A stretch of 64,000 bases of DNA from Gemmatimonadetes bacterium bin94. Its GTDB lineage: Bacteria > Gemmatimonadota > Gemmatimonadetes > Longimicrobiales > Gaopeijiaceae. Below, piece by piece: positions 1 to 64,000 of the stretch (positions are counted from its first letter, which is position 1; each line of letters starts with the position of its first letter). The notes below the pieces were generated by a model that was not told the origin of the DNA, did no database searches, and worked only from the letters and a program-made list of their open reading frames with translations. Location: positions 124,001 to 188,000 of the forward strand of contig MPNE01000003.1 of the NCBI GenBank assembly GCA_002238865.1. Reading direction: 5' to 3'. The translations under genes were made by a program, and so were the position numbers.

Positions 1-396
1 CCGGAAGACCTGCAGCGCTTCGGCCTGATCCCCGAACTGGTGGGGCGCCTGCCTGTCACGGTCGCGCTCGAGGACCTCGACGAGGAGGCGCTGATGCGCA
101 TCCTGCAGGAGCCGAAGAACGCGCTGGTCAAGCAGTACCAGAAGATGTTCGAGATCGAGGGCGTCGGGCTGACCTTCGATCCGGGAGCACTCCGCGAGAT
201 CGCTCGGCAGACGTTCCGGCGCGGCACCGGTGCGCGGGGTCTGCGCGCCGTTCTGGAGCGGACCATGCGGGACGTGATGTTCGAGATCCCGTCGCGCAAC
301 GATGTGAGAGAGGTCGTCGTGACCCCCGAATGCGCGATGGGCAAGGTTCCTCCGCTTCTTGTGCTGAGGCCGGAGGCGCAGAGGAAGGAAGCGTAG
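1..396 (+). CDS. clpX: ATP-dependent Clp protease ATP-binding subunit ClpX, C-terminal fragment
   Basis: The reading frame is open from base 1, so only the last 131 residues are present. They begin in the sensor-2 region ([11 protein letters not shown], matching the ClpX hallmark GLIPEFVGRLP) and run through the small C-terminal AAA+ domain ([15 protein letters not shown]). ClpX unfolds tagged substrates and feeds them to the ClpP barrel in the cytoplasm. The gene sits 13 bases before lon, the conserved clpP-clpX-lon order. A GTG at base 40 is only an internal codon, not the start. Confidence 0.95.
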
Positions 397-409
397 CGGC
401 CGCCGTGCC

Positions 410-2836
410 ATGGCAACCCTGAACCGGGTCGACGGGTCGTTCGAGGTCCCGGATACGCTCCCGGTCATCGCGCTGCGCGACCTGGTCTACTTCCCGTACA
501 TGGCCTTGCCGCTCCTGATCGGGCGGGAGCCGTCGGTCGCGGCGCTGGACGATAGCCAGACGGACAGCAGCTTCATGCTGCTCGTTGCACAGAGGGACGC
601 CGCGGTGGACGAGCCGGGACGGGGCGACCTCTATCGGGTGGGCACCGTGATCCGGGTATTGCAGGTGTCCCGCCTTGCGGATGGGACCGTGCGGGCGGTG
701 ATGGAGGGTCTCGGCCGCGCCCGGATCACACGGTTCCTGCCCTCCGGCATGGGGTTCAGGGCGTCGGTGGACCTCCTGACCGAGTGGGAGTTCGAGCCTG
801 ATCCGAGCCCCGATCCAGGCCTGGAAGCGCTGGTGCGGACCGTGGACGCCAGCTTCGGCGAGTACGTGCGTCTGTCGGACAGGATTCCGAATGAAGTGGT
901 CGCAAGCGCCGGGGAGATCTCCGACCGCGTGCGGCTCGGCCACCTGATCGCGAGTCACCTGCTGATCGGAGCCGCGGAGAAGCAGGAGCTGCTCGAGGTC
1001 ACGGACACCGCACCCCGCTTCGAAATCCTGCGGGAGCTGCTGGTGCGCGAAATCGAGATCCTGCGCATCCAGGAGAAGCTCGACGAGCAGATCCGCTTCC
1101 AGATGGACGCCGGGGGGCGTCAGGTCCCGCTGGAAGAGCAATTGGCCAAGCGCGGTCAGGAGCCCGGCGACGCAGATCCGGAATGGGCCGAACTGGAGAC
1201 GGCCATCACGGACACTCCCCTGCCCGGCGAGGCCAGGGAACGGGTCGAACGCGAGTTCGAGCGGCTCCGCAAGCTCAACCCCGTTACCCCCGAGGCGTCC
1301 GTGATCCGAACCTACCTGGACTGGATCCTGGCCCTCCCCTGGGAGCGGGAGACGCCGGACAGTCTGGACATCGGTCGTGCCGCCACGGTGCTGGAGGCCG
1401 AGCACTACGGGCTCGAAGAGGTCAAGGAGCGCATCCTGGACCACATTGCGGTGCTTTCGCTGGTGGGGCGGCTGCGCGGGCCGATCCTTTGCCTGGTGGG
1501 CCCGCCGGGGGTGGGAAAGACATCACTGGGCCGGAGCATTGCACGCTGCCTTCAGCGCGAGTTCGTGCGGGTCAGCCTCGGCGGCGTGCGCGATGAAGCC
1601 GAGATCCGCGGGCATCGCCGGACGTACGTCGGCGCGCTTCCCGGCCGGGTGATCCAGGGGATCCGCAAAAGCGGTTCGCGCAATCCCGTCTTTCTGCTCG
1701 ACGAAGTCGACAAGCTGGCCCGGGACTTCCACGGGGATCCGGGTGCCGCGCTGCTCGAGGTGCTCGACCCGGAGCAGAACCGGAGCTTCACCGATCATTA
1801 CCTCGAAATCGAGTTCGACCTCTCCAACGTCCTCTTCATCGCGACGGCGAACACCCTGGGAGAGATCCCCGGACCCATGCGCGACAGAATGGAGGTCATT
1901 CGCCTCCCCGGATACCTCGACACCGAGAAGAAGGCCATCGCGCGGCAGTTCCTCTGGCCGAAACAGGTGGCTCGCCATGGGATCGAACCGTTCCAGCCCG
2001 GGATTTCCGACGACGCGATCGAGCTGATCGTGGCCGAGTACACCCGGGAGGCGGGGGTGCGCGAGCTGGAGCGCCGCCTGTCGCGCGTGGCTCGCAAGCT
2101 GGCCCGCCGGATCACGGGCGACGAGGAGTACGCGGCGGGCCGGATAGAGACGGGTGACCTGCGCGAGATGCTTGGCCCACCCGTGCATCTGCCACAGCGC
2201 CGCGAGGAGGGATCCGACCGCTGCGGAATCGCGTGCGGTCTGGCGTGGACGGCCGCGGGCGGGGAGGTGATGGAGGTGGAGGTGGCCGTGGTGCCGGGAT
2301 CGGGGAAGATCCAGTTGACCGGAACGCTCGGCGACGTGATGAAGGAGTCGGCTTTCGCCGCGGTCACCTACGCGCGGTCGCGGGCGCGGTGGCTCGGCCT
2401 GTCGGAGCAGTTTCACCGGGAGGTGGACATCCACATCCACATCCCCGAGGGCGCGACGCCGAAGGACGGCCCCTCTGCGGGGATCACGATCGCCGTCGCG
2501 CTGATTTCGGCGCTGACGGACACTCCGACCCGGACCGACCTGGCGATGACGGGCGAAATCACGTTGCGGGGTCGGGTGTTGCCGGTCGGCGGGATCAGGG
2601 AGAAGGCTGTGGCGGCCTTGCGGGGAGGCATCAGACGCGTGCTTCTCCCGGCGATGAATGTCATGGACATCGAACGGCTCCCCGATGAGGTGCGCGGAGA
2701 CGTGGAGATGGTTCCGGTCGAGACGATGGACCAGGTGCTGCGAGAGGCGCTCGCGCAGGGGCGACAGCGGGCGCGGACGGAGCCGGACGAGGGCAGGTCG
2801 CCGGGCGCGCACGGCCTCGGCGCGCAGGTATCCTGA
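410..2836 (+). CDS. lon: ATP-dependent Lon protease
   Basis: 808 residues, the usual length for bacterial LonA. An N-terminal substrate-binding domain (about 15-215) is followed by a coiled linker, an AAA+ module with Walker A GPPGVGKT at 364-371 and Walker B VFLLDEVDK, and a C-terminal protease domain. The catalytic dyad is visible: Ser689 in PKDGPSAG and Lys732 in GGIREKAVAA. Lon is a cytoplasmic homo-oligomeric protease that degrades misfolded and regulatory proteins. It follows clpX and leads into engB 10 bases downstream, so the three may share transcripts. The start ATG has only a weak, distant purine run upstream. Confidence 0.97.
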   Translation: MATLNRVDGSFEVPDTLPVIALRDLVYFPYMALPLLIGREPSVAALDDSQTDSSFMLLVAQRDAAVDEPGRGDLYRVGTVIRVLQVSRLADGTVRAVMEGLGRARITRFLPSGMGFRASVDLLTEWEFEPDPSPDPGLEALVRTVDASFGEYVRLSDRIPNEVVASAGEISDRVRLGHLIASHLLIGAAEKQELLEVTDTAPRFEILRELLVREIEILRIQEKLDEQIRFQMDAGGRQVPLEEQLAKRGQEPGDADPEWAELETAITDTPLPGEARERVEREFERLRKLNPVTPEASVIRTYLDWILALPWERETPDSLDIGRAATVLEAEHYGLEEVKERILDHIAVLSLVGRLRGPILCLVGPPGVGKTSLGRSIARCLQREFVRVSLGGVRDEAEIRGHRRTYVGALPGRVIQGIRKSGSRNPVFLLDEVDKLARDFHGDPGAALLEVLDPEQNRSFTDHYLEIEFDLSNVLFIATANTLGEIPGPMRDRMEVIRLPGYLDTEKKAIARQFLWPKQVARHGIEPFQPGISDDAIELIVAEYTREAGVRELERRLSRVARKLARRITGDEEYAAGRIETGDLREMLGPPVHLPQRREEGSDRCGIACGLAWTAAGGEVMEVEVAVVPGSGKIQLTGTLGDVMKESAFAAVTYARSRARWLGLSEQFHREVDIHIHIPEGATPKDGPSAGITIAVALISALTDTPTRTDLAMTGEITLRGRVLPVGGIREKAVAALRGGIRRVLLPAMNVMDIERLPDEVRGDVEMVPVETMDQVLREALAQGRQRARTEPDEGRSPGAHGLGAQVS

Positions 2837-2846
2837 GGCTGGGGCC

Positions 2847-3452
2847 GTGGTTATCCGCAGCGTGGAATTCGCCGGGTCGGTCGTCTCACCAGGTCAGCCC
2901 TTCCCTGGCGCCTTGCCCCAGATCGCCTTCGCCGGACGCTCCAACGTGGGGAAGTCGTCGCTGATCAACCGCGTTTTGGGGCGGCCGCGGCGCAAGGTCG
3001 CGCGCGTGTCGGCCTCACCGGGCAAGACCCAGGCCCTCAACTTCTACGAGATCAACCACGCGTTCTTCCTGGTGGACCTGCCCGGCTCCGGGTATGCGAG
3101 GGCGCCGAAGGCGGTGCGCGACTCGTGGAAGACCCTTGTGCGAAGCTACCTTGCCGGGAGCGACATGCTGCGCGGAGTGGTGTACCTGGTGGATTCGCGC
3201 CACCCGCCCACAGCGGGAGACCAAGAGTTCGTCGCGCACCTGGCGGAAACCGGGGTGCCCACGTTGATCGCGCTGACGAAGGTCGACAAACTGAAGGCGA
3301 GGGAGCGTGAGCGCGGGGTCTCGCGCGGGGTGACGAGCGGGTTGGGCGTCGCGGAGGAACAGGTCGTGGCGAGCTCCGCCCGCACCGGAGAGGGAGCTGA
3401 GGAACTGCTGGGCGCCATCGAGGCGCTGCTGGAACTGGAGCAGAAAGCGTGA
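2847..3452 (+). CDS. engB: Ribosome biogenesis GTP-binding protein EngB (YsxC/YihA)
   Basis: 201 residues from a GTG start at 2847; the frame is open further upstream, but that part lies inside lon and has no homology. The motifs are G1 GRSNVGKSS, G3 DLPGSGYA and G4 TKVDK, the compact EngB layout. A GAGG-like purine stretch precedes the GTG. The protein is a small GTPase needed for large-subunit assembly. The lon-engB neighbourhood is widely conserved, which supports the call. It overlaps the next gene by GTGA, implying translational coupling. Confidence 0.95.
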   Translation: MVIRSVEFAGSVVSPGQPFPGALPQIAFAGRSNVGKSSLINRVLGRPRRKVARVSASPGKTQALNFYEINHAFFLVDLPGSGYARAPKAVRDSWKTLVRSYLAGSDMLRGVVYLVDSRHPPTAGDQEFVAHLAETGVPTLIALTKVDKLKARERERGVSRGVTSGLGVAEEQVVASSARTGEGAEELLGAIEALLELEQKA

Positions 3453-4162
3453 ATTCAAAGCGATGGGGGACCGGGGCGACACCTCGGCGCATGTTGACCG
3501 CAGCGAGCGCCACGATGGTGGCCGCGATGGTGACGGTAGCGGCAGGGTGTGCGCCGGCGACCGTAACCGGGGGCGTTGCCGGTGGCAGGGTGGCGCCGGA
3601 GCCTCGCCCGGCCGCCGCAGCGGCACCGTCACTCGCCGGCTCCCTCCGGCAGGACCAGATCTCGGTCACGATGACTGCCCGAGCGCTGCGGATCGAGATT
3701 ACGCCGCTGGCCGCGTGGGTGCTCGAGGCGGCCGCGCCCGACACGCGGAGCCGGCTCGCCAGAATCGCCGAGGCACACGGGCCCGCGCTGGCCCGGCGGG
3801 GGGGCGGGGCGGATGCCACGCTGTTCCTGGTGTCGTTCTCAAGCGCCCAGGGGGACGCGGAGTTCCAGCCGGACGACCTCCACATGGTGTCCAGGGGGCT
3901 CCGGGAGAGGCCTCTCTCGATCCGCGCGATCACCCCCGGATGGGGAAGCCGGCGGCTCCCGCAACGGGCCACCGAGACCGCGGTCTATGTGTACGGCGGC
4001 GGCCTGGATCTGACCCGGGACCTTACGGTGGAATACCAGGGGGTCGAGGACTCGTCCTGGGCAGCCAAGGTGACGTTGATCGAGGCCGAGCGGGGACGGA
4101 TCCCGCGTCAGGACTCCCCTTCCCCCTCCTCTTCCAGGCCGAATTTCCTGACCTTGCGGTAG
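3449..4162 (+). CDS. Putative lipoprotein of unknown function
   Basis: 237 residues, not recognised. The N-terminus has a basic stretch, a hydrophobic segment and a lipobox-like VTVAAGC (Cys at about 33), so it is probably a lipoprotein facing the periplasm or outer membrane. An Ala/Pro-rich linker follows, then a soluble domain of about 150 residues with several beta-prone stretches (ATLFLVSFS, AVYVYGGGLDL, LTVEYQG). It starts on a GTG that overlaps the engB stop. Its last 55 bases are antisense to the 3' end of the sigma-54 activator gene. The Ser/Pro-rich tail coded there looks unconstrained, so the functional end may be earlier. Confidence 0.7.
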   Translation: MNSKRWGTGATPRRMLTAASATMVAAMVTVAAGCAPATVTGGVAGGRVAPEPRPAAAAAPSLAGSLRQDQISVTMTARALRIEITPLAAWVLEAAAPDTRSRLARIAEAHGPALARRGGGADATLFLVSFSSAQGDAEFQPDDLHMVSRGLRERPLSIRAITPGWGSRRLPQRATETAVYVYGGGLDLTRDLTVEYQGVEDSSWAAKVTLIEAERGRIPRQDSPSPSSSRPNFLTLR

Positions 4163-5793
4163 AGGGTCCGCTCGCCGATCCCGAGAATCTCGGCCGCCTG
4201 CCGGCGGTTCCATTCGACGCTGTCGAGGACGGAGTGAATCACGTCACGCTCCATCTCCTCCAGGGTCATGCCGGGACGATAGGCGACCGTTTCGGCGGCT
4301 GCCGGGTCGTCGAGCGGGGCGTCCGGTTCAATGAGCCAGGCGTCGGCGTCTTCGGGCCCGGCGTCCAGTTCTTCGGGCCGGCGGTCGTATACGATCTCGG
4401 CCGAGGACGGTTGCTCGTCCGGGGGGTCGAACTGCCGCGACGTCCCGGGGGGAAGCACCTCGGCGCGGTCCGTCGAGCGCGCGATCAGCATCGCTGTACC
4501 GCGCTCTGTGGCCTGAAAGTCCTCGAACTCGCGTCTGAGGTCCTCGATGTCGACCTTCATCTCCATCATGGTGCGAAAGATGAACTCGAGTTGGGGGCGG
4601 ACCGAGCGAGCGCCGCCGTCGTCCCCGCCCGCACCGGGTGCGACCGGCACGATGGCCAGCGGGCCGTCGCCCGACCTGACATCCCGCGGGATGTCTTCGG
4701 CCCGGATCCGCTGGCCCGGCGCGAGAACGACCATGCTTTCGATCAGGTTGCGAAGTTCGCGCACGTTGCCGGGCCAGCGATGGCGGACGAGGATGTCCAT
4801 CGCCTCGGTGGAAATGCCGCGGAAGGGGCCGCGGTCGTGGCGCTGGCTCGCATCGCGGATGAACGCTTCCACCAGGAGAGGGATGTCCTCCGGACGGCGG
4901 CGCAGCGGCGGCAGCGCGATGTGGAGGACGTTGAGTCGGTAGTAGAGATCCTTGCGAAAACTCCCGGTTGCTACCAGATGTTGCAGCTGCTGATTGGTGG
5001 CGGCCAGGATCCTGACGTTCACGCGGAGCAGCTTCTGTCCCCCCACCCGATGAAACTCCTGCTGCTCCAGGACACGCAGCAGCCGTGTCTGGGTCTGAGG
5101 CGGCATCTCTCCGATCTCGTCGAGAAAGATCGTGCCGCCGTCCGCCAGTTCGAAGAGGCCCTTGCGGGTGTCGATCGCACCGGTGAATGCACCCTTTTCG
5201 TGGCCGAAGAGCTCGCTCTCGAGGAGGGTCTCGGAGAGGGCCGCCACATTCACCGGGATGAAGGTCCTGTGACGCCGCCGGGACAGCGCGTGGATGCCGC
5301 GCGCCACCAACTCCTTCCCGGTGCCGGATTCGCCGGTAATGAGAACGGTGGCGTCGACCGGCGCGATCTGGACGATCCTCTCGAGGACCTCGAGCATGGC
5401 ATCCGTCTCGCCGACGATCCCCGTCGCTTCACGGAGGCGTTTGCGCTCGATGGCCCGTGTGCCCATGAGAACGATCTCGTCGGCGTCGGGCGGAGCGACA
5501 AAGGTGGCGCTGACCCGTGGAGGAGCCTTCTGCAGGCCTCCCGGGCCAACGACCGCGAAGACGGGCAGCCCCAGACGGAACGCCTGCCCCGTCTGTCGAC
5601 GCCCGTCCGACGTTTCCGCCCCGCCGGTGAAGACCAGCAGGACGGGCTCGTCGACCCCGGCGACGTCCTCCGAGGCGGTGAACAGATCGACCCGGTAGCC
5701 CCGATGTCTGAAGCCGTCACGCAGCTCCCCGGCCAGTGGAAGGTCGTGCGTGGTGACCAGAACGGTCTCAGCCGTCCTCGGGGCTTTCGCCAT
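4108..5793 (-). CDS. Sigma-54-dependent transcriptional activator (NtrC type) with degenerate receiver
   Basis: 561 residues. The central AAA+ domain is typical: Walker A GESGTGKE (154-161), the sigma-54 contact loop GAFTGA (201-206), Walker [12 protein letters not shown] (220-230) and an R-finger region. A Fis-type helix-turn-helix sits at the C-terminus ([19 protein letters not shown]). The first 110 residues have the length and alternating pattern of a response-regulator receiver. I find no acidic pocket or phospho-acceptor Asp ([10 protein letters not shown] where LxxxDxxMP is expected), so phosphorylation is unlikely. A long acidic linker (about 380-510) separates AAA+ from the HTH. The gene lies 6 bases after gcvT at the end of the long minus-strand run; its targets could include pilin genes but nothing here proves that. 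Confidence 0.9.
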
Positions 5794-5799
5794 GAGCAG

Positions 5800-6909
5800 C
5801 TACCTCTTGATCGAGCCCTCTGTATAGAAGGGAGGCCGCTGGGTACGGCCCGCGATGACACGGCCGCGGATGCGGACTCCGACCTGGCTGCCGGGTCTGG
5901 CGGCCTCCGCGGGAAGGTACCCCAGTGCCACGCCGCCTCCCAGCGACGGGCTCGCCACCCCGGAGGTGACCGTACCGACATCGTCGCCTCCGTACACAAG
6001 GGGATAGCCGGGACGCGGGAAGCCGCGCTCGGTGAGGCGGATGCCGGTGAGGCGCCGCGTGACGCCCCGTTCCTTCTCCGCGGCCAGGGCGTCGCGTCCG
6101 ATGAAGTCACCCGCGTCCAGCTTCACGACCCAGCCCAACCCGGCCTCGAGTGCGGTGTGGTCCTCGTCGAGGTCGTTTCCGTACAGCGCGTAACCCATTT
6201 CGAGGCGCAGCGAGTCACGCGCGCCGAGTCCGGCCGGCATGAGGCCGTGCGGCTCGCCCGCTTCGGTGACGGCATCCCATACGGCCGCAGCCGCCTCGGC
6301 GGGGAGGTATAGCTCGAAGCCGTCCTCGCCGGTGTAGCCGGTCCGGCTCACCAGGGCGTCCGCGCCCGCCACCGCGCCCTCGGCGAAGCGGTAGTACCCG
6401 ACCGAGGCGAGGTCGACGCCCGTCAGGGAGGTGAGGATGTCCTGGCTGGCCGGACCCTGCAGGGCGATCAGGGCGATTTCGTCGGAGTCGTCGGACAGCT
6501 CGACGTCGAAGCCCGCGGCGTGCCCCGTCACCCAGCTCCAGTCCCTGTCCCGGTTGCTCGCATTGACCACCAACATGATCCGGTCCGAAAAGCGGTAGAC
6601 CAGGAGGTCGTCGAGGATGCATCCGTCCTCGTTGCAAAGCGCCGAGTACTGGGCCTGACCGATAGCGACCCTCGAAGCGTCATTGACGGTGAGGTACTGG
6701 ACGAGGTCATCCGCCTGGGGCCCGCGCACGGTGAATTCTCCCATGTGCGACACGTCGAAGAGGCCGGCCGCGTTGCGGACCGCCGCATGTTCGCCGCGTA
6801 TCCCGGCAGGGTATTGCACAGGCATCGAGTACCCCGCAAAGGGCACCATCTTTCCGCCCAGCCTGGTGTGGACGTCGTGAAGCGGGGTCTTGATCAGTGT
6901 CGGGTCCAT
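5800..6909 (-). CDS. gcvT: Glycine cleavage system T protein (aminomethyltransferase)
   Basis: 369 residues, the usual GcvT length. The N-terminus (LHDVHTRLGGKMVPFAGY, then NAAGLFDVSHMGE) and the central YTGEDGFELY motif are family signatures. The enzyme transfers the methylene group from aminomethylated H protein to tetrahydrofolate and releases ammonia. I chose the ATG at 6909 because homology begins there; the frame is open for another 440 bases upstream inside argF without homology. The start codon lies inside a tandem repeat (6897-6948) that also supplies a second, out-of-frame ATG. The other glycine cleavage genes are not in the window. Confidence 0.95.
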   Translation of the reverse strand: MDPTLIKTPLHDVHTRLGGKMVPFAGYSMPVQYPAGIRGEHAAVRNAAGLFDVSHMGEFTVRGPQADDLVQYLTVNDASRVAIGQAQYSALCNEDGCILDDLLVYRFSDRIMLVVNASNRDRDWSWVTGHAAGFDVELSDDSDEIALIALQGPASQDILTSLTGVDLASVGYYRFAEGAVAGADALVSRTGYTGEDGFELYLPAEAAAAVWDAVTEAGEPHGLMPAGLGARDSLRLEMGYALYGNDLDEDHTALEAGLGWVVKLDAGDFIGRDALAAEKERGVTRRLTGIRLTERGFPRPGYPLVYGGDDVGTVTSGVASPSLGGGVALGYLPAEAARPGSQVGVRIRGRVIAGRTQRPPFYTEGSIKR

Positions 6910-6948
6910 TGTGGTGTCGGGTCCATTTGTGGTATCGGATCCACTGTC
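6897..6948. repeat. Three tandem 17-18 bp units across the gcvT start codon
   Basis: Units at 6897-6913, 6914-6931 and 6932-6948 share the core GTGTCGGGTCCAT, the third with changes (GTATCGGATCCAC). On the coding strand two units carry ATGGACCCGACAC. The downstream copy is the gcvT start. The upstream copy (ATG at 6926) opens a 10-codon frame that ends at 6894, overlapping the gcvT start out of frame. Confidence 0.8.
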
Positions 6949-6986
6949 GTGTCGCGGCCGCCCTGCCCTCCCTGGCACCGCGCTGT

Positions 6987-7895
6987 TCAACCGACCAGGT
7001 CGAGCAGGATGGCCTTGATGACGTGCAGCCGGTTTTCGGCTTCCTGAAATACGCGCGAACGGGGCCCATCGATTACATCGGCCGTGACCTCCTCGCCCCG
7101 GTGCGCGGGGAGACAGTGCAGGAAGATACCGGACGGATCGGCTTGCGCCATCACGTCCTCGTCGACCCGGAAGCCGGCGAAGGCCACTTCCCGGACTGCC
7201 TGTTCGTCCTCCTGTCCCATCGAGGCCCACACGTCGGTTGTCACGACGTGGGCCCCCGTGGCCGCTTCCACCGGCGAACGGAGAACCTCGACGTCGGCAC
7301 CCGAACGTGCGCGGGCCAGGATCCGCGGGTCGGGACCGTACCCCTCCGGGCACGCGATGCGCAGACGAAATCCGAATTTGTACGCCGCGTTGAGCCAGGA
7401 GTTGGCCATGTTGTTCCCGTCGCCGATCCAGGCGATGCGCAGCCCCGAGAGGTCTTCACCGAACTCCTCCACCGCGGTGTAGAGATCGGCCATGACCTGG
7501 CACGGGTGCAGCAGGTCCGTGAGACCGTTGATCACGGGGACGGATGCCTCCCGGGCGAGTTGGGCGACTTCGTCGTGGCCGAAGGTGCGGATGAGGATCG
7601 CGTGAACGTAGCGGCTCAGCACCTTCGCCGTGTCGGCCACACTCTCGCCCCGACCGATCTGGGAGTCACGGTCCGAGATCATGATCGCGTGGCCCCCGAG
7701 CTGGGTCATCCCCGCCTCGGTGCTCACCCGGGTGCGGGTCGAGCTCTTGCGGAAGATCATCGCCAGTGTGCGCCCTTCGAGCGGACGGCCGGACAGCTCG
7801 CCCGACTTCAGGCGCCCGGTCAGCTCCAGGAGGCGCCGCAGGTAGCAGGTCTCGATCTCCGCGATGTCGATGAAGTCACGCTTCCGTGGTTCCAT
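6987..7895 (-). CDS. argF: Ornithine carbamoyltransferase
   Basis: 302 residues. It carries the carbamoyl phosphate site STRTR (in FRKSSTRTRVS), the HPCQ motif (LLHPCQVMADL) and the ornithine-side HCLPAHRGEE motif, so it is a catalytically intact OTCase rather than an aspartate or acetylornithine variant. It makes citrulline from ornithine and carbamoyl phosphate in arginine synthesis in the cytoplasm. It starts 13 bases after hslU and ends 77 bases before gcvT, probably within the same transcript. No other arginine gene is nearby. Confidence 0.96.
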   Translation of the reverse strand: MEPRKRDFIDIAEIETCYLRRLLELTGRLKSGELSGRPLEGRTLAMIFRKSSTRTRVSTEAGMTQLGGHAIMISDRDSQIGRGESVADTAKVLSRYVHAILIRTFGHDEVAQLAREASVPVINGLTDLLHPCQVMADLYTAVEEFGEDLSGLRIAWIGDGNNMANSWLNAAYKFGFRLRIACPEGYGPDPRILARARSGADVEVLRSPVEAATGAHVVTTDVWASMGQEDEQAVREVAFAGFRVDEDVMAQADPSGIFLHCLPAHRGEEVTADVIDGPRSRVFQEAENRLHVIKAILLDLVG

Positions 7896-7908
7896 GCTCC
7901 GCTTCGCG

Positions 7909-9467
<1,559 letters not shown>

Positions 9468-9471
<4 letters not shown>

Positions 9472-10037
9472 GCAGTGTCCAGCTCCAGTACGGTTATCTC
9501 GCGGTTCGTGTAGACGCAGATGTCGGCGGCGATCTCGAGTGCGCGCCGGGCGACGGCCGGAGCATCCATGTCCGAGTAGTCGATGAGGGCCCTGGCGGCC
9601 GCAAGGGCGTACGCGCCACCCGAGCCGATGGCGAGGACGGACTGGTCGGGCTCGATCACGTTGCCATCGCCGCCGACCAGGAAGAGGTGATCCCTGTCGG
9701 CCACCGCGAGGAGGGCCTCGAGACGGCGAAGGTATCGGTCCGTTCGCCACTCCTTGGCCAGCTCGACGCAGGCACGGGGGAGGTTCGACGGCCACCGCTC
9801 GAGCTTCCCCTCCAGCTTCGAGAAGAGCGTGAAGGCGTCGGCCACGGCCCCGGCGAAGCCGGCGAGGACCTTGCCGTCCCTGAGAAGCCTGACCTTGCGC
9901 GCCGCTCCCTTGACCACGGTTTCGCCCATTGTGACCTGGCCATCCCCGGCCATGGCCACGCGGCCGTCGCGGGCCACGGCGATGACGGTGGTGGCGCGGA
10001 TGCGAGCGCCCGGTTGGAGAGCGGAGTCGGGGTACAT
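9468..10037 (-). CDS. hslV: ATP-dependent protease peptidase subunit HslV
   Basis: 189 residues. The N-terminal-nucleophile core begins [21 protein letters not shown]; the first Thr of TTV would be the nucleophile, here Thr16. Fifteen residues precede it, and no ATG, GTG or TTG lies next to the Thr, so a propeptide must be removed for activity. The Gly/Asp pattern ([23 protein letters not shown]) is typical of HslV. The gene is followed by hslU with a 4-base overlap and preceded by xerC at 128 bases, the same order as codV-clpQ-clpY in Bacillus. The AT-richer stretch near 10100 upstream could hold its promoter. Confidence 0.94.
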
Positions 10038-10165
10038 GTAATGAAGGAGTCGAAGCCGTCGGAGGTGGGGGACCGCGGGCCGGCCGGGGCGGCGTGAAAC
10101 CAGTCTAGCCTTTAAATCTAGGCGTGTGGGTTGGCCATCGGTAGGGGGTCGAGAAGGCCGCCGGC

Positions 10166-11071
10166 TCAGGCGCGGGGATGGGACCCTTTGTAGACACGCG
10201 TCAGCCGCTCCCTGGAAGTGTGGGTGTAGATCTGCGTAGTACCCAGCGACACGTGCCCCAGGAGCTCCTTGACCGCCATGAGATCGGCCCCGGCGTCGAG
10301 GAGGTGGGTGGCGAAGGAATGGCGAAGCGAGTGGACGGACAAGTCGGCCGCTCCGGCGAAGTCCGCCAGGACGGCTCGAACGGTGCGCTGAATGTGCCGG
10401 TTGGAGAGGCGGCGACCCTGTCGGCTCACGAGCAGGGCGCGACAGCCCCCGTCCGCCACTTCCTCGCGCCGCGGCAGGTAGTTTCTGACCGCTCTCGCAG
10501 CCGCCTCGGTGACGGGAACGATGCGTTCCTTCCTGCCCTTCCCCAGCACCCGGACCTGACCCCGATCGAGGTCGAGCGATTTGACGTCGAGTCCGCCGAG
10601 CTCGGCAAGGCGGATGCCGCTGCCGTAGAGAAGTTCCAGCGTGACAAGCAGGCGGGTTTCGGCGAGGCTGTTCAACTTCGCCGCTCGGGACTCGGCCCAT
10701 TCGAAGAGGGCCCCGACCTCGTCTGCGTGCAGGTGGCCGGGCAGGGTGCGGTCGAGCTTCGGGCCGCGCACCAGGCGTGCCGGATTGGAGGGGATCTCAC
10801 CCTCGCGGTGAAGGTGGCGCAGCAGGGCCCGGACCGATGACAGCTTGCGCGCCACGGTGCGCGGAGCGAGGCCGCGCCGGCCTGCGTCCCCGAGGAAGGC
10901 GCGGATCACTCCCCGGTCGACGTCGCTCCACTCGAAGTCGTCCCGGCCAAGGTGGATGCACGCGAAGGCTTCCAGGTCGCGAAGGTCCCGGCGGTAGGCG
11001 GCGATCGTGTGGGGGGACAGGTTGCGGGCCGTCTTCAGGTGGCCGAGGAAGCGGGCGGCACCGGGCGTCAT
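10166..11071 (-). CDS. xerC: Tyrosine recombinase XerC
   Basis: 301 residues from the ATG that overlaps the trmFO stop (ATGA). An N-terminal SAM-like core-binding domain (about 1-95) precedes the catalytic domain. The active-site residues are visible: Arg in [10 protein letters not shown], the HSLRH box ([18 protein letters not shown]), a second His in [11 protein letters not shown], and nucleophile Tyr282 in IYTHTS. Length and position between trmFO and hslV fit a housekeeping XerC (CodV type), which resolves chromosome dimers at dif, rather than a mobile integrase. Confidence 0.92.
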
Positions 11072-12405
11072 GGGACCGCCGCGAGGGCCGGCATGATCTG
11101 CCGATCGACTATCCATTCGCGGAAGCGCCGATCGGCTCGCTCCGCGAGCGCCTCCCTCCGCAGCGCCTTCTTGCGCGGGCCGCCGTGAAGGGGATCAACC
11201 AGCCCCCAGTTCGAGTTCATGGGCTGAAAGGAATCCGGCTTCGCTTCGCGCAGATACCGGCAGAGCCCGCCGAGCATGGTCTCCGTCGGCGGGAGCACCG
11301 GATCCTCGCCGCCGAGAATGCGGTGCAGGTTGACCCCTGCCAGGATTCCGGAGGCCGCCGACTCGGTGTACCCCTCCACACCGGTCAGCTGCCCCGCGAA
11401 GAGCAGGTCGGGACGGCGGCGCGACGATCCATGGACGGTCAGGCATCCGGGAAAGTTCAGATAGGTGTTGCGGTGGATGGACCCCCAGCGCAGGAATTCG
11501 GCCTCGTGCAACCCCGGAATCATGGTGAAGACACGGCGCTGTTCACCGACGCGCAACCGTGTCTGGAAGCCCACCAGGTTCCACATCTGCCCGGCGCGGT
11601 CCTCCCGCCTGAGTTGCACGACGGCGTGCGGGCGTGCTCCGGTGCGGGGGTCGCGCAGTCCAACGGGCTTCATCGGACCGAAGCGCAACGTCTCGGGTCC
11701 CCGCCCGGCCATGACTTCGATGGGCAGGCACCCCTCGAAGTAGGGCACACTGTCCCAGTCGTGCCCGTCGTACACGTCGGCGCGGCGCAGAGCCTCGATG
11801 AACGCGCCGTACTCGTGCCGATCCATCGGACAGTTGAGGTAGTCCGCCTCCTGCTGGTAGCGACCGGCTTCGAACACCACCGTGCGGTCCACCGAATCGA
11901 CGTGAATGATGGGCGCGATGGCGTCATAGAAGGCGAGCCCTCCGTCCCCAAGCTCGGCGGAGATGCTGGCGGCCAACCCCGAGGACGTCAGGGGGCCGGT
12001 CGCCACAATCACCGGACCATGCGGAATGGACTTAGCCTCTTCCCGGACAACCGTGATCCGGGGGTCGGCTTCCACCCGCCGCGTCATTGCCCGGGAAAAA
12101 AGGTCCCGGTCCACCGCGAGCGCGGACCCCGCCGGCACCCGGCTCTCCCGTGCCGCCGCGAGGAGCACCGATCCCAGGCACTCCATCTCTCGCTTGAGCT
12201 GGCCGTGGGCGGTCGACGGACGTTCGCTCTTGAAGGAATTCGTGCAGACGAGCTCCCCGAGAGCTCCGGTCTGGTGCGCGGGCGTCCCCTTTCCCGGACG
12301 CATCTCCACGACCTTGACCGCGTGACCCCTCGCAGCCAGCGCCAGGGCGGCTTCGCAGCCGGCCAGACCCCCTCCGACCACGGTTACGGGGCTCATCGGC
12401 GTCAC
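11068..12405 (-). CDS. trmFO: Methylenetetrahydrofolate-tRNA-(uracil-5-)-methyltransferase TrmFO
   Basis: 445 residues. The N-terminal FAD site is VTVVGGGLAGCEAALALAARG. The conserved blocks GALGELVCTNSFKSE and FEGCLPIEVMAGRG contain cysteines matching those used by the family. The enzyme makes m5U54 in the T loop of tRNA using methylene-THF and FADH2. I chose the GTG at 12405 because GGGAGG lies 6 bases upstream; an ATG at 12396 is the alternative. It starts next to the topA stop and overlaps xerC, the conserved topA-trmFO-xerC order. Confidence 0.95.
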   Translation of the reverse strand: MTPMSPVTVVGGGLAGCEAALALAARGHAVKVVEMRPGKGTPAHQTGALGELVCTNSFKSERPSTAHGQLKREMECLGSVLLAAARESRVPAGSALAVDRDLFSRAMTRRVEADPRITVVREEAKSIPHGPVIVATGPLTSSGLAASISAELGDGGLAFYDAIAPIIHVDSVDRTVVFEAGRYQQEADYLNCPMDRHEYGAFIEALRRADVYDGHDWDSVPYFEGCLPIEVMAGRGPETLRFGPMKPVGLRDPRTGARPHAVVQLRREDRAGQMWNLVGFQTRLRVGEQRRVFTMIPGLHEAEFLRWGSIHRNTYLNFPGCLTVHGSSRRRPDLLFAGQLTGVEGYTESAASGILAGVNLHRILGGEDPVLPPTETMLGGLCRYLREAKPDSFQPMNSNWGLVDPLHGGPRKKALRREALAERADRRFREWIVDRQIMPALAAVP

Positions 12406-15084
12406 TCACCGCCTCCCGGGGGTCCTGGCGGAAGCTCTGCGGCGTCCCCTGGGGGCACGGCCCTTCTTGCGCCGGGCAGCCCTGGTCAGCAGTTCGACCG
12501 CCTCCTCCACGGTTGTCGCGGCGGGATCCCGGTCCTTCGGGACACTGGCGTTGGCGTTCCCGTCGGTCACATACGGCCCGTAGCGCCCTTCCAGAAGCTG
12601 GATTTCCGCGCCGGTTTCCGGATGGATCCCCACCACGCGCAGCACCTTTCTCCCGCGCCTGCGTTTCGGTTGCGCCAGAAGCCGGAGGGCCTCGTCAAGC
12701 GTGACCGAAAAAATCTGGTCGGCCGTTTGCAGGCTGCGATACTCCCGGGCCCGGACCACATAGGGCCCGTACTTGCCCAGCCCGGCCCTGACCTCCTCGC
12801 CGCTCTCGGGGTCCTTCCCCACGGTACGCGGCAGGGAGAGCAGGCGAAGGGCCTGGTCAAGGGTGACATCGGGCACTTGCATCCCCTTGGGGAGACCTAC
12901 CCAACGCGGTTTTTCGCCCCCCTTTCGTGCCTGTCCCAACTGGACGTAGGGGCCGAACGGTCCGACCCGGACGAAGACCGGCAGTCCTGTCTCCGGGTCA
13001 TCGCCCAGGTGTTCGCCGCCCCCCGATCCGATCTTGAGGAGTTCGCCGGCGCGCTCCACGGTCAGCTCGTCGATAAGCAGATCCGTGGGGATCGTCGCCC
13101 GGTCCGCGCGATCGCCTTCTCCCCGTTCGGCGAACACCGAGGTCTTGCCGATCCGGACCCGTATCGGCTTGCCCGTCTCGGGATCGGTGCCGACCGGCAC
13201 CTTCGGAAAATCGATGCCGGGCAGCGCGTCCTCGATCTGCCGGACGAGGCCGGGGCGGTCTCCCTCCCCGTTGTAGAAGGACTCGAGGAAGCGCCGGGAG
13301 TCGGCCTCACCCGCCGCGATGTCGTCCAGGGAGTCTTCCATTCTTGCCGTGAAGCCGAGGTCGATGTACCTGCCGAAGTGTTGGCGCAGGAGCTGGATGA
13401 CGGCCATGCCGATATACGTGGGGACAAGGGCTCCGCCGCGCTTGCGAACGTAGTCCCGGTCCTGAATGGTCGATATCGTCGGGGTGTAGGTCGACGGCCG
13501 CCCGATCCCCTCATCTTCCAGCTTCTTGACCAGCGATGCCTCCGAATACCGTGAAGGGGGCGAGGTCTCGCGGCGGTCCGGCTCTACCGAGCGGATCACT
13601 GTGGGAGGGCGATCGGGGTCAACCTCTTCCCGGGCAAGGGCGTCTCCGGGGGCGAGCCTTCCCTCGGCGTGGAGCAGGTCGCCCTCATCCAGGGCCGGCA
13701 GCAGCTGGTCTTTTCTGTTGTCGCCGTACACCTTCAGGTAGCCGGGGAAGCGGAGGACCGAACCGGTGGCACGAAAGGCGTGATCGACCCCCCCGATCGG
13801 GGCGATGAGGTCCACATTCGTCCTGTCCACCCGGGCATCGGCCATTTGAGAGGCAACCGTGCGGCCCCAGATGAGGCGATAGAGCGCCAGCTCGTCCCTG
13901 CCGAGGAAACGGGCAAGTTCATCCGGGGTGCGTCCGATCTCCGTAGGCCGAATGCCCTCATGCGCTTCCTGTGCGATCTTGGACTTCGTGCGATAGCGTC
14001 TCGGCCCCACATGGTACTCGTCTCCGAAGACGCGCCTGATGTACCGGCCGGCGTCCCCGAGCGCCTTGTTCGAGAGAGTCACCGAGTCGGTTCTCATGTA
14101 GGTGATCAGTCCCTCGCGGTCGCCACCGCCCAGATCGATCCCCTCGTAGAGGCGCTGGGCGCTCCTCATCGTCTGCCGTGGCGACAGCCGGAGCCGGCTG
14201 CTGGCCGCCTGCTGGAGCGTAGAAGTGGTGAAGGGTGGCGCCGGCCGCTGGCGGGTTGATTTCCGGTCCACGCGTCCCACGCGCCAGGGCGCTGCGTCCA
14301 GCGCAGCGGCAGCAATCCCGCCGGCGGCATCACGGTCGAGGTGAAGGGCGCGGGACGATTCGAGGAGCTTCCCCGTCGCCGAGTCGAAGTCCCTCCCCAC
14401 GGCTACACGCTTCCCTCCAACTGTCACCAGCAGAGCAGTGAACTCGTTTCCGCCGGACGCCAGAACGGCCTTGGCGCGCCAATACTCGGAGATCACGAAG
14501 CGTCTCCGCTCCTCCTCTCGATCCACGACGAGCCGAAGCGCCACGCTCTGCACCCGCCCCGCGCTCAGCTTCGTACGGACCTTCTTCCACAGCACCGGAG
14601 ACAGCTCGTATCCATAGAGGCGGTCCAGCACCCGGCGCGCTTCCTGCGCCTGCACCAGGCGCCGGTTGACCTCCCTCGGATTGGCCAGAGCCTCCCGGAT
14701 CGCAGGCTTGGTGATCTCGTGAAATGCGATGCGCCGGACGGGCACCGAAGGCTTGAGGACCTCCAGAAGGTGCCAGCTGATCGATTCGCCTTCCCGGTCT
14801 TCGTCGGTCGCGAGCAGGATCTCGTCGGCCTGGCGGAGGAGCTTCGTCAACTCGCGCACGTGTTTCTTACTCTCGTCGGGCACGACGTACACGGGCCGGA
14901 AGCCGTTCTGCGTGTCGACACCCAGCCGTCCCCAGGGCTTCTCCCGGATGGCACTGGGGGTCTCCCTGGCCGATCGGGGAAGGTCGCGGATATGCCCGTA
15001 CGACGCCTCGACCCGGTAATCCGGGCCGAGAAACCGCCCGATCGTCTTTGCCTTCGCCGGCGACTCCACAATCACCAACTTCAC
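12406..15084 (-). CDS. topA: DNA topoisomerase I (type IA)
   Basis: 892 residues from a GTG with an AGGAGG 7 bases upstream. The Toprim domain opens with LVIVESPAKAKTIGRFLG and has the acidic LATDEDREGE triad. The active-site region is GLITYMRTDSV with its catalytic Tyr. In place of Cys4 zinc fingers the C-terminus has at least three topoisomerase C-terminal repeats (FGPYVQLG, YGPYVVRA, YGPYVTDG), then a basic Arg/Lys-rich tail likely to bind DNA. It relaxes negative supercoils. The start overlaps the aroK stop by GTGA. The frame is open upstream for about 290 bases, but homology begins at the GTG. Confidence 0.96.
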   Translation of the reverse strand: MKLVIVESPAKAKTIGRFLGPDYRVEASYGHIRDLPRSARETPSAIREKPWGRLGVDTQNGFRPVYVVPDESKKHVRELTKLLRQADEILLATDEDREGESISWHLLEVLKPSVPVRRIAFHEITKPAIREALANPREVNRRLVQAQEARRVLDRLYGYELSPVLWKKVRTKLSAGRVQSVALRLVVDREEERRRFVISEYWRAKAVLASGGNEFTALLVTVGGKRVAVGRDFDSATGKLLESSRALHLDRDAAGGIAAAALDAAPWRVGRVDRKSTRQRPAPPFTTSTLQQAASSRLRLSPRQTMRSAQRLYEGIDLGGGDREGLITYMRTDSVTLSNKALGDAGRYIRRVFGDEYHVGPRRYRTKSKIAQEAHEGIRPTEIGRTPDELARFLGRDELALYRLIWGRTVASQMADARVDRTNVDLIAPIGGVDHAFRATGSVLRFPGYLKVYGDNRKDQLLPALDEGDLLHAEGRLAPGDALAREEVDPDRPPTVIRSVEPDRRETSPPSRYSEASLVKKLEDEGIGRPSTYTPTISTIQDRDYVRKRGGALVPTYIGMAVIQLLRQHFGRYIDLGFTARMEDSLDDIAAGEADSRRFLESFYNGEGDRPGLVRQIEDALPGIDFPKVPVGTDPETGKPIRVRIGKTSVFAERGEGDRADRATIPTDLLIDELTVERAGELLKIGSGGGEHLGDDPETGLPVFVRVGPFGPYVQLGQARKGGEKPRWVGLPKGMQVPDVTLDQALRLLSLPRTVGKDPESGEEVRAGLGKYGPYVVRAREYRSLQTADQIFSVTLDEALRLLAQPKRRRGRKVLRVVGIHPETGAEIQLLEGRYGPYVTDGNANASVPKDRDPAATTVEEAVELLTRAARRKKGRAPRGRRRASARTPGRR

Positions 15085-15668
15085 GCAGATACCTCCTTGT
15101 CCAGCCCTTGCAGAGCCGGTGTCTCCAGGATTTTCAGGGCGACCTCTTCCGGGGTTCGGCCTTCCGTGTCGATTGTAATACTGCTGCGTTCGTAGTGGAC
15201 GCTTCGTTCTGCCAGGAGTGTCGCCGCTTCCGCAAGGGGGTCGGGAACATCCAGCAACGGCCTCGGGGTGTCGGATCCGGAGACCCGGCGCACGGCCGTT
15301 TCGGGCGTGACGCGCAGCCATACCGAAAGAGTATGGCGATCGAGCGCGTCCATATGACCCGGCCCGACGGCCCACCCACCGCCAACCGCCAGGACCAGCC
15401 TGTCTCGTCCCAGCACCCGCCTTCCCGCGTCGGATTCCAGGGCCCGGAAGTCCTCGATGCCGCGGCGGCGGATGATCTCATCGACCGGAAGGCCCCGTTC
15501 CCGGGCCACCTCGGTGTCGAGGTCGATGAAATCCCACCCGAGGGCTTTCGCGATCAAGGACCCGACCGTGGACTTTCCGGCCCCCATGAACCCGACGATA
15601 ACCACGCGTCGCAGTGGTGCTTCAGTCAAGGGCATCACCTCCAGGACGGTTGCCGCAGCCGGCTTCAC
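15081..15668 (-). CDS. aroK: Shikimate kinase
   Basis: 195 residues. Walker A is GFMGAGKST; the shikimate-binding DLD (FIDLDTEVARE), the GGG loop (LAVGGGWAV) and the lid arginines (RPLLDVPDPLAE) are present. It phosphorylates shikimate at the 3-hydroxyl in the aromatic pathway. A GTG overlapping the aroC stop (GTGA) gives the start used here; a later ATG (MPLTEAPLRR) would drop 11 non-homologous residues. aroC-aroK directly behind pilQ recalls proteobacterial pilMNOPQ-aroK-aroB. Confidence 0.94.
   Translation of the reverse strand: MKPAAATVLEVMPLTEAPLRRVVIVGFMGAGKSTVGSLIAKALGWDFIDLDTEVARERGLPVDEIIRRRGIEDFRALESDAGRRVLGRDRLVLAVGGGWAVGPGHMDALDRHTLSVWLRVTPETAVRRVSGSDTPRPLLDVPDPLAEAATLLAERSVHYERSSITIDTEGRTPEEVALKILETPALQGLDKEVSA
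15085..15097 (-). promoter_or_regulatory. Strong Shine-Dalgarno site that fixes the topA start
   Basis: On the minus strand AGGAGG (15092-15097) stands 7 bases before the GTG at 15084. This settles the GTG start over upstream in-frame options. The site lies within the 3' end of aroK, so topA can initiate by itself as well as by coupling. Confidence 0.75.
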
Positions 15669-16897
15669 AGGCCGCCAGGCTCCCTCTCACGAAAGCCGCG
15701 GGAGCCAATGTGGTCCAGGTATGAGTCCATGTTGCGCCGGAGTTCGACGATCGAGTCGCCGCCGAATTTCTCCAGAAGGGCGTCGGCCGCTACCAGTGCG
15801 ACCATCGCCTCCGCGACCACCGCGGCGGCGGGCACCGCGCAGACGTCGCTCCGTTCGACGGTCGCGTGCTTCGACGTTCCGTCTCGCAGGTCGACGCTCG
15901 GGAGCCTGTTCCGCAACAGTGTGGATATCGGCTTCATGGCACCTCGCACCACAAGGGGAGAACCCGTGGTGACGCCCCCCTCCAGCCCACCCGCCCGATT
16001 CCCCAACCGACCGAAACCACCGGCGCGGGTTCGTGATTTGTCGCGCAGGATCGCATCGTGCACGCGGGAGCCGGGACGGGCCGCGTTGACAAACGCCGGC
16101 CCGACCTCGACGCCCTTGATCGCGTGCACCGACATCACCGCCTGCGCGAGACGGCCGTCCAGCTTGCGGTCCCACGATACATAGCTGCCGAGCCCCACGG
16201 GCAACCCCCGTACGACGACTTCGAAGCACCCTCCCAGGGTGTCGCCCGCTCCCTTCGCGGCGTCGATGGCCGCGATCATGGCGTCCTCCGCCTCGGGATC
16301 GAGCGTCCGTAGCGGGGAGTCGTCCACCGCATCGTTGAGATCCGCCGGCAGTTCGTCCGGAATCCGCGCTTCCACCTTCCCGATGCGGGTCACGTGGCTC
16401 CCTACCGACGCGCCGACCTCCCGGAGCAGCGTCCGGGCCACCGCCCCGCACGCGACCCGTGCCGCGGTCTCCCGGGCCGAAGCACGCTCCAGAACATCTC
16501 TGGCGTCCCGGCGGTCGTACTTCAGGACTCCGGCCAGATCGGCATGGCCGGGCCGTGGAAGATAGACCGGACGGAGTGCCTTGGGATTCCCGCCGGGATC
16601 CGGCACCTCGTGAGCCATGGCCGTGGTCCAGTTCTTCCAGTCACGATTCCAGATCACCATCGACAAGGGGGAGCCCAGTGTGACGCCCAGCCGCAAGCCG
16701 GAGATGACCTCGGCCCGATCGGACTCGATCTGCATCCGGCGTCCCCTCCCGTACCCCCCCTGGCGGCGCCTGAGGTCCGGATCGATGTCGGACGCCGGGT
16801 CGAGACGAAGGCCGGCGGGAACTCCCTCCACCACGGCGACGAGACCGCGTCCATGCGACTCTCCGGCGGTGTGGAAGGACAGGTGGTCTAGTGCCAT
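15665..16897 (-). CDS. aroC: Chorismate synthase
   Basis: 410 residues. The N-terminal signature FHTAGESHGRGLVAVVEGVPAG is the chorismate synthase motif. RRRQGGYGRGRRM, RPGHADLAGVLKY and the C-terminal FGGDS block are also conserved. It removes phosphate from EPSP to give chorismate and needs reduced FMN. The ATG at 16897 was chosen because homology starts at MALDHLSF; 34 upstream codons are open but show none. It sits 79 bases after pilQ and overlaps aroK. Confidence 0.95.
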   Translation of the reverse strand: MALDHLSFHTAGESHGRGLVAVVEGVPAGLRLDPASDIDPDLRRRQGGYGRGRRMQIESDRAEVISGLRLGVTLGSPLSMVIWNRDWKNWTTAMAHEVPDPGGNPKALRPVYLPRPGHADLAGVLKYDRRDARDVLERASARETAARVACGAVARTLLREVGASVGSHVTRIGKVEARIPDELPADLNDAVDDSPLRTLDPEAEDAMIAAIDAAKGAGDTLGGCFEVVVRGLPVGLGSYVSWDRKLDGRLAQAVMSVHAIKGVEVGPAFVNAARPGSRVHDAILRDKSRTRAGGFGRLGNRAGGLEGGVTTGSPLVVRGAMKPISTLLRNRLPSVDLRDGTSKHATVERSDVCAVPAAAVVAEAMVALVAADALLEKFGGDSIVELRRNMDSYLDHIGSRGFREREPGGL

Positions 16898-16976
16898 GTG
16901 TGCGACGGGGAGGCAGGCGTGACTGTGCGGCAACGGGTACCGCTGGCGGGCTGTCCATAGATAGCGAACCCACCGG

Positions 16977-18389
16977 TCATGGGGAAGCGTTGCGAACAAT
17001 CGTCGGCGTCACCATGATCAGCAGGTCCCGCTGCACGGTGGACTCCCGGCGGGAACGGAAGAGGCGCCCGATCCACGGCAGGTCCATCAGCAGCGGGATG
17101 CCGGACCGTACCTCGCCGGTGTCCCTTACCGTCAACCCGCCGATGACCACCGTCTCGCCGTCTCCGACCAGCACCTGCGACTCGGCTTTCTGCCTTCGGA
17201 AGATGAGTCCCACGTCCGACGGGGCCAGGTCCGCCGAGGAGCGTTCGGCCGACAGTGTCAGCAGAATCTCGTCGGCGTCGGTGACCCTCGGCGTCACTTC
17301 GAGAATCACCCCCGTCTCCTTGTAGTCGACCGTCGCCACCGGAACGGTACTCCGAATACCGTCACCCTGGCCCGCCTGGACCTGGGCCCCGGCGTCGATC
17401 ACGCGCACGGGGGTCTCCTCGCCGACGACGATCCTCGCGGTGCGATTGTCCATGACGCGAACCGATGGCTGAGCTTCCACGTCGGTAAGTTGATACGTCT
17501 CGAGGGCGTCGATGAACCCGATGAGCGTAGCACGCCCGACAACGAGCGAGGTCAGGAGTGAAAGCGTGGGGCTGGCCATGCGGTTCGTGGCGTTGCCGAG
17601 TGCTGCGAGCGAGTGCCCTCCCAGCGAAACGACGTCGGTTCCCCGTTCGACTGTCTGGTCGGCAACGGAGATCACGCCGTCCCCGTCGCTGTCGATGACA
17701 CCCGGGGTCAAGAGGTTGAGTTGGTTCCCCCTGGTATCCTTGAGGTCGTACGTGATCCCGAAGCCCTCCAGGGCCGACCGATTCACGAAGATGATCTTCG
17801 CGGAGATGTCCACCTGGCGGACCCTGATATCCAGCGCCGCGACGAGATCACCCACCGACGCGAGAACGCGGGGAACGTCGGTGACCACGATCGTGTTGGT
17901 CTCCAGCCCCACCGAGACACGTCCTCGCTCGGTCAGCAGAGCTGCGACCAGGTCCTGCAGCTCCGCCGGATCGGCATAGCTCAGGCGAAAGGGCATGGTG
18001 GCCAGCGGCAACACGGCTTCCTGCTCGAAGAGAGTCCGTGCGTCATCCACACGAATGATGCCTCCCTCCTCCTCATGCGCCACGAATCCATAGGCGTCGA
18101 GAACCGAACGTAGCGCCACATCCCACGGCTGATCGCGGATCTCGGCGGAAACGAAGCCGCCCACATTCGACCCCGGCACGATCGAGCGGTTCGCGAATTC
18201 GGCGAAGGCGAAGAGCACTTCCCGGATCGGAGCTTCCGAGAACGAAATGGTGATCGGCGCACTGACCGCCCCGATGTCGACCTCCGGTGGAGGCGCCTCC
18301 TGAGTCCGCGCACATGCCCCCGGGGCGGGAAAAATCATGATGGGGCCAAGCAACCAGACCAGGCACATGCGGAAGTCAACCGGTTTCAT
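16977..18389 (-). CDS. pilQ: Type IV pilus secretin PilQ
   Basis: 470 residues, short for PilQ because the AMIN domains are absent. A signal peptide (about 1-28) precedes an STN/N0 domain (ITISFSEAPIREVLFAFAEFANRSIV), an N1-type domain with ETNTIVVTDVPRVLASVGDLVAALD, and the secretin core (ALETYQLTDVEAQPSVRVMDNRTARIVVGEETPV, VIGGLTVRDTGEVRSGIPLLMDLPWIGRLFRS). It forms the outer-membrane pore for pilus fibres and, with ComEA, for DNA uptake. The start overlaps the pilO-pilP stop by ATGA. Confidence 0.93.
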   Translation of the reverse strand: MKPVDFRMCLVWLLGPIMIFPAPGACARTQEAPPPEVDIGAVSAPITISFSEAPIREVLFAFAEFANRSIVPGSNVGGFVSAEIRDQPWDVALRSVLDAYGFVAHEEEGGIIRVDDARTLFEQEAVLPLATMPFRLSYADPAELQDLVAALLTERGRVSVGLETNTIVVTDVPRVLASVGDLVAALDIRVRQVDISAKIIFVNRSALEGFGITYDLKDTRGNQLNLLTPGVIDSDGDGVISVADQTVERGTDVVSLGGHSLAALGNATNRMASPTLSLLTSLVVGRATLIGFIDALETYQLTDVEAQPSVRVMDNRTARIVVGEETPVRVIDAGAQVQAGQGDGIRSTVPVATVDYKETGVILEVTPRVTDADEILLTLSAERSSADLAPSDVGLIFRRQKAESQVLVGDGETVVIGGLTVRDTGEVRSGIPLLMDLPWIGRLFRSRRESTVQRDLLIMVTPTIVRNASP

Positions 18390-19369
18390 GATCCTCTTCC
18401 TTCACCGGCAAGCGGCACATGCACCACCCTCCGTTGCGTCCCCTCCGGACCCTCCGTCTCCAGAACGGCCCGGCGGTCATGGATCTCCACTACGCGAACA
18501 CCCCCGATGACGTCGCCCAGCCGCAATCGGTAGGTGACCACCGGGACGGTCTCCGACGTTCCCGCACCATCGAGGCCCGATGGAATGCCGGTCCCCATGA
18601 GAAGCACACTGGCCCGGGGATTGCGGTGGCGGATGATGCCCAGCAGGGCCAATTCCTCGATGTCCGGACCCTCCTCGACACTCAGGGGCAGCGGCTGAAA
18701 CGGGTTGCGGCGTGTACGCGACGGATATGCGAACACCTCGCGTTCGTATACGAGGCCACCTCCGCGGGACCGTTGCGCGGCAGGGCGGTTGGCTTCGGTG
18801 CCGATCAGGGAATACGACTCGATTCGAAGGCCGGCGAGCACCGCTCCCCCGTCGTCCTCGGCCGCCGGGCCGGACCCGCCCTCGGGCATGATCGCCACGG
18901 CGGTCGGGACTACAATCCGGGCCAGCGAGGCGATTCCGGCCAGAAACGAGCCTATGGCGTGATAGCTGCCCCGGATGTCCAGTTCGTAGCTCCATCGGTC
19001 GTAGAATTCGCCAGGCTCGATGGGTTGTGGGCGCATCCTGGTCACCTCCACTCCGGTTCGGGTCTCGTAGTCGGAGACGGCTTCCAGCAGTACGGCCACC
19101 TCTCCACCAGCCGGGATCAGTCCTTCCAGCGTTGCGATGTGCTCCCTGTAGCGACCCACGGCGGCTTCCAGTTCCCTCTCGCCCGCCACCTCATGCGCCG
19201 AAGCGTGCCGGTTCGATTCCTCCAGACGGGCAACGCGGACCCGCTTCGCTTCCCCCCTCTCGACTGTTGGTGCAAACAGATGGGTGTACACGAAATACGG
19301 ACCGGAGAGGGACAGCAGTGCGAGAAGGACCGCGCTTCGTCTCAGCGGATCCGCGGGCAGGAGTCTCAT
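18386..19369 (-). CDS. Fused type IV pilus alignment proteins PilO-PilP
   Basis: 327 residues that appear to join two proteins normally made from separate genes. Residues 1-200 are PilO-like: a short cytoplasmic tail, one membrane helix (about 12-30), a coiled coil (35-85) and a ferredoxin-like region. Residues 215-327 are PilP-like: RRNPFQPLPL, then ELALLGIIRHRNPRASVLL and YRLRLGDVIGGVRVVEIHDRRAVLE, which match the HR domain that docks on the secretin. No lipobox is present, so the PilP part would be tethered by the PilO helix. ATGA overlaps join it to pilN and pilQ on both sides. Confidence 0.82.
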   Translation of the reverse strand: MRLLPADPLRRSAVLLALLSLSGPYFVYTHLFAPTVERGEAKRVRVARLEESNRHASAHEVAGERELEAAVGRYREHIATLEGLIPAGGEVAVLLEAVSDYETRTGVEVTRMRPQPIEPGEFYDRWSYELDIRGSYHAIGSFLAGIASLARIVVPTAVAIMPEGGSGPAAEDDGGAVLAGLRIESYSLIGTEANRPAAQRSRGGGLVYEREVFAYPSRTRRNPFQPLPLSVEEGPDIEELALLGIIRHRNPRASVLLMGTGIPSGLDGAGTSETVPVVTYRLRLGDVIGGVRVVEIHDRRAVLETEGPEGTQRRVVHVPLAGEGRGS

Positions 19370-20031
19370 GGCAGGCGTGCAGGCTGAAGGGGCACCAGCT
19401 CCAGCACTTCCGGGGGCGGATCCTCCTGGCCGGCCTCGAGAACGAAGTGATGGAGGGGGTTGTCCGCACCGTCGCCAACGGACGCCGCCGACGCATGGTC
19501 CGAGGTGATCAGCCGGACGTCGCCGATGAAGAGGGACGACTCCAGTCCGTTCCAGAAGCGGGTGAGCGCGCGGTTGGTGCGTGCCATCCCCTCCAGCCGG
19601 AAGCGAATCCGCCGGTTGTCCGACGGAACCTGTGCCAACCGGGTCAGCCATGCTTCTTCCGGAAGTGCGTTCGCCACCTCGTCCATGATGCGGGGCCACA
19701 GGTAGCGAAGGGCGTCCATCTCCTGGATCCGTGCGACCCGGGAGGCAATGGAATCGCGGTGCGCCTGGAGGACCAGGCCACTGTGGCGGCGCGCAGCCGC
19801 GGTCGCCGAGTCGGCCAATGCCGCTTGGAGCACCAGGTCGAGGTCGGCCGTCTGCCCGCGGACGGACAACACGAGATAGCCGGCAAGACCAGCCGACACG
19901 AGCATCGCCAGACAGGAACCGACTACCCAACCGTCCGCAGGTATGTTCGGGAGACGCAGCCCCACCGGATCCTGCCGTAGCCGGCCACCTCGGATCCCGG
20001 GACTACCCTTCAGGAGATCGACTTCAATCAC
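19366..20031 (-). CDS. pilN: Type IV pilus inner-membrane assembly protein PilN
   Basis: 221 residues. It starts MIEVDLLKGSP, resembling the INLLP-type motif with which PilN contacts PilM. One membrane helix (about 34-55, GWVVGSCLAMLVSAGLAGYLV) is followed by a periplasmic coiled coil and a ferredoxin-like fold. It pairs with PilO in the alignment complex. It lies 21 bases after pilM and overlaps the pilO-pilP fusion by 4 bases. Sequence divergence is high, so the name rests largely on position and topology. Confidence 0.85.
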   Translation of the reverse strand: MIEVDLLKGSPGIRGGRLRQDPVGLRLPNIPADGWVVGSCLAMLVSAGLAGYLVLSVRGQTADLDLVLQAALADSATAAARRHSGLVLQAHRDSIASRVARIQEMDALRYLWPRIMDEVANALPEEAWLTRLAQVPSDNRRIRFRLEGMARTNRALTRFWNGLESSLFIGDVRLITSDHASAASVGDGADNPLHHFVLEAGQEDPPPEVLELVPLQPARLP

Positions 20032-20052
20032 GGTTACCCCCTAACGGCCTCC

Positions 20053-21003
20053 TCATGGGGCACGCAACGCGAGACCGAGGGCAAGGAACAGCATGGGCGC
20101 GGCCTCGCTGAGCACGCCACTGGTTCCGGCGCCGTCGCGTGCACGTACCCGCTGAAACGGGTTGATCAGATGCGTTTCGATCTTGACGCGGCGTGCGAGA
20201 GCTTCGGCCATCCCCGGTTCGCATGCGCCACCACCACTCAGAAAGATCCTTCCCATCCCGGTACCCGGCCGACGCGTCCTCAGGAGCGCGAATACACGCT
20301 CGATTCCCATTGCAATGCCTTCGGCAGCAGCGTCCAGGTCCCCGGCGCGCCGGGCTCCTATCGGGAAATCCCGGGTCAACGCAAGTGCGCCATCTTGCTG
20401 GATGCTGATGTTGGTGAGCCCATGGCCGACATTGACCAGGGCGACGACACCGGTCGAGGCCCCCGGGTAGTTGTGAGCGAAAGCGTTGTGCAGAGCGAGT
20501 GCCTCAACATCCATCAAAGCGACCTTGACACTCGCGTCAGCGAGTAGCGCCACCCGCTCCTCCACGCGCTCGCGCTTGGCCGCAACCAACAGCACATCCA
20601 TGCGGGAATCCACGTCGTGGTCCCCCAGGATCTGGAAGTCAAGCTGCACGCTCTCGATGTCGAAGGGTACATGCCGTGCGGCCTCTCTGCGGATGGCCCT
20701 CGGGACGTCCGATTTCTTCGTGCGGGCCATCTCGATCTTCTTGATGAACACATCGTGCCCGCCCAGAGCGGCGACCACCTCTGCGGTCTCCAGCCCCGCG
20801 TCCTCGAGGACCCCACGCACCGCGTCCACGACCCGGAGGGGTTCCACCACCTCACCGTCCACCACTGCTCCATGGAGGATTGGTCGCACGGCCGCGCGGA
20901 CGAGTTCGGGACGATCGCCACCGTGATCGACTTCCGCGAACTTCACGAACCCGCTCCCGATGTCGAGTCCCATCGACGTCCTCTTCCTGCGGAACCGACC
21001 CAT
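20053..21003 (-). CDS. pilM: Type IV pilus assembly ATPase-like protein PilM
   Basis: 316 residues of the actin/FtsA-like fold. Phosphate-1 is MGLDIGSGFVKFAEV; IRREAARHVPFDIESVQLDF is the PilM signature; VALVNVGHGLTNISI and IFLSGGGACEPGMAEAL give phosphate-2 and adenosine motifs. PilM is a cytoplasmic ring component that binds the PilN N-terminus and links motor ATPases to the alignment complex. It comes 3 bases after the PilX-like minor pilin, so minor pilins and the assembly complex appear to share a transcript. Confidence 0.92.
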   Translation of the reverse strand: MGRFRRKRTSMGLDIGSGFVKFAEVDHGGDRPELVRAAVRPILHGAVVDGEVVEPLRVVDAVRGVLEDAGLETAEVVAALGGHDVFIKKIEMARTKKSDVPRAIRREAARHVPFDIESVQLDFQILGDHDVDSRMDVLLVAAKRERVEERVALLADASVKVALMDVEALALHNAFAHNYPGASTGVVALVNVGHGLTNISIQQDGALALTRDFPIGARRAGDLDAAAEGIAMGIERVFALLRTRRPGTGMGRIFLSGGGACEPGMAEALARRVKIETHLINPFQRVRARDGAGTSGVLSEAAPMLFLALGLALRAP

Positions 21004-21006
21004 CGG

Positions 21007-22056
21007 CTACCCGTCAGCCCCGGCGGGCGGGACCGGTCCCACCCATGAACGCCCCGCCAGCGGAACAGGCCGTGCCAATCGGGTGGCCGCCCGGAGGGCC
21101 TGGAGCGCAGCGCAAGCTGAACCGTCGACGGCAGCTCCGTCACCCACCGCGACCTGACCGCCCGCGCGTACCAGCCCCACTACCCGGGCACTGCTCTCCA
21201 GCACAATGTTCCCGGAAACGAGGACCAGCCCGGTCCATGATGCGCCGGGACCCACGGACACGTCGCCGACCACGGCCAACACACCCGCGCCGTCCCCGGT
21301 CAACCGCACTGACCCTCTCCCGAAGACCAATCCTGCCCAACAGGTCGGGCAACCAGGGGGCGCGGGGCTCCCTCCGGACAGGTCCAGGTCGGCCAGTTCA
21401 TCGAGCGCCGAGGCACCGTACCACCCCAGTCTCACGTCTCTGAAATCGGGACCGTCCATTCCCGCACCCCATTCGGGCGGTCCCGGAGGCAATGCGCTGT
21501 GCGGCACCACAGGTCCGGCAAAGGCCCGGGCCAGGAGCGGAAGGTGATCGCATCGACGCATGCCCGGACGCGTGGCCAGCGTCGAGTCGGAGAGCACCTG
21601 GGCAGTCGCCGCGAGCGAAACATTGGAAGCCTCCACTACGGCACGATGGCCCGCGACACGCGCCTCCGCATCGATCCACCAGACCAGTCGTGCCTCTCGC
21701 ATCGGGACGGCACCACCCATCTCTCCCTCCCCGACGAAGAGGTGGAATTCCTCCGAAAGGCGTACATCCCACACCCGCCAGGATCCCCTGGTCGAGTGGC
21801 TCCCCGATGCCAGCTCCACCGCGGAGCCGCCGACAACCGAGGCCGGCGTGCCACGAGTCGTTTCCGCGGCGACCTCCACTCCGGCCCTTGCGCCAGTCCT
21901 GCTCGCCAGGACTCCATTGGCCATGGCGGCTGCGCGGAGTTGTCCAACAGCCGCTGCGACGGCCGCGGAAGCGATGCCCGCAAGGACCATGAGCGCCAGA
22001 AGAGCCAGCACAATGGCGAACCCCTCCTGCCCTCGGGCCGCTGGTGGGGCCGCCAT
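21007..22056 (-). CDS. PilX-like minor pilin with predicted beta-helix C-terminal part
   Basis: 349 residues from the ATG that shares one base with the stop of the previous gene (TGATG). The N-terminus GQEGFAIVLALLALMVLAGIASAAV is the PilX/GspK-type prepilin segment, though Ala replaces the usual Glu5. Residues from about 245 contain short Gly/Val-rich strands (AGLVFGRGSVRLTGDGAGVLAVVGDVSVG, GLVLVSGNIVLES, GLVRAGGQVAVGDGA) that look like a right-handed beta-helix or polymer-forming fold. It may cap or decorate the pilus tip. It precedes pilM by 3 bases. Confidence 0.75.
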   Translation of the reverse strand: MAAPPAARGQEGFAIVLALLALMVLAGIASAAVAAAVGQLRAAAMANGVLASRTGARAGVEVAAETTRGTPASVVGGSAVELASGSHSTRGSWRVWDVRLSEEFHLFVGEGEMGGAVPMREARLVWWIDAEARVAGHRAVVEASNVSLAATAQVLSDSTLATRPGMRRCDHLPLLARAFAGPVVPHSALPPGPPEWGAGMDGPDFRDVRLGWYGASALDELADLDLSGGSPAPPGCPTCWAGLVFGRGSVRLTGDGAGVLAVVGDVSVGPGASWTGLVLVSGNIVLESSARVVGLVRAGGQVAVGDGAAVDGSACAALQALRAATRLARPVPLAGRSWVGPVPPAGADG

Positions 22057-22769
22057 CAGCGAACTGTCCACGTCGTCCACTCGAACGCCGGAAGAACGTG
22101 GTCCGGTCCTTCCCATGTCACACGGGCCTTGATTCCACGTGAGCCAACCGGCTCAAGGGTGGTCGAATCCACGACGATTCCCGTCCCCGTCAGAGGCTGC
22201 CACCCCCCTTGGCCGCTCCGGTACCGGAACGCTCCGTCCGAGAAGCGGTAGGCACCTCTCTCGAAGTACAGGCCCGCGAGCGGCTGGGTCTGTGGTGGAT
22301 CGAGGTACCAGACCTCGGGGGAGAAACCGGGAACCTCCTGACACTCGATGCTGCTGGCCCTGGATACCCGGGTCAGCGCGGTGCCGCGCCAGCTCCCGTC
22401 GCGGGAGAGGACCAGCACGGAATCCTTGTCGTCATCGGAGCCACGAAATCCGGCGACGGCGACTGCCCAGCCATTGGCGGGCTGGCTGGCACAACCGAAG
22501 CCGACCCCGCGGAATGCGCGAAGGTGCAACTCCCCATCCCGAGTGCTCCAGTCCAGACTTGCCCGACCCTGTCCAACCTCCGACGCCAGGACGTGATGGA
22601 TCAGGCGGGTCTCGTCCAGAATCCGCGCACCCGTTACCACCCGGGTCGCCACGACGCTCTGCACGGCCGTGACCCACCAGCTAACCTGCACCAGCAACAA
22701 CAGAAGCGTGCCGGCAACGACTGCCTCGGTCAGCGCGAACCCGGCCCTCCTTCTGCTAAGGAGTCGCAT
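22056..22769 (-). CDS. PilW-like minor pilin
   Basis: 237 residues. The prepilin leader MRLLSRRRAG is followed by FALTEAVVAGTLLLLLVQVSWWV, with Glu at position 5 of the mature form. The globular part has a Cys pair (FGCASQPANG and IECQEVPG) and beta-rich segments. The start at 22769 gives a normal short leader; an in-frame ATG 33 bases upstream is less likely. It overlaps the PilV-like gene by 14 bases and joins the PilX-like gene by TGATG. PilV, PilW and PilX together initiate pilus assembly. Confidence 0.78.
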   Translation of the reverse strand: MRLLSRRRAGFALTEAVVAGTLLLLLVQVSWWVTAVQSVVATRVVTGARILDETRLIHHVLASEVGQGRASLDWSTRDGELHLRAFRGVGFGCASQPANGWAVAVAGFRGSDDDKDSVLVLSRDGSWRGTALTRVSRASSIECQEVPGFSPEVWYLDPPQTQPLAGLYFERGAYRFSDGAFRYRSGQGGWQPLTGTGIVVDSTTLEPVGSRGIKARVTWEGPDHVLPAFEWTTWTVR

Positions 22770-23112
22770 TCGTCCCCCTCGACACACCGGAGCCCGCGAC
22801 ACCGAACTCGATTCGGATCGGCGCCGGCAGCGCCACGTGTTCGAAGCTGACCCACGCGGCGGAATCCGCGTTTGCGGCGACGTTCCAGGTCAACACACCT
22901 CCCGGGTATGTGCGTCGGCCGGAGACCGGAGACTGTTCCATCGCAACCGAGTCCACAAAGCTCTGCAACAGTACTCGGGACTCGTCCAGCGCACGGGCGT
23001 GCGTGAGGCTTCGGGCAGCCGTAGCTGTCAGCGACGCCACCCCCGCTACCCCAACGCTCACGATCGCAACCGCGACTACCAGCTCGACCAGAGAGACACC
23101 GGCCCTGTTCAT
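22756..23112 (-). CDS. PilV/GspI-like minor pilin
   Basis: 118 residues. The leader is minimal (MNRAG) and the mature sequence begins VSLVELVVAVAIVSVGVAGVASL, a class III type pilin helix with Glu5. The short globular part has no recognised domain. It lies between the FimT-like and PilW-like genes, overlapping the first by 4 bases and the second by 14. The grouping of four minor pilins in this order is typical for type IV pilus loci. Confidence 0.8.
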   Translation of the reverse strand: MNRAGVSLVELVVAVAIVSVGVAGVASLTATAARSLTHARALDESRVLLQSFVDSVAMEQSPVSGRRTYPGGVLTWNVAANADSAAWVSFEHVALPAPIRIEFGVAGSGVSRGTNATP

Positions 23113-23570
23113 CGCCGCGACACCCTGCCGAGTGACGAAATCACCAGAGAACGTTCCTCGCCGGCCAGCTCAAACCTGAGGGTCTGACTGGAGACGAGAC
23201 CAAGACCCAGGGGCCCGAAGCGTACCCGGCTCGACACTCGATTCCTGGACAGCCGGAGGGATACTCCGCCTTCCCCCAGCGAGGTCGCCATCACGGTGTC
23301 CCCGGTCGCCGAGATCAACACCCCGGCCGGGGGCTCGGTCGTGAGCTCGACCGTTGCGCCACCCACGCCCACCGCCGTCCATCGCGCTTCGGCGAAGAGT
23401 CGGGCGGCCTCTTCCTGTGAGCGGCGCAGATGGAAGGACGTGCGGAGCCTCCCCGCCGAAGCGAGCAGGGGCGGTGCCAGAGCGGCCAGCATCACCAGGA
23501 GCATGGCGATCTCGATGATCGAGTAGCCCGCGCGGTTCGATGGTTCAGGAGGGGAAGCCATTGTTGTCAT
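23109..23570 (-). CDS. GspH/FimT-like minor pilin
   Basis: 153 residues from the ATG at 23570; a second ATG at 23561 is equally possible and no clear Shine-Dalgarno separates them. The prepilin segment is NRAGYSIIEIAMLLVMLAALAPPLLAS, with Glu5. The rest (QEEAARLFAEARWTAVGVGGATVELTTEP) has the GspH/FimT pattern in which a helix is followed by a beta sandwich. The gene begins 90 bases after pilA. It would be part of the initiation complex with the PilV-, PilW- and PilX-like proteins. Confidence 0.78.
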   Translation of the reverse strand: MTTMASPPEPSNRAGYSIIEIAMLLVMLAALAPPLLASAGRLRTSFHLRRSQEEAARLFAEARWTAVGVGGATVELTTEPPAGVLISATGDTVMATSLGEGGVSLRLSRNRVSSRVRFGPLGLGLVSSQTLRFELAGEERSLVISSLGRVSRR

Positions 23571-23659
23571 GGCCGTAAGAAGGGCGACCCCTCCGGGCAA
23601 CGGAATGGCCGGTTGGGACAGATGTACGCCACGCCGATCCGGTACCACCCGGCCTTCGG

Positions 23660-24055
23660 TCAGCTCGTGCACACGACCTGCCCCTCGGCCTCCGGAGTCG
23701 CGGCGCCGATCGTGGGAGCCGTCGCCGTCCCATAGTACATCGCGCAACCCTCGGCCGGACCCAGTGCCTCGTGAGTGGCCGTCGCCGACCATCCCGAACT
23801 CGATGCCGCCGTGGTCACGGTAACCGCCTCCGATGCCACGAAGCCCAGGTCGGCAAGCGAGTTCGTGTACTCGTAGTTGGTCGCGTAGTAGAGCTCCTGC
23901 TGCGACGCCAGATTGCGCACATCGGACTTCATCGCTGCGAAGTACGCCCGCTCCCGGGTGGCCGAGAACTGTGGGATGGCGATGGCGGAGAGGATGCCGA
24001 CAATCACGAGCACGATCAGGAGCTCAATGAGCGTAAATCCTTTTTCTGTAGTCAT
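23660..24055 (-). CDS. pilA: Type IV major pilin PilA
   Basis: 131 residues. It has a six-residue leader (MTTEKG) and the mature helix FTLIELLIVLVIVGILSAIAIP, the most canonical prepilin sequence in the locus, with Glu5. The globular domain is short and Ser/Thr/Ala-rich (VTVTTAASSSGWSATATHE). One Cys pair near the C-terminus (EGCAMYY and VVCTS) fits the D-loop disulphide. A purine run (GAAAGGA) about 10 bases upstream serves as ribosome site. The AT-rich 27 bases before it and the strong start suggest its own promoter within the end of the upstream gene. The Ser/Thr-rich surface makes glycosylation plausible, given its neighbours. Confidence 0.93.
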   Translation of the reverse strand: MTTEKGFTLIELLIVLVIVGILSAIAIPQFSATRERAYFAAMKSDVRNLASQQELYYATNYEYTNSLADLGFVASEAVTVTTAASSSGWSATATHEALGPAEGCAMYYGTATAPTIGAATPEAEGQVVCTS

Positions 24056-24082
24056 TTGTTATGTGTCCTTTCAAGTATTGAA

Positions 24083-25741
24083 CTAATGAGACTGTCGAGC
24101 CGTGCGGGCGCGAGTCAGCAGATGGGCCTGGATCAGGTTGCCAGGCTCGGCTGCCAGGGCGGCCCGTGAAGCGTCTTCCGCCAGCGTCCAGCGACCCTGG
24201 CGATCGTACAGCACTGCCAGAATGGACGGTGCCAGACCAAACTCGGGGTTCTTGCTCCACGCACGTCTCAACACGCGCTCTCCGGGCTCGTCGAAGCCTG
24301 CGAAGACCAGGCGGCGGCCAACCTCGGACAGGAGGGTGTAGCTTTCGCCAAGCATGCCGATCGCCCGGCGGTACGCCAGGAGACCCTCCGCGTGGTCTCC
24401 GCGATTGAAGTGGAAGTCTCCGATCAGCCACTGTGCCCGGCCCGATTCAGGGTGGTCGCGGATGAGCGCTTCGAAGACGGTCGAGCTGTCCTTCCACACC
24501 TGGTTTCTGACGATCGTCCGGCATGAGAACAGCAGGATGGCCGCGATGGTCACAGCGGTCCCGATCCTCGGACGCTCCCGACGGAGTTGGACCAACATCC
24601 ACCCTGCTCCGGCTGCGAGACCGACCGACGGTAGAAACAACGTTCTCTCCGCGAGGAGCACCCCCGTCAGGAAGAACAGGTTGGACACCGGCAACACGGT
24701 CACAACGAACCAGAGGATGCCGAAGCCCAGTGCCCGCGGCGACAGCACGACCGTCGACAACCGTCCGGCCCGCCAGGTGCCCCATGCCACCACGAGGACC
24801 GCGAGACCGATGAACAGCCCCAAGGCACTCCGGGCAGTCCATCCGTAGGCCACCGGAACCACCTCCGGGGTGTAGTCGATCGACAGATCGAGTGGGAACA
24901 GGAGAAGCCGCAGTACCTCCGGCCAGGTCGCCAGGACCGTCCAGATCCGGGGCACCTCACCGTCCGCCAGGATCTCGGCCCCCATCGGGGGGAACGCGTT
25001 CGCGATGCTCCCCAGGACGGCGATGCGTCCCAGGCAGAGCCCCGTCATGACCAGTGCCAACACCGCGTACAGGGGCCACCGCTCCCGGAGGTACGCCTTC
25101 ACGTCACCCAGGCGGATGGTTCTTCGGGCAGCGTCCAGGAGCAACACCGTGCCGGGCAACGTGACGGCGCTTTCCTTGACAAGGCAGGCCAGCAGAAAGA
25201 GAGCGCCCACAACCATCAGGGCGACGGGTCCCATCCGTTTCCCGGAGCGGACCACAACGAGGCACGCGCCCAGGTAGAGGCCGGCGGACAGCAACTCCGC
25301 CATGCCCACCACATTGGCGACCACCTCGGAGTGAACGGGATGCACGGCGAACAGGATGCCTCCGACAACCGCGGCCGGAGTGGGCAGCAACTGCCCCAGG
25401 AGAAGAACCACCAATGCGGCGCAGAGGCTGTTCAACACGACGTTGACGACGTGGAAGCCTGTTGGGTCTCCGCCCCAGAGCGCCCACTGGAGCCCGTATA
25501 ACCAGGTTGCAACGGGTCTCCACAGGCCCATTTCCCTGCCGTGGCGGTTTGGCCAGTACGGCTCCAGGAACGTGCCGGGCAGTGTCTCGAGCTGCTGGAT
25601 CGACTCGTTCCCCAGGACAATCAGCCGATCATCATACGCAAAGTCGTTGCCGATGCTGTTGGCGAACGCCCCCGCTCCGGCCAGCGCCGCCAAAGCGGCA
25701 CACGCAGGCAGGCTCAAGCCACCCGACAACCCTGGCTTCAT
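24083..25741 (-). CDS. Multi-pass membrane protein with C-terminal TPRs, TMTC/DUF1736-like
   Basis: 552 residues. About ten hydrophobic helices fill the first 400 residues. The early loop has NDFAYDDRLIVLGNESIQ, recalling the Asp-rich first luminal loop of GT-C enzymes, and GLWRPVATWLYGLQWALWG matches the RPL/VxxLTxxLNY-like motif of TMTC/DUF1736 proteins. LFAVHPVHSEVVANVVGMAELLS is another TMTC hallmark. The last 130 residues form TPR-like helices (RAQWLIGDFHFNRGDHAEGLLAYRRAIG). TMTC proteins in animals are O-mannosyltransferases; a pilin-modifying role is inferred from its place directly upstream of pilA and downstream of a polyprenyl-type GT2. Confidence 0.75.
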   Translation of the reverse strand: MKPGLSGGLSLPACAALAALAGAGAFANSIGNDFAYDDRLIVLGNESIQQLETLPGTFLEPYWPNRHGREMGLWRPVATWLYGLQWALWGGDPTGFHVVNVVLNSLCAALVVLLLGQLLPTPAAVVGGILFAVHPVHSEVVANVVGMAELLSAGLYLGACLVVVRSGKRMGPVALMVVGALFLLACLVKESAVTLPGTVLLLDAARRTIRLGDVKAYLRERWPLYAVLALVMTGLCLGRIAVLGSIANAFPPMGAEILADGEVPRIWTVLATWPEVLRLLLFPLDLSIDYTPEVVPVAYGWTARSALGLFIGLAVLVVAWGTWRAGRLSTVVLSPRALGFGILWFVVTVLPVSNLFFLTGVLLAERTLFLPSVGLAAGAGWMLVQLRRERPRIGTAVTIAAILLFSCRTIVRNQVWKDSSTVFEALIRDHPESGRAQWLIGDFHFNRGDHAEGLLAYRRAIGMLGESYTLLSEVGRRLVFAGFDEPGERVLRRAWSKNPEFGLAPSILAVLYDRQGRWTLAEDASRAALAAEPGNLIQAHLLTRARTARQSH

Positions 25742-25779
25742 CGATGACGATTCCCATCGCTGGGGAAGGACGCGGCGCA

Positions 25780-25797
25780 CCCGCACCCGGGTGCGGG
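25780..25797. other. Perfect 18-bp palindrome in the gap before the TMTC-like gene
   Basis: CCCGCACCCGGGTGCGGG reads identically on both strands. It lies in the 205-base gap (25742-25946) between the GT2 gene and the TMTC-like gene. It could be a hairpin (7-bp stem, CCGG loop) or a dimeric protein site. No T run follows, so an ordinary terminator is doubtful. Confidence 0.6.
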
Positions 25798-25946
25798 GGC
25801 CGGCGCGAAATGAACGGGCGTATGATGCAGCCGATTCGCGGGCGCCGGGATAGTCCAAACGGCCTGTTGTCCCCCGAGCCGCCCGCCGAGCGCCAGATCG
25901 ATGGCGCACCGGGTGGGGATGCACACCGCAGCCCCCCGTTGAGGGA

Positions 25947-26747
25947 CTACTCCGCCTGGTCCTCCTCGAGCCAGGGGAGCGCGCGCCCGCTCCACGGACG
26001 CGCCTTGGGTCCCGCCAGGTTGCAGCGCAGGATGAACCAGATTGCCGCGACGCCGTCCTTCCAGCCGATCTTCTTCCCCTCCTCGTAGGAGCGGCCATCG
26101 TAGCTGATCGGCATCTCGTAGATCCGGGCCTTCGCCTGGGCAAGCCGCGCCGTGATCTCGGGTTCGATGCCGAATCGGTTGACGGTCAGCGGCAGCGTCT
26201 GCAGAAGTTCGGTGCGAATGACCTTCTGACAGGTCTCCATGTCCGTGAGATTGAGGTCTGTGAAGACGTTGCTGAGCATCGTCAGAAAGCGGTTTCCAAG
26301 CATGTGCCAGAAAAGAAGCACCCGGTGAGGGCCACCCAGAAACCTCGATCCGTACACCGCGTCCGCCTTGCCCTCGACGATAGGGCCAAGCAGCCGCGGA
26401 ATCTCGCCCGGATCGTACTCCAGGTCCGCGTCCTGAACCACGACGACGTCTCCGGTGGCGTCGACGAATCCGGTGCGCAGGGCGGCCCCCTTTCCGCAAT
26501 TGGACTCGTGGAGGAGCAATCGATCGATCAACCCCCGCTCCTTCAACTCCGCCAGCAGCGAACGGGTTCCGTCGGTGGAGCCGTCGTCGACCACGATGAC
26601 CTCCTTGGCGACCGGCACGGCTGCGACACGCCGGAGAAGCCGCTCGACCGTTGCGGCCTCGTTATACACCGGAATCACGACCGAGACGGTGACCCGCTCG
26701 AGCCCCCGCACGGCTCCGGGTCCGGGGTCGCGACGGTAGCGGCTCAT
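25947..26747 (-). CDS. Family 2 glycosyltransferase, dolichyl/polyprenyl-phosphate sugar synthase type
   Basis: 266 residues. The GT-A core is clear: [42 protein letters not shown], the nucleotide-sugar DAD ([14 protein letters not shown]) and YGSRF. No C-terminal membrane anchor is visible. Members of this group load a sugar onto a polyprenyl phosphate at the inner membrane. That would provide the donor for a GT-C enzyme such as the membrane protein encoded 205 bases downstream. No Shine-Dalgarno is seen before the ATG at 26747. Confidence 0.88.
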
Positions 26748-26790
26748 CGGACGTGCACCACAGCGGCGAGAGCGCCCTTGCCGCGGCCGC

Positions 26791-27657
26791 CTACCGTGAG
26801 ATGACCGGGACCTCGAGCAACTGACCGGCGTAGATGCGGCTGCTGCTGAGGTTGTTGGCCGACTTCAATCGGTCCACTGTCGTTCCGTGCGCGCGGGCGA
26901 TGCCCCAGAGGGAGTCTCCCGAACGAACCTCGTACCTCACGACACCGGGCAACATCACCTGTTCGGACACGGTCTCGGCCCGACCAGGCAACGCCACCTC
27001 CTCCGGCTCCTCGGCGAGGATCCGCCGCGCGGACAGCCGGGCCACATAGCGCGCGTATTGCCGGGGGTAGACGGCAATGTGATAGTGCGGAGGGTAGCGC
27101 TCGTAGGTGGCGTTGAGCGATCCCTGGCCCTCCAGGTGCAGGAGTACGTCCTCCAGCCAGCCTCGACAGGCACGCGAGGTGCTTCGCCTCAGGTCGACCG
27201 CCATTCCGGTCGGATGCACCGAAAGCGGAGACGAATTCCTGGGCTGGCGATTCAGGGGACGGGTCAGGCTGGTGACAACCAGCGTCTCGCCACAGGCACG
27301 TCGATACTGGCTCGACAAGCGCTCCACGAAGGTCTTGACCTCCGCACGAGCGTACGGGAACGAAACCTCGTCGTCGAGTTGGTAGTCCCCGTTCCCGGGA
27401 AGGTGCACCAGGAGTCCCTGATCCCTGAATCGATAAACCTGGGACGGGGCCTTCATGAAGGTGAAGTCGTGTTCCCTGGCCTGGCGGTTCTGCGCCCGCA
27501 TGGCTTCCATGCTTCCCCGCAGGCTCTGAGCCGATGCGGTGCCGGGGAGGCAGACCAACGCCGCAAGAGGAATGATCCAGATTCGAGTGCTCGTCCGCCC
27601 TCCGCGCGTCCCCGAGTTGGCCGGCTCCTTTCGCCGACCCCATGGCCGAGCCTTCAA
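26791..27657 (-). CDS. Secreted LAS-type peptidase-like (DUF5715) protein with LysM domain
   Basis: 288 residues from a TTG at 27657; AGGAG stands 8 bases before it and no ATG fits the signal peptide. The N-terminal signal (about 24-43, [17 protein letters not shown]) leads to a domain with the zinc-ligand pattern of M15/LAS peptidases: [10 protein letters not shown] (His148, Asp155) and HYHIAV (His191, His193). A LysM module (241-284, [23 protein letters not shown]) would bind peptidoglycan. The likely role is cell-wall cleavage or binding in the periplasm; activity is unproven. An AT-rich promoter-like stretch precedes it. Confidence 0.8.
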
Positions 27658-27689
27658 GTTCGCTTCTCCTCTATCCGTGCGAAGTTCCC

Positions 27690-27722
27690 CTGATAGTAAA
27701 CATATGGTAACAAAAAACTGCA
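27690..27722 (-). promoter_or_regulatory. AT-rich promoter-like stretch before the LysM peptidase-like gene
   Basis: In a GC-rich window this stretch stands out: on the minus strand TTTTTTG is followed by ATATG and TACTAT (27693-27698), a fair -10 match, 36 bases before the TTG start. The T run may also help end transcripts from marC. No convincing -35 was found. Confidence 0.35.
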
Positions 27723-27735
27723 CCCACGCCAACTG

Positions 27736-28380
27736 TTATGAAACCAACCCCCAGGAGCCCACGACCATGCCAATTCCGTTGATCAGGAACTGAACTCCGA
27801 CAACCATCACCAGCAGACCCATGATGCGAGTCACGACGTTGAGGCCGGTTCTCCCGAGCGCCCCGAGGAGCGCAGGGGCCAGCACCAGACACGGCAGCGT
27901 CGCCGCGCCGACGAGGACGGAGGCGAGGTACACGGAAGCGAGCTGCACGGGGCCCGACGCCAGACCGGCGAGGGCGATCACGGTGACGATCGTGCCGGGT
28001 CCGGCCAGGGTGGGCAGACCCAGCGGGATGATGGCCAGGCTGCGCCGGTCCGCCGCCTCGTCCTGCTCCCTGCGGGTCGTTTTCACCCGGGACCGCTTCG
28101 CCTGCAACATGTCGGAGCCGATCCCGAAGAAAATCACACCCGCCGCGATCTGGAACGCCTCCGTGGTGATGGCGAAGAAGTCCAGGATGGCATGCCCGGC
28201 AAAGGTGAACGCCACCATGACGATGACCGAGGTCAGCACCCCCACCGCCGCCGTCCTCAACCGCTCCCGGCGGGAGTCTTCGGCCGTGAGTGTGGCGAAC
28301 ATCGGCATCGCGCTCAGGGGATTGTACACCACCAACAGCTGCGTGAACGCCAGAATGCCGAACGTGACGTTGTCCTGCAT
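27736..28380 (-). CDS. MarC family integral membrane protein
   Basis: 214 residues with six hydrophobic segments. The family patterns are VVYNPLSAMPMFATLT at the first helix, FGIGSDMLQAKRSR after the third, and PLGLPTLAGPGTI before the fourth. MarC/UPF0056 proteins sit in the inner membrane and their substrate is unknown; amino-acid export has been suggested for some. It lies 3 bases after the sod stop and is likely cotranscribed with it. Confidence 0.92.
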   Translation of the reverse strand: MQDNVTFGILAFTQLLVVYNPLSAMPMFATLTAEDSRRERLRTAAVGVLTSVIVMVAFTFAGHAILDFFAITTEAFQIAAGVIFFGIGSDMLQAKRSRVKTTRREQDEAADRRSLAIIPLGLPTLAGPGTIVTVIALAGLASGPVQLASVYLASVLVGAATLPCLVLAPALLGALGRTGLNVVTRIMGLLVMVVGVQFLINGIGMVVGSWGLVS

Positions 28381-28383
28381 GGA

Positions 28384-28998
<615 letters not shown>

Positions 28999-29126
28999 CG
29001 TCGGCGTCTCCTTGCAGGGGTTAGAATTCTCGCAGGTGCCCGGGGCGAAAGGACCCGGACGAACGGCGGATTCCACGGTTGCCGGCCCGCGCCGGGAAGG
29101 CCGCGCGACTGCATGTGAGGTAGAAC
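28999..29126. other. Intergenic region between divergent sod and dinB
   Basis: 128 bases that must hold both promoters. Visible elements are the sod ribosome site (AGGAG) and a GAGG 7 bases before the dinB GTG. I see no LexA-type palindrome and no clear -35/-10 pairs. Confidence 0.4.
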
Positions 29127-30353
29127 GTGTCCAAAGTCGGGATCTCCTCGCAAGGCCCCCGGAGAATCCTTCTCGCCGACTGCGACATGTTCTTCGTGCA
29201 GGTGGCCCGCCTGGAGGATCCGGAGGGCGCGGGCAGGGAACCCCTCCTCCTGGTCGGCGGCAGGAGCAACCGGGGGGTCATCACCTCCGCATCGTACGCG
29301 GCACGGGAGTACGGAGTGCGGTCCGGCATGCCCACGTCGAGAGCACGGCAACTGTGCCCCGAAGCCGTGGTGGTTCCGGTGCCCCGGGGAGCGTGCGTCG
29401 AGCGCAGCCGCGCGATCCGGGCGGTGCTGGAGGACCTGTCCCCGGTCGTGCAAGCTGCCTCCATCGACGAATTCTACCTTGATCTCACCGGGACGGAACG
29501 GCTGTTCAAGGGCGAGGACCTCGCCGCGACGGCGGACCGCATCCGCATGACGGTGCATGATCGGACCGGAGTCGCGGTGTCGCTGGGCGGGGGAGCGCAA
29601 CGGGTCGTGGCCAAGGTGGCCACGCGGCTGGCCAAGCCGAACGGGGTCCATGTGGTGCCCCCGGGCGGGGAGGCGGCCTTCATGTCCCGCTTCCCCCTCG
29701 CGGCGTTGCCGGGCATCGGCCCGGCTTTCCTGGAGCGGCTCGCCGCGAAGGGGCTGCGCACCGCGGCCGATGCGGCCGCCGTCGAGGGGGAGTGGTTGGC
29801 GCGATGGTTCGGACCCCGCCGGGGCGCATGGTTGTGGGAGCGCGTGCGCGGAATCGATGCCAGCGAGGTGGACGCACGCGAGCGCCGCAAGTCGATCAGC
29901 TCGGAGCGGACTTTCTTCGCGGATATCGACGACGATGAAGAGCTGGAGCGGCGGCTTCTTGAGCTGAGCTGCTCCGTGGGGAGTCAGCTTCGCGGCAAGG
30001 AGTTGAGGGCCCGTACCATCACCGTGAAGATCAGGGACTACGACTTCAGGACGCGGCAGGCCGGGGGTACGCAGCCGGACGGCATCGAAACGGACAGGGC
30101 GATTTTCGCGGTCGCCCTGTCGCTGCTGCACACCCTGCGACATCGCCGCAACGCGGGTGTGCGTCTCCTTGGGGTCGGCGTGTCCAATCTGGTGCAGCAG
30201 GCGCCCGTCACCCAGGGTGACCTTTTCGGTGAACAGGCAACGCTGGAAACCGCCCGGGATCGCACCATCGCCAGAGCGGTGGACCGCATTCGGAACCGGT
30301 ACGGCCGGGAAGCCCTCCGGCCGGCACGGGTGCTGGACCGGCCGGAGGAGTGA
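29127..30353 (+). CDS. dinB: DNA polymerase IV (Y family, DinB)
   Basis: 408 residues from a GTG with GAGG upstream. The catalytic acids appear in [12 protein letters not shown] and [12 protein letters not shown]; the Phe next to the first motif is the expected steric gate. [13 protein letters not shown], helix-hairpin-helix [19 protein letters not shown] and the little-finger domain follow. The C-terminus has QGDLFG, a beta-clamp binding motif. It performs translesion synthesis. ADCDMFF replaces the usual VDMDAFF but keeps both acids. The gene converges on the broken symporter. Confidence 0.95.
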
Positions 30354-30429
30354 GGAGAGCGGCCCCCGGGGCGACCTGGGACCGCTCCCCTACCCGCCTC
30401 CTACCGTGGCGGGGGCCGGAGGGCTGCTG
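30354..30429. terminator. Two GC hairpins between convergent dinB and symporter genes
   Basis: GAGCGG (30357-30362) can pair with CCGCTC (30382-30387). CCCGCC (30393-30398) can pair with GGCGGG (30408-30413) across a 9-base loop. Neither is followed by a T run, but the convergent setting makes a shared terminator plausible. Confidence 0.4.
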
Positions 30430-32123
30430 CTACCTCTCCCACGGCCTGCGCTCGAAGTAGTCGCGGGTCATCTCCACGACCTTGGGCGCGAGGAGCCCGA
30501 GCGCGATCAGATTCGGCCAGATCACGATCGCAAGCAGGACGTCGCCCATCGCCCAGATCACGCCGAGGGGCAGCACGGCCCCGATGAAGTGCGTGATCAC
30601 GAAGGCGATCTTGTAGGGCTTCACCGCCCTCGCGCCGAAGAGGTAGTTGGCGCAGCGGTCCCCGTAGTAGCTCCACGAGATCGCCGTGGAGATCGCGAAG
30701 AGGAGCACCGAGATCACCACGATGTAGTGGCCCCAGTCGCCCAGCGGCGAAAGTCCGCGCCGGAAGGCCGCCATGGTGAGCGGCGCGCCGCTCTCCACCG
30801 CCATCCCGTGAAGCGAGGTGTAGGACTGCCCGTCGTCACCCGTGGCGCTGCCGGCCACCGGGTCGACCGTCCCCGTGAAGAGTTGCGTCCGGTCCTCGTC
30901 CACGTAGAGCTGCACCACGGGAACCTCGTGCCACGACACCTGGGGATCGGATGGTCCGGTGCCGACGTGCATCCCGTCCTCGATCCGGATCGTGTTCGTG
31001 GGGCTCACATTCGCGTAGGCGCCGTCCACCTGCACGGCCCGGTAGGAAATGTCTCCGCCATCCAGCGTGATCTCGGTCTCGAACCGGTCGTTCCAGACCC
31101 CCGTCATGATGACCAGCAGCCCCGTCATCGTACAGATCACGATCGTGTCGATGAAGGGCTCCAGGAGCGCCACGACCCCCTCCGAGACCGGCTCCTCCGG
31201 CTTTGCCCCCGAGGGGGCGGGCGCGGGCCCCCCCCCCCCCCCGCCTCATTCGAGAAGAGCCCCCTTCGCACTCCCCACATGAGGGTGACCAGGAACGCTC
31301 CGACGCCCGTACCCGCGACCCCGGCGGTCGGATTGAACGCCTCCCGGAAGATGAGCCCGAAGGTCGGGAAGATGTCGCCCGCGTTCAGGATGAGCACGAT
31401 CATCGCCCCCGTCACATACACCACCGCCATCACCGGGGCCAGAACCCCCGTAACCCGCCCGATCCGCGAAATGCCGCCCAGGATAACCAACGCGACGACG
31501 CCCGACGTGACCAGCCCGCTGACCGTCTTCGGGATGCTGAATTCCGTCAGCAGGTTGTCGGCCACCGTGTTCGCCTGAATCCCGTTGCCGGTCAGAAAAG
31601 CGGTGATGCCCAGGACAAATGCGAAGAAGACCGCCATCCACTTCCACTTCGGGCCCAGTCCCCGCTCGATGTAGTACATGGGTCCGCCGGAAACCGTCCC
31701 TGCCCATTCGCCCTCGTGCTCACGCACCCTGTACCTCTGCGCGAGGGTGACCTCCGAATACTTGGTCGCCATCCCGAGGGCCGCGGTCACCCACATCCAG
31801 AAGAGTGCGCCGGGCCCGCCCCAGTGGATCGCGAGCGCCACACCCGCGATGTTTCCGATGCCGACGGTCGCAGACAGGGCGGTGGTGAGCGCCTGGAAGT
31901 GGGTGACGTCCCCTTCGTCCTCCGGATTGTCGTACCTGCCCGTTGCGACGGCGATGCCGTGCCCCAGCCGCCGGATCTGCACCAGGCCCAGGCGAAGGGT
32001 CAGATACGTCCCGATCCCAAGCAGGATGATCACCATGAATGGAATCTGCTCGCCACCGATCGATATTCCGCGTTCGACGACATTCGTGGTCAGGAAGTCG
32101 GTGACTCGTTGGATGAACTCCAT
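30430..32123 (-). pseudogene. Alanine/glycine:sodium symporter (AGCS), frameshifted at a G15 run
   Basis: Two frames cover one transporter. The first (start 32123, MEFIQRVTDFL) has the AGCS blocks TVGIGNIAGVALAIHWGGPGALFWMW and SGGPMYYIERGL and reaches GLFSNEAG at a run of 15 G (minus strand). The second frame resumes EEPVSEGVVALLEPFIDTIVICTMTG and ends at 30430 after the last helices. One more G, or two fewer, would restore the frame. The usual GLGSAPIAHAAA motif at this place is replaced by the G run, so the run itself may be wrong. The second part has a loop of about 90 residues between helices. It would import small neutral amino acids with sodium. Sequencing error, true inactivation and slippage-based switching are all possible. 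Confidence 0.8.
31228..31242. repeat. 15-base C/G homopolymer inside the AGCS gene
   Basis: Fifteen consecutive C on the plus strand, exactly where the symporter reading frame breaks. Such runs slip during replication and are also hard to sequence. Confidence 0.9.
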
Positions 32124-32407
32124 AAGGGGCGGACTCCTTTGGTTGACGTTGCGACAACTCTGCACCGGGGCCGGTCAAGGCGACCGGGCAAACTAGGGCC
32201 ACTCCCGCGCCGGAAACAACCATGGGGTCACCGGAAATTCATCGGGCCCGGGCGCTGGCGCCCACCGGTCGGTTTGAAATGCCGGCCATACCGCGGTTAC
32301 CATCCGGCGCGCGTCGACAGGCGGGCCGTGGCGAAGTCCCCACACGGCAAAGCGGTCGGCCCCCACGGATCGTTGCCACTACCACCTCCAGACAGAGGCG
32401 CATTCCA
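32124..32407. other. Divergent intergenic region, symporter and Asp-box protein
   Basis: 284 bases between the start of the symporter (32123, minus) and the GTG of the Asp-box exoprotein (32408, plus). The plus frame is open through all of it, but the coded residues show no homology and precede a signal peptide, so it is probably leader DNA. No clear promoter or operator was recognised. Confidence 0.4.
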
Positions 32408-35400
32408 GTGAAGCACCTCCCTTCCGTGTTGCTGGTCCTGACCGCCGCCGCGACGGCCGCCGCCGCACCCGGTCCCACGCAGGCCCAGGATCTCGACCCG
32501 AGCCGGTACGCCAGCCTGCGGTACCGCTTCATCGGCCCCGAGGGGAACCGCGCCATCGCCGTCGTCGGCGAGCCCGGCAACCCCCTGTCCATCTACCTGG
32601 GCGCGGCCTCCGGCGGCCTCTGGCGGACCAGGGACGGCGGCGTGAACTGGACGCCGGTCTTCGACGACCAGTCCGCCTCGTCCGTTTCCGCCCTGGCCAT
32701 GGCGCCCTCGGATCCCAATGTGATTTGGGCCGGCACCGGGGAGACGTTCGTCATCCGTCCGGCCCACGCCATGGGCGACGGGATCTACCGCTCGACCGAC
32801 GGTGGCGACACGTGGGAAAGAAAGGGCCTCGAAGCGACCGGGCGGATCGGACGCATCGAAATCGACCCGCGGGACGCCGACATCGTCTTCGCCTGCGCTC
32901 TGGGCCACACCTACGGACCGCAGCTGGAGCGGGGCGTCTACCGCACCACCGACGGCGGAGGAAGCTGGGAGCTGGTCCTGCACGTCTCGGAGGACGCGGG
33001 CTGCATTGACCTCGCGATGGATCCGGGCAACCCCCGCATCCTCTTTGCCGCCTTCTGGGACGTACAGATCGACACCTGGGGGCTGGACAGCGGTGGGCCG
33101 GACAGCGGTGTCTGGCGTTCGAAGGACGGCGGAAGCAGCTGGGAGCGGCTCTCGGGCGTCGGACGCGGGCTCCCCAACCCCGACAGCTCGACCATCGGCA
33201 AGGTCGTGGTCGAGGTGGCCCCGTCGAACTCCGACAAGGTCTATGTGCTCACCGAGGAGTCGAGTCCGGGTTTCTACGCCTCCAGCGACGGCGGAGACAG
33301 CTGGCGCCTGATGCTCAGAAACCACACGATCAACGAGCGGGCGCCCTACTACACCCGCTTCGGGGTGGACCCCGAGGACGAGGACCGGATCTACTTCGCC
33401 TCCGTGCGCTTCTCCATGTCGGTGGACGGAGGGCGCAGCCTGGTGGAAAACCCCCCGAGGGGCGGGGGCGACACGCACGACGTGTGGATCGATCCGACCA
33501 ACAACCAGCGCGTCATGGTCGCCGACGACGGCGGCCTCACGATTTCCATGAACCGGGGCCGCACATTCCAGCGCGTGGTGTTGCCGATCGCGCAGATGTA
33601 CCACGTCTGGACCGACAACGAAGTTCCGTACAACGTCTACGGAAACCGCCAGGACGGGTGGTCATACCGCGGACCGTCGAACAGCCGCGCGGGTGCGATC
33701 CCGCTGGGGCTCTGGCGCGGCGTGGGAGGCTGCGAGAGCGGCTTCGGCATTCCCGATCCGACCGACAGCAACATCGTGTGGTCGGGGTGTTACGACGGGG
33801 GCCTGGAACGGTACAACCATCGCACCGGGCAGGTGCGCTCGGTGCGGGTGTGGCCCGAGGCCGCCTACGGGTGGGCCCCGAAAGACCTCAGGTTCCGCTG
33901 GCACTGGACCTTCCCGATCCACATTTCACCGCACGACCACACCACCGTGTACGTCGGCAGCCAGCACGTCCACCGAACGACCGATGGGGGCCACTCCTGG
34001 GAGGTGATCTCGCCGGATCTCACCACCAACGACAAGACGCACCAGCAGAGTTCCGGCGGCGTGGCCATCGACAACCTCATGACCTACGACGGGTCCACCC
34101 TCTTCTCGATCGCCGAATCCCCGCTCGAGCGCGGGTTGATCTGGGTGGGGAGCAACGACGGACAGGTGCACCTGACCCGGGACGCCGGCGGAGCCTGGGA
34201 GAACCTCACTGCGAACATCCCGGCCCTCCCGCCCTGGGGCACGATCGCCAACATCGAGCCGTCGCGATACGACGCCGCGACCGCCTACCTGGCCGTGGAT
34301 CTGCACCAACTGGCCGACTTCGATCCGTACATCTACCGTACCCGCGACTACGGCGCCAGCTGGGAGCGGATCTCGGACGGCATCCCCCCCTCCCCGCACA
34401 GCTTCGTACACGTGGTGCGGGAAGATCATCGCCGCCCCGGAATGCTGTACGCGGGGACCGACAACTCCGTGTATTTCTCGCTGGATGACGGCGCCTCCTG
34501 GCTGTCTCTGCGCAACAACATGCCCCCGGCGCCGGTGTACTGGCTCACCACCCAGGAGACGTTCGACGATCTGGTCGTGGGCACCTACGGGCGGGGATTC
34601 TACATCATGGACGACATCTCCCCGCTTCGTGCCCTGGACCGCACGACCGCCGCCGGGGAGTATGCGTTGCTGGAGGCGCGTCCGGCGTACCGATTCAACC
34701 AGGTGCAGACGATCAAGGCCGAGCGGAGCCACGTTACCGGGCAGAACCCCCCCTACGGCGCGGACATCAACTTCTTCGTGCCGGAGTCGGCGGGAGGCGG
34801 CGGAGGCGAGGAGAGCACCGGGGCTGCCAGCTCGGCCGTCGTGCGCATTCTGGGTCCCGCGGGAGACACGATCCGGACCCTGCGCACGGGAGCTTCCCCG
34901 GGCGTCAACCGGGTGTGGTGGGACCTTCGCTACGAGCCCACGCGCCGGGCGAAGATCCGCACCGCGCCACCCGGCCTGCCGTGGGTGCCGCTGGGACCGG
35001 AAGGCTGGCGCCCGCTGCGGACATGGGACCTGGACCTGAACCAGGGACAGCTGGGCCCCAGGGTCGTGCCGGGCGGCTACCAGGTGGTCCTCGAGATCGG
35101 CGGCACGGCTCTAACCACCCCCCTGACCGTTCTGAAGGACCCCCACTCGGAGGGGACCCTCTCCGATATCCGCGAGCAGGTTGCCCTGTCGTTGGTGATC
35201 CGGGACGAAATCAACGACGTGGTGGACATGATCGACCGCATCGAGTGGGCCCGAAGTCAGCTCGAGGATCTCGCCGACATGCTCGAGGGCGACTCCACCG
35301 CTGCCGGTCTCCTGGCGGAAGCGGCGGCGCTGGAGGAGACGGCCATCCAGGTCGAATCCAACCTCTTCGACATCTACCTGACCGGCGCCCGGGAGGACGC

Positions 35401-35629
35401 CTTCCGCAACCCGATCAAGCTCTACGGGCGGCTCAGTGCGCTGTCCCAGGACATTGGATGGAGCAGCGCGGACTTCCCGCCAACCGTCCCGCAGCTTGAG
35501 GTGCACGACGTGCTGCGGCAGCGGCTCGACGCCACAAGGATCCTGTTCGGCAAGCTCTTCACCGAGGACGCCGAAGAGTTGAACCGGTTGTTGCGGGAAC
35601 GGAGGCTTCCAGTCGTCATATCGGAGTGA
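32408..35629 (+). CDS. Secreted Asp-box beta-propeller protein, sortilin/VPS10-like
   Basis: 1073 residues from a GTG that begins a clear signal peptide (MKHLPSVLLVLTAAATAAAAPGPTQAQ cleaved near AQA). At least eight Asp-box motifs of the form S/T-x-D-x-G-x-x-W occur (STDGGDTW, TTDGGGSW, SKDGGSSW, SSDGGDSW, TTDGGHSW, TRDAGGAW, TRDYGASW, SLDDGASW), marking two tandem BNR/sortilin propellers over residues 30-760. After a Gly/Glu-rich linker (about 790-810) a beta domain and a helical C-terminal region follow. Such proteins are exported and often annotated as glycosyl hydrolases, but I see no catalytic site. Function is unknown. Confidence 0.85.
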   Translation: MKHLPSVLLVLTAAATAAAAPGPTQAQDLDPSRYASLRYRFIGPEGNRAIAVVGEPGNPLSIYLGAASGGLWRTRDGGVNWTPVFDDQSASSVSALAMAPSDPNVIWAGTGETFVIRPAHAMGDGIYRSTDGGDTWERKGLEATGRIGRIEIDPRDADIVFACALGHTYGPQLERGVYRTTDGGGSWELVLHVSEDAGCIDLAMDPGNPRILFAAFWDVQIDTWGLDSGGPDSGVWRSKDGGSSWERLSGVGRGLPNPDSSTIGKVVVEVAPSNSDKVYVLTEESSPGFYASSDGGDSWRLMLRNHTINERAPYYTRFGVDPEDEDRIYFASVRFSMSVDGGRSLVENPPRGGGDTHDVWIDPTNNQRVMVADDGGLTISMNRGRTFQRVVLPIAQMYHVWTDNEVPYNVYGNRQDGWSYRGPSNSRAGAIPLGLWRGVGGCESGFGIPDPTDSNIVWSGCYDGGLERYNHRTGQVRSVRVWPEAAYGWAPKDLRFRWHWTFPIHISPHDHTTVYVGSQHVHRTTDGGHSWEVISPDLTTNDKTHQQSSGGVAIDNLMTYDGSTLFSIAESPLERGLIWVGSNDGQVHLTRDAGGAWENLTANIPALPPWGTIANIEPSRYDAATAYLAVDLHQLADFDPYIYRTRDYGASWERISDGIPPSPHSFVHVVREDHRRPGMLYAGTDNSVYFSLDDGASWLSLRNNMPPAPVYWLTTQETFDDLVVGTYGRGFYIMDDISPLRALDRTTAAGEYALLEARPAYRFNQVQTIKAERSHVTGQNPPYGADINFFVPESAGGGGGEESTGAASSAVVRILGPAGDTIRTLRTGASPGVNRVWWDLRYEPTRRAKIRTAPPGLPWVPLGPEGWRPLRTWDLDLNQGQLGPRVVPGGYQVVLEIGGTALTTPLTVLKDPHSEGTLSDIREQVALSLVIRDEINDVVDMIDRIEWARSQLEDLADMLEGDSTAAGLLAEAAALEETAIQVESNLFDIYLTGAREDAFRNPIKLYGRLSALSQDIGWSSADFPPTVPQLEVHDVLRQRLDATRILFGKLFTEDAEELNRLLRERRLPVVISE

Positions 35630-35651
35630 GGAGCGAATCCGCCGACGATGG

Positions 35652-35933
35652 TTACCCTCGCTCTGCCGACCGCAGGAACCGCCTGCACAGTTGGGCGACC
35701 CGGGTCTGGTCCGACTCCTCGGCATCTTCCAGCATGGCGCGGATATGTGGAACCAGCCGTGCCTCGCCCCACTTGTACCCGGTTGCCATCTCCGCGCTCC
35801 TCGTGTCCCCCTCGTCGGCACCGGTGACCAACGCCCACGCGCACGCCTCGTCGAAGTAGTCCGACCCGGGGTCCGGTAGCCGGTAATCCGGTGGCTGGTC
35901 CTCCCGGTCCTCCTTCACGAATGCTCTCGACAT
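35652..35933 (-). CDS. Small conserved protein (MSRAFVKED family), function unknown
   Basis: 93 residues starting MSRAFVKEDREDQPPDYRLP, an acidic, Pro-rich soluble protein with later elements ATGYKWGEARLVPHIRAM and a charged helix at the end. I recognise the opening as one shared by small proteins of Gemmatimonadota-type genomes, from memory rather than a search. It has no signal peptide or cysteines. It follows pilC by 50 bases on the same strand. A longer in-frame start at 35975 adds 14 residues without support. Confidence 0.75.
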   Translation of the reverse strand: MSRAFVKEDREDQPPDYRLPDPGSDYFDEACAWALVTGADEGDTRSAEMATGYKWGEARLVPHIRAMLEDAEESDQTRVAQLCRRFLRSAERG

Positions 35934-35983
35934 GAATGCAATCTGTGGGGCGCGCGCGTCCGGGGCCAGCCGCACCCCGGGAG

Positions 35984-37033
35984 TTACCCCACCGCATTGA
36001 TCATGTCGAAGATGGGCAAGTACATCGCCACAATCATGCCTCCTACAACCACTCCCAGCACGACCACCATCAGGGGCTCCACCGCGGCGATCATCGCTTC
36101 GAGGGAGGTGTCCACCTCCCGATCATGGAAGTCCGCGATCCGCTCCAGCATCTCGTCCAGACCGCCCGTCTGTTCTCCGACCTCGATCATGCGCACCACC
36201 ATGGGGGTGAAGACCCCGGCATTCCTGAGCGGGCCGGCGATCGTATCACCGCCGGCAATCGAGGCCCGCGACTCCATCACCGCGTCGTGGATCACGCGGT
36301 TCCCGGCCGTTCGGGCGGTGACCGCCAACCCCTCCAGAATCGGGACCCCGGACGCCACCAGTGTCCCCAGCGTTCGGGTGAAGCGTGCAACCGCCGCCTT
36401 TCTGAGGAGGTCTCCCATGATCGGTACCTTCAGGAGCAGTCCATCGATCACGCGCCGGCCCGCGGGGGTTGAACGAAATCGTTGGAGAAGAGCGACCGCG
36501 GCCACTCCCCCGCCCAGCAGAGCCCACCAGTAGCCTTTCATCACGTCGGAAGCCGCGATCACGACCCGGGTCGGAAGCGGCAGGACGATGCCTGCCGACT
36601 CGAACATGCTCTGGAATGTGGGGATCACAAACATGAGCAGAATCGCCACGGCCGGGATCGTCACGGCAAGGATCATGGCCGGGTAGATCATGGCCGCACG
36701 GACCTTTCGGCCCAGCGCGTGGTTCTTCTCCAGAAAGTCCGACAGCCGCCCGAGGATGACGTCGAGGGCACCCGCCGCCTCACCGGCAGCTACCATGTTG
36801 ACACTCAGGGACGAGAACGCCTGAGGCTTCCGCCCCATCGCACCGGCCAGCGTGGCGCCGGACTCAACATCGCCCACCAGGTCGCGGATCACTTCCCGAA
36901 AGCCCTTGTTTTCCGTTTGTCTGGCTAGTATGTCCAGCGCCTGTACAAGCGGCAGGCCCGCACCGATCATTGTCGCGAACAGCCGCGTGAACACCACCAC
37001 TTCACGGGTAGCCACGCGGGTCACGACCGCCAC
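35984..37033 (-). CDS. pilC: Type IV pilus inner-membrane platform protein PilC
   Basis: 349 residues with two T2SSF domains (about 10-130 and 215-335) and three membrane helices. VVVFTRLFATMIGAGLPLVQALDILARQTEN and TRTLGTLVASGVPILEGLAVTA are the repeated GspF/PilC signature, and EVGEQTGGLDEML is typical of the second copy. It lacks the extra N-terminal stretch of about 50 residues seen in many PilC proteins. It anchors the PilB/PilT motors at the base of the pilus. The GTG start overlaps the end of pilT by 13 bases. Confidence 0.93.
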   Translation of the reverse strand: MAVVTRVATREVVVFTRLFATMIGAGLPLVQALDILARQTENKGFREVIRDLVGDVESGATLAGAMGRKPQAFSSLSVNMVAAGEAAGALDVILGRLSDFLEKNHALGRKVRAAMIYPAMILAVTIPAVAILLMFVIPTFQSMFESAGIVLPLPTRVVIAASDVMKGYWWALLGGGVAAVALLQRFRSTPAGRRVIDGLLLKVPIMGDLLRKAAVARFTRTLGTLVASGVPILEGLAVTARTAGNRVIHDAVMESRASIAGGDTIAGPLRNAGVFTPMVVRMIEVGEQTGGLDEMLERIADFHDREVDTSLEAMIAAVEPLMVVVLGVVVGGMIVAMYLPIFDMINAVG

Positions 37034-38157
37034 CCTTCTCGCGTGATCTGATCGAACCCGTCCGGCGCCGGCTCACCGACGGACCGAAGAAGTTCAGACG
37101 GGTCCGAGCTTCTCTTCAGTGCGCCTTCCAGGGTGACATCGCCGTTGAGGTAGAGGCGGGAGAGCGCATCGTTCATGGTCTGCATCCCGTACTTCCGCCC
37201 CGCCTGCATCATCGAACGTACCTGGTGGACCTTCTCGTCGCGGATGACGGCCCGGATGGCCGCCGTGCAGATCATGATCTCCACGGCGGCCACCCTTCCA
37301 CCGCCGAAAGCACGCGGTATCAGGATCTGGGTGACCACACCTTCGAGCACCGAGGCAAGCTGGGTCCGTACCTGTGCCTGCCGATGAGCCGGAAACGCGT
37401 CGATGACCCGGTTGACCGAGTCGGCAGCCGAGTTGGTGTGGAGTGTGGCAAGTACCAGGTGGCCCGTCTCCGCGATCGTCAGCGCGGCCTTCATCGTTTC
37501 CGCATCTCTCATCTCCCCGATCAGGATGACATCCGGATCCTGGCGGAGCGCGTGCTTCAGTGCCGCGGCAAAGGAGTGGGTATCGGTCCCCACCTCCCTC
37601 TGGTTCACGATGCAGCGGCGGTTCCGGTGGATGAACTCGATGGGGTCCTCGATGGTGAGGATGTGGCCCTGTCGCTGCCGGTTGATCGAGTCCACCATGG
37701 CCGCGAGGGTGGTGGACTTGCCCGATCCGGTCGGTCCGGTGACGAGCACCAGACCCCGGGGCCGTTCGATGAGCCGGTTCAGGACGGGGGGCAACCCCAA
37801 CGTGGTCAGCGAGGCGATGTTGTGCGGGATGTGACGGATGGACATCGCCACATGGCCCCGTTGCCGGAAGCAGTTTCCGCGAAAGCGCGCCAGTTCGGGT
37901 ACCGCGAAGGCGAAGTCCAGGTCGTTGTGCTCCTCGAACCGCCGTCTCTGATCGAGAGTCAGGACCGAGTGGGCAAGACGGCGGCTATCCGAGGCTTCGA
38001 GGGCCTGTGCCTCGCCAATGGCACGGAGCGCCCCGTCAATGCGCAGCCGCGGCGGTTGCCCGGCCGTAAGGTGCAGATCCGACGCGCCTCGGCGCACCAT
38101 CTCCCGGAGCAGCGGCTCGATCTCGGCCGAATGCGTGTGCGACGTCGAGGGCGTCAC
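37021..38157 (-). CDS. pilT: Type IV pilus retraction ATPase PilT
   Basis: 378 residues. MVRRGASDLHLTAGQPPRLRIDG is the PilT N-terminal domain. Walker A is GPTGSGKSTT, the Asp box is ILTIEDPIEF, Walker B is LIGEMRDAETM, and the His box is LATLHTNSA. The retraction-specific AIRNLIRE motif appears as AIRAVIRDEKVHQVRSMMQ, which separates it from PilB. Retraction drives twitching and DNA uptake. It overlaps comEA by 4 bases and pilC by 13. PilB is not in the window. Confidence 0.95.
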   Translation of the reverse strand: MTPSTSHTHSAEIEPLLREMVRRGASDLHLTAGQPPRLRIDGALRAIGEAQALEASDSRRLAHSVLTLDQRRRFEEHNDLDFAFAVPELARFRGNCFRQRGHVAMSIRHIPHNIASLTTLGLPPVLNRLIERPRGLVLVTGPTGSGKSTTLAAMVDSINRQRQGHILTIEDPIEFIHRNRRCIVNQREVGTDTHSFAAALKHALRQDPDVILIGEMRDAETMKAALTIAETGHLVLATLHTNSAADSVNRVIDAFPAHRQAQVRTQLASVLEGVVTQILIPRAFGGGRVAAVEIMICTAAIRAVIRDEKVHQVRSMMQAGRKYGMQTMNDALSRLYLNGDVTLEGALKRSSDPSELLRSVGEPAPDGFDQITREGWRS

Positions 38158-38846
38158 CGGATCGTGACCAGCGGTGCGATCCGGGCGAAGGTTCTGGCCC
38201 CCACGCCGGACACCTCCATGAGCTCCTCGGGCTTGCTGAAGTGGCCGTGCGTGCTTCTATGGGCGACGATGCGCTCGGCCATGACCACACCGATCCCCGG
38301 CAGGGCCACAAGCTCTTCGGCCGTCGCCCTGTTGAGGTTGATGCGAGCCCCGGCCACGCCGGACCTGACCGCGGTTCTCGGCGGCGCCTTCGTGGCCCGC
38401 GGCGAAGTGCGCGGCGACACCGCTCCGGCGGACGGTATCGACCCGGTTGCCGACCGGACTCGCAGATAGGGCTGCAACTTCTCCACGGACCTGGGGCCCA
38501 GACCGGACACCCGGACCAGCTCCCCGACGTTCGCGAAGGGACCGTTCTGCTCGCGGTCCTGAACAATGCGCAGCGCGATGGACGCCCCTACGCCCGGCAG
38601 CCGGTCCAGCTCCTCCTCCCCCGCCGCATTCAGGTCGATGGTCTCGCCCGCTGCGAATGGCCGGGAACGGCGCTCCTTCGAGTCCACCACCGAATCGCCG
38701 GCCGCCAGAAGGCTGTCCGCGATCGACGGGCGGTCTTCGAGCGGCGGCTCGGCCGAACCGGGCGCGACCACCACAAAGCGAATCACCGCCGCCCCCGTCA
38801 GCAGCAGGGCCGCTCGCAGCATGCTTTTTCTCTCTCTGTCCGTCAT
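38154..38846 (-). CDS. ComEA-like DNA-binding protein with two helix-hairpin-helix domains
   Basis: 230 residues. An N-terminal membrane anchor or signal (about 8-28) is followed by two ComEA-type HhH units: IDLNAAGEEELDRLPGVGASIALRIV (about 67-127) and INLNRATAEELVALPGIGVVMAERIV (about 172-230), joined by a Ser/Pro/Arg-rich linker. Single HhH units are usual, so the duplication is notable. ComEA receives transforming DNA in the periplasm. Coupling by overlap to pilT and pilC suggests a competence pilus operon. GGAAAGGAAG upstream serves as ribosome site. Confidence 0.88.
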   Translation of the reverse strand: MTDRERKSMLRAALLLTGAAVIRFVVVAPGSAEPPLEDRPSIADSLLAAGDSVVDSKERRSRPFAAGETIDLNAAGEEELDRLPGVGASIALRIVQDREQNGPFANVGELVRVSGLGPRSVEKLQPYLRVRSATGSIPSAGAVSPRTSPRATKAPPRTAVRSGVAGARINLNRATAEELVALPGIGVVMAERIVAHRSTHGHFSKPEELMEVSGVGARTFARIAPLVTIR

Positions 38847-39017
38847 GTGTCTTCCTTTCCGGGACGGGAACGTCCGCGGCCATTGAAGCCGGCAGGCGTC
38901 CGTCCCGTCGACAAGGTTGCCCACATGGACGGGCACCTCCATGACGGAACGGGACTTCTTTCGCGCTTGCCCCCGTGAGCGACCGGCCGGGACCGCGCAC
39001 GACACCGCTGCCCGGGC

Positions 39018-42000
39018 TCAGGACGGGAGGCGGAGGAGATCCGAGGTCAGGAGGAAACGCCCGAAGACGTTGAGCTGCAGCTGGGTCGTGCCCGCACGCT
39101 GACCCACAAAGGAGCGCCGGTCCACATAGCGAAGCCGCATCCCCAGCTGGAAATCGCGAACCGACGAGTCGACCGAAAGGGAACCGATGCGCTCCAGCTG
39201 GTCGATGAATGCCACGCACGGACTGTAAGGATTGGGGATTCTGCACTGCACCTCGTCGCCGTAGGTCATGTCCATCGTGATGCGGAGCGGCACCCCCCGT
39301 TCCCGGAAGGCCCGCAGGGGCGAGCGGAAGGAAGCGGAAACCCGAATCGAGTGCCGGTCACGCCGCCGTCTGGTGTCGCCGGTGGGATCGTAGCTCTCTC
39401 CCCGGTTCAGTGTTCCATCGTAGCTCAGCGTCAACCCTCGAACGAACGCCAGCGTGACGGCCATGGGGACCTCGCGGTCCTCGCGGAAGCGATCCTGCTG
39501 CGTGCCTGCACCGAACTCCAGGCTGCGCGTAACCCTTCGGTATCCCGAGCTCAGAGACAGCCGTTCCACCGCCACGGACACGAATCCGGGCAACGCCACG
39601 TCGCCGACCGACGCTCGCAGATCGGGCCATACGCGCTGCAGGTCTTCGCGGTCGGAACGGGTATCCAGGGTCCCGTTGCGGGCCCGGTCGAAGCTCAGCC
39701 CGACAGAAGCGGAACCCGGCAGCCTGAGTCCGCCACGCACATTGATCCGGTCGCGCTCGCTGAGCGTAGACGCCGAATCGGCACCGACCATCAGAAAATC
39801 ATCCCGACCGCCCCACCCCAGCTGGTAGAAGGCGCCAGGGTCGACGGCCTCCCGGTTGAACCGCGATGTGAGGCCGTTCGAGTAGGTGACCGCGAGTGGT
39901 TCGAAGGACCGGGCCCACCACGGGGACGCGGTACCCCCACCGGCCTCCTCGGCCATGCGACCGGGGTCGATCGAGAAGTTGGCCGTAAGGTTGCGCTGTC
40001 CGTCGACGTTTCGGAGCAGCGCCAGCGCGGAGTCCACAGGGGTGTGACGGGTGCCGATCAGGTCGGCGTTGCGTTCCGACAGATAGATCGTGGTCACCTG
40101 GACGCTGCTCCGCGCCCACTCGGTAAGGCGGGGCTGGAAGGCCAGCCGCGTCCTCACGTGCCGATTCACCTCCCAGCCAAAGTCGACCCCCGACACCTGC
40201 CTCCTCTCGCCGGAGAGCAGCTCTCGGCTGTCGGGGTCGCCGGCCAGCTCCTCCACAGCCAGGAGGTCCCGCCCGCTAAGCAGGTCGGCCGTCGCGATCA
40301 GGGACTCGACGGGTCGAAAGCCCACCCGGGCGGACGCCGTCACGAGCCGCCGGGGCGCCAGCGTTGCGGTCGCCAGCGAGTCTCCCCCGGTCCGGATGAT
40401 CCTGTCGAAGCGAAGCGTACTCAGGTCGCGGTTCAGCAATTCGCTCTCGAGGCCGAAGCTCTCCGGAGTCCAGCGCAGCCGGGCACCGGCGATCCGCTCC
40501 TCGAGAAAGGAGGGCAGGATGGCCCGCAGCACGGACCGCACGGCCCCGGGGAAGATCGGGAAGTCATGGCGAACCGGAGTGGCGGCGTATCCGACGAGGG
40601 CGTCGACGCCGGACCCGTCGCTCTCGGTTGTAATCGTGCGCAGGCTGGACCGCACCATGCCCGCCCGCACATCGAGACCACCGAGTACGGCACTCCAGAA
40701 GCCCCCATCCTCCGGCGCAGGTCTTCGCAGCGAGAAGTCGATTCGCGAGCGGCTGAAACCCGGGTTTCGCAGGCCCTCCAGCCGGTCGGCGCGGACATCG
40801 CTGCGGCCAAGGAAGATCGGCGACTGGGTCTCGCGCTCGTGGGTGACCGAGAGGGGCGCCTCCAGACCCCACGAACCCGGGGCAAACCGAGCCAGCTGCA
40901 CCGTGGCATTGACGTCCAGGATGCGGTCGTCCTGGAAGGTGGGCGTCGCGCGCAACTGGCGAAAATACCCGCCACGGCTGCGGAAGCTGGCCCGCGACTG
41001 CAGGAACTCTCCACCCCGGACTTCGGCGTCGAATGCCGAAACCAGCCCCGCGTCCCGGATTCCGCGACCGAGACGGAGTTCGTCCACCCATATCTCGCCG
41101 GAGATCGGGGCTCCCGACTCGTTCACCACACCGAGGCTGATCTCCCGAACCGAGGCCAGGTTGGGGGCCCGGCCACGGTCCTGCAGAACGACCGCGTACA
41201 CCGAATCGGCCGACCAGAGAACGAGTGGCGAGTCACCCGGCATCCCGGGGGCGAGAATCAGCTGCTCCTCGGCGCGCCGCCGCAGCGTGAGCCACTCGTC
41301 GAACCGGATGACGACCTCGGGCAACCAGTCCTCTTCCCGCACCATCCCCGGCACGTCCGTCCGATCCAGTCGGGCCCGGTACAGGTAGAAATTCCTGTCG
41401 TCGGTTCCGATCTTGACAAAGAAGTAGGCGGGGGTTTCCAGTCCGAAGTCGCCGTCCGCGGCGACGGCCCACAGCCGGGCCTCCTGGTAGGAGAGGAAGT
41501 CACGGGGGCGTTGGGGGAACCGGTTGTAGACCTCGACTCTGTCGCCAGGCTGCACACCCTCGAATCCGATGGACAGAGAGCGCTCGTTGAACTCGATTCC
41601 CTGCCCTCCGAACGCCGCCGTCGGGTCGTCGAGCTGCTCGATTACGCCCGGCGGAGAGGCGTAGGCATCGCCGACCGTCAGCCGGGAGACCGGGCTCACC
41701 TCCACCCGGCCCATCACCGACACGGTGTCCCCGCCCACTCCGGTGAGCACCCCCGTCAGGGACCGCTTGATCCACGTCGACCCCACGATCCCCATGCGTG
41801 CGAGCACGAACGAGTCACGGCGCTTGCCGGCCACGGTCAGCCGCAGGTGCCGAACGGCGCGCAACTCCGCGTCGGTGATGGAGCCGCCCACGTCGAGGCC
41901 CGACGGGTCTCGCAGCGGAATCCGATAGAGGCGGAACGCGGTCCCCGTCTCGTCCCTGTCCCGGACCAGGAAGGGCGAGGATCCGTCCAGGCGGATCACG

Positions 42001-45000
42001 AATCGGCGATACCGCTCCAGCGTGTCCAGGTTCCCGTCCTCGTCCAGATCCTCCGAATCGGGGCGGCCGTTGCCTCGCGTGCAGTTGGCGTTGGGATCGC
42101 CCAGGCGGTACACGCGGGCCCGTTCGCCGAAACAGTCCTCGTCCCACACCCCCCGTCCATCCGCGATCCTCCCCCAGACTTCACCCCGCCGGGGATCGGC
42201 TTCCTGGTCCAGGATCCCCAGCCCCCAGGGTACCCCCGACACCGGCTTCACTCCGTTCACGGCACCGATGGTATCGACAAAGAGCGCATCCTCGCTCACG
42301 ATCCCGAGATCGAGCACCAGGCTGAGGAAGTCCCCGTCGCGCACGTAGAACTCGACGAAGTCACTCTTCGTGAGGTCGGTGCCGGTAGGACTGAGGACGG
42401 TGGTGATCGACGACCATCCACCCCTCCCCTCCTCGTCGCCGCTCTCCGGCTGGAAACGAACGAAGAGCCCCGGCTCCCGCACCGCGCTCCCCGTGATCCG
42501 GATCTGCTGGTCGATATCGGCACTGGGGTTGAACCCCTGGAACACGTCCAGACTGTCGCCGCCCACGTCTTCGGTCACCCATGTGTGCTGCCACGTGAGT
42601 GTCGCCAGGGTGGCAGGCGAAAACTCCGGCGGCAGCACATCTTCCGCCCCGTCCGTGAAGGCGGGCATGCTCCCGCGGCGCCAATCCTGACCCTGGACCG
42701 AGAGGGAGCGGGCGTTGACGCCATCGTAGTCGTCCAGGTAGACGTCCCCCTGGGTGTTCGGATTCGGCAGGGAGACCGCGGTCTCACCCGACAGGTGGAC
42801 GGACGACTGCCCACCCGCGTCCAGCCCCGGCACCGCGTTCAGCAGGCGTGTGAGAACGGGAGCGTCCAGGTTGACTGCGCCGTTGACCGCGCCGAGGCCC
42901 ACCGCCCCGGCTTCCACGCCGAGCTGCGGTCGCCTCACCAGTTCGTCCTCGGTCTGGTAGAGACCGGTCAGGTTGAGGGCGCCGTAGTCTCCGAGGTCGT
43001 AGCTGGCGTTCAACCCGAAGACCGAAGAGGAAGCCACCTGGAAAAAGCTGCGCTGCTCCCAGGTCACGTCCAGCACCCGCCCCGGATTCGCGGCCAGGAG
43101 GGCGTCCGGACCGACGAGGGTCAACTGGCCCACGTCATAGTCGATCACGTAGTCCACGTCGCGGAGCAGCGCACGGTCGCCCAGGGTGACTCGCTCCGTG
43201 CCCTCCCGGATCCCCACCGCACCCAGGGCAAACGAGGAAAGAAGTCCTTCGCCCCGCACCTCGTACGTCAGGTTCAGGCGGAACACACCGCCGTTCTCGC
43301 GTTCGAACGGGTCGGGGTCCCTGTAGATGCGCGCGTTCCGGTTGTCCCCCAGGATTCTGCGGACCTCCACCGAGTCGACTGCGAGACTCGTCAGCGGAGG
43401 AGGATACGCGAACGGCTCGAGTGTCGGAAAGATGATGAACGTCCCCGAGACGGGGGGCTGATCCTCGAACGAGTCCAGCGCCGGGCGGTACAACTGTGAC
43501 AGATCGAGCCGGTCGACGGGCGACTCCTCGTCCAGGCCGAAGAGGCGCAGATAGGTCAGGTCGTCGCCGTTCGGGCGGCGGGCGAACGTCCGTCCCGCGC
43601 TCTCCTCTCCAAGGGACACCGTGAGTCCGACCGAGCCCGGATCCACCTCTCCGGACGACGAAACCCTGTAGACCTGGTGCATCTCCATCCGCCACGTCGG
43701 CTGGCCGGGCTGGTGCTGGGCGGACGAGGCCTTGAGCAGCTGGAGCCGAGGTCTCCCCCCGCTGCGGTAGATGCGCTCGGGGTTGTAGGTGCCGATGGTG
43801 TCTCCCGCCGCGGTGATGTAGGTGACGGCCAGGATTTCGCCGGGACTCAGGGGTGAGCGCAACGCGATCCAGAGACCGCTGGGATGCACCACGTAGTCCT
43901 GACCCGGCCGCAGGTAGCGGAACCACGCCGACTCGGTGACGGTGTCCGCTCCGGCCCCGGCGAACGCGTCGGCCTGAATGTACCCCTCGACCTGCTGCCG
44001 CGAGTACAGGTCGATCTCGGAACGGTACAGCTGGATCGGGTCCGCCCCGGGCGCGACGGACGGCGGGGCTCCGGACGGGGTGAGTCCGAGCGCGTCCACA
44101 TGCGGGTAGTCGGGGAAGGCCGTCGGATCGAAGAGGAAGAAGAACTGCCCTTCGACGTAGTCCGCGTCGTCGAGCGCAAGCGTATCGGCCCGCGAGAAGT
44201 TCCGGCCCGATCCTTCGAGGCGAAAGCTCCGTGACGTCACCTCACCGTTCTGTTGCGCCCATACGGACTGGATGTCGACCGGGCCGGCTTCGAACGCGGC
44301 CTGAAAGCCGAAGTTCCCGGCGGGCACTGCTTCACGCAGGAATCGCGAAGGCGGGAGGTCGAAGCGAACGTCTCCGACCGCGAAACGTTGCAGAAACTCC
44401 CCCGAAAGCCCCCGGTAGTTGATGTTGACCCGGTTGGCCCCCTGGAATTCACGCGTCTGGTCGTAGTCGACGTCCACCACAATGCGATCGGTGATCGTCC
44501 CGTCGGCGTCGGCCGCGAACTGGATGTCGGGGGTGATCTGGGGAAGCAGCGAGACTTCGCACGTCACCTGGACGGTTTCGTCACAGGGCCGGTACTGCGC
44601 CCAGTCTCCCCCGAACTGTCCGGTACCCCTGAGCGAGAACCCGAGATCGGCGAATTCATTGACGAACCTCGAAGGCGCCGTGGCGCGGCGGCCCGGAAGC
44701 GAGCCTTCTGCCGGGTCCGGAACGTCCCCGTAGCCGATGACGCGCCCCAGGGTGCCGAAGCGGAAAAGAGGTTCCCGGTCCCAATCCGGCCGTGCAAGGG
44801 CGGGGAGACGGGCGGCGGCGAAGGCGGGGGGGGGAAGTGCGGCGATGGCGGCCCCGAACCGGGTAACGGGTATGCGGGCCCTGCCGAGCCGCACGAAGGG
44901 TACCGCGGGCGCGGGTGGCGAGAGCAGGGGGGGAAGCGGTTGCCGCAACTGGGGGATGATCCAGAGCAGCGTGTCGGCGACGGGTGGCCGCCGCTCCTGT

Positions 45001-45131
45001 GCAGTTCCGTCCCCCGGTGCCATGAGCCCGGCCCCGGCAGAGCACAGGATCGACAGCGCCGTCACATGGCGAAACCGGTCCGCGCGCCGCCCCAACCGGG
45101 TGAGAACATGCCGGGACCGGTTATGTTTCAT
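39018..45131 (-). CDS. SprA/Sov-like outer-membrane translocon protein
   Basis: 2037 residues, the size of SprA, the giant barrel of the type IX secretion system. After a signal peptide, blocks match SprA from memory: DYDQTREFQGANRVNINYRG, VWAQQNGEVTSRSFRLEG, ILAVTYITAAGDTIG, RLQLLKASS, the FPTLEPF stretch, VTLGDRALLRDVDYVIDYDVGQ, VYLDDYDGVNARSLS and DPRRGEVWGRI. The C-terminal third consists of amphipathic strands ending in a hydrophobic strand, as expected for a barrel. SprA exports folded proteins with C-terminal sorting domains across the outer membrane in Bacteroidota. Whether this one does so is inference; no other T9SS gene is seen here. It is divergent from lptF. Confidence 0.8.
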   Translation of the reverse strand: MKHNRSRHVLTRLGRRADRFRHVTALSILCSAGAGLMAPGDGTAQERRPPVADTLLWIIPQLRQPLPPLLSPPAPAVPFVRLGRARIPVTRFGAAIAALPPPAFAAARLPALARPDWDREPLFRFGTLGRVIGYGDVPDPAEGSLPGRRATAPSRFVNEFADLGFSLRGTGQFGGDWAQYRPCDETVQVTCEVSLLPQITPDIQFAADADGTITDRIVVDVDYDQTREFQGANRVNINYRGLSGEFLQRFAVGDVRFDLPPSRFLREAVPAGNFGFQAAFEAGPVDIQSVWAQQNGEVTSRSFRLEGSGRNFSRADTLALDDADYVEGQFFFLFDPTAFPDYPHVDALGLTPSGAPPSVAPGADPIQLYRSEIDLYSRQQVEGYIQADAFAGAGADTVTESAWFRYLRPGQDYVVHPSGLWIALRSPLSPGEILAVTYITAAGDTIGTYNPERIYRSGGRPRLQLLKASSAQHQPGQPTWRMEMHQVYRVSSSGEVDPGSVGLTVSLGEESAGRTFARRPNGDDLTYLRLFGLDEESPVDRLDLSQLYRPALDSFEDQPPVSGTFIIFPTLEPFAYPPPLTSLAVDSVEVRRILGDNRNARIYRDPDPFERENGGVFRLNLTYEVRGEGLLSSFALGAVGIREGTERVTLGDRALLRDVDYVIDYDVGQLTLVGPDALLAANPGRVLDVTWEQRSFFQVASSSVFGLNASYDLGDYGALNLTGLYQTEDELVRRPQLGVEAGAVGLGAVNGAVNLDAPVLTRLLNAVPGLDAGGQSSVHLSGETAVSLPNPNTQGDVYLDDYDGVNARSLSVQGQDWRRGSMPAFTDGAEDVLPPEFSPATLATLTWQHTWVTEDVGGDSLDVFQGFNPSADIDQQIRITGSAVREPGLFVRFQPESGDEEGRGGWSSITTVLSPTGTDLTKSDFVEFYVRDGDFLSLVLDLGIVSEDALFVDTIGAVNGVKPVSGVPWGLGILDQEADPRRGEVWGRIADGRGVWDEDCFGERARVYRLGDPNANCTRGNGRPDSEDLDEDGNLDTLERYRRFVIRLDGSSPFLVRDRDETGTAFRLYRIPLRDPSGLDVGGSITDAELRAVRHLRLTVAGKRRDSFVLARMGIVGSTWIKRSLTGVLTGVGGDTVSVMGRVEVSPVSRLTVGDAYASPPGVIEQLDDPTAAFGGQGIEFNERSLSIGFEGVQPGDRVEVYNRFPQRPRDFLSYQEARLWAVAADGDFGLETPAYFFVKIGTDDRNFYLYRARLDRTDVPGMVREEDWLPEVVIRFDEWLTLRRRAEEQLILAPGMPGDSPLVLWSADSVYAVVLQDRGRAPNLASVREISLGVVNESGAPISGEIWVDELRLGRGIRDAGLVSAFDAEVRGGEFLQSRASFRSRGGYFRQLRATPTFQDDRILDVNATVQLARFAPGSWGLEAPLSVTHERETQSPIFLGRSDVRADRLEGLRNPGFSRSRIDFSLRRPAPEDGGFWSAVLGGLDVRAGMVRSSLRTITTESDGSGVDALVGYAATPVRHDFPIFPGAVRSVLRAILPSFLEERIAGARLRWTPESFGLESELLNRDLSTLRFDRIIRTGGDSLATATLAPRRLVTASARVGFRPVESLIATADLLSGRDLLAVEELAGDPDSRELLSGERRQVSGVDFGWEVNRHVRTRLAFQPRLTEWARSSVQVTTIYLSERNADLIGTRHTPVDSALALLRNVDGQRNLTANFSIDPGRMAEEAGGGTASPWWARSFEPLAVTYSNGLTSRFNREAVDPGAFYQLGWGGRDDFLMVGADSASTLSERDRINVRGGLRLPGSASVGLSFDRARNGTLDTRSDREDLQRVWPDLRASVGDVALPGFVSVAVERLSLSSGYRRVTRSLEFGAGTQQDRFREDREVPMAVTLAFVRGLTLSYDGTLNRGESYDPTGDTRRRRDRHSIRVSASFRSPLRAFRERGVPLRITMDMTYGDEVQCRIPNPYSPCVAFIDQLERIGSLSVDSSVRDFQLGMRLRYVDRRSFVGQRAGTTQLQLNVFGRFLLTSDLLRLPS

Positions 45132-45218
45132 GATTCAGGCCGACAACCCACGGGAGCTCCCCCGAGTCATAGGAGTATCCCCCGACAAAGCCGGCTCGAG
45201 AGCCCAACCCGACCGAAC
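45132..45218. other. Divergent promoter region, sprA-like gene and lptF
   Basis: 87 bases separate the two start codons, so both promoters must lie here or overlap the coding sequences. No clear -35/-10 pair was recognised. Confidence 0.35.
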
Positions 45219-46646
45219 ATGACAATCCTCACCCGCTACCTGATCCGCTCACACGTGGGTCCCTTTCTGTTCACCTTCAGCCTTCTCACCGGGCTGCTGT
45301 TTCTCAACACGGTCACCAGGCTGTTGCAGGATCTCGTCGGAAAAGGGCTCCCCGGGGAAGTGATCCTCGAAGCCCTCGTCCTCTCCTTCCCGCACACTGT
45401 GGCGCTGACCCTCCCCATGGCCGTCCTCCCGGCGGTTCTGTACACCTTCAGCGAATTGGCGACGGCAAGCGAGGTCGTGGCCATGTCCGGGAGCGGCGTC
45501 CAGCCCCGCAGACTCTTCCTGCCGGTTCTGCTCCTTGGAGTCGTCCTCAGTGGAATCACATACACCTTCAATGACCGAATACTCCCCGAGGCGAATCACC
45601 AGCTGAAAAACCTTCGCAACTCCATTCGCCAGAAGAGTCCCACCTTCCAACTTCGAGAACGTGTGGTCAACCTCATCGAGGCGGGGAACGGTCTCGGTCC
45701 CTACTACATGAGGGTCGACAACATCGACCCCATGTCCAACGAGCTGACCGATGTCGTCATCTATGATATGAGCCAACAGGGCGTTCGGCGCACGACCTAC
45801 GCCGAGCGGGGCAACATGCAACTGGACGCCGCCTTCACCGACCTTCAGCTGCGCCTTCACAAAGGGCACACCTACGAAGTCGGCAGCGGCGACATCGGCA
45901 GCTTTCAGCAGACCGGCTTCGAGCAGCAGCTGTACATGCTGCGCGGAGTTGGCGATGTCTTCGAGGATCTGGGGGACAACCAGCGCAGCGACCGGGAGAT
46001 GTCGGTGGCCCTGCTGCGCGATTCGGCGGCGGCCAAACGGCTCGCAATCGATTCGATCAGAGAGGAATCGCGCGCGAATGCGGTCGGGGCCGTTCAGCGC
46101 GCACTGGGGCGGGGTCCAGCCTCCGATTCCGTTCGCTCCGCAGGACCCGGTTTCGCCAAGACGATGGCCCTTTCGCAGGGCTCTCAGCTGGCCCCGGACG
46201 AAATCACGCGGACGGTCTCGGTCACCGCGCGCACCAACAATGCCCGCTTCGAGGCCTTGCGAAAACGTGCCAATCAGTACGGCGTCGAGATCCACAAGAA
46301 GCTTGTGATCGCCACCGCGTGCATGGTGTTCGTCCTGATCGGCGTGCCCGTGGGCATCCGCTTTCCGCGCGGGGGCGTAAGCATGGTCATCGTCGTATCC
46401 GCCGTGGTGATCGGAGTCTACCAGTACGGCCTCACAACGGGCGAGGACTGGGCCGACCGCGACCTTGCCGCCCCGTTCTGGACCATGTGGGCGCCGAGCC
46501 TGATCTTCCTTGTGGTCGGGATCCTGCTGGTCTCCCGCATGGGCAGGTGGACGGCCACCGCGCGCGAAAGCGGCTGGCGCGAGATCTGGACCGCGGCCAG
46601 GGCCCTTGCCGGCAGGGTCCTCCGGCGCCGGAGATCGCCCGCGTGA
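45219..46646 (+). CDS. lptF: LPS export ABC transporter permease LptF
   Basis: 475 residues from the ATG at 45219; upstream the frame stays open antisense to the sprA-like gene but has no homology. It begins LTRYLIRSHVGPFLFTFSLLTGLLFLN with three early helices, then a large periplasmic beta-jellyroll domain (about 105-340) and three C-terminal helices including IGVPVGIRFPRGGVSM. LptF pairs with LptG and two LptB ATPases to extract LPS from the inner membrane. It overlaps lptG by GTGA, consistent with a diderm, LPS-bearing cell. Confidence 0.92.
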   Translation: MTILTRYLIRSHVGPFLFTFSLLTGLLFLNTVTRLLQDLVGKGLPGEVILEALVLSFPHTVALTLPMAVLPAVLYTFSELATASEVVAMSGSGVQPRRLFLPVLLLGVVLSGITYTFNDRILPEANHQLKNLRNSIRQKSPTFQLRERVVNLIEAGNGLGPYYMRVDNIDPMSNELTDVVIYDMSQQGVRRTTYAERGNMQLDAAFTDLQLRLHKGHTYEVGSGDIGSFQQTGFEQQLYMLRGVGDVFEDLGDNQRSDREMSVALLRDSAAAKRLAIDSIREESRANAVGAVQRALGRGPASDSVRSAGPGFAKTMALSQGSQLAPDEITRTVSVTARTNNARFEALRKRANQYGVEIHKKLVIATACMVFVLIGVPVGIRFPRGGVSMVIVVSAVVIGVYQYGLTTGEDWADRDLAAPFWTMWAPSLIFLVVGILLVSRMGRWTATARESGWREIWTAARALAGRVLRRRRSPA

Positions 46647-47710
46647 TCCGGACCCTGGACCGCATGGTGGGTCTTACGTTCACCTGGCTGTTCATGGTGT
46701 TCGTGTTGAGCGTGCCGATCCTGTTCATCCTCGGTGACCTGTCCGATCAGCAGGGACGTTTCCTCGACCGGGGCCTCTCCGTACTGGACATCGCGCATGG
46801 ATACCTCTTCATGTATCCCCACTTCATCCTCTGGTCCGCACCGGTCGCGGCTCTCATCGCCGCGGTCTTCACCGTCCATTCCATGACCACCCACCGGGAA
46901 ATCCAGGCGGCCAAGGCGGGTGGCATCTCCTTCCACCGTCTCGTCGCGCCCCTGTGGCCGGTGGGTGCGGCGCTGACCGGCGGCGCGTTCCTTCTGGCCT
47001 CCATCGTCCCCGGCGCGAACCAGAGGGCAGCGGAGATCTTCGGGGAGCGGGAGATGCGAAGGGAATGGCGGCACGACTTCGTCTACCAGACGGAAACCGA
47101 AGAGACGCTGAGCGTGCAACAGCTGTTCATCGCGTCGAATTCGATGGACGGCGTGCTGATGGAGAAATGGGAGGAAGACGGGTCGCTCAGCCACGTGTGG
47201 GCCGACGAGGCAGTCTTCGCCGAGGGTCAGGGCTGGACCTTCCGCCAGGGGTACCTGCGGCTGATCCGCCCCGGAGGAACCGAGACCACGTACGCCTTCG
47301 AGCGCTATCGCCCTCTCGAACTCACCGTCGCCCCGGAGGAGCTGCTCGACGACCCCCCCGAAGAAGAAGAGATGAGTTACGGCGAACTGGGACGCCAGGC
47401 CGCGGCCGTATACCGTTCGGGCGGCGACCCCAGGGAGCTCCTGGTGGCGCGCGAACAGAAGCTGGCGATCCCCGCGGCCATCCTGGTGATCGTCCTCTTC
47501 GGCACGCCGCTGGCCACCACCGTCGAGAAGGGGGGTGCGGCTTTCGGTGTCGGCGTGTCCCTGGGTTCGACCCTGCTGTATATCCTCCTTCTCAGACTGT
47601 TCGGAGCCATCGGCGCGGCGGGGGGGATACCACCCTTCTGGGCTGCCTGGACACCCAACGTCCTGTTCCTCGCCGTCGGGATCGTCCTCCTCTTCCGGGT
47701 TCGGACCTAG
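46643..47710 (+). CDS. lptG: LPS export ABC transporter permease LptG
   Basis: 355 residues from a GTG overlapping the lptF stop. It shares the six-helix plus jellyroll plan: LDRMVGLTFTWLFMVFVLSVPILFILGDL, a central block EIQAAKAGGISFHRLVAP, a periplasmic domain (about 110-250) with an acidic DDPPEEEEM stretch, and three final helices (IPAAILVIVLFGTPLATTVEKGGAAFG). It works with LptF. The gene converges on the dapF-like gene with 28 bases between stops. Confidence 0.9.
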   Translation: MIRTLDRMVGLTFTWLFMVFVLSVPILFILGDLSDQQGRFLDRGLSVLDIAHGYLFMYPHFILWSAPVAALIAAVFTVHSMTTHREIQAAKAGGISFHRLVAPLWPVGAALTGGAFLLASIVPGANQRAAEIFGEREMRREWRHDFVYQTETEETLSVQQLFIASNSMDGVLMEKWEEDGSLSHVWADEAVFAEGQGWTFRQGYLRLIRPGGTETTYAFERYRPLELTVAPEELLDDPPEEEEMSYGELGRQAAAVYRSGGDPRELLVAREQKLAIPAAILVIVLFGTPLATTVEKGGAAFGVGVSLGSTLLYILLLRLFGAIGAAGGIPPFWAAWTPNVLFLAVGIVLLFRVRT

Positions 47711-47738
47711 TCGGACCCGGCCCGGCCAAACCAGCTGG

Positions 47739-48692
47739 CTACGTCGAGTCGGCTCGCTGGCCAGGCGTCCCCCGGCCCTTCAAGAACCCCGGCGCGAACT
47801 CCCCGAAGCACACCTCCTCCACCGGTCCGCGCAGCCGCACCGTCCAATCAGGATCCACGTCGACCTCCATCGCGCCCCCCTCCATCCGAACCGTGACCGG
47901 TCCGGCCGGCACCAGCCCCAACCTCACGGCGGCGGACGCGGCGGCGCACGCCGACGTCCCCGACGCGGAGGTCGGCCCCACTCCCCGCTCCCAGATCCGG
48001 ATCGCAATCTCCCGCCCGGCCGGGGCGTCCGCGAACTGGACGTTGGCGCCTCGAGGGAAGGCCTCGCTGGTACCGATCATCGGGCCGTAGTGCTCCACCT
48101 CGCTTCGCGCCCACGACCTGCGAAAGGCAACCGCATGCGGATTGCCCACTGCCACGGGAACCACCTCCACCACATCGGCGGCCGCTCCACCCCCTCCCCG
48201 GCCGCGACCGCCCGACGGCCGCATCAGCTTGAGCGCAACCCTGCCCCGCTCGTTCACGCGAGCCCGCGCCACGAACGGCGGCCCCGTCGGGAAGGTGATC
48301 CTTCCCATGTCCGCGCGCGCGTCGTAGACCCCCTGCGCATCGGGGCCGGCTACCTCCAACCGGATCCGGTCGCCACCCACCGTGACGAAAAAAGGACCAT
48401 CACCCGCGCGTCCCAGATGTTTCATGTAGACGCCCGCGATCCGGAGCCCGTTGCCGCTGCGCTCGAACTCGCCGCCGTCGGGGTTGAACATGCGCAGCCT
48501 CGTCTCCGCTCCCCTCGCGGTGGACTCGACCACCACCAGGCCGTCGGCACCGGGGCCGCGCCAGCGGTCGCAGATACGCCGGATCAGCTCGGTGGTCAGC
48601 GAGGGGCCGGCGCCTTCCTCGAAGACCAGATAGTCGTTGCCGTGGCCGTGCGCCTTGAAGAAGCGCGGATGTACGCTCAGGGGTGTTCGCAA
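47739..48692 (-). CDS. Diaminopimelate epimerase-fold protein lacking both catalytic cysteines
   Basis: 317 residues with the DapF layout: FFKAHGHGNDYLVFE, RMFNPDGGEFERSGNGLR, NPHAVAF and ERGVGPTSASGTSACAAASA. In DapF the two acid-base cysteines lie in xCGNGxR and ACGSG. Here both are serine (Ser79, codon AGC; Ser244, codon TCG), and GET before the second is GPT. The substrate-contact ER pair (Glu235, Arg236) and NPH remain. A Gly/Arg-rich insert lies at 160-171. It may be an inactive or altered epimerase, or this lineage may use serine; a second dapF elsewhere would decide. Usual annotation would be dapF. Confidence 0.82.
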   Translation of the reverse strand: MRTPLSVHPRFFKAHGHGNDYLVFEEGAGPSLTTELIRRICDRWRGPGADGLVVVESTARGAETRLRMFNPDGGEFERSGNGLRIAGVYMKHLGRAGDGPFFVTVGGDRIRLEVAGPDAQGVYDARADMGRITFPTGPPFVARARVNERGRVALKLMRPSGGRGRGGGGAAADVVEVVPVAVGNPHAVAFRRSWARSEVEHYGPMIGTSEAFPRGANVQFADAPAGREIAIRIWERGVGPTSASGTSACAAASAAVRLGLVPAGPVTVRMEGGAMEVDVDPDWTVRLRGPVEEVCFGEFAPGFLKGRGTPGQRADST

Positions 48693-48822
48693 CTTTTCCG
48701 GCCTCCGTCTCGTCCAGCCGATTGATCGCGGGTCTCCAGGTCAATGTACCGGAACCGCGGCGCCAAATGACATTGTGTTTTCCAAGGGCCCAGGAGGGTT
48801 CGATAGAGAGGAGTGGCGGCCG

Positions 48823-51534
48823 ATGGCGACGTGGTGGACTGAGAGGTGGATGTTCGGGGCAGAAGTGTCGACGAGGCGGGTGTGCCTGTTGGCGACGGCA
48901 GTAGCGGGTTTGGCGGGGATGGCGGCACCCGGGGCCCTCCTGGGCCAGGAAACCGAAAGGAACGGTGACGTGGAGGCAGGCGGAGGACGAGCGGCCCCGC
49001 CGACGTTGCAGGCTCTCCGGGTATCCGGCCCGGCGCCGGTGGTCGACGGAGTTCTTGACGAGGCGGACTGGGCCATGGCCATGGTCGCGGCGGATTTCAT
49101 CGTTTTCGAACCCAACGAGGGAATGCCCCCCTCCCAGAAGACCGAAGCTCGGGTGCTCTACGGCGACGAGGCCATCTACGTCGCCATCCGTGCCTACGAC
49201 GCTGCGCCCGACTCCATCGTCTCGAGGTTGGCGAGGCGCGACGAACGCCCCCATTCGGACTGGCTGGACGTCGTGATCGACAGCTACCACGACCGGCGAA
49301 CGGCGTTCCGCTTCGGAGTCAATCCGGCGGGCGTCAAATCCGATGGCTACATGTTCGACGACACGAACGAGGACGACTCGTGGGACGCGGTGTGGGATGT
49401 GGCAACCCGGACCGACGACGAGGGCTGGATCGCGGAATTCCGCATCCCATACTCGCAGCTGCGGTTCGACGGGGCGGCGACGCAGACGTGGGGAATCAAC
49501 TTCGTCCGCTTCATCGGGCGGCACCTGGAGCGCAGCCTCTGGGCGCCGATCTCCCGCGGTGACGGGGCACTCGTCTCGCGATTCGGCAGTCTGGAGGGGC
49601 TGCGCGACCTGTCACCGCCCAAACGGCTCGAAGTGATGCCCTACTCCCTGGTCCGAATGGAGAGCGCGCCCGGAAGCGCCGCTGATCCGTTCCACGACCC
49701 CAGCGACTTCTCGTCGACGGTCGGCGCGGACGTGAAGTACGGAATCACCACCGATCTGACCCTCGACGTGACAATCAACCCCGATTTCGGTCAGGTGGAA
49801 GCCGATCCGGCCCAGGTGAACCTGACCGCCTTCGAAACCTTCTTCCCCGAGCGCCGCCCCTTCTTTGTCGAGGGCGCGGGAATCTTCGCCTTCCGCTTCT
49901 CCGAGGGCGACGGAGACATGGCCAGCGAGGGACTCTTCTACTCCCGCCGCATCGGTCGCGCTCCCCAGCGACGCGCAACCGGGTCGGCCTTCTCGGATTC
50001 GCCCGAGCGGACGCGCATCCTGGGTGCCATGAAGCTCTCGGGCAAGACTCGCTCCGGATGGTCGGTGGGACTGCTTCATGCGCTCACGGGGCGCGAGGAG
50101 GCTCTCCTCGCCGACGGCGCCGGTCCGGTCGACAATCAGGTGGTGGAACCCGCGGCCCAGTACGGAGTGGGCCGGGTCAGCAGGGACTTCCGCGACGGAA
50201 AGAGCGCAGTCGGCATGATCTCCACCTGGACTCGGCGCGATCCGGCGGTCGCCGGCGCGATGGCGCTTCATTCCGGGGCCTACACTGGCGGAGTCGACGC
50301 ACGCCACCGCTTCGGCGGCGACAGGTTCATCGCCTCGGGCTACCTCCTCGGCTCCACCGTCCGCGGTTCAGCCGAAGCGATCGCGCGCACCCAGCGTTCT
50401 CCCGCCCGGTACTTTCAGCGCCCGGACGCGGATCACACCGACTTCGACCCCACCCGCACCTCATTGAGCGGCTGGGCCGGTTCGGCCACGGTCGCCAAGA
50501 TTTCGGGAGGCTACTGGCGCTTCGCAACCGGCGCGATGGCACGCTCTCCCGGCTTCGACTCCAACGACATCGGGTTCATGCGCGAGGCTGACTTCGTTGC
50601 CCCGTTCGTCTGGATCGGACACAATCACTACCAGCCCGGGGAACACTTCCAGCGCTGGAACCTCAACGTGAACGCCTGGACGCCGTACAGCTTCGGTGGA
50701 GAGGGCTTCCAGAAGGGTTCGAACATCAGCGGCAGCTTCACCCTGCGCAATTTCTGGGGCGGGTACGCCGGCGTCATGAGGCAGTCGGAGGGTCTCTCCA
50801 ACACGGTGTTGCGCGGCGGCCCGATGCTCAAGCGGGACCCATCGTGGGGCGGGTGGTTCGGTTTCTGGTCGGATTCGCGGAAGCAACTGCAGTTCGAGGT
50901 CGGCAACAATTGGCAGGTGCGCCCCGAGAGCGATTCGTGGAGCTATGGAACCGACGCGAGCCTGCGCTGGCGCCCGTCGTCGCGGGCCACGCTGTCGGCG
51001 GGTCCATTCCTGAACTGGAGGCGGGAAGACCTGCAGTGGGTCGGGCGCTTCGACCTCGACGACACCAACTACCTGTTCGGGAACCTCGACCAGACCACCG
51101 CGGGCGTCACCGCCCGTGCCGACTGGACCTTCTCGCCCACTCTGTCCCTGCAGCTCTACGCCCAGCCGTTCGTTTCGGCGGGGAACTATGGCAGCTTCAA
51201 GCGCATCACCGACCCCCGAGCGGACGCCTACGCCGACCGCTTCACCGTGGTGGGGAGCGGTGACGGCGACGACGGCCGAATGCTGGCCGACATCGACGGC
51301 GACGGCGTGACCGATTCATTCTACAACCCGGACTTCAACGTCAAGCAGTTCCGCTCCAACGTCGTGCTCCGCTGGGAGTACCACCCCGGATCCGCCCTCT
51401 TCGTGGTCTGGTCGCAAGGGAGGGACCACTACGCGCAAAGCGGCGAATTCTCCTTCGGGGACAACCTGGGAACGCTGCTGGATCAGCCCGGCGAAGACGT
51501 CTTCATGGTCAAGCTGAACTACTGGATCGGGTAG
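48823..51534 (+). CDS. DUF5916 outer-membrane protein with N-terminal CBM9-like domain
   Basis: 903 residues. A signal peptide (about 16-45, VCLLATAVAGLAGMAAPGALLG) precedes a carbohydrate-binding family 9-like domain (PVVDGVLDEADWAMA, then VLYGDEAIYVAIRAYDAAPDSIVSRLARRD and GWIAEFRIPYSQLRF). The rest is the DUF5916 region: TLDVTINPDFGQVEADPAQVNLTAFETFFPERRPFFVEGAGIF, then about 500 residues of amphipathic strands ending NYWIG, like a large barrel. Such proteins are common in Gemmatimonadota and Bacteroidota and may take part in glycan or peptide handling; the substrate is unknown. The start ATG has AGGAG 11 bases upstream. Confidence 0.85.
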   Translation: MATWWTERWMFGAEVSTRRVCLLATAVAGLAGMAAPGALLGQETERNGDVEAGGGRAAPPTLQALRVSGPAPVVDGVLDEADWAMAMVAADFIVFEPNEGMPPSQKTEARVLYGDEAIYVAIRAYDAAPDSIVSRLARRDERPHSDWLDVVIDSYHDRRTAFRFGVNPAGVKSDGYMFDDTNEDDSWDAVWDVATRTDDEGWIAEFRIPYSQLRFDGAATQTWGINFVRFIGRHLERSLWAPISRGDGALVSRFGSLEGLRDLSPPKRLEVMPYSLVRMESAPGSAADPFHDPSDFSSTVGADVKYGITTDLTLDVTINPDFGQVEADPAQVNLTAFETFFPERRPFFVEGAGIFAFRFSEGDGDMASEGLFYSRRIGRAPQRRATGSAFSDSPERTRILGAMKLSGKTRSGWSVGLLHALTGREEALLADGAGPVDNQVVEPAAQYGVGRVSRDFRDGKSAVGMISTWTRRDPAVAGAMALHSGAYTGGVDARHRFGGDRFIASGYLLGSTVRGSAEAIARTQRSPARYFQRPDADHTDFDPTRTSLSGWAGSATVAKISGGYWRFATGAMARSPGFDSNDIGFMREADFVAPFVWIGHNHYQPGEHFQRWNLNVNAWTPYSFGGEGFQKGSNISGSFTLRNFWGGYAGVMRQSEGLSNTVLRGGPMLKRDPSWGGWFGFWSDSRKQLQFEVGNNWQVRPESDSWSYGTDASLRWRPSSRATLSAGPFLNWRREDLQWVGRFDLDDTNYLFGNLDQTTAGVTARADWTFSPTLSLQLYAQPFVSAGNYGSFKRITDPRADAYADRFTVVGSGDGDDGRMLADIDGDGVTDSFYNPDFNVKQFRSNVVLRWEYHPGSALFVVWSQGRDHYAQSGEFSFGDNLGTLLDQPGEDVFMVKLNYWIG

Positions 51535-51678
51535 CCGGCCCGCCTGGCACCGGGCAGCCGTGGATGAGCCGCTCGGCGGTTGTCGCTCCCGGCCCCGTGT
51601 GGCACATTTCCACCTGTTCCTCCCGGGGCGAAGCCCCACGGCGTCCCGGCCCGCCACAACCAAGCTGCGGAGGCCGCT

Positions 51679-53169
51679 GTGAGCTCCGTCACGCCGACCG
51701 CCACACCCACACCCCACTTCGTCGCGGTCGTCAAGGACGACTGCGAGACCTGCCAGCTGATCGGCCCCGTGCTGGGCGAGATCGCCGCCGCGGGACACCG
51801 GCTCACCGTGTACTGGCAGGACGACGGCACATTCCTCGACCCCGCTCTCGTCGTGGTGGACGACCGGGAGCTGGTACACTCCTTTCGGCTGGGCGTCGAG
51901 ACCGTCCCCACACTCATCCGCTGCGACAGCGAAAACGGTCCCGAGACCCGGCCCTCCCGCCGCACCGATCAACCGCGGGCCGCTGGATGGATCCGGTCCG
52001 AGTGGAGAGCCCTCACCGGGTTGCCCGGACTCGGCGACGGGCTCCCACGGTACCGGCCCGGCTGCGGCTCCCTCTCGGTCGAACCCGGGGTCGCGGAAGC
52101 GCTTCAGGTGCGCCACGGACACACCGGGATCCGGGCGCGGGACATCCGGCTGGACCCCGGCGCCGACCTGGTGGAGGCATGCTTCGACCGCGGCTGGACG
52201 GACGGGCTTCCGGTCGTCCCGCCAACCCCCGAACGGGTTCTGCGCATGCTCGCGGGGACCCGACGCAATCCCGGGGAGATCGTCGGCGATGTTCCGCCCA
52301 ATCTTGCCCCGTGCACCGTCGAGAAAGTCGCCATCAATGCCGTATTGGCGGGGTGCAGGCCCGAGTACATGCCGGTGGTCCTCACGGCCCTGGAAGCCGC
52401 GCTCGACCCCGGCTTCACCCTGCACGGAGTCACGTGCAGCACCTGCTTTTCGAGCCCGGTCGTGATCGTGAACGGCCCGATCGCCAAGCGAATCGGCATG
52501 AACGCGGGGCTGAACGCGCTCGGACAGGGCAACCGGGCCAACGCCACCATCGGCCGCGCACTGAACCTGGTGGTGCGCAACGTCGGCGGCGGACGGCCCG
52601 GCGAGATCGACCGCGCCACCCTGGGATCGCCGGGCAAGGTCGGGTTCTGTTTTGCCGAAGACGAGACGGACGGGGACTGGGAGCCCCTGTCCGTCTCGAG
52701 GGGGATTTCCGCGGGCCGGAGCGCGGTCACCGTCTTCGCCGGCGACGGGATCCAGGGGGTAACCGATCAGAAGGCCCGCACCCCCGGCGAACTGACCCGT
52801 TCCCTGGCCATGGCGCTCATCGCCGTGGGGCACCCCAAGCTGTGCGAGTGGGCCCCGGCCGTGCTCGTCCTGTCGCCCGAACACCATGCCATCTATCGCG
52901 AAGCGGGGTGGGGCCGGCGGCGGATCACCGGGGCCCTGCACCGCGCTCTTCTGCGCCACGGCAGCGATCTGGTGTCCGGTGCGGGTGGCGTGGCCGAAGG
53001 CATGCCCCTGTCCCGGAAGGACGAGAAGATCCCCAAGTTCCACCCCGAGGCGTTGCTCGTGGTTCGGGCCGGGGGCCCGGCCGGCCTGTTTTCGGCCATC
53101 CTTGCAGGCTGGCCCGGAGGACGCCTCCTGGAAGAATCCCACCCCGTCACCCTGGAGATCGATGAATGA
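51679..53169 (+). CDS. Thioredoxin-like protein fused to a conserved domain, partner of the UGSC selenoprotein
   Basis: 496 residues from a GTG with GGAGG 5 bases upstream; the frame is open to 51580 without homology. Residues 10-100 have a thioredoxin-like plan with CETC (Cys22-Cys25) in VVKDDCETCQLIGPVLGEI and a cis-Pro-like TVPTLIR. Residues 165-496 form one large domain I cannot name (DRGWTDGLPVVPPTPERV, GDVPPNLAPCTVEKVAINAVLAGC, RALNLVVRNVGG, GHPKLCEWAPAVLVLSPEH). Extra cysteines include VTCSTCFSS. The stop overlaps the start of the UGSC gene (ATGA), so the two are translationally coupled. A redox partnership is inferred. Confidence 0.82.
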   Translation: MSSVTPTATPTPHFVAVVKDDCETCQLIGPVLGEIAAAGHRLTVYWQDDGTFLDPALVVVDDRELVHSFRLGVETVPTLIRCDSENGPETRPSRRTDQPRAAGWIRSEWRALTGLPGLGDGLPRYRPGCGSLSVEPGVAEALQVRHGHTGIRARDIRLDPGADLVEACFDRGWTDGLPVVPPTPERVLRMLAGTRRNPGEIVGDVPPNLAPCTVEKVAINAVLAGCRPEYMPVVLTALEAALDPGFTLHGVTCSTCFSSPVVIVNGPIAKRIGMNAGLNALGQGNRANATIGRALNLVVRNVGGGRPGEIDRATLGSPGKVGFCFAEDETDGDWEPLSVSRGISAGRSAVTVFAGDGIQGVTDQKARTPGELTRSLAMALIAVGHPKLCEWAPAVLVLSPEHHAIYREAGWGRRRITGALHRALLRHGSDLVSGAGGVAEGMPLSRKDEKIPKFHPEALLVVRAGGPAGLFSAILAGWPGGRLLEESHPVTLEIDE

Positions 53170-53708
53170 ACACGAAGCCGGTCATTCTGCACGACCCCAC
53201 CTCCGAGGCCACGCCCACCACGCGTCCCCGCCGTCCGCCACCCGACTCGCTCGACGGGAAGACGGTCGCGCTCTTCGACATCGGCAAGGCGCGGGCCGGC
53301 GAATTCCTCGATCATCTGGAGGCGCGGCTCCGTGCACGGGGCGTCTCCACGGCGCGGTTCGCCAAGCCGACGAACGCCAAACCGGCGACCACAAGGTTGC
53401 TGGGAGACATCGCCACCGGTGCGGACGCGGTGGTGGAGGCCCTCGCCGACTGAGGATCGTGCGTATCATGCGGTCTGCATGACATCAAGTCGCTGGACGA
53501 CCGGGACGTTCCCGGCCTGCTGGTCGCCACCACCGCATTCCGGGACGCGGCCGCCCACCAGGCCCACTCGCTCGGCTTCGAGCCGGCCATCGTGTGGGTG
53601 CCCCATCCCATCCAGAACCGTCTCCCCGAGGAGCTTGAACGCCTCGCCGACGATGCGCTCGAGCCGGTGCTGCAAGCCCTGACAGGGACCGCGCGACCGG
53701 CTACGTAA
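53166..53708 (+). CDS. UGSC-family selenoprotein, in-frame TGA read as selenocysteine
   Basis: Read through TGA at 53451-53453 the frame gives 180 residues and stops at TAA 53706-53708. The TGA falls at residue 96 in ALAD-U-GSCVSC, the UGSC motif of a known selenoprotein family whose other members have Cys there. Downstream residues keep the family pattern (LHDIKSLDDRDVPGLLVATTAFRDAAAHQAHSLGF, then VWVPHP). The N-terminal half has the usual SLDGKTVALFDIGKARAGEFLDHLEARL. A SECIS-like hairpin follows the TGA. A plain gene finder would report a 95-residue truncated protein. The reaction is not known; a selenol/thiol redox role is likely. It overlaps the transporter gene on the other strand by 8 bases. 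Confidence 0.88.
53451..53482 (+). promoter_or_regulatory. Sec UGA codon and bacterial SECIS-like hairpin
   Basis: Twelve bases after the TGA, TCATGC (53466-53471) pairs perfectly with GCATGA (53477-53482) around a GGTCT loop. The loop starts 18 bases after the UGA and opens with GG. This fits the bacterial SECIS form (short stem, small apical loop with an early G, 16-37 bases downstream) bound by SelB. Confidence 0.75.
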
Positions 53709-55461
53709 AGCTCGTCGTCAACAGAATCACCAGCACCACGACCGTGAGCGGCGTGCCCAGCCGGGCGTAGTCGCCGAAGTGGTACCCCCCCGGACCAAAC
53801 ACCATCAGATTGGTCTGGTAGCTCACCGGAGTCATGAACGACGCCGAGGCGGCCAGCGCGACCGCTACCGCCGCTGCGCGCGTGTCGATGCCGAAGTCGG
53901 CTGCCGTCGACAGGGCGATGGGAAGCACCAGAGCCGCTGCTGCGTTGTTGGTGATGAAGGAGCTGAGCGCGATCGTGCTGATCACGATCCCCGCCAGCGC
54001 CCCCTGCGGGCCGAAGCGCCCCAGGGCGTCCGCGACCAGGTCCGCCGCTGCGTGCCCCAGACCCGAGGTCTCCACTGCGGCCGCCAACCCGAAGGCCGCG
54101 CCGATCACGACGATCACGTCGAAATCGATCGCGTCCTTCGCCTCTATGGTCGTGAGGATGCCGAAGCCGATCAGAATGAGTGCACCGATCAGGGACAGGT
54201 GCAGGATCGGAAGGATCCCGAAGCCGGCACCCAGCACGATCGACGCCCCGACCGCGCCGACGATCCCGGCCTTGCGCGTCAGCCGTGGCGACGGATCCCC
54301 GAGACGAGGCACCAGCAGGAAGTCGTTCCGATTCCTCCAGCGCTCTCCGAAGCCACGGTCCGAGATCAACAGCAGCGTGTCACCAGGCTTCAGCGGTTCC
54401 CGTGCCAGCCGTCCGCGGATCGGTTCCCCGGCCCGGTGGATCGCCACGACGGTGGCCTGGTAGCGCGCGAGGAACATCACGTCCACCAGGGAGCGTCCCA
54501 CCAGGGGCGATTCCGGTGCGATCACGGCCTCGAAGTAGGCGTGGCGCGGGCTTCCCACCTCGTGCGGCAGGTGCGGCTGCTGCGCCGATGCCAGGCCGGA
54601 GATGTCGTGGAGGTTCAACACTGCGTCCATTCCGCCAACGAGGGTGAGGTAGTCCCCCCCCTTCAGGACCGTCACCCCCGAGACCTGCGCGGCGCCCTCT
54701 CCGTCCCGCTCGAAGTAGGCGATCTCCACATCGGCGGGAAACAGCGCCCGGGCTTCCAGCACCTGAACGCCGTCGAGAGGCCCGCCCGGCTCGACGATCA
54801 TCCTCACGGAGAAGCTGCGCCCGCCGTGGCGCACCTCCTGGCGGGGCGGCAGGCGGTCCGGCAACAGGTTCGGCGAGAACAGGACGGTGATCACGAGCCC
54901 GACGATCGCCATCGGGAGCGCGATCCGCGTCAGCTCGAACATCGTGAAGGGCTCGTACCCCTCCGCCTGCAGAAGACCCGACACCACAATGTTGGTGGAG
55001 GTCCCGATAAGCGTCGTCATTCCCCCCAGGATCGCGGCGAAGGAAAGTGGCATGAGGTAGCGCGACGGCGAGTCCCCGCGGCTGTCCGCCCATTCGCCCA
55101 CCTGCGGCGACAGCATGGCGATGATCGGCGTGTTGTTCAGGAACGCCGACGACGCCGCGACCGGAATCGTCAGCCGGGCCAGTGCGCCACGCAGCGTTCG
55201 CGCCTTCCCGAGGGTGGCCTGCACGAGGGGTTGGAGCGCCCCGCTCTTCTCGACTGCGCGCGCGAGCACGTACAACGCCGCAACGGTGATGGGAGCGGGG
55301 TTCGAGAAGCCCTGAAACGCCTGTTCGGGGGTTACCACCCCCGTGACCATCAGGACGACGACCGCGGACGCGAACGTCACCGCGGGGGCCATGTAGTCGC
55401 GGGTCAAAACCAGCACCGCGACCGCGACCACCCCCAGGGTCAGCCAGGCATCGCCGCTCAT
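53701..55461 (-). CDS. SLC13-family transporter with two TrkA-C (RCK_C) domains
   Basis: 586 residues. The N-terminal membrane half (about 1-200) carries SSAFLNNTPIIAMLSP and LIGTSTNIVVSGLL, the SNT-type sodium/substrate motif. A cytoplasmic segment (about 215-385) has two TrkA-C-like domains (VRMIVEPGGPLDGVQVLEARALF and FEAVIAPESPLVGRSLVDVMF). The C-terminal half repeats the motif (LSSFITNNAAAALVLPIAL and SASFMTPVSYQTNLMVFGPGGY). Relatives move anions such as dicarboxylates or sulphate; substrate here is not predictable. It converges on the selenoprotein gene with an 8-base overlap. Confidence 0.92.
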   Translation of the reverse strand: MSGDAWLTLGVVAVAVLVLTRDYMAPAVTFASAVVVLMVTGVVTPEQAFQGFSNPAPITVAALYVLARAVEKSGALQPLVQATLGKARTLRGALARLTIPVAASSAFLNNTPIIAMLSPQVGEWADSRGDSPSRYLMPLSFAAILGGMTTLIGTSTNIVVSGLLQAEGYEPFTMFELTRIALPMAIVGLVITVLFSPNLLPDRLPPRQEVRHGGRSFSVRMIVEPGGPLDGVQVLEARALFPADVEIAYFERDGEGAAQVSGVTVLKGGDYLTLVGGMDAVLNLHDISGLASAQQPHLPHEVGSPRHAYFEAVIAPESPLVGRSLVDVMFLARYQATVVAIHRAGEPIRGRLAREPLKPGDTLLLISDRGFGERWRNRNDFLLVPRLGDPSPRLTRKAGIVGAVGASIVLGAGFGILPILHLSLIGALILIGFGILTTIEAKDAIDFDVIVVIGAAFGLAAAVETSGLGHAAADLVADALGRFGPQGALAGIVISTIALSSFITNNAAAALVLPIALSTAADFGIDTRAAAVAVALAASASFMTPVSYQTNLMVFGPGGYHFGDYARLGTPLTVVVLVILLTTSFT

Positions 55462-55476
55462 GTGGCCACGAACGCC

Positions 55477-56112
55477 CTATGAACGGTCGTAGGCCAGGAC
55501 GAGCGGCTCACCCGGGCCCGAAGCCACGATCACGCGCGTCATGATCATGCGATCCCCGACGACTTCGAGTCTCTCTCTCACGCGGCCTCCCGATACGACG
55601 ACGTGGTCGATCTGCAGGACCGCCCCATCCCACCTCACCTCGCTGCGGATGCGGTGTTCCCCCTCCCGCACCTCCACCTGCGTGCCGTCCATGGGAAGGA
55701 CGATCGTCGTCCCGGGGAGCGGCGTATAGGACAGCTCGGCCTCCTCCGCGCGGATCACAAGCGTCTCCGGACGCCTGCGGAGCACTTCGATGGTCGTGCG
55801 CATGTGGGAGACGGACATGCGACGCGCTTCGACCATTCTCCGGTAGCGCCGCATCTCCCGGCTCTCGTTTCGAGCGACGTCCGCGACCGGAACTTCGTCC
55901 TTCACGCCCTCCAGCTGATTGGGTATCTGCGCGGAACTACTCGTTTCGTCCAGTTCCCATCGGCCCGAATACGCGGCGAAGAGCGCCGCGGCTTCCTCTC
56001 CGGTGACTGCGGGCCCCCCGCCCCCCGAAGCACAGGCCATCGTCAGGGCGGCGGCCAGCCCCAGGAACGCGAGACACCCGCGGGTTTCGACTCTCATCAA
56101 GCGATTCCCCAT
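55477..56112 (-). CDS. Putative lipoprotein of unknown function
   Basis: 211 residues, not recognised. The N-terminus CLAFLGLAAALTMAC ends in a lipobox Cys, then a Gly-rich spacer. The mature part starts with a helical region (EEAAALFAAYSGRWELDETSS), has a charged stretch (ESREMRRYRRMVEARRM) and continues with beta strands (TLVIRAEEAELSYTPLPGTTIVLPM, EHRIRSEVRWDGAVLQIDHVVVSGG, ERLEVVGDRMIMTRVI) like a lipocalin-type or stress lipoprotein barrel. It lies 15 bases upstream of the SLC13 gene on the same strand. Confidence 0.75.
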   Translation of the reverse strand: MGNRLMRVETRGCLAFLGLAAALTMACASGGGGPAVTGEEAAALFAAYSGRWELDETSSSAQIPNQLEGVKDEVPVADVARNESREMRRYRRMVEARRMSVSHMRTTIEVLRRRPETLVIRAEEAELSYTPLPGTTIVLPMDGTQVEVREGEHRIRSEVRWDGAVLQIDHVVVSGGRVRERLEVVGDRMIMTRVIVASGPGEPLVLAYDRS

Positions 56113-56207
56113 GCCAGTGCGTCGTTCGATCACGCGGCCGGCACACCACAGGTGTCCACGACCTCGCTGCGTCCGAGGGCAGTATAGCGACGCGTCCGCC
56201 GGGGCCG

Positions 56208-56549
56208 CTACCTCAGCAGGATCGCGAGCAGAAGGTTCATGACGCCGAGAGCCACGGCACCCATCACCGCCGCGGGGAAACTCCTGACGTTCAGACCCCG
56301 GACCAGCGACGCGGTGACCCGCAGCGCAACCGCGTTCATCAACACAATACCGAAGAGCCCGAAGGTCAGCATCAGCCACGGGAACGCAAGGCGGCCCACA
56401 ACCATCCACATGAGCGAGTTTACCGAACCGAGCACCAGCGAACCGATCAGCGCCGCCTTCGCGTCCCGGACCTCGATCCCGTCGACCATGCGGCCCACCA
56501 GAAAGAGAAGAGTGGCGCTAACGAGAACGTGGACGATGAATCCAAGCAT
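56208..56549 (-). CDS. Small four-helix membrane protein, phage holin family 4-like
   Basis: 113 residues from an ATG with AGGAGG 5 bases upstream. Four hydrophobic segments fill the protein (FIVHVLVSATLLFLVGRMV, ALIGSLVLGSVNSLMWMVVG, PWLMLTFGLFGIVLMNAVAL, FPAAVMGAVALGVMNLLLAIL). The pattern VDGIEVRDAKAALIGSLVLGSVNS matches PF04020-type proteins, which are called holin-like but occur in most bacteria outside phages. No phage genes lie nearby. Function is unknown. Confidence 0.85.
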   Translation of the reverse strand: MLGFIVHVLVSATLLFLVGRMVDGIEVRDAKAALIGSLVLGSVNSLMWMVVGRLAFPWLMLTFGLFGIVLMNAVALRVTASLVRGLNVRSFPAAVMGAVALGVMNLLLAILLR

Positions 56550-56740
56550 TGTCGCCTCCTGATTGTTGACACCCCTGCTACACGAAAGCGTACGAGCTTC
56601 ACTCTGGCAATGTTCCCGCCTGGGGCCGGGGCGCGGAAATCCATGGGCGCGCGGGCACCCTCTCCCCGTGGCGGGGTGCCCGGAGCGCCTCCATCGCCTA
56701 CTATCAGGCAAACGCGACCCTTCGGCCAGGAACATGAACC
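56550..56740. other. Divergent intergenic region, holin-like gene and S9 peptidase
   Basis: 191 bases holding the ribosome site of the holin-like gene and the leader of the peptidase. No convincing promoter or operator was recognised. Confidence 0.35.
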
Positions 56741-59182
56741 ATGCAGATCCTTCGCCATGCACCGGTCCTCGCCGCCGGCCTGGTGGTTCTCACGGGCGCC
56801 GCCACCGCACAGGACACCTACCGGACGCCCCCGCCCGAGGTGGTGGACATCCTTGACGCCCCTCCCCTCCCCACCGGCGTGGCAAGCCCTTCCGGCGAAT
56901 GGATGGTCCTTGCGCACAGACGGAGCATGCCCGGGATCGAAGATCTTGCCGCGCCCATGCTTCGGCTGGCGGGAAGGCGGATCAGCCCGGTCACCAACGG
57001 TGCGCACGCTGCTCCTCCCTTCGTGCGCTTTTCCGCAGTCCACCTGGACAGCGGCGAGGCACGGGAGGTATCCGGCGCCGAGGGTGGCCTGGGCCCGCCC
57101 TTCTGGGCACCGGACGGCGAGCGCTTCGTTTTCACGCGGACCAGCCCGGACGGCGTCTCTCTCTGGCTGGCCAATCCTGGGAGTGGCTCCGCGCGCTCTC
57201 TCACCGGACCCACACTGAACGGCGCACGGGGCGAACCCTGCGCATGGATGCCCGGCGGCGGGTCGCTTCTATGCCACTTCGTCGTCGCCGGCCGCGGCGA
57301 TCCTCCAACCCCGCCCGCGGTCCCGGCAGGTCCGATCGTCCAGGAATCGCACGGCGAAGCGGCTCCGTCGTGGACCTTCCAGGACCTCCTGGAGGACGGC
57401 CACGACGAGGCGCTCTTCGACTACTACCTCACCTCGCAGCCGGCCCTGGTCGACCCCGACACCGGAGAGACCACGGCCGTCGGAGCCCCGGCGGTCTACG
57501 AGTCCCTCCAGCCCTCTCCCGGGGGGGAATACTTTCTCGCGGTCCGAACGGTCCGCCCCTATTCGTACCTGGTGCCGGACGCACGCTTCGCGAAGGAGGT
57601 GGAGATCCTCGACGCCGCCGGCCGACGGGTCCGCTCGGTCGCATCGCTGCCGGTGGACGAGGGAGGCCCCGAACACCTGGGCTTTCGCCGGGCCACAAGC
57701 CGCGAGTATTCGTGGCGCCCGGGCGTGCCCGCCACCCTGGCCTTCGTGGAAGCTCTCGACGGAGGCGACCCCGGACGGGACGTCCCCCACCGAGACCGGG
57801 TCCTGACCCTGGAGGCGCCCTTCGACGGCGCGGGCACGGAGCTCATCCGCACCGAGCACCGCGTGGGCTCGGGCGCCTTCGGCTTCGGCTACCCGGTGTT
57901 GTGGGGCCAGGACGGGACCACCGCCCTGGTGTACGAATTCGACTGGCCCACCCGGCGGACGCGTGCCTGGGTCGTGGATGCATCCGCTCCCGGCGCCGGC
58001 GCCCGGCTCCTCTGGGACCGTAGCACGGACAACTGGTACGGCAACCCGGGCGACCCGGTCATGACGCAGGACGCGGCGGGCAAGGCCGTCGTGCGGATGG
58101 ACGGCACGGGGATCTTTCTGGCGGGACCCGGAGGATCGCCCGAAGGTGACCGCCCCTTCCTCGACCGCCTCGACCTGGACAGTCACGAGGCCGAGCGCCT
58201 CTTCCATTCCGGCCCGGCGAGCTATGAGACCGTTGTCGCCGTCCTGGACGACGGCGCCCGCCGGATCGTCACCCGGCGCGAGACGCGCGAAGAGCCGCCC
58301 AACTACCATGTCGCCAACACCGTCAACGGGGACCGCATCGCGCTCACCGCCTTCACCGACCCCCAGCCCCAGCTCGCCGGCGTCACCAAGCGAAAGATCT
58401 ACTACCAGCGCGACGACGGCATCCCCCTGTCAGGTGAACTGTATCTCCCCGCCGGCTACGAGCCCGGCGAGCGCCTTCCCGTGCTCGTGTGGGCGTATCC
58501 GCGTGAATTCGCCGACGAGGAAGGCGCGGGACAGGTCCGGGGCTCCGCCCACCGCTTCACGACCATTGCCGGCGCGTCGCATCTCCTGCTGCTGACGGAG
58601 GGATATGCCGTGCTCAACGACGCGGCGATGCCGATCGTCGGGGGCTTTACCGCCAATGACAGCTATGTGGAGCAGCTGGTGGCAAACGGCAAGGCGGCCG
58701 TGGACAGGCTCGTGGAGATGGGGGTGGCCGACCGGGACAGGATCGGTATCGCCGGGCACAGCTACGGCGCCTTCATGACCGCCAACATGCTCGCCCACTC
58801 CGACGACTTCGCCGCCGGCATCGCCCGGAGCGGCGCGTTCAATCGCAGCCTCACGCCCTTCGGCTTCCAGTACGAACGCCGAACCTTCTGGGAGGCCCCG
58901 GAAGTCTACTTCCGGATGTCGGCCTTCATGCACGCGGAAAAGATCAACGAACCGCTGTTGCTGACCCACGGCGTCGTCGACAACAACTCCGGGACCTTCC
59001 CCGTGCAATCGGAGCGGATGTACCACGCCGTCAAGGGCCTGGGCGGCACCGTCCGCCTGGTAATGCTGCCCCACGAGAGTCACGGATACCGCGCCCGGGA
59101 GTCGATCCTCCACACCGTGTGGGAGATGTTCGACTGGATGCGCCGGCACGTAAAGGAAAGGGAACGCCGCCTGATCCCCTAG
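56741..59182 (+). CDS. Secreted S9-family (prolyl oligopeptidase-like) peptidase
   Basis: 813 residues with a signal peptide (MQILRHAPVLAAGLVVLTGAATAQ). The first 560 residues form a beta-propeller-like region with WAPDGERFVFTRTSPDG typical of S9C/acylaminoacyl peptidases. The C-terminal alpha/beta hydrolase holds the triad: Ser674 in GHSYGAF, Asp747 in HGVVDNN and His781 in PHESHGY. PREFADEEGAGQVRGS is a feature of this secreted subgroup. It likely trims oligopeptides in the periplasm. It is divergent from the holin-like gene. Confidence 0.92.
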   Translation: MQILRHAPVLAAGLVVLTGAATAQDTYRTPPPEVVDILDAPPLPTGVASPSGEWMVLAHRRSMPGIEDLAAPMLRLAGRRISPVTNGAHAAPPFVRFSAVHLDSGEAREVSGAEGGLGPPFWAPDGERFVFTRTSPDGVSLWLANPGSGSARSLTGPTLNGARGEPCAWMPGGGSLLCHFVVAGRGDPPTPPAVPAGPIVQESHGEAAPSWTFQDLLEDGHDEALFDYYLTSQPALVDPDTGETTAVGAPAVYESLQPSPGGEYFLAVRTVRPYSYLVPDARFAKEVEILDAAGRRVRSVASLPVDEGGPEHLGFRRATSREYSWRPGVPATLAFVEALDGGDPGRDVPHRDRVLTLEAPFDGAGTELIRTEHRVGSGAFGFGYPVLWGQDGTTALVYEFDWPTRRTRAWVVDASAPGAGARLLWDRSTDNWYGNPGDPVMTQDAAGKAVVRMDGTGIFLAGPGGSPEGDRPFLDRLDLDSHEAERLFHSGPASYETVVAVLDDGARRIVTRRETREEPPNYHVANTVNGDRIALTAFTDPQPQLAGVTKRKIYYQRDDGIPLSGELYLPAGYEPGERLPVLVWAYPREFADEEGAGQVRGSAHRFTTIAGASHLLLLTEGYAVLNDAAMPIVGGFTANDSYVEQLVANGKAAVDRLVEMGVADRDRIGIAGHSYGAFMTANMLAHSDDFAAGIARSGAFNRSLTPFGFQYERRTFWEAPEVYFRMSAFMHAEKINEPLLLTHGVVDNNSGTFPVQSERMYHAVKGLGGTVRLVMLPHESHGYRARESILHTVWEMFDWMRRHVKERERRLIP

Positions 59183-59458
59183 CAGTTCGTGGATAAATCC
59201 CGCGTCGCACCGAGAGCGGTGAGGCGCCGGGCTGGCAGGTTGGATGTGCCCAAAATCACGGCAAGAAATCACGTAAGTTCAACTCGGACTGCACGATCTG
59301 CCTTTCTTGCCGACATTACCATATCTGGTTCCGCCAGACCACAATTGCGGGGAAACGGCGTCAAGTGGCGGGAAATCTCTTGACGTGCAACTCGCATTCG
59401 ACCACATGTCAGAGCCGGGTGCTGACTGCCTGCCTGGCTTAGCTTGGATCTGTGGACG
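59183..59458. other. Intergenic region with a drop in G+C, no gene seen
   Basis: 276 bases between the convergent peptidase and thioredoxin-fold lipoprotein genes. G+C is clearly lower than to the left. One small hairpin, TCTGG/CCAGA with loop TTCCG (59324-59338), could end transcripts. The minus frame is open but codes nothing I recognise. It may mark the left border of acquired DNA. Confidence 0.5.
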
Positions 59459-60025
59459 CTAGTGACCGCCATTCGAGGCAGGCTCTGTTTCGGTCGGGAC
59501 AGCCTTGTCGAATCCCAACTCCTGCGCAAGAGAACGGAGGTTCGGGCTGATACCGATGCTGAGGCGCGCGACGCCGTGAAAGCTGTCCACTGGCGACGCG
59601 GCTACCACGACGGCAGGTGTGGCAACTGCCTGCCTTCCACGAAAAACGATCAGCGAATCGAGGGGCAGGAGGAGATCATAGCGAATCCGCTCCCTCTTGA
59701 GGTATCCTCTCGTCCGGCTGGCTCCGCTTGTATCGGTGATCACCACCCAACGATAGTCGGGCGGTGCCGACCGTGCGAACTCGCGCAGTCGGCGCCCGAG
59801 CTGATCACACGTGAAGCAGTCGACACCTCTCAACAACGCGATAATGACAGGCGTCTCCGCACCCACAGCCTGTACGAGTTCTCCCCTGACGCTTGGAGCC
59901 AACATCCCGGATATGGAAATGGAGCCTTCTCCGACATCCCTTGAGTTGTCGCCAGAACCACATCCCAAGAGTGTCCCCACGGCAGTCACCACTGGAGGCA
60001 GGTGCAGGAAGCATCTCCAATTCAC
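59459..60025 (-). CDS. Thioredoxin-fold lipoprotein with CFTC motif
   Basis: 188 residues from a GTG that overlaps the stop of the propeller gene (GTGA). A signal ending in a lipobox (GTLLGC, Cys22) predicts a membrane-anchored periplasmic protein. Cys70-Cys73 (VDCFTC) follows a beta strand PVIIALLRG and precedes a helix, as in TlpA/redoxin folds. TPAVVV supplies the cis-Pro position. It could form, break or shuffle disulphides. It is the last gene of the cysteine-rich peptide cassette, whose product it may process. Codon use is less GC-biased than in genes to the left. Confidence 0.8.
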   Translation of the reverse strand: MNWRCFLHLPPVVTAVGTLLGCGSGDNSRDVGEGSISISGMLAPSVRGELVQAVGAETPVIIALLRGVDCFTCDQLGRRLREFARSAPPDYRWVVITDTSGASRTRGYLKRERIRYDLLLPLDSLIVFRGRQAVATPAVVVAASPVDSFHGVARLSIGISPNLRSLAQELGFDKAVPTETEPASNGGH

Positions 60026-61293
60026 CGTCCAATCCCCTCCGCTGCCCTCTCCGGTAGCGAAGTGAACTCCAATACGGAGATGGCGTAGGAGTCGGTGGCT
60101 TCTGCGTACCCCACGATTAGAGGGCGTCCCTGGAAATCCCGGCCCAACAGGGCACCCGAAGCTCCATGCACTCCAAGAAGCGCGAACCCCCCTTTGCCGT
60201 CCAGAGCCATTAGCCCGATGGCCCCACCTTCCACACGGTCCACCCCGACGTTGGCATCGTAACGGTGGAACTGGAGTGCCACCCTTCCGCTATCGAGCGC
60301 AAGCACCTCGAGGGGTCGAACATGACCATGAAAGACCCATGATCCGTCCGCCCGTTGCGGCCGACCATCGTTTCGCCTGAGCGTCTCCTTCACCGAAACC
60401 GGCATCAACTCGGTCGGGAGCTTTTCGCGAGCCTCGCGCTCGCCTTCGTAACTGAACGCGAACAGCGAATCGTCAACCGCTCCGTAGACGTATCCGCCTC
60501 TCGCATCGCCCTCTATCGATGTCCATTGTAGCAGGTAGGGGTCGCGCCCCAAATACCGTTCGCGGTCGAGCATCGCGGAAAGGCAACAGGACCCGCTAGG
60601 GCGGAGGAGTGCCAAGAGGTCCCGAAACACTCCGCTTTGGAGTGTTGCGATGGCAAGGAAGAGCGAATCGTCCACCGGACGGAGCAGCCAAGGACTCGTC
60701 GCAGGGGCCTTGGCGATCGTCGTAGCCCGCACGAAGTTGCCAGCGGCGTCGAACACCGACAATCTGTCCCGGCCGACATCGTACCCGAACAATGAATCGC
60801 GGAAGAACGTGGCAACCTTCAAGTTGTCGAACTCCCCAGGACCTTGGCCCACCCGACCTACGGTTCCCACACGATTTCCACGTCCATCGTAGAGCTTGAT
60901 GTCGTGGTCGGATCCGTCGGAGATCGCGAAAACCCCTTCGCTGGACTCTGATATCCAGTTGGGCACGGCCAAGCCCGGCTGGGCGTGATCGTCCGTCACG
61001 AAGAGGTGCGTTTCCGTAAACTCAACCGGTGCCAACGGGGGACCGCTACCGGGGATCCGGGCCGCATTCCGATCCCGTGCTTCCGCATCGCATCCACTCA
61101 CCATAACGCCGAGTGCGGCAAGGACGGCATATGGTCTGCCGACACGGTCCCTTCGTGAGCGGGAGCGGGGTCGCCCCCCCCGGCTTTCAGCGTCGAGCCG
61201 GGAGGGCTGCGGTGACTTCACCGGTGAGTAGGCGGGCGGAAAAGAACTCACGACACCGCGCCGTGTTCCGGCGGGGCTGGTTGGACCAAGCAT
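60022..61293 (-). CDS. 6-bladed beta-propeller lipoprotein
   Basis: Up to 423 residues; the true start is uncertain because the lipobox (AALGVMVSGC) falls near residue 68 of the longest frame. A start closer to it, not marked by a clear ribosome site, is likely. The mature part has the 6-bladed propeller pattern seen in BF3164-like lipoproteins: ISDGSDHDIKLYDGRGNRVGTVGRVGQGPGEF, FGYDVGRDRLSVFDAAGNFVRA, then weaker repeats, and a CC pair (SGSCCLSAM). It lies 7 bases after the cysteine-rich peptide gene and overlaps the thioredoxin-fold gene. Binding of the peptide is a reasonable inference. Confidence 0.78.
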   Translation of the reverse strand: MLGPTSPAGTRRGVVSSFPPAYSPVKSPQPSRLDAESRGGRPRSRSRRDRVGRPYAVLAALGVMVSGCDAEARDRNAARIPGSGPPLAPVEFTETHLFVTDDHAQPGLAVPNWISESSEGVFAISDGSDHDIKLYDGRGNRVGTVGRVGQGPGEFDNLKVATFFRDSLFGYDVGRDRLSVFDAAGNFVRATTIAKAPATSPWLLRPVDDSLFLAIATLQSGVFRDLLALLRPSGSCCLSAMLDRERYLGRDPYLLQWTSIEGDARGGYVYGAVDDSLFAFSYEGEREAREKLPTELMPVSVKETLRRNDGRPQRADGSWVFHGHVRPLEVLALDSGRVALQFHRYDANVGVDRVEGGAIGLMALDGKGGFALLGVHGASGALLGRDFQGRPLIVGYAEATDSYAISVLEFTSLPERAAEGIGR

Positions 61294-61300
61294 CGTGGTG

Positions 61301-61534
61301 TTATTTCTTCTTCACCACGATGTCACAGCACAGGAAGGGCCAGCCCAGACAGGTCTTCTTGCACTCGTTGCAGGAGTTGGGCGGATCCTCGCCCGGGGTC
61401 CAGTAGCACTGCCGATCGCCAGCCAACGCCTGATCAGGACCAGGCACCACGATGGTGGCGATCAGGAGCGCGGCGGCGATCAGAAACCGGCCAGGGCTCA
61501 GGATCGATTTCAAAGCTGCGGTTGGGTGCTTCAT
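61301..61534 (-). CDS. Exported six-cysteine small peptide
   Basis: 77 residues. GGGAGG lies 8 bases before the ATG, a strong ribosome site. A signal peptide (about 16-38, ending QALA) would release a 39-residue peptide with Cys43, Cys55, Cys58, Cys62, Cys69 and Cys70 (precursor numbering), three possible disulphides, and a basic VVKKK end. I do not recognise the family. Layout (small ALA-G-type cysteine peptide, propeller lipoprotein next door) resembles NVEALA peptides beside BF3164 lipoproteins in Bacteroidota. It is the first gene of a three-gene cassette. Confidence 0.75.
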   Translation of the reverse strand: MKHPTAALKSILSPGRFLIAAALLIATIVVPGPDQALAGDRQCYWTPGEDPPNSCNECKKTCLGWPFLCCDIVVKKK

Positions 61535-61573
61535 GTCGGTGTCCTCCCGTTGGTGGGGGTCATGTGTTTGTGG

Positions 61574-61589
61574 GGGGGTAGTCTCCCCC
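61574..61589 (-). promoter_or_regulatory. Hairpin in the leader of the six-cysteine peptide gene
   Basis: GGGGG (61574-61578) and CCCCC (61585-61589) flank a 6-base loop, 40 bases upstream of the peptide start. It could shape the mRNA leader. No promoter was identified. Confidence 0.35.
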
Positions 61590-62409
61590 GGTCCCGAGTA
61601 CGGGGAATAGAACTGCCGTGGGAGTCAGCCGCAAGAGGGAGGGCCGCCGCCTTAAGGACGGAGCCTCTGGGCGGTGAGTGGGGTGTGACAGTCAGTATCA
61701 TTGCGAATGCGCGCACGGGCTGCCTCATAGGGCATCAAACGGCCCAATGGGCTTCGGACTCCCAACCGCGCGGTGTTTTCGTCCACGCCGATCCCGCCCG
61801 ACGGGACCTCGGCCGGGTTCAGACGGTCTTGTGGAACTGGTTTAGGGTCGCACCGGAGTGTGAAAACGCCTGAGAACGACGATCACCGGTCTCCGAGGGG
61901 TGACGGGTAGGGCGGACGCGGCGAGCGCAGGCGTCGCCGGGGAGTGACGTGCGGTCGCCCGCCGCGTCGCCGACCGGGAGGCCGTGGAGCTTGCCTGCTA
62001 CGGCCCGATGCCTCCCTTTCCGGGCGGCGGTGCGGAAGCGTTTCGCGGGCGTCCGCAGGGCTGGCTTTGGCCCACTAAAGCGGGAGAGCCAGCTTACCCC
62101 GGGTATAACCCAGGGGCCGGCGAGGGGTGGCCCTGCCCCCCCTTCGATCCCCCCGGGAATCGCGCTCCCGAGGAGGTCGCGCATGGGGGCGCCGCCCCCT
62201 CTCCCCGTGTCGGTGCGGCGTGATGCCTGATCGCCGCACCGCCCGTCGTCGCCGCCCGCATATCGGCGGCCGAGTCCGCCACAGGGTTGTCGCCGAGGCG
62301 AAGGCGTACCCCGATGGCGTCTCTACCTCCAACATCCTCCCCCGCGTTCGAGCCGGCTGTCGGGGGACCCGTTTTGAGCGCCGAATACGGGTGTTGGTGG
62401 CAACTCCTG

Positions 62410-62466
62410 CGTGTCCGGCTCACTTTTGGGGTCGCCGGACACGGATTGGCCGTTCGGCCGGACACG
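62410..62466. repeat. Three copies of GCCGGACACG, one inverted and two direct
   Basis: CGTGTCCGGC at 62410-62419 is inverted relative to GCCGGACACG at 62434-62443 and 62457-62466. The two direct copies are 23 bases apart; the first pair makes an inverted repeat around a 14-base spacer. This pattern suits a regulator or replication protein site. It lies about 450 bases before the AlpA-type gene. Confidence 0.65.
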
Positions 62467-62918
62467 ACTCCGTCCGTGCAAGTCGCTGGCGCGCTTGCGG
62501 TTGCGCCACGGCCAGCGGAGCGCCGACGCCGGTCCGCGCTCCCTGGACGTGGCTGGGAGCGACCCCCCATCCCGGCGTACCTCGATTGGCGCCGGGGCGG
62601 ATGGAGCCGGACAGCCCCATCCTCCCCTCCGCTGCGGGGTCGCTCCCGCCTATCTACGATGGCCCTAACGCGTTGTCATTACTGGCGAAGGCATCGGTGT
62701 CTACCTGAGGATGCCCCCAGAGTTGCCCCAAACGTACAGCCGCCTCCAAAACGACCGTCGGCAGGGCTTCGTTGCCCTCTCGGCATCGTGAACACCGGGG
62801 CGGCAGAGCCGTCCGCCCGGACCGGCGACGACCGACCGGGTTCCCGTCCCCACCGGAGCACGAGAACCAAGAACCGAATGATTCTAAGATCGACCAGTGA
62901 AGGAAGGAGAACAGAGCG

Positions 62919-63146
62919 ATGACGAGTGTGACCGAGAGCAAGACGCGAGCGCCGGGGCGGTTTCTGCGGCTGCCGGAGGTGATTGCCCGCACGGGTCTGT
63001 CGCGGAGCACGATCTACTTGCGGCTGGATCAGGGCCGCTTTCCCTCGCCCGTCTCGCTGGGCGGACGCGCGGTGGGCTGGATCGAGTCGGAGATCGACGA
63101 GTGGATGCGCAACCGGATCGCGGAGAGCCGAAGTGACGCGGGATGA
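62919..63146 (+). CDS. AlpA-family DNA-binding regulator
   Basis: 75 residues with a MerR-like winged HTH: RFLRLPEVIARTGLSRSTIYLRLDQGRFPSPVSLGGRAVGWIESEIDEWM is the AlpA pattern. AlpA proteins regulate excision genes of integrated elements such as CP4-57. GGAG lies 11 bases before the ATG. It is convergent with the mob genes to the right and fits a mobile element. It likely binds nearby repeats, perhaps those at 62410-62466. Confidence 0.88.
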   Translation: MTSVTESKTRAPGRFLRLPEVIARTGLSRSTIYLRLDQGRFPSPVSLGGRAVGWIESEIDEWMRNRIAESRSDAG

Positions 63147-63221
63147 CGGCGGTTCCGCGCGTCGCGCCCACCCCGGATGATCGTCAGCGGCTCGGGCCGG
63201 AGTCCCGGTTCCGCTGGCGCA

Positions 63222-63503
63222 TCATCTCCAGCGCCCGTCGAATGGGGTTGTGCGAGACCCGGTTCCGGAGTCGTCGGCCAAGCGCTTCACTTGCACGCTC
63301 AACCTCTCGACCAGCCGCCGCAAGGTCCTGCTCTGCTCGGCCTGCCGCTCGGCCTGCCGCCGCAAGGCCTCGACCCGCTCGGTCTGCCGCTCGCCTTGCT
63401 GCCGCAAGGCTTCGACCTGCTCCGAGTGCGAGCGCTGTTCCCTCTCGTACTGCTCGGACAACTTCTCCAAAGCCTCCGTCAACTGCCGCTCCAAGCCTGT
63501 CAT
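63222..63503 (-). CDS. MobD/MbeD-like mobilisation protein
   Basis: 93 residues, almost entirely a charged coiled coil with heptads (MTGLERQLTEALEKLSEQYE, then repeated EALRQQGERQTERVEALRRQAERQ and SRTLRRLVERLSVQVKRL). The opening and length match ColE1 MbeD/MobD proteins, which aid relaxosome action or mating. It starts 9 bases after mobB with GAGG upstream. The second half of the coil carries near-identical short repeats. Coiled coils are easily confused, so context with mobB matters. Confidence 0.7.
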   Translation of the reverse strand: MTGLERQLTEALEKLSEQYEREQRSHSEQVEALRQQGERQTERVEALRRQAERQAEQSRTLRRLVERLSVQVKRLADDSGTGSRTTPFDGRWR

Positions 63504-63512
63504 ACAGTTCCC

Positions 63513-64000
63513 TCACTCTCTCGACAGCCTCACGTAGGGCCGTCCGCCCATGTCGAACTCCGTGCGTACCCTCGTCCCGGCGGGCAGCGTCACGTACCGC
63601 ACCCCGTTCACCTCCCGCAGCGTCACGCCCCAGGTCGTCTCCTCGATCTCGGCCAGCATGTCCCTCGCGCCCAGGAGCCGCAGGTTCACGTCCCCCAGCT
63701 CCTCGTACCGGGACTCGATGCTCCTCGACAGCCAGTGCGTCGTCACCCAAGCGCCGCCGTAGATACCGAGGAAGAGGCTCACCCCGACGATCAGGGGCCT
63801 GAGCCACGCCTTGAGCAGTAGCTCGCGCATCCGCCCGGTCGCCTCCACCGTATCGGCCTCGATGGAACGCAGCGCGCCGCTCGCGACGGCGCTCAAGTTC
63901 TCGCCAAGCCGCGCGAGCTCGCGCGCGGCCGTCTCCTCGATCTGCCGGCGGTCGGCCTCCATCCGGCGCTGCAGCCGCGAGTTCAAGTCGTTCGGGGTGG
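63513..64000 (-). CDS. MobB/MbeB-like mobilisation protein, 5' end beyond the window
   Basis: The frame is open from the right edge to the TGA at 63513 (about 162 residues). A TTG at 63986 is the only start inside, and an earlier one outside is likely. The N-terminal part is a charged helix (RRMEADRRQIEETAARELARLGENLSAVASGALRSIEAD), like MbeB. A single membrane helix follows (WLRPLIVGVSLFLGIYGGAWVT), then a short C-terminal domain with VRYVTLPAGTRVRTEFD. MbeB-type proteins stabilise the relaxase at oriT. A relaxase gene should lie just right of the window. Confidence 0.72.
   Translation of the reverse strand, partial: TPNDLNSRLQRRMEADRRQIEETAARELARLGENLSAVASGALRSIEADTVEATGRMRELLLKAWLRPLIVGVSLFLGIYGGAWVTTHWLSRSIESRYEELGDVNLRLLGARDMLAEIEETTWGVTLREVNGVRYVTLPAGTRVRTEFDMGGRPYVRLSRE

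Follow-up and report, generated by a model that had tools for sequence, protein, structure and literature searches.

Evidence for selenocysteine decoding of an in-frame TGA in a UGSC-family gene of Gemmatimonadota and for a near-obligate, thioredoxin-linked partner

According to comparative sequence analyses, our results support the decoding of the in-frame TGA at 53451 as selenocysteine (Sec) in a gene of the UGSC family, yielding a predicted 180-residue selenoprotein, in a 64,000-nucleotide stretch of contig MPNE01000003.1 from Gemmatimonadetes bacterium bin94 (hereafter, the window). It adds a new member to a selenoprotein family known since a 2008 ocean survey, which gives the family no function and ranks it with the commonest ones in water (PMC2398784). 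The family is still listed without a function (PMC9312934), and a review of May 2026 describes such families as still functionally uncharacterised (PMC13188914). A near-obligate partner, a link to thioredoxin and a proposed correction of the fold were not found in the UGSC literature comprising the 2008 survey without its supplement (PMC2398784), PMC9312934 and PMC13188914. Together with its predicted flavodoxin-like fold, the conserved partner, the thioredoxin link and a Sec motif resembling that of GrdB provide this orphan family with a testable mechanism.

The features of the locus are collected in Table 1. The frame opens at an ATG, and the readthrough product contains the segment ...ALADUGSCVSCGLHDIK... 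A first-pass annotation of this DNA had described a frame running from 53166 to the TGA and open beyond it to 53706, this second part coding for GSCVSC and a family-like C-terminal half; translation confirmed the frame, and the piece after the TGA matched the family model NF041046 on its own (E 4.4e-15, profile positions 70-147 of 147), as did the piece before it (E 4.2e-9, profile positions 1-68 of 147). Since these separate matches cover positions 1-68 and 70-147, the TGA sits on the sole uncovered column, that of the Sec or Cys, which speaks against a chance open frame. The readthrough protein scored 113.8 bits against the Pfam UGSC model (PF24696; cut-off 25), covering model positions 2-171 of 172, and 113.9 bits over all 147 positions of NF041046, whose curated cut-off of 125, a strict annotation threshold of one model and not a structural feature, was not reached; given this score, an automatic pipeline could miss the family name even with readthrough. 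Compared with the family as described by both models, the window's protein displays the same whole length, Sec/Cys column, motif and in-frame TGA, and differs in this NCBIfam score and in belonging to a subfamily that adjoins a thioredoxin-fused partner. Regarding annotation, gene callers truncate the UGSC gene at residue 95 and lose its functional half; the piece after the TGA comprises 84 residues (97-180) and not the 85 originally given.

Table 1. Features of the UGSC locus (positions within the window)
Feature	Position	Strand	Remarks
UGSC-family selenoprotein gene (predicted)	53166..53708	+	180 residues, Sec at residue 96, stop TAA 53706-53708
In-frame TGA, decoding as selenocysteine supported	53451..53453	+	Relatives' codons, Cys exchange, Sec machinery of the genome
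Partner gene	51580..53169	+	N-terminal thioredoxin domain (CETC), then a domain of ~330 residues; true start uncertain
SECIS-like hairpin TCATGC-GGTCT-GCATGA	53466..53482	+	6-pair stem; loop begins 18 nt past the TGA; covariation
CitMHS/SLC13-type anion transporter gene	53701..55461	-	Convergent neighbour; Pfam and synteny

Under a standard reading the frame terminates at 53453, as would be expected if the TGA were a true stop, the gene being broken or in two pieces, or if it reflected an error of sequencing; this explanation is extremely improbable, considering that the identical TGA occupies the Sec codon in 31/31 relatives fetched from public genomes (48-81% identity), with conserved sequence thereafter and none showing another stop or a loss of conservation, as the first-pass annotation had asked. 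Within Gemmatimonadota, the family was present in 49 of 395 genomes, and exactly one TGA was observed in all 51 matches; outside the phylum, most members carry one TGA as well. Conversely, the Cys codon TGC occupies this column in distant relatives from Natrinema (an archaeon), Arthrobacter and Embleya, which agrees with the earlier statement that Sec or Cys directly precedes GSC. The Sec machinery also stands against a true stop: the search for sel genes that had been proposed recovered selA, selB, selD and tRNA-Sec (anticodon TCA) in the host genome, all above curated cut-offs. A general codon reassignment is unlikely, as other genes of this genome, the partner gene among them, end normally at TGA. 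Strong tRNA-Sec matches were found in most Gemmatimonadota genomes, so that a comparison between tRNA-Sec and UGSC presence across the phylum is uninformative. The proposal that the TGA encodes Sec within a 180-residue product is therefore upheld by the relatives' codons, the Sec machinery and a SECIS-like hairpin, all of them features of sequence. As a separate observation, the selD gene of the host genome (G000:C34:18385-19308) contains an in-frame TGA of its own, and its product is thus probably a selenoprotein too. Another candidate within the window (3132-3458), a SelB match with one TGA, was rejected, as it resembles an ordinary EngB-type GTPase and the TGA is its own stop.

Judging from the alignments, the hairpin located after the TGA behaves as a SECIS element does, its pairing being kept through compensatory changes, which further argues against a true stop. 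Among the Gemmatimonadota relatives, the third stem pair is A-U in some and G-C in others, the exchange falls at silent codon positions, and the pair is intact in all of them; when divergent paralogues of other protein sequence were included, 3 of 7 stem pairs changed on both sides (e.g., GTCGTGG-AGTGT-CCACGAC and GTCGAGC-AGTTT-GCTCGAC), 95% of the cells of the alignment were paired, and the covariation score was reached by 0 of 500 shuffles, slid structures staying far below it. The loop retains xGTxT, and in the CTPAVLRAS subfamily a similar hairpin (GCCCGC-CGTGTT-GCGGGC) is possible from unrelated sequence. The codons that form the hairpin are rare in neighbouring genes, with TCA, GTA, GGT and CAT accounting for 2.7%, 4.2%, 10% and 17% of their respective amino acids. 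In a synonymous-codon control, with the protein kept and codons redrawn from the pooled set, the mean z was -0.9 for 52 Sec sequences; a hairpin-like stem is also kept in one Cys sequence (Natrinema), which makes folding energy alone weak evidence and covariation the stronger one. A scan of the window with Rfam at gathering thresholds gave no match.

The stop codon of the partner gene, a TGA, overlaps the start of the UGSC gene as ATGA (53166-53169). Its thioredoxin domain constitutes the first ~110 residues, and no Pfam or NCBIfam match was obtained for the large domain that follows. Where the flanking sequence of a Gemmatimonadota locus was long enough, the partner nearly always adjoins UGSC, often repeating the 4-base overlap; it was identified in 46 of 390 genomes of the phylum, 45 of which also contain UGSC (Fisher p 4e-53, a value that ignores phylogeny). 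Regarding UGSC genomes without a partner, some may be absent from the second genome draw, and one match is weak. Furthermore, among the distant loci that were read (Beta- and Alphaproteobacteria, Actinobacteria and a haloarchaeon), the partner domain lies beside UGSC or is fused to it in almost all, either upstream or downstream. These sequence comparisons indicate that the partner accompanies UGSC practically always. On a plasmid of Arthrobacter (Arthrobacter sp. ERGS1:01, a Cys form) an operon runs trxB, trxA, partner, UGSC; a gene of its own thus encodes there the thioredoxin that the window's partner carries as a domain, and the reductase accompanies it. The partner's thioredoxin domain could nonetheless serve some other role. 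The 2008 survey reported UGSC/Unknown_1 fusions (PMC2398784), which likewise join UGSC to another conserved domain, unlike the window's partner, which is a separate gene with a thioredoxin domain of its own; Unknown_1 may correspond to the partner domain. An additional fusion, between UGSC and the partner and with an in-frame TGA, was observed in Acidovorax sp. T1 on the IncP, predicted conjugative plasmid p2-T1 (L121:4989-7000), where the annotation gives a hypothetical protein of 96 residues and then an empty stretch.

The partner's large domain was modelled at middling confidence only, and in structure searches the thioredoxin domain alone was matched clearly; fumarase-like and cyclic amide hydrolase-like matches were weak (E 4e-3, TM about 0.2) and were not trusted. 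The structure model of UGSC itself (mean pLDDT 91.6) displays a (beta-alpha)5 domain in which U stands where the helix of residues 97-112 begins, and its structural matches were flavodoxin-like and receiver-like folds (Z about 9-11); a sequence search in the PDB gave weak matches only, with E of 0.04 or worse. The predicted fold is thus flavodoxin-like, in disagreement with the likely Trx-like fold with a UxxC redox motif proposed in the 2008 survey (PMC2398784). That proposal, together with the thioredoxin domain on the partner, is in line with an ordinary peroxide or disulfide oxidoreductase, that is, a Trx-like redox selenoprotein rather than a GrdB-like substrate reductase. We regard this as rather unlikely, since the modelled domain looks flavodoxin-like rather than Trx-like, and a near-obligate partner with a 330-residue domain fits a catabolic enzyme better.

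The placement of Sec in a C-terminal domain recalls GrdB, GrdF and GrdH (PF07355, TIGR01917/TIGR01918), which belong to glycine, sarcosine and betaine reductase, as well as PrdB of proline reductase. UGSC shares with GrdB and PrdB the motif U-G-S/T-C-x-x-C and a weak but repeated profile match: 27 of 30 UGSC members matched the GrdB model TIGR01917 weakly (best E 5.8e-5; 12 bits and E 0.07 for the window's protein), and hhalign aligned UGSC with GrdB/PrdB-type selenoproteins of other Gemmatimonadota at the Sec column (E 4e-6). Masking of the U-G-S-C motif left the register unchanged but lowered the GrdB match to P 0.005 and a probability of 7%, so that most of the likeness stems from this motif; one Gemmatimonadota GrdB contains VATUGSCNRCG, in which the motif of UGSC recurs. 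We regard a common origin of UGSC and GrdB as likely. Unlike GrdB, UGSC is a single small domain lacking the N-terminal GrdB domain and, unlike the situation in glycine reductase, no relation of its partner to a pyruvoyl subunit of the GrdE/PrdA type was seen; a view of the partner as a GrdE relative gained no support, as no GrdE-family match was found and a profile comparison with one GrdG-like protein gave a probability of 0.2%. No match to GRDB (PF07355) was found in the host genome. Elsewhere in the phylum, one genome (G145; L083, L122) harbors a glycine/sarcosine-reductase-like cluster in which genes for a GrdG-like protein and for component C beta accompany a GrdB-type selenoprotein gene with an in-frame TGA, and PrdB-like ORFs of other Gemmatimonadota (L084-L096) stop at a TGA and continue as U-P/T-x-C, constituting a second, truncated-looking selenoprotein family of the phylum.

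A small Sec domain of the GrdB type, a large partner and a fused or co-encoded thioredoxin suggest a Sec-dependent reductive cleavage with recycling by thioredoxin. By analogy with these reductases, the best explanation of the whole is that UGSC and its partner would form one Sec-decoded, thioredoxin-recycled, GrdB-like reductase, for which we consider the chances evenly balanced. In the flavodoxin-like domain of the UGSC subunit, Sec would lie at the N-terminal end of a helix (U-G-S-C-x-x-C), and its selenolate would attack a substrate held by the large domain of the partner, as in GrdB and PrdB, and a C-X bond would be reductively cleaved; a neighbouring Cys would then resolve the Se-adduct as a selenide-sulfide, to be re-reduced by the thioredoxin domain in the window and by the separate trxA, with trxB, in Arthrobacter. 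Alternatively, the large domain of the partner could be the catalyst, with UGSC acting only as a selenium-based electron shuttle between thioredoxin and partner; the small size of UGSC, its UxxC motif and the nearly invariant residues of the partner, among them C225 and C323 (numbered as in the modelled sequence), are compatible with such a role, which is nevertheless improbable, as the GrdB-like position of Sec would, by analogy, argue for a direct attack on the substrate.

Gene neighbourhoods bear on the substrate of the putative reductase. The CitMHS/SLC13-type transporter gene is kept at the same place in several relatives, and its link to UGSC is only positional. In other organisms UGSC is surrounded by genes for TctC receptors, CoA transferases and amidohydrolases, as well as by genes of the PEP-mutase and phosphosulfolactate-synthase families. 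The viral contigs searched contained no UGSC relative. Two freshwater betaproteobacterial MAGs (G398 and G399) displayed 25 and 34 UGSC matches, respectively, several of them clustered; a single in-frame TGA is present in nearly all of these, and a strong tRNA-Sec match was found in both MAGs. So many selenoproteins would be unusual for a single genome. These neighbourhoods and the 25-34 copies per genome point to a catabolic role, with a variety of small organic compounds as substrates; paralogues in such numbers beside transport receptors and CoA transferases suit a catabolic enzyme better than a peroxide or disulfide oxidoreductase. Our guess from the neighbourhoods is that the putative GrdB-like reductase would probably act on a small organic acid or a similar carbon source. 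Tentatively, and with somewhat less than even expectation, UGSC and its partner may be viewed as a widespread two-part, thioredoxin-recycled selenoenzyme with a GrdB-like mechanism, by which aerobic bacteria and archaea would reductively cleave small organic substrates and of which certain freshwater bacteria would have come to hold dozens of copies per genome; the version in the window has thioredoxin fused to the partner. Two UGSC-like members of G398 (L115 and L116) adjoin the partner domain and lack any stop, being possible Cys or otherwise altered forms in a genome full of Sec forms.

Follow-up and report, generated by a model that had tools for sequence, protein, structure and literature searches.

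On the minus strand of the window, the 64,000-nucleotide stretch of DNA analysed here, three tightly packed genes run from position 61534 to 59459 and, as read from their open reading frames, encode in order a small exported peptide, a beta-propeller lipoprotein and a thioredoxin-fold (Trx) lipoprotein (Table 1). Only 7 bases separate the stop codon of the peptide gene from the start of the propeller frame, and the GTG start of the Trx gene overlaps the TGA stop of the propeller gene (GTGA). A preliminary description had reported these frames with their gap and overlap, a strong ribosome site on the peptide gene, a signal peptide followed by six cysteines in 39 mature residues, and a CxxC motif in the last protein; each of these features was recovered, with the cysteines at residues 43, 55, 58, 62, 69 and 70 (spacing 11-2-3-6-0). 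The minus-strand location of all three genes is an addition to that description.

Table 1 Features of the three-gene cassette, in positions of the window.
Feature	Position	Strand	Details
Exported peptide gene	61301..61534	-	77 aa; signal residues 1-38 (QALA|G); 39 mature residues, GDRQCYWTPGEDPPNSCNECKKTCLGWPFLCCDIVVKKK, with six Cys
Mature peptide	61304..61420	-	C58, C62, C69 and C70 form the family-wide C-x3-C-x(4-10)-CC core
Ribosome binding site GGGAGGA	61542..61548	-	7 bases ahead of the peptide ATG; sister genome has CAGGAGAAG there
NHL-like beta-propeller lipoprotein	60022..61293	-	Lipobox cysteine Cys68 (VSGC); 67-residue leader if ATG 61293 is used
GC-rich stem-loop CCCTCCCGGCTC...GAAAGCCGGGGGGG	61174..61206	-	In the propeller-gene leader; kept in the sister genome
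Thioredoxin-fold lipoprotein	59459..60025	-	GTG start; lipobox LLGC22; active-site motif C70-F-T-C73

No ribosome site precedes the propeller ATG at 61293, from which the lipobox lies 67 residues in. This start is plausible though not certain, since the 13-base stretch around it (CCACGATGCTTGG) is identical in a sister genome of the same genus and the indels that separate the two genomes between the ATG and the lipobox are whole codons. A later start, which would leave a 145-base spacer after the peptide gene, was rejected, given that the candidate GTG does not lie in frame and that the ATG at 61293 is conserved. The stem-loop in the propeller leader is a possible attenuator or mRNA-processing signal, and it could allow the peptide and the propeller to be expressed at unequal levels. 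The cassette has a GC content of 61%, compared with about 68% in its surroundings, and a gene for an AlpA-type phage regulator lies 1.4 kb away (62919-63146); together, these two features suggest that the trio sits on an integrated island.

The sister genome (G138, JAPPGI010000098.1) carries peptide, propeller and Trx in identical order, with identities to the window of 78-79%, 77% and 60%, respectively. Between the two genomes, dN/dS (Nei-Gojobori) was 0.38 for the signal, 0.13 for the propeller, 0.30 for Trx and 0.09 for the mature peptide, which is thus the most constrained segment of the cassette. Judged from this comparison, the window peptide is a real gene under strong purifying selection. 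Loss of the peptide frame, which the preliminary description had named as a result that would speak against it, was not what we found. Recognisable six-cysteine relatives also occur in two distant genomes, G086 (KQCWYTPPEPPNTCSECHHNCLGGEYICC) and G379 (QQCWYDPSRDTQYTCRWCGDPCQNGPTGEGPYCCC), in each of which the peptide adjoins its own propeller and Trx but is placed after the Trx gene.

Given that propellers are very numerous in the window's own genome (49 matches), the peptide might in principle be a spurious small reading frame beside two common lipoprotein genes. A profile built from six Trx sequences matched 35 of 395 Gemmatimonadota genomes, and we read the neighbourhoods of these matches. 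A 32-sequence profile (A3) separated trio loci, which scored at least 57.9 bits, from ordinary thioredoxins, which scored at most 49.1 bits and of which the highest-scoring (L193) has a CPLC motif and belongs to Pfam Redoxin. With this profile, we recovered 38 Trx loci in 28 of the 395 genomes, spanning eight genera and four families. All 38 had a propeller and a peptide core of the form C-x(3-4)-C-x(4-10)-CC alongside, two of these cores being variants, and 36 had an intact exported peptide ORF nearby; in the remaining two, L125 and L130, the mature region is present with its signal frame broken. Exported ORFs bearing the motif within 2.5 kb of Trx numbered 51, every one of them on the Trx strand, while 150 kb of flank beyond 2.5 kb contained none; the motif was defined after some of the peptides had been seen, a choice that does not affect strand or position. 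Other propeller loci, covering 377 kb, contained a single motif peptide, at L047, and this locus too is a trio, its Trx being frame-shifted. Gene order varied, with the peptide first or last, yet the three genes stayed together.

Recurrence at 38 loci, the uniform strand of all 51 peptides and their absence from the 150 kb of flank amount to more than chance. Combined with the constraint on the mature peptide and the separate lineage of the linked propellers described below, they refute the explanation by chance neighbours, and these comparisons give good support to the three genes as a single recurring module. The search through other Gemmatimonadota that the preliminary description had proposed, with a count of trios and paralogues, yields one to three peptides at each of these loci, and the alternative it had raised, an adjacency unique to one genome, does not hold. 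The main locus keeps a constant position in most genomes of the host genus, flanked by genes identified by eye as those of a phosphomannomutase and a PIG-L deacetylase, and its copy in the window's own genome is L045. Integrase-like genes were noted by eye near L047 and L131.

We examined each of the three components in turn, beginning with the propeller, whose identity as an NHL-type protein is firm: its profile (A8) matched NHL domains in the PDB at E = 1e-39, and Foldseek returned NHL matches at 3e-8 on a model of moderate quality (pTM 0.60). The window propeller itself scored 10.7 bits against the six-bladed family PF17170 (DUF5128), below the cut-off of 22.9, while 9 of 22 linked propellers matched this family, the best at 5e-7. 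It did not match PF15869 (BF3164/TolB_like), to which only an unrelated locus (C4) of the same genome corresponds. About 49 NHL-like propellers were matched in this 4.4 Mb genome, mostly without a peptide or Trx, and they often stand in tandem (for example, L023, L025, L036, L041 and L044). A scan of contigs with the propeller alone returned relatives in G138 (77%) and in a Longimicrobiales MAG (G058, OX638356.1; 72%), the latter within a propeller array and with neither peptide nor Trx adjoining, which indicates that the propeller can persist alone. In a tree of 98 propellers whose deep branches are weak, those linked to a peptide and Trx required 3 label changes, compared with 29.8 when labels were shuffled, so the linked propellers largely form a separate lineage.

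The peptides are held together by their cysteines. The four that correspond to C58, C62, C69 and C70 of the window are invariant across 40 aligned peptides, and among 55 peptides 46 contain exactly four cysteines and 3 an odd number. The cysteines are typically spaced as C-x3/4-C-x4-6-CC, and a 3-11-residue tail usually comes after them; the core is often preceded by a hydrophobic, strand-like stretch. Curated families gave no convincing match for the 40 peptides, only scattered single hits (E of at least 0.0026 in Pfam and at least 0.035 in NCBIfam). DUF6520 (PF20130) had no match over its cut-off in the 146 genomes of the host order.

Of the 55 peptides, 47 have a tryptophan close to the core, a feature that bears on whether the peptide could be the small subunit of a propeller-based enzyme or electron carrier, by analogy with methylamine dehydrogenase. 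The mau cluster brings together the same three kinds of part, namely a cysteine-rich light subunit (MauA), a propeller heavy subunit (MauB) and the thioredoxin MauD. Nevertheless, the 40 aligned peptides have no invariant tryptophan pair of the kind that forms the cofactor, neither maturation genes such as MauG and MauE nor a cytochrome partner were recognised in the trio loci, and one to three diverging versions would be rare for an enzyme subunit. We therefore regard a role of this kind as very improbable.

Where a locus encodes more than one peptide, up to the maximum of three, the copies are divergent, and at the main locus of the host genus the peptides diverge faster than Trx. Between L111 and L114, for instance, peptide identity is 61-83% compared with 89% for Trx, and for peptide 2 the C-part has a dN/dS of up to about 0.9. 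Such tandem, rapidly diverging peptides, together with the patchy spread of the trio and the atypical GC content of the window's trio and the AlpA-type regulator near it, would be expected of a bacteriocin-like antagonist that is supplied with its own folding enzyme and that the propeller sequesters for self-protection. Mobile toxin cassettes, however, do not keep the fixed place that the locus has in most of the host genus, and the window peptide is under strong purifying selection. In addition, the peptides carry a Sec signal only, no secretion or immunity gene was seen, and no relatives were found on plasmids or viral contigs. On balance, we consider an antagonist of this type unlikely.

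For the third component, a thioredoxin fold is supported by profile comparisons. Matches of A3 to the PDB were led by ResA and YkuV (E 0.003-0.009), and its matches to ordinary thioredoxins reached E values down to 1e-12 per genome (the CPLC thioredoxin L193); a two-sequence AlphaFold model had a pLDDT of 41.5 and no fold match, and is too poor for use. The protein is distantly related in sequence to the TlpA/ResA oxidoreductases, with which it shares the CxxC thioredoxin fold, but it falls far below their Pfam cut-offs and differs from them as a lipoprotein with CLGC, CLTC or CFTC motifs that stands beside a peptide and a propeller in all 38 loci. Both CxxC cysteines are present in 28 of 32 aligned sequences, including that of the window, and the second is invariant. 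The first has been lost in L075, L132, L134, L135 and L139, all from one genus, which means that not all loci can depend on ordinary dithiol oxidation.

This loss, which speaks against plain oxidase work, could be accommodated if the peptide were a carrier of copper or another thiophilic metal that is charged or reduced by a Sco/TlpA-like Trx and docked on the propeller. TlpA/Sco-type lipoproteins with a CxxC thioredoxin fold function in copper delivery, and a CC pair can bind metal. Against this, no histidine or methionine is conserved among the 40 aligned peptides, and no metal transporter or oxidase gene was recognised by eye in the neighbourhoods of the trio, which leaves metal handling an improbable explanation.

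The account that we favour, and hold to be probable, is that the trio is a cell-envelope cassette dedicated to folding and holding a peptide, in which Trx makes or edits disulfides and the propeller holds the product. Its first steps, linkage, export and constraint, are established at the level of sequence: a small peptide with a Sec-type signal for export carries the conserved four-cysteine core, extended to six cysteines in the window, and its gene stands together with those for a thioredoxin-fold protein and for an NHL-type propeller lipoprotein that belongs to a single specialised lineage. We infer redox action by Trx and peptide binding by the propeller as the steps that follow. The membrane-anchored Trx would form or edit the disulfides of the peptide, two from C-x3-C-x(4-10)-CC and three in the window version, and the propeller, like NHL propellers that bind other proteins, would capture the folded peptide and retain it inside or on the envelope. 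A single pair of propeller and Trx would serve one to three different peptides. Because the cysteines are retained as the rest of the peptide sequence diverges, it is probably the variable parts that determine what each peptide recognises, and the peptide may act as a signal, an antagonist or a structural subunit. The preliminary description had suggested the same division of labour between Trx and propeller, likening the trio to a possible signalling or toxin/receptor module.

Among known systems, the nearest pairing of the two partner folds is NHLRC2, a human protein with bacterial homologues, whose thioredoxin-like domain packs against the cup of a six-bladed NHL propeller and has its cysteine motif (CCINC) beside that cup (PMC6107167). 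NHLRC2 is a single fused protein without a peptide gene, whereas the cassette consists of separate lipoproteins and an exported cysteine-containing peptide, and seven bacterial NHLRC2 homologues had no conserved neighbours (PMC6107167). With its peptide, the trio provides a concrete candidate client for the pairing of propeller and thioredoxin known from NHLRC2.

In layout, the nearest known relatives are the NVEALA/BF3164 pairs of Bacteroidota, where a small exported peptide lies beside a propeller lipoprotein and many paralogues occur. The preliminary description had limited this resemblance to layout, which stands for the peptide: at E ≤ 1, none of the matches obtained with the 40 peptides was to NVEALA (PF14055), and this family was found in 0 of the 146 genomes of the host order. 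For the propeller that limit was too strict, given the related six-bladed PF17170 in 9 of 22 linked propellers. The cassette further differs from these pairs in its dedicated Trx.

We found no description of such a trio in the openly accessible papers searched. The peptides supply a signature by which a family of disulfide peptides exported by bacteria, absent from all libraries searched, can be recognised from sequence; the family is tied to two partner proteins with which it can be co-expressed and tested. The trio also suggests what some of the very many NHL-like propeller lipoproteins of Gemmatimonadota may do.

A comparable combination was observed with a different oxidoreductase. At three loci of the window's own genome (L028, L056 and L059), an exported cysteine-rich peptide and a propeller are accompanied by a true DsbA (PF13462/PF01323). 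These peptides are unrelated to those of the trio, their propellers come from other branches, and searches with their families gave only weak matches in the host order and showed them to be rare elsewhere. The peptide at L028 (GCYEIWSICNDGRDCCSRICERLVDGSYC) has the knottin-like cysteine spacing of an inhibitor knot. The DsbA-type loci thus appear to represent the same combination assembled separately, and repeated pairing of a cysteine peptide, a propeller and a thiol oxidoreductase from unrelated parts supports a working link among the three. As a broader and more tentative proposal, which we think somewhat less likely to be right than wrong, the trios may belong to an undescribed, phylum-wide peptide-ligand/receptor system of Gram-negative envelopes, arisen more than once (in thioredoxin and DsbA types), in which each locus would have its own disulfide peptides together with a Trx that folds them and a propeller that holds or senses them, both private to the locus.

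Cysteine-rich exported peptides beside propellers were located at L028:3922-4116, L056:6971-7339, L059:6343-6618 and L057:7555-7776, three of these four loci being those with DsbA. Tandem exported cysteine-rich peptides occur at L151:1477-1707 (G272, host order), with a weak match to DUF6520 (20.4 bits against a cut-off of 25.4). Another small exported peptide, encoded at L040:459-677, contains three CC pairs (ASCCRGDGPEAYCCHKCCWW); its gene lies near a sigma-factor-like gene and has no propeller immediately adjoining, and a relative lies near L121 (7192-7389) in another genome.
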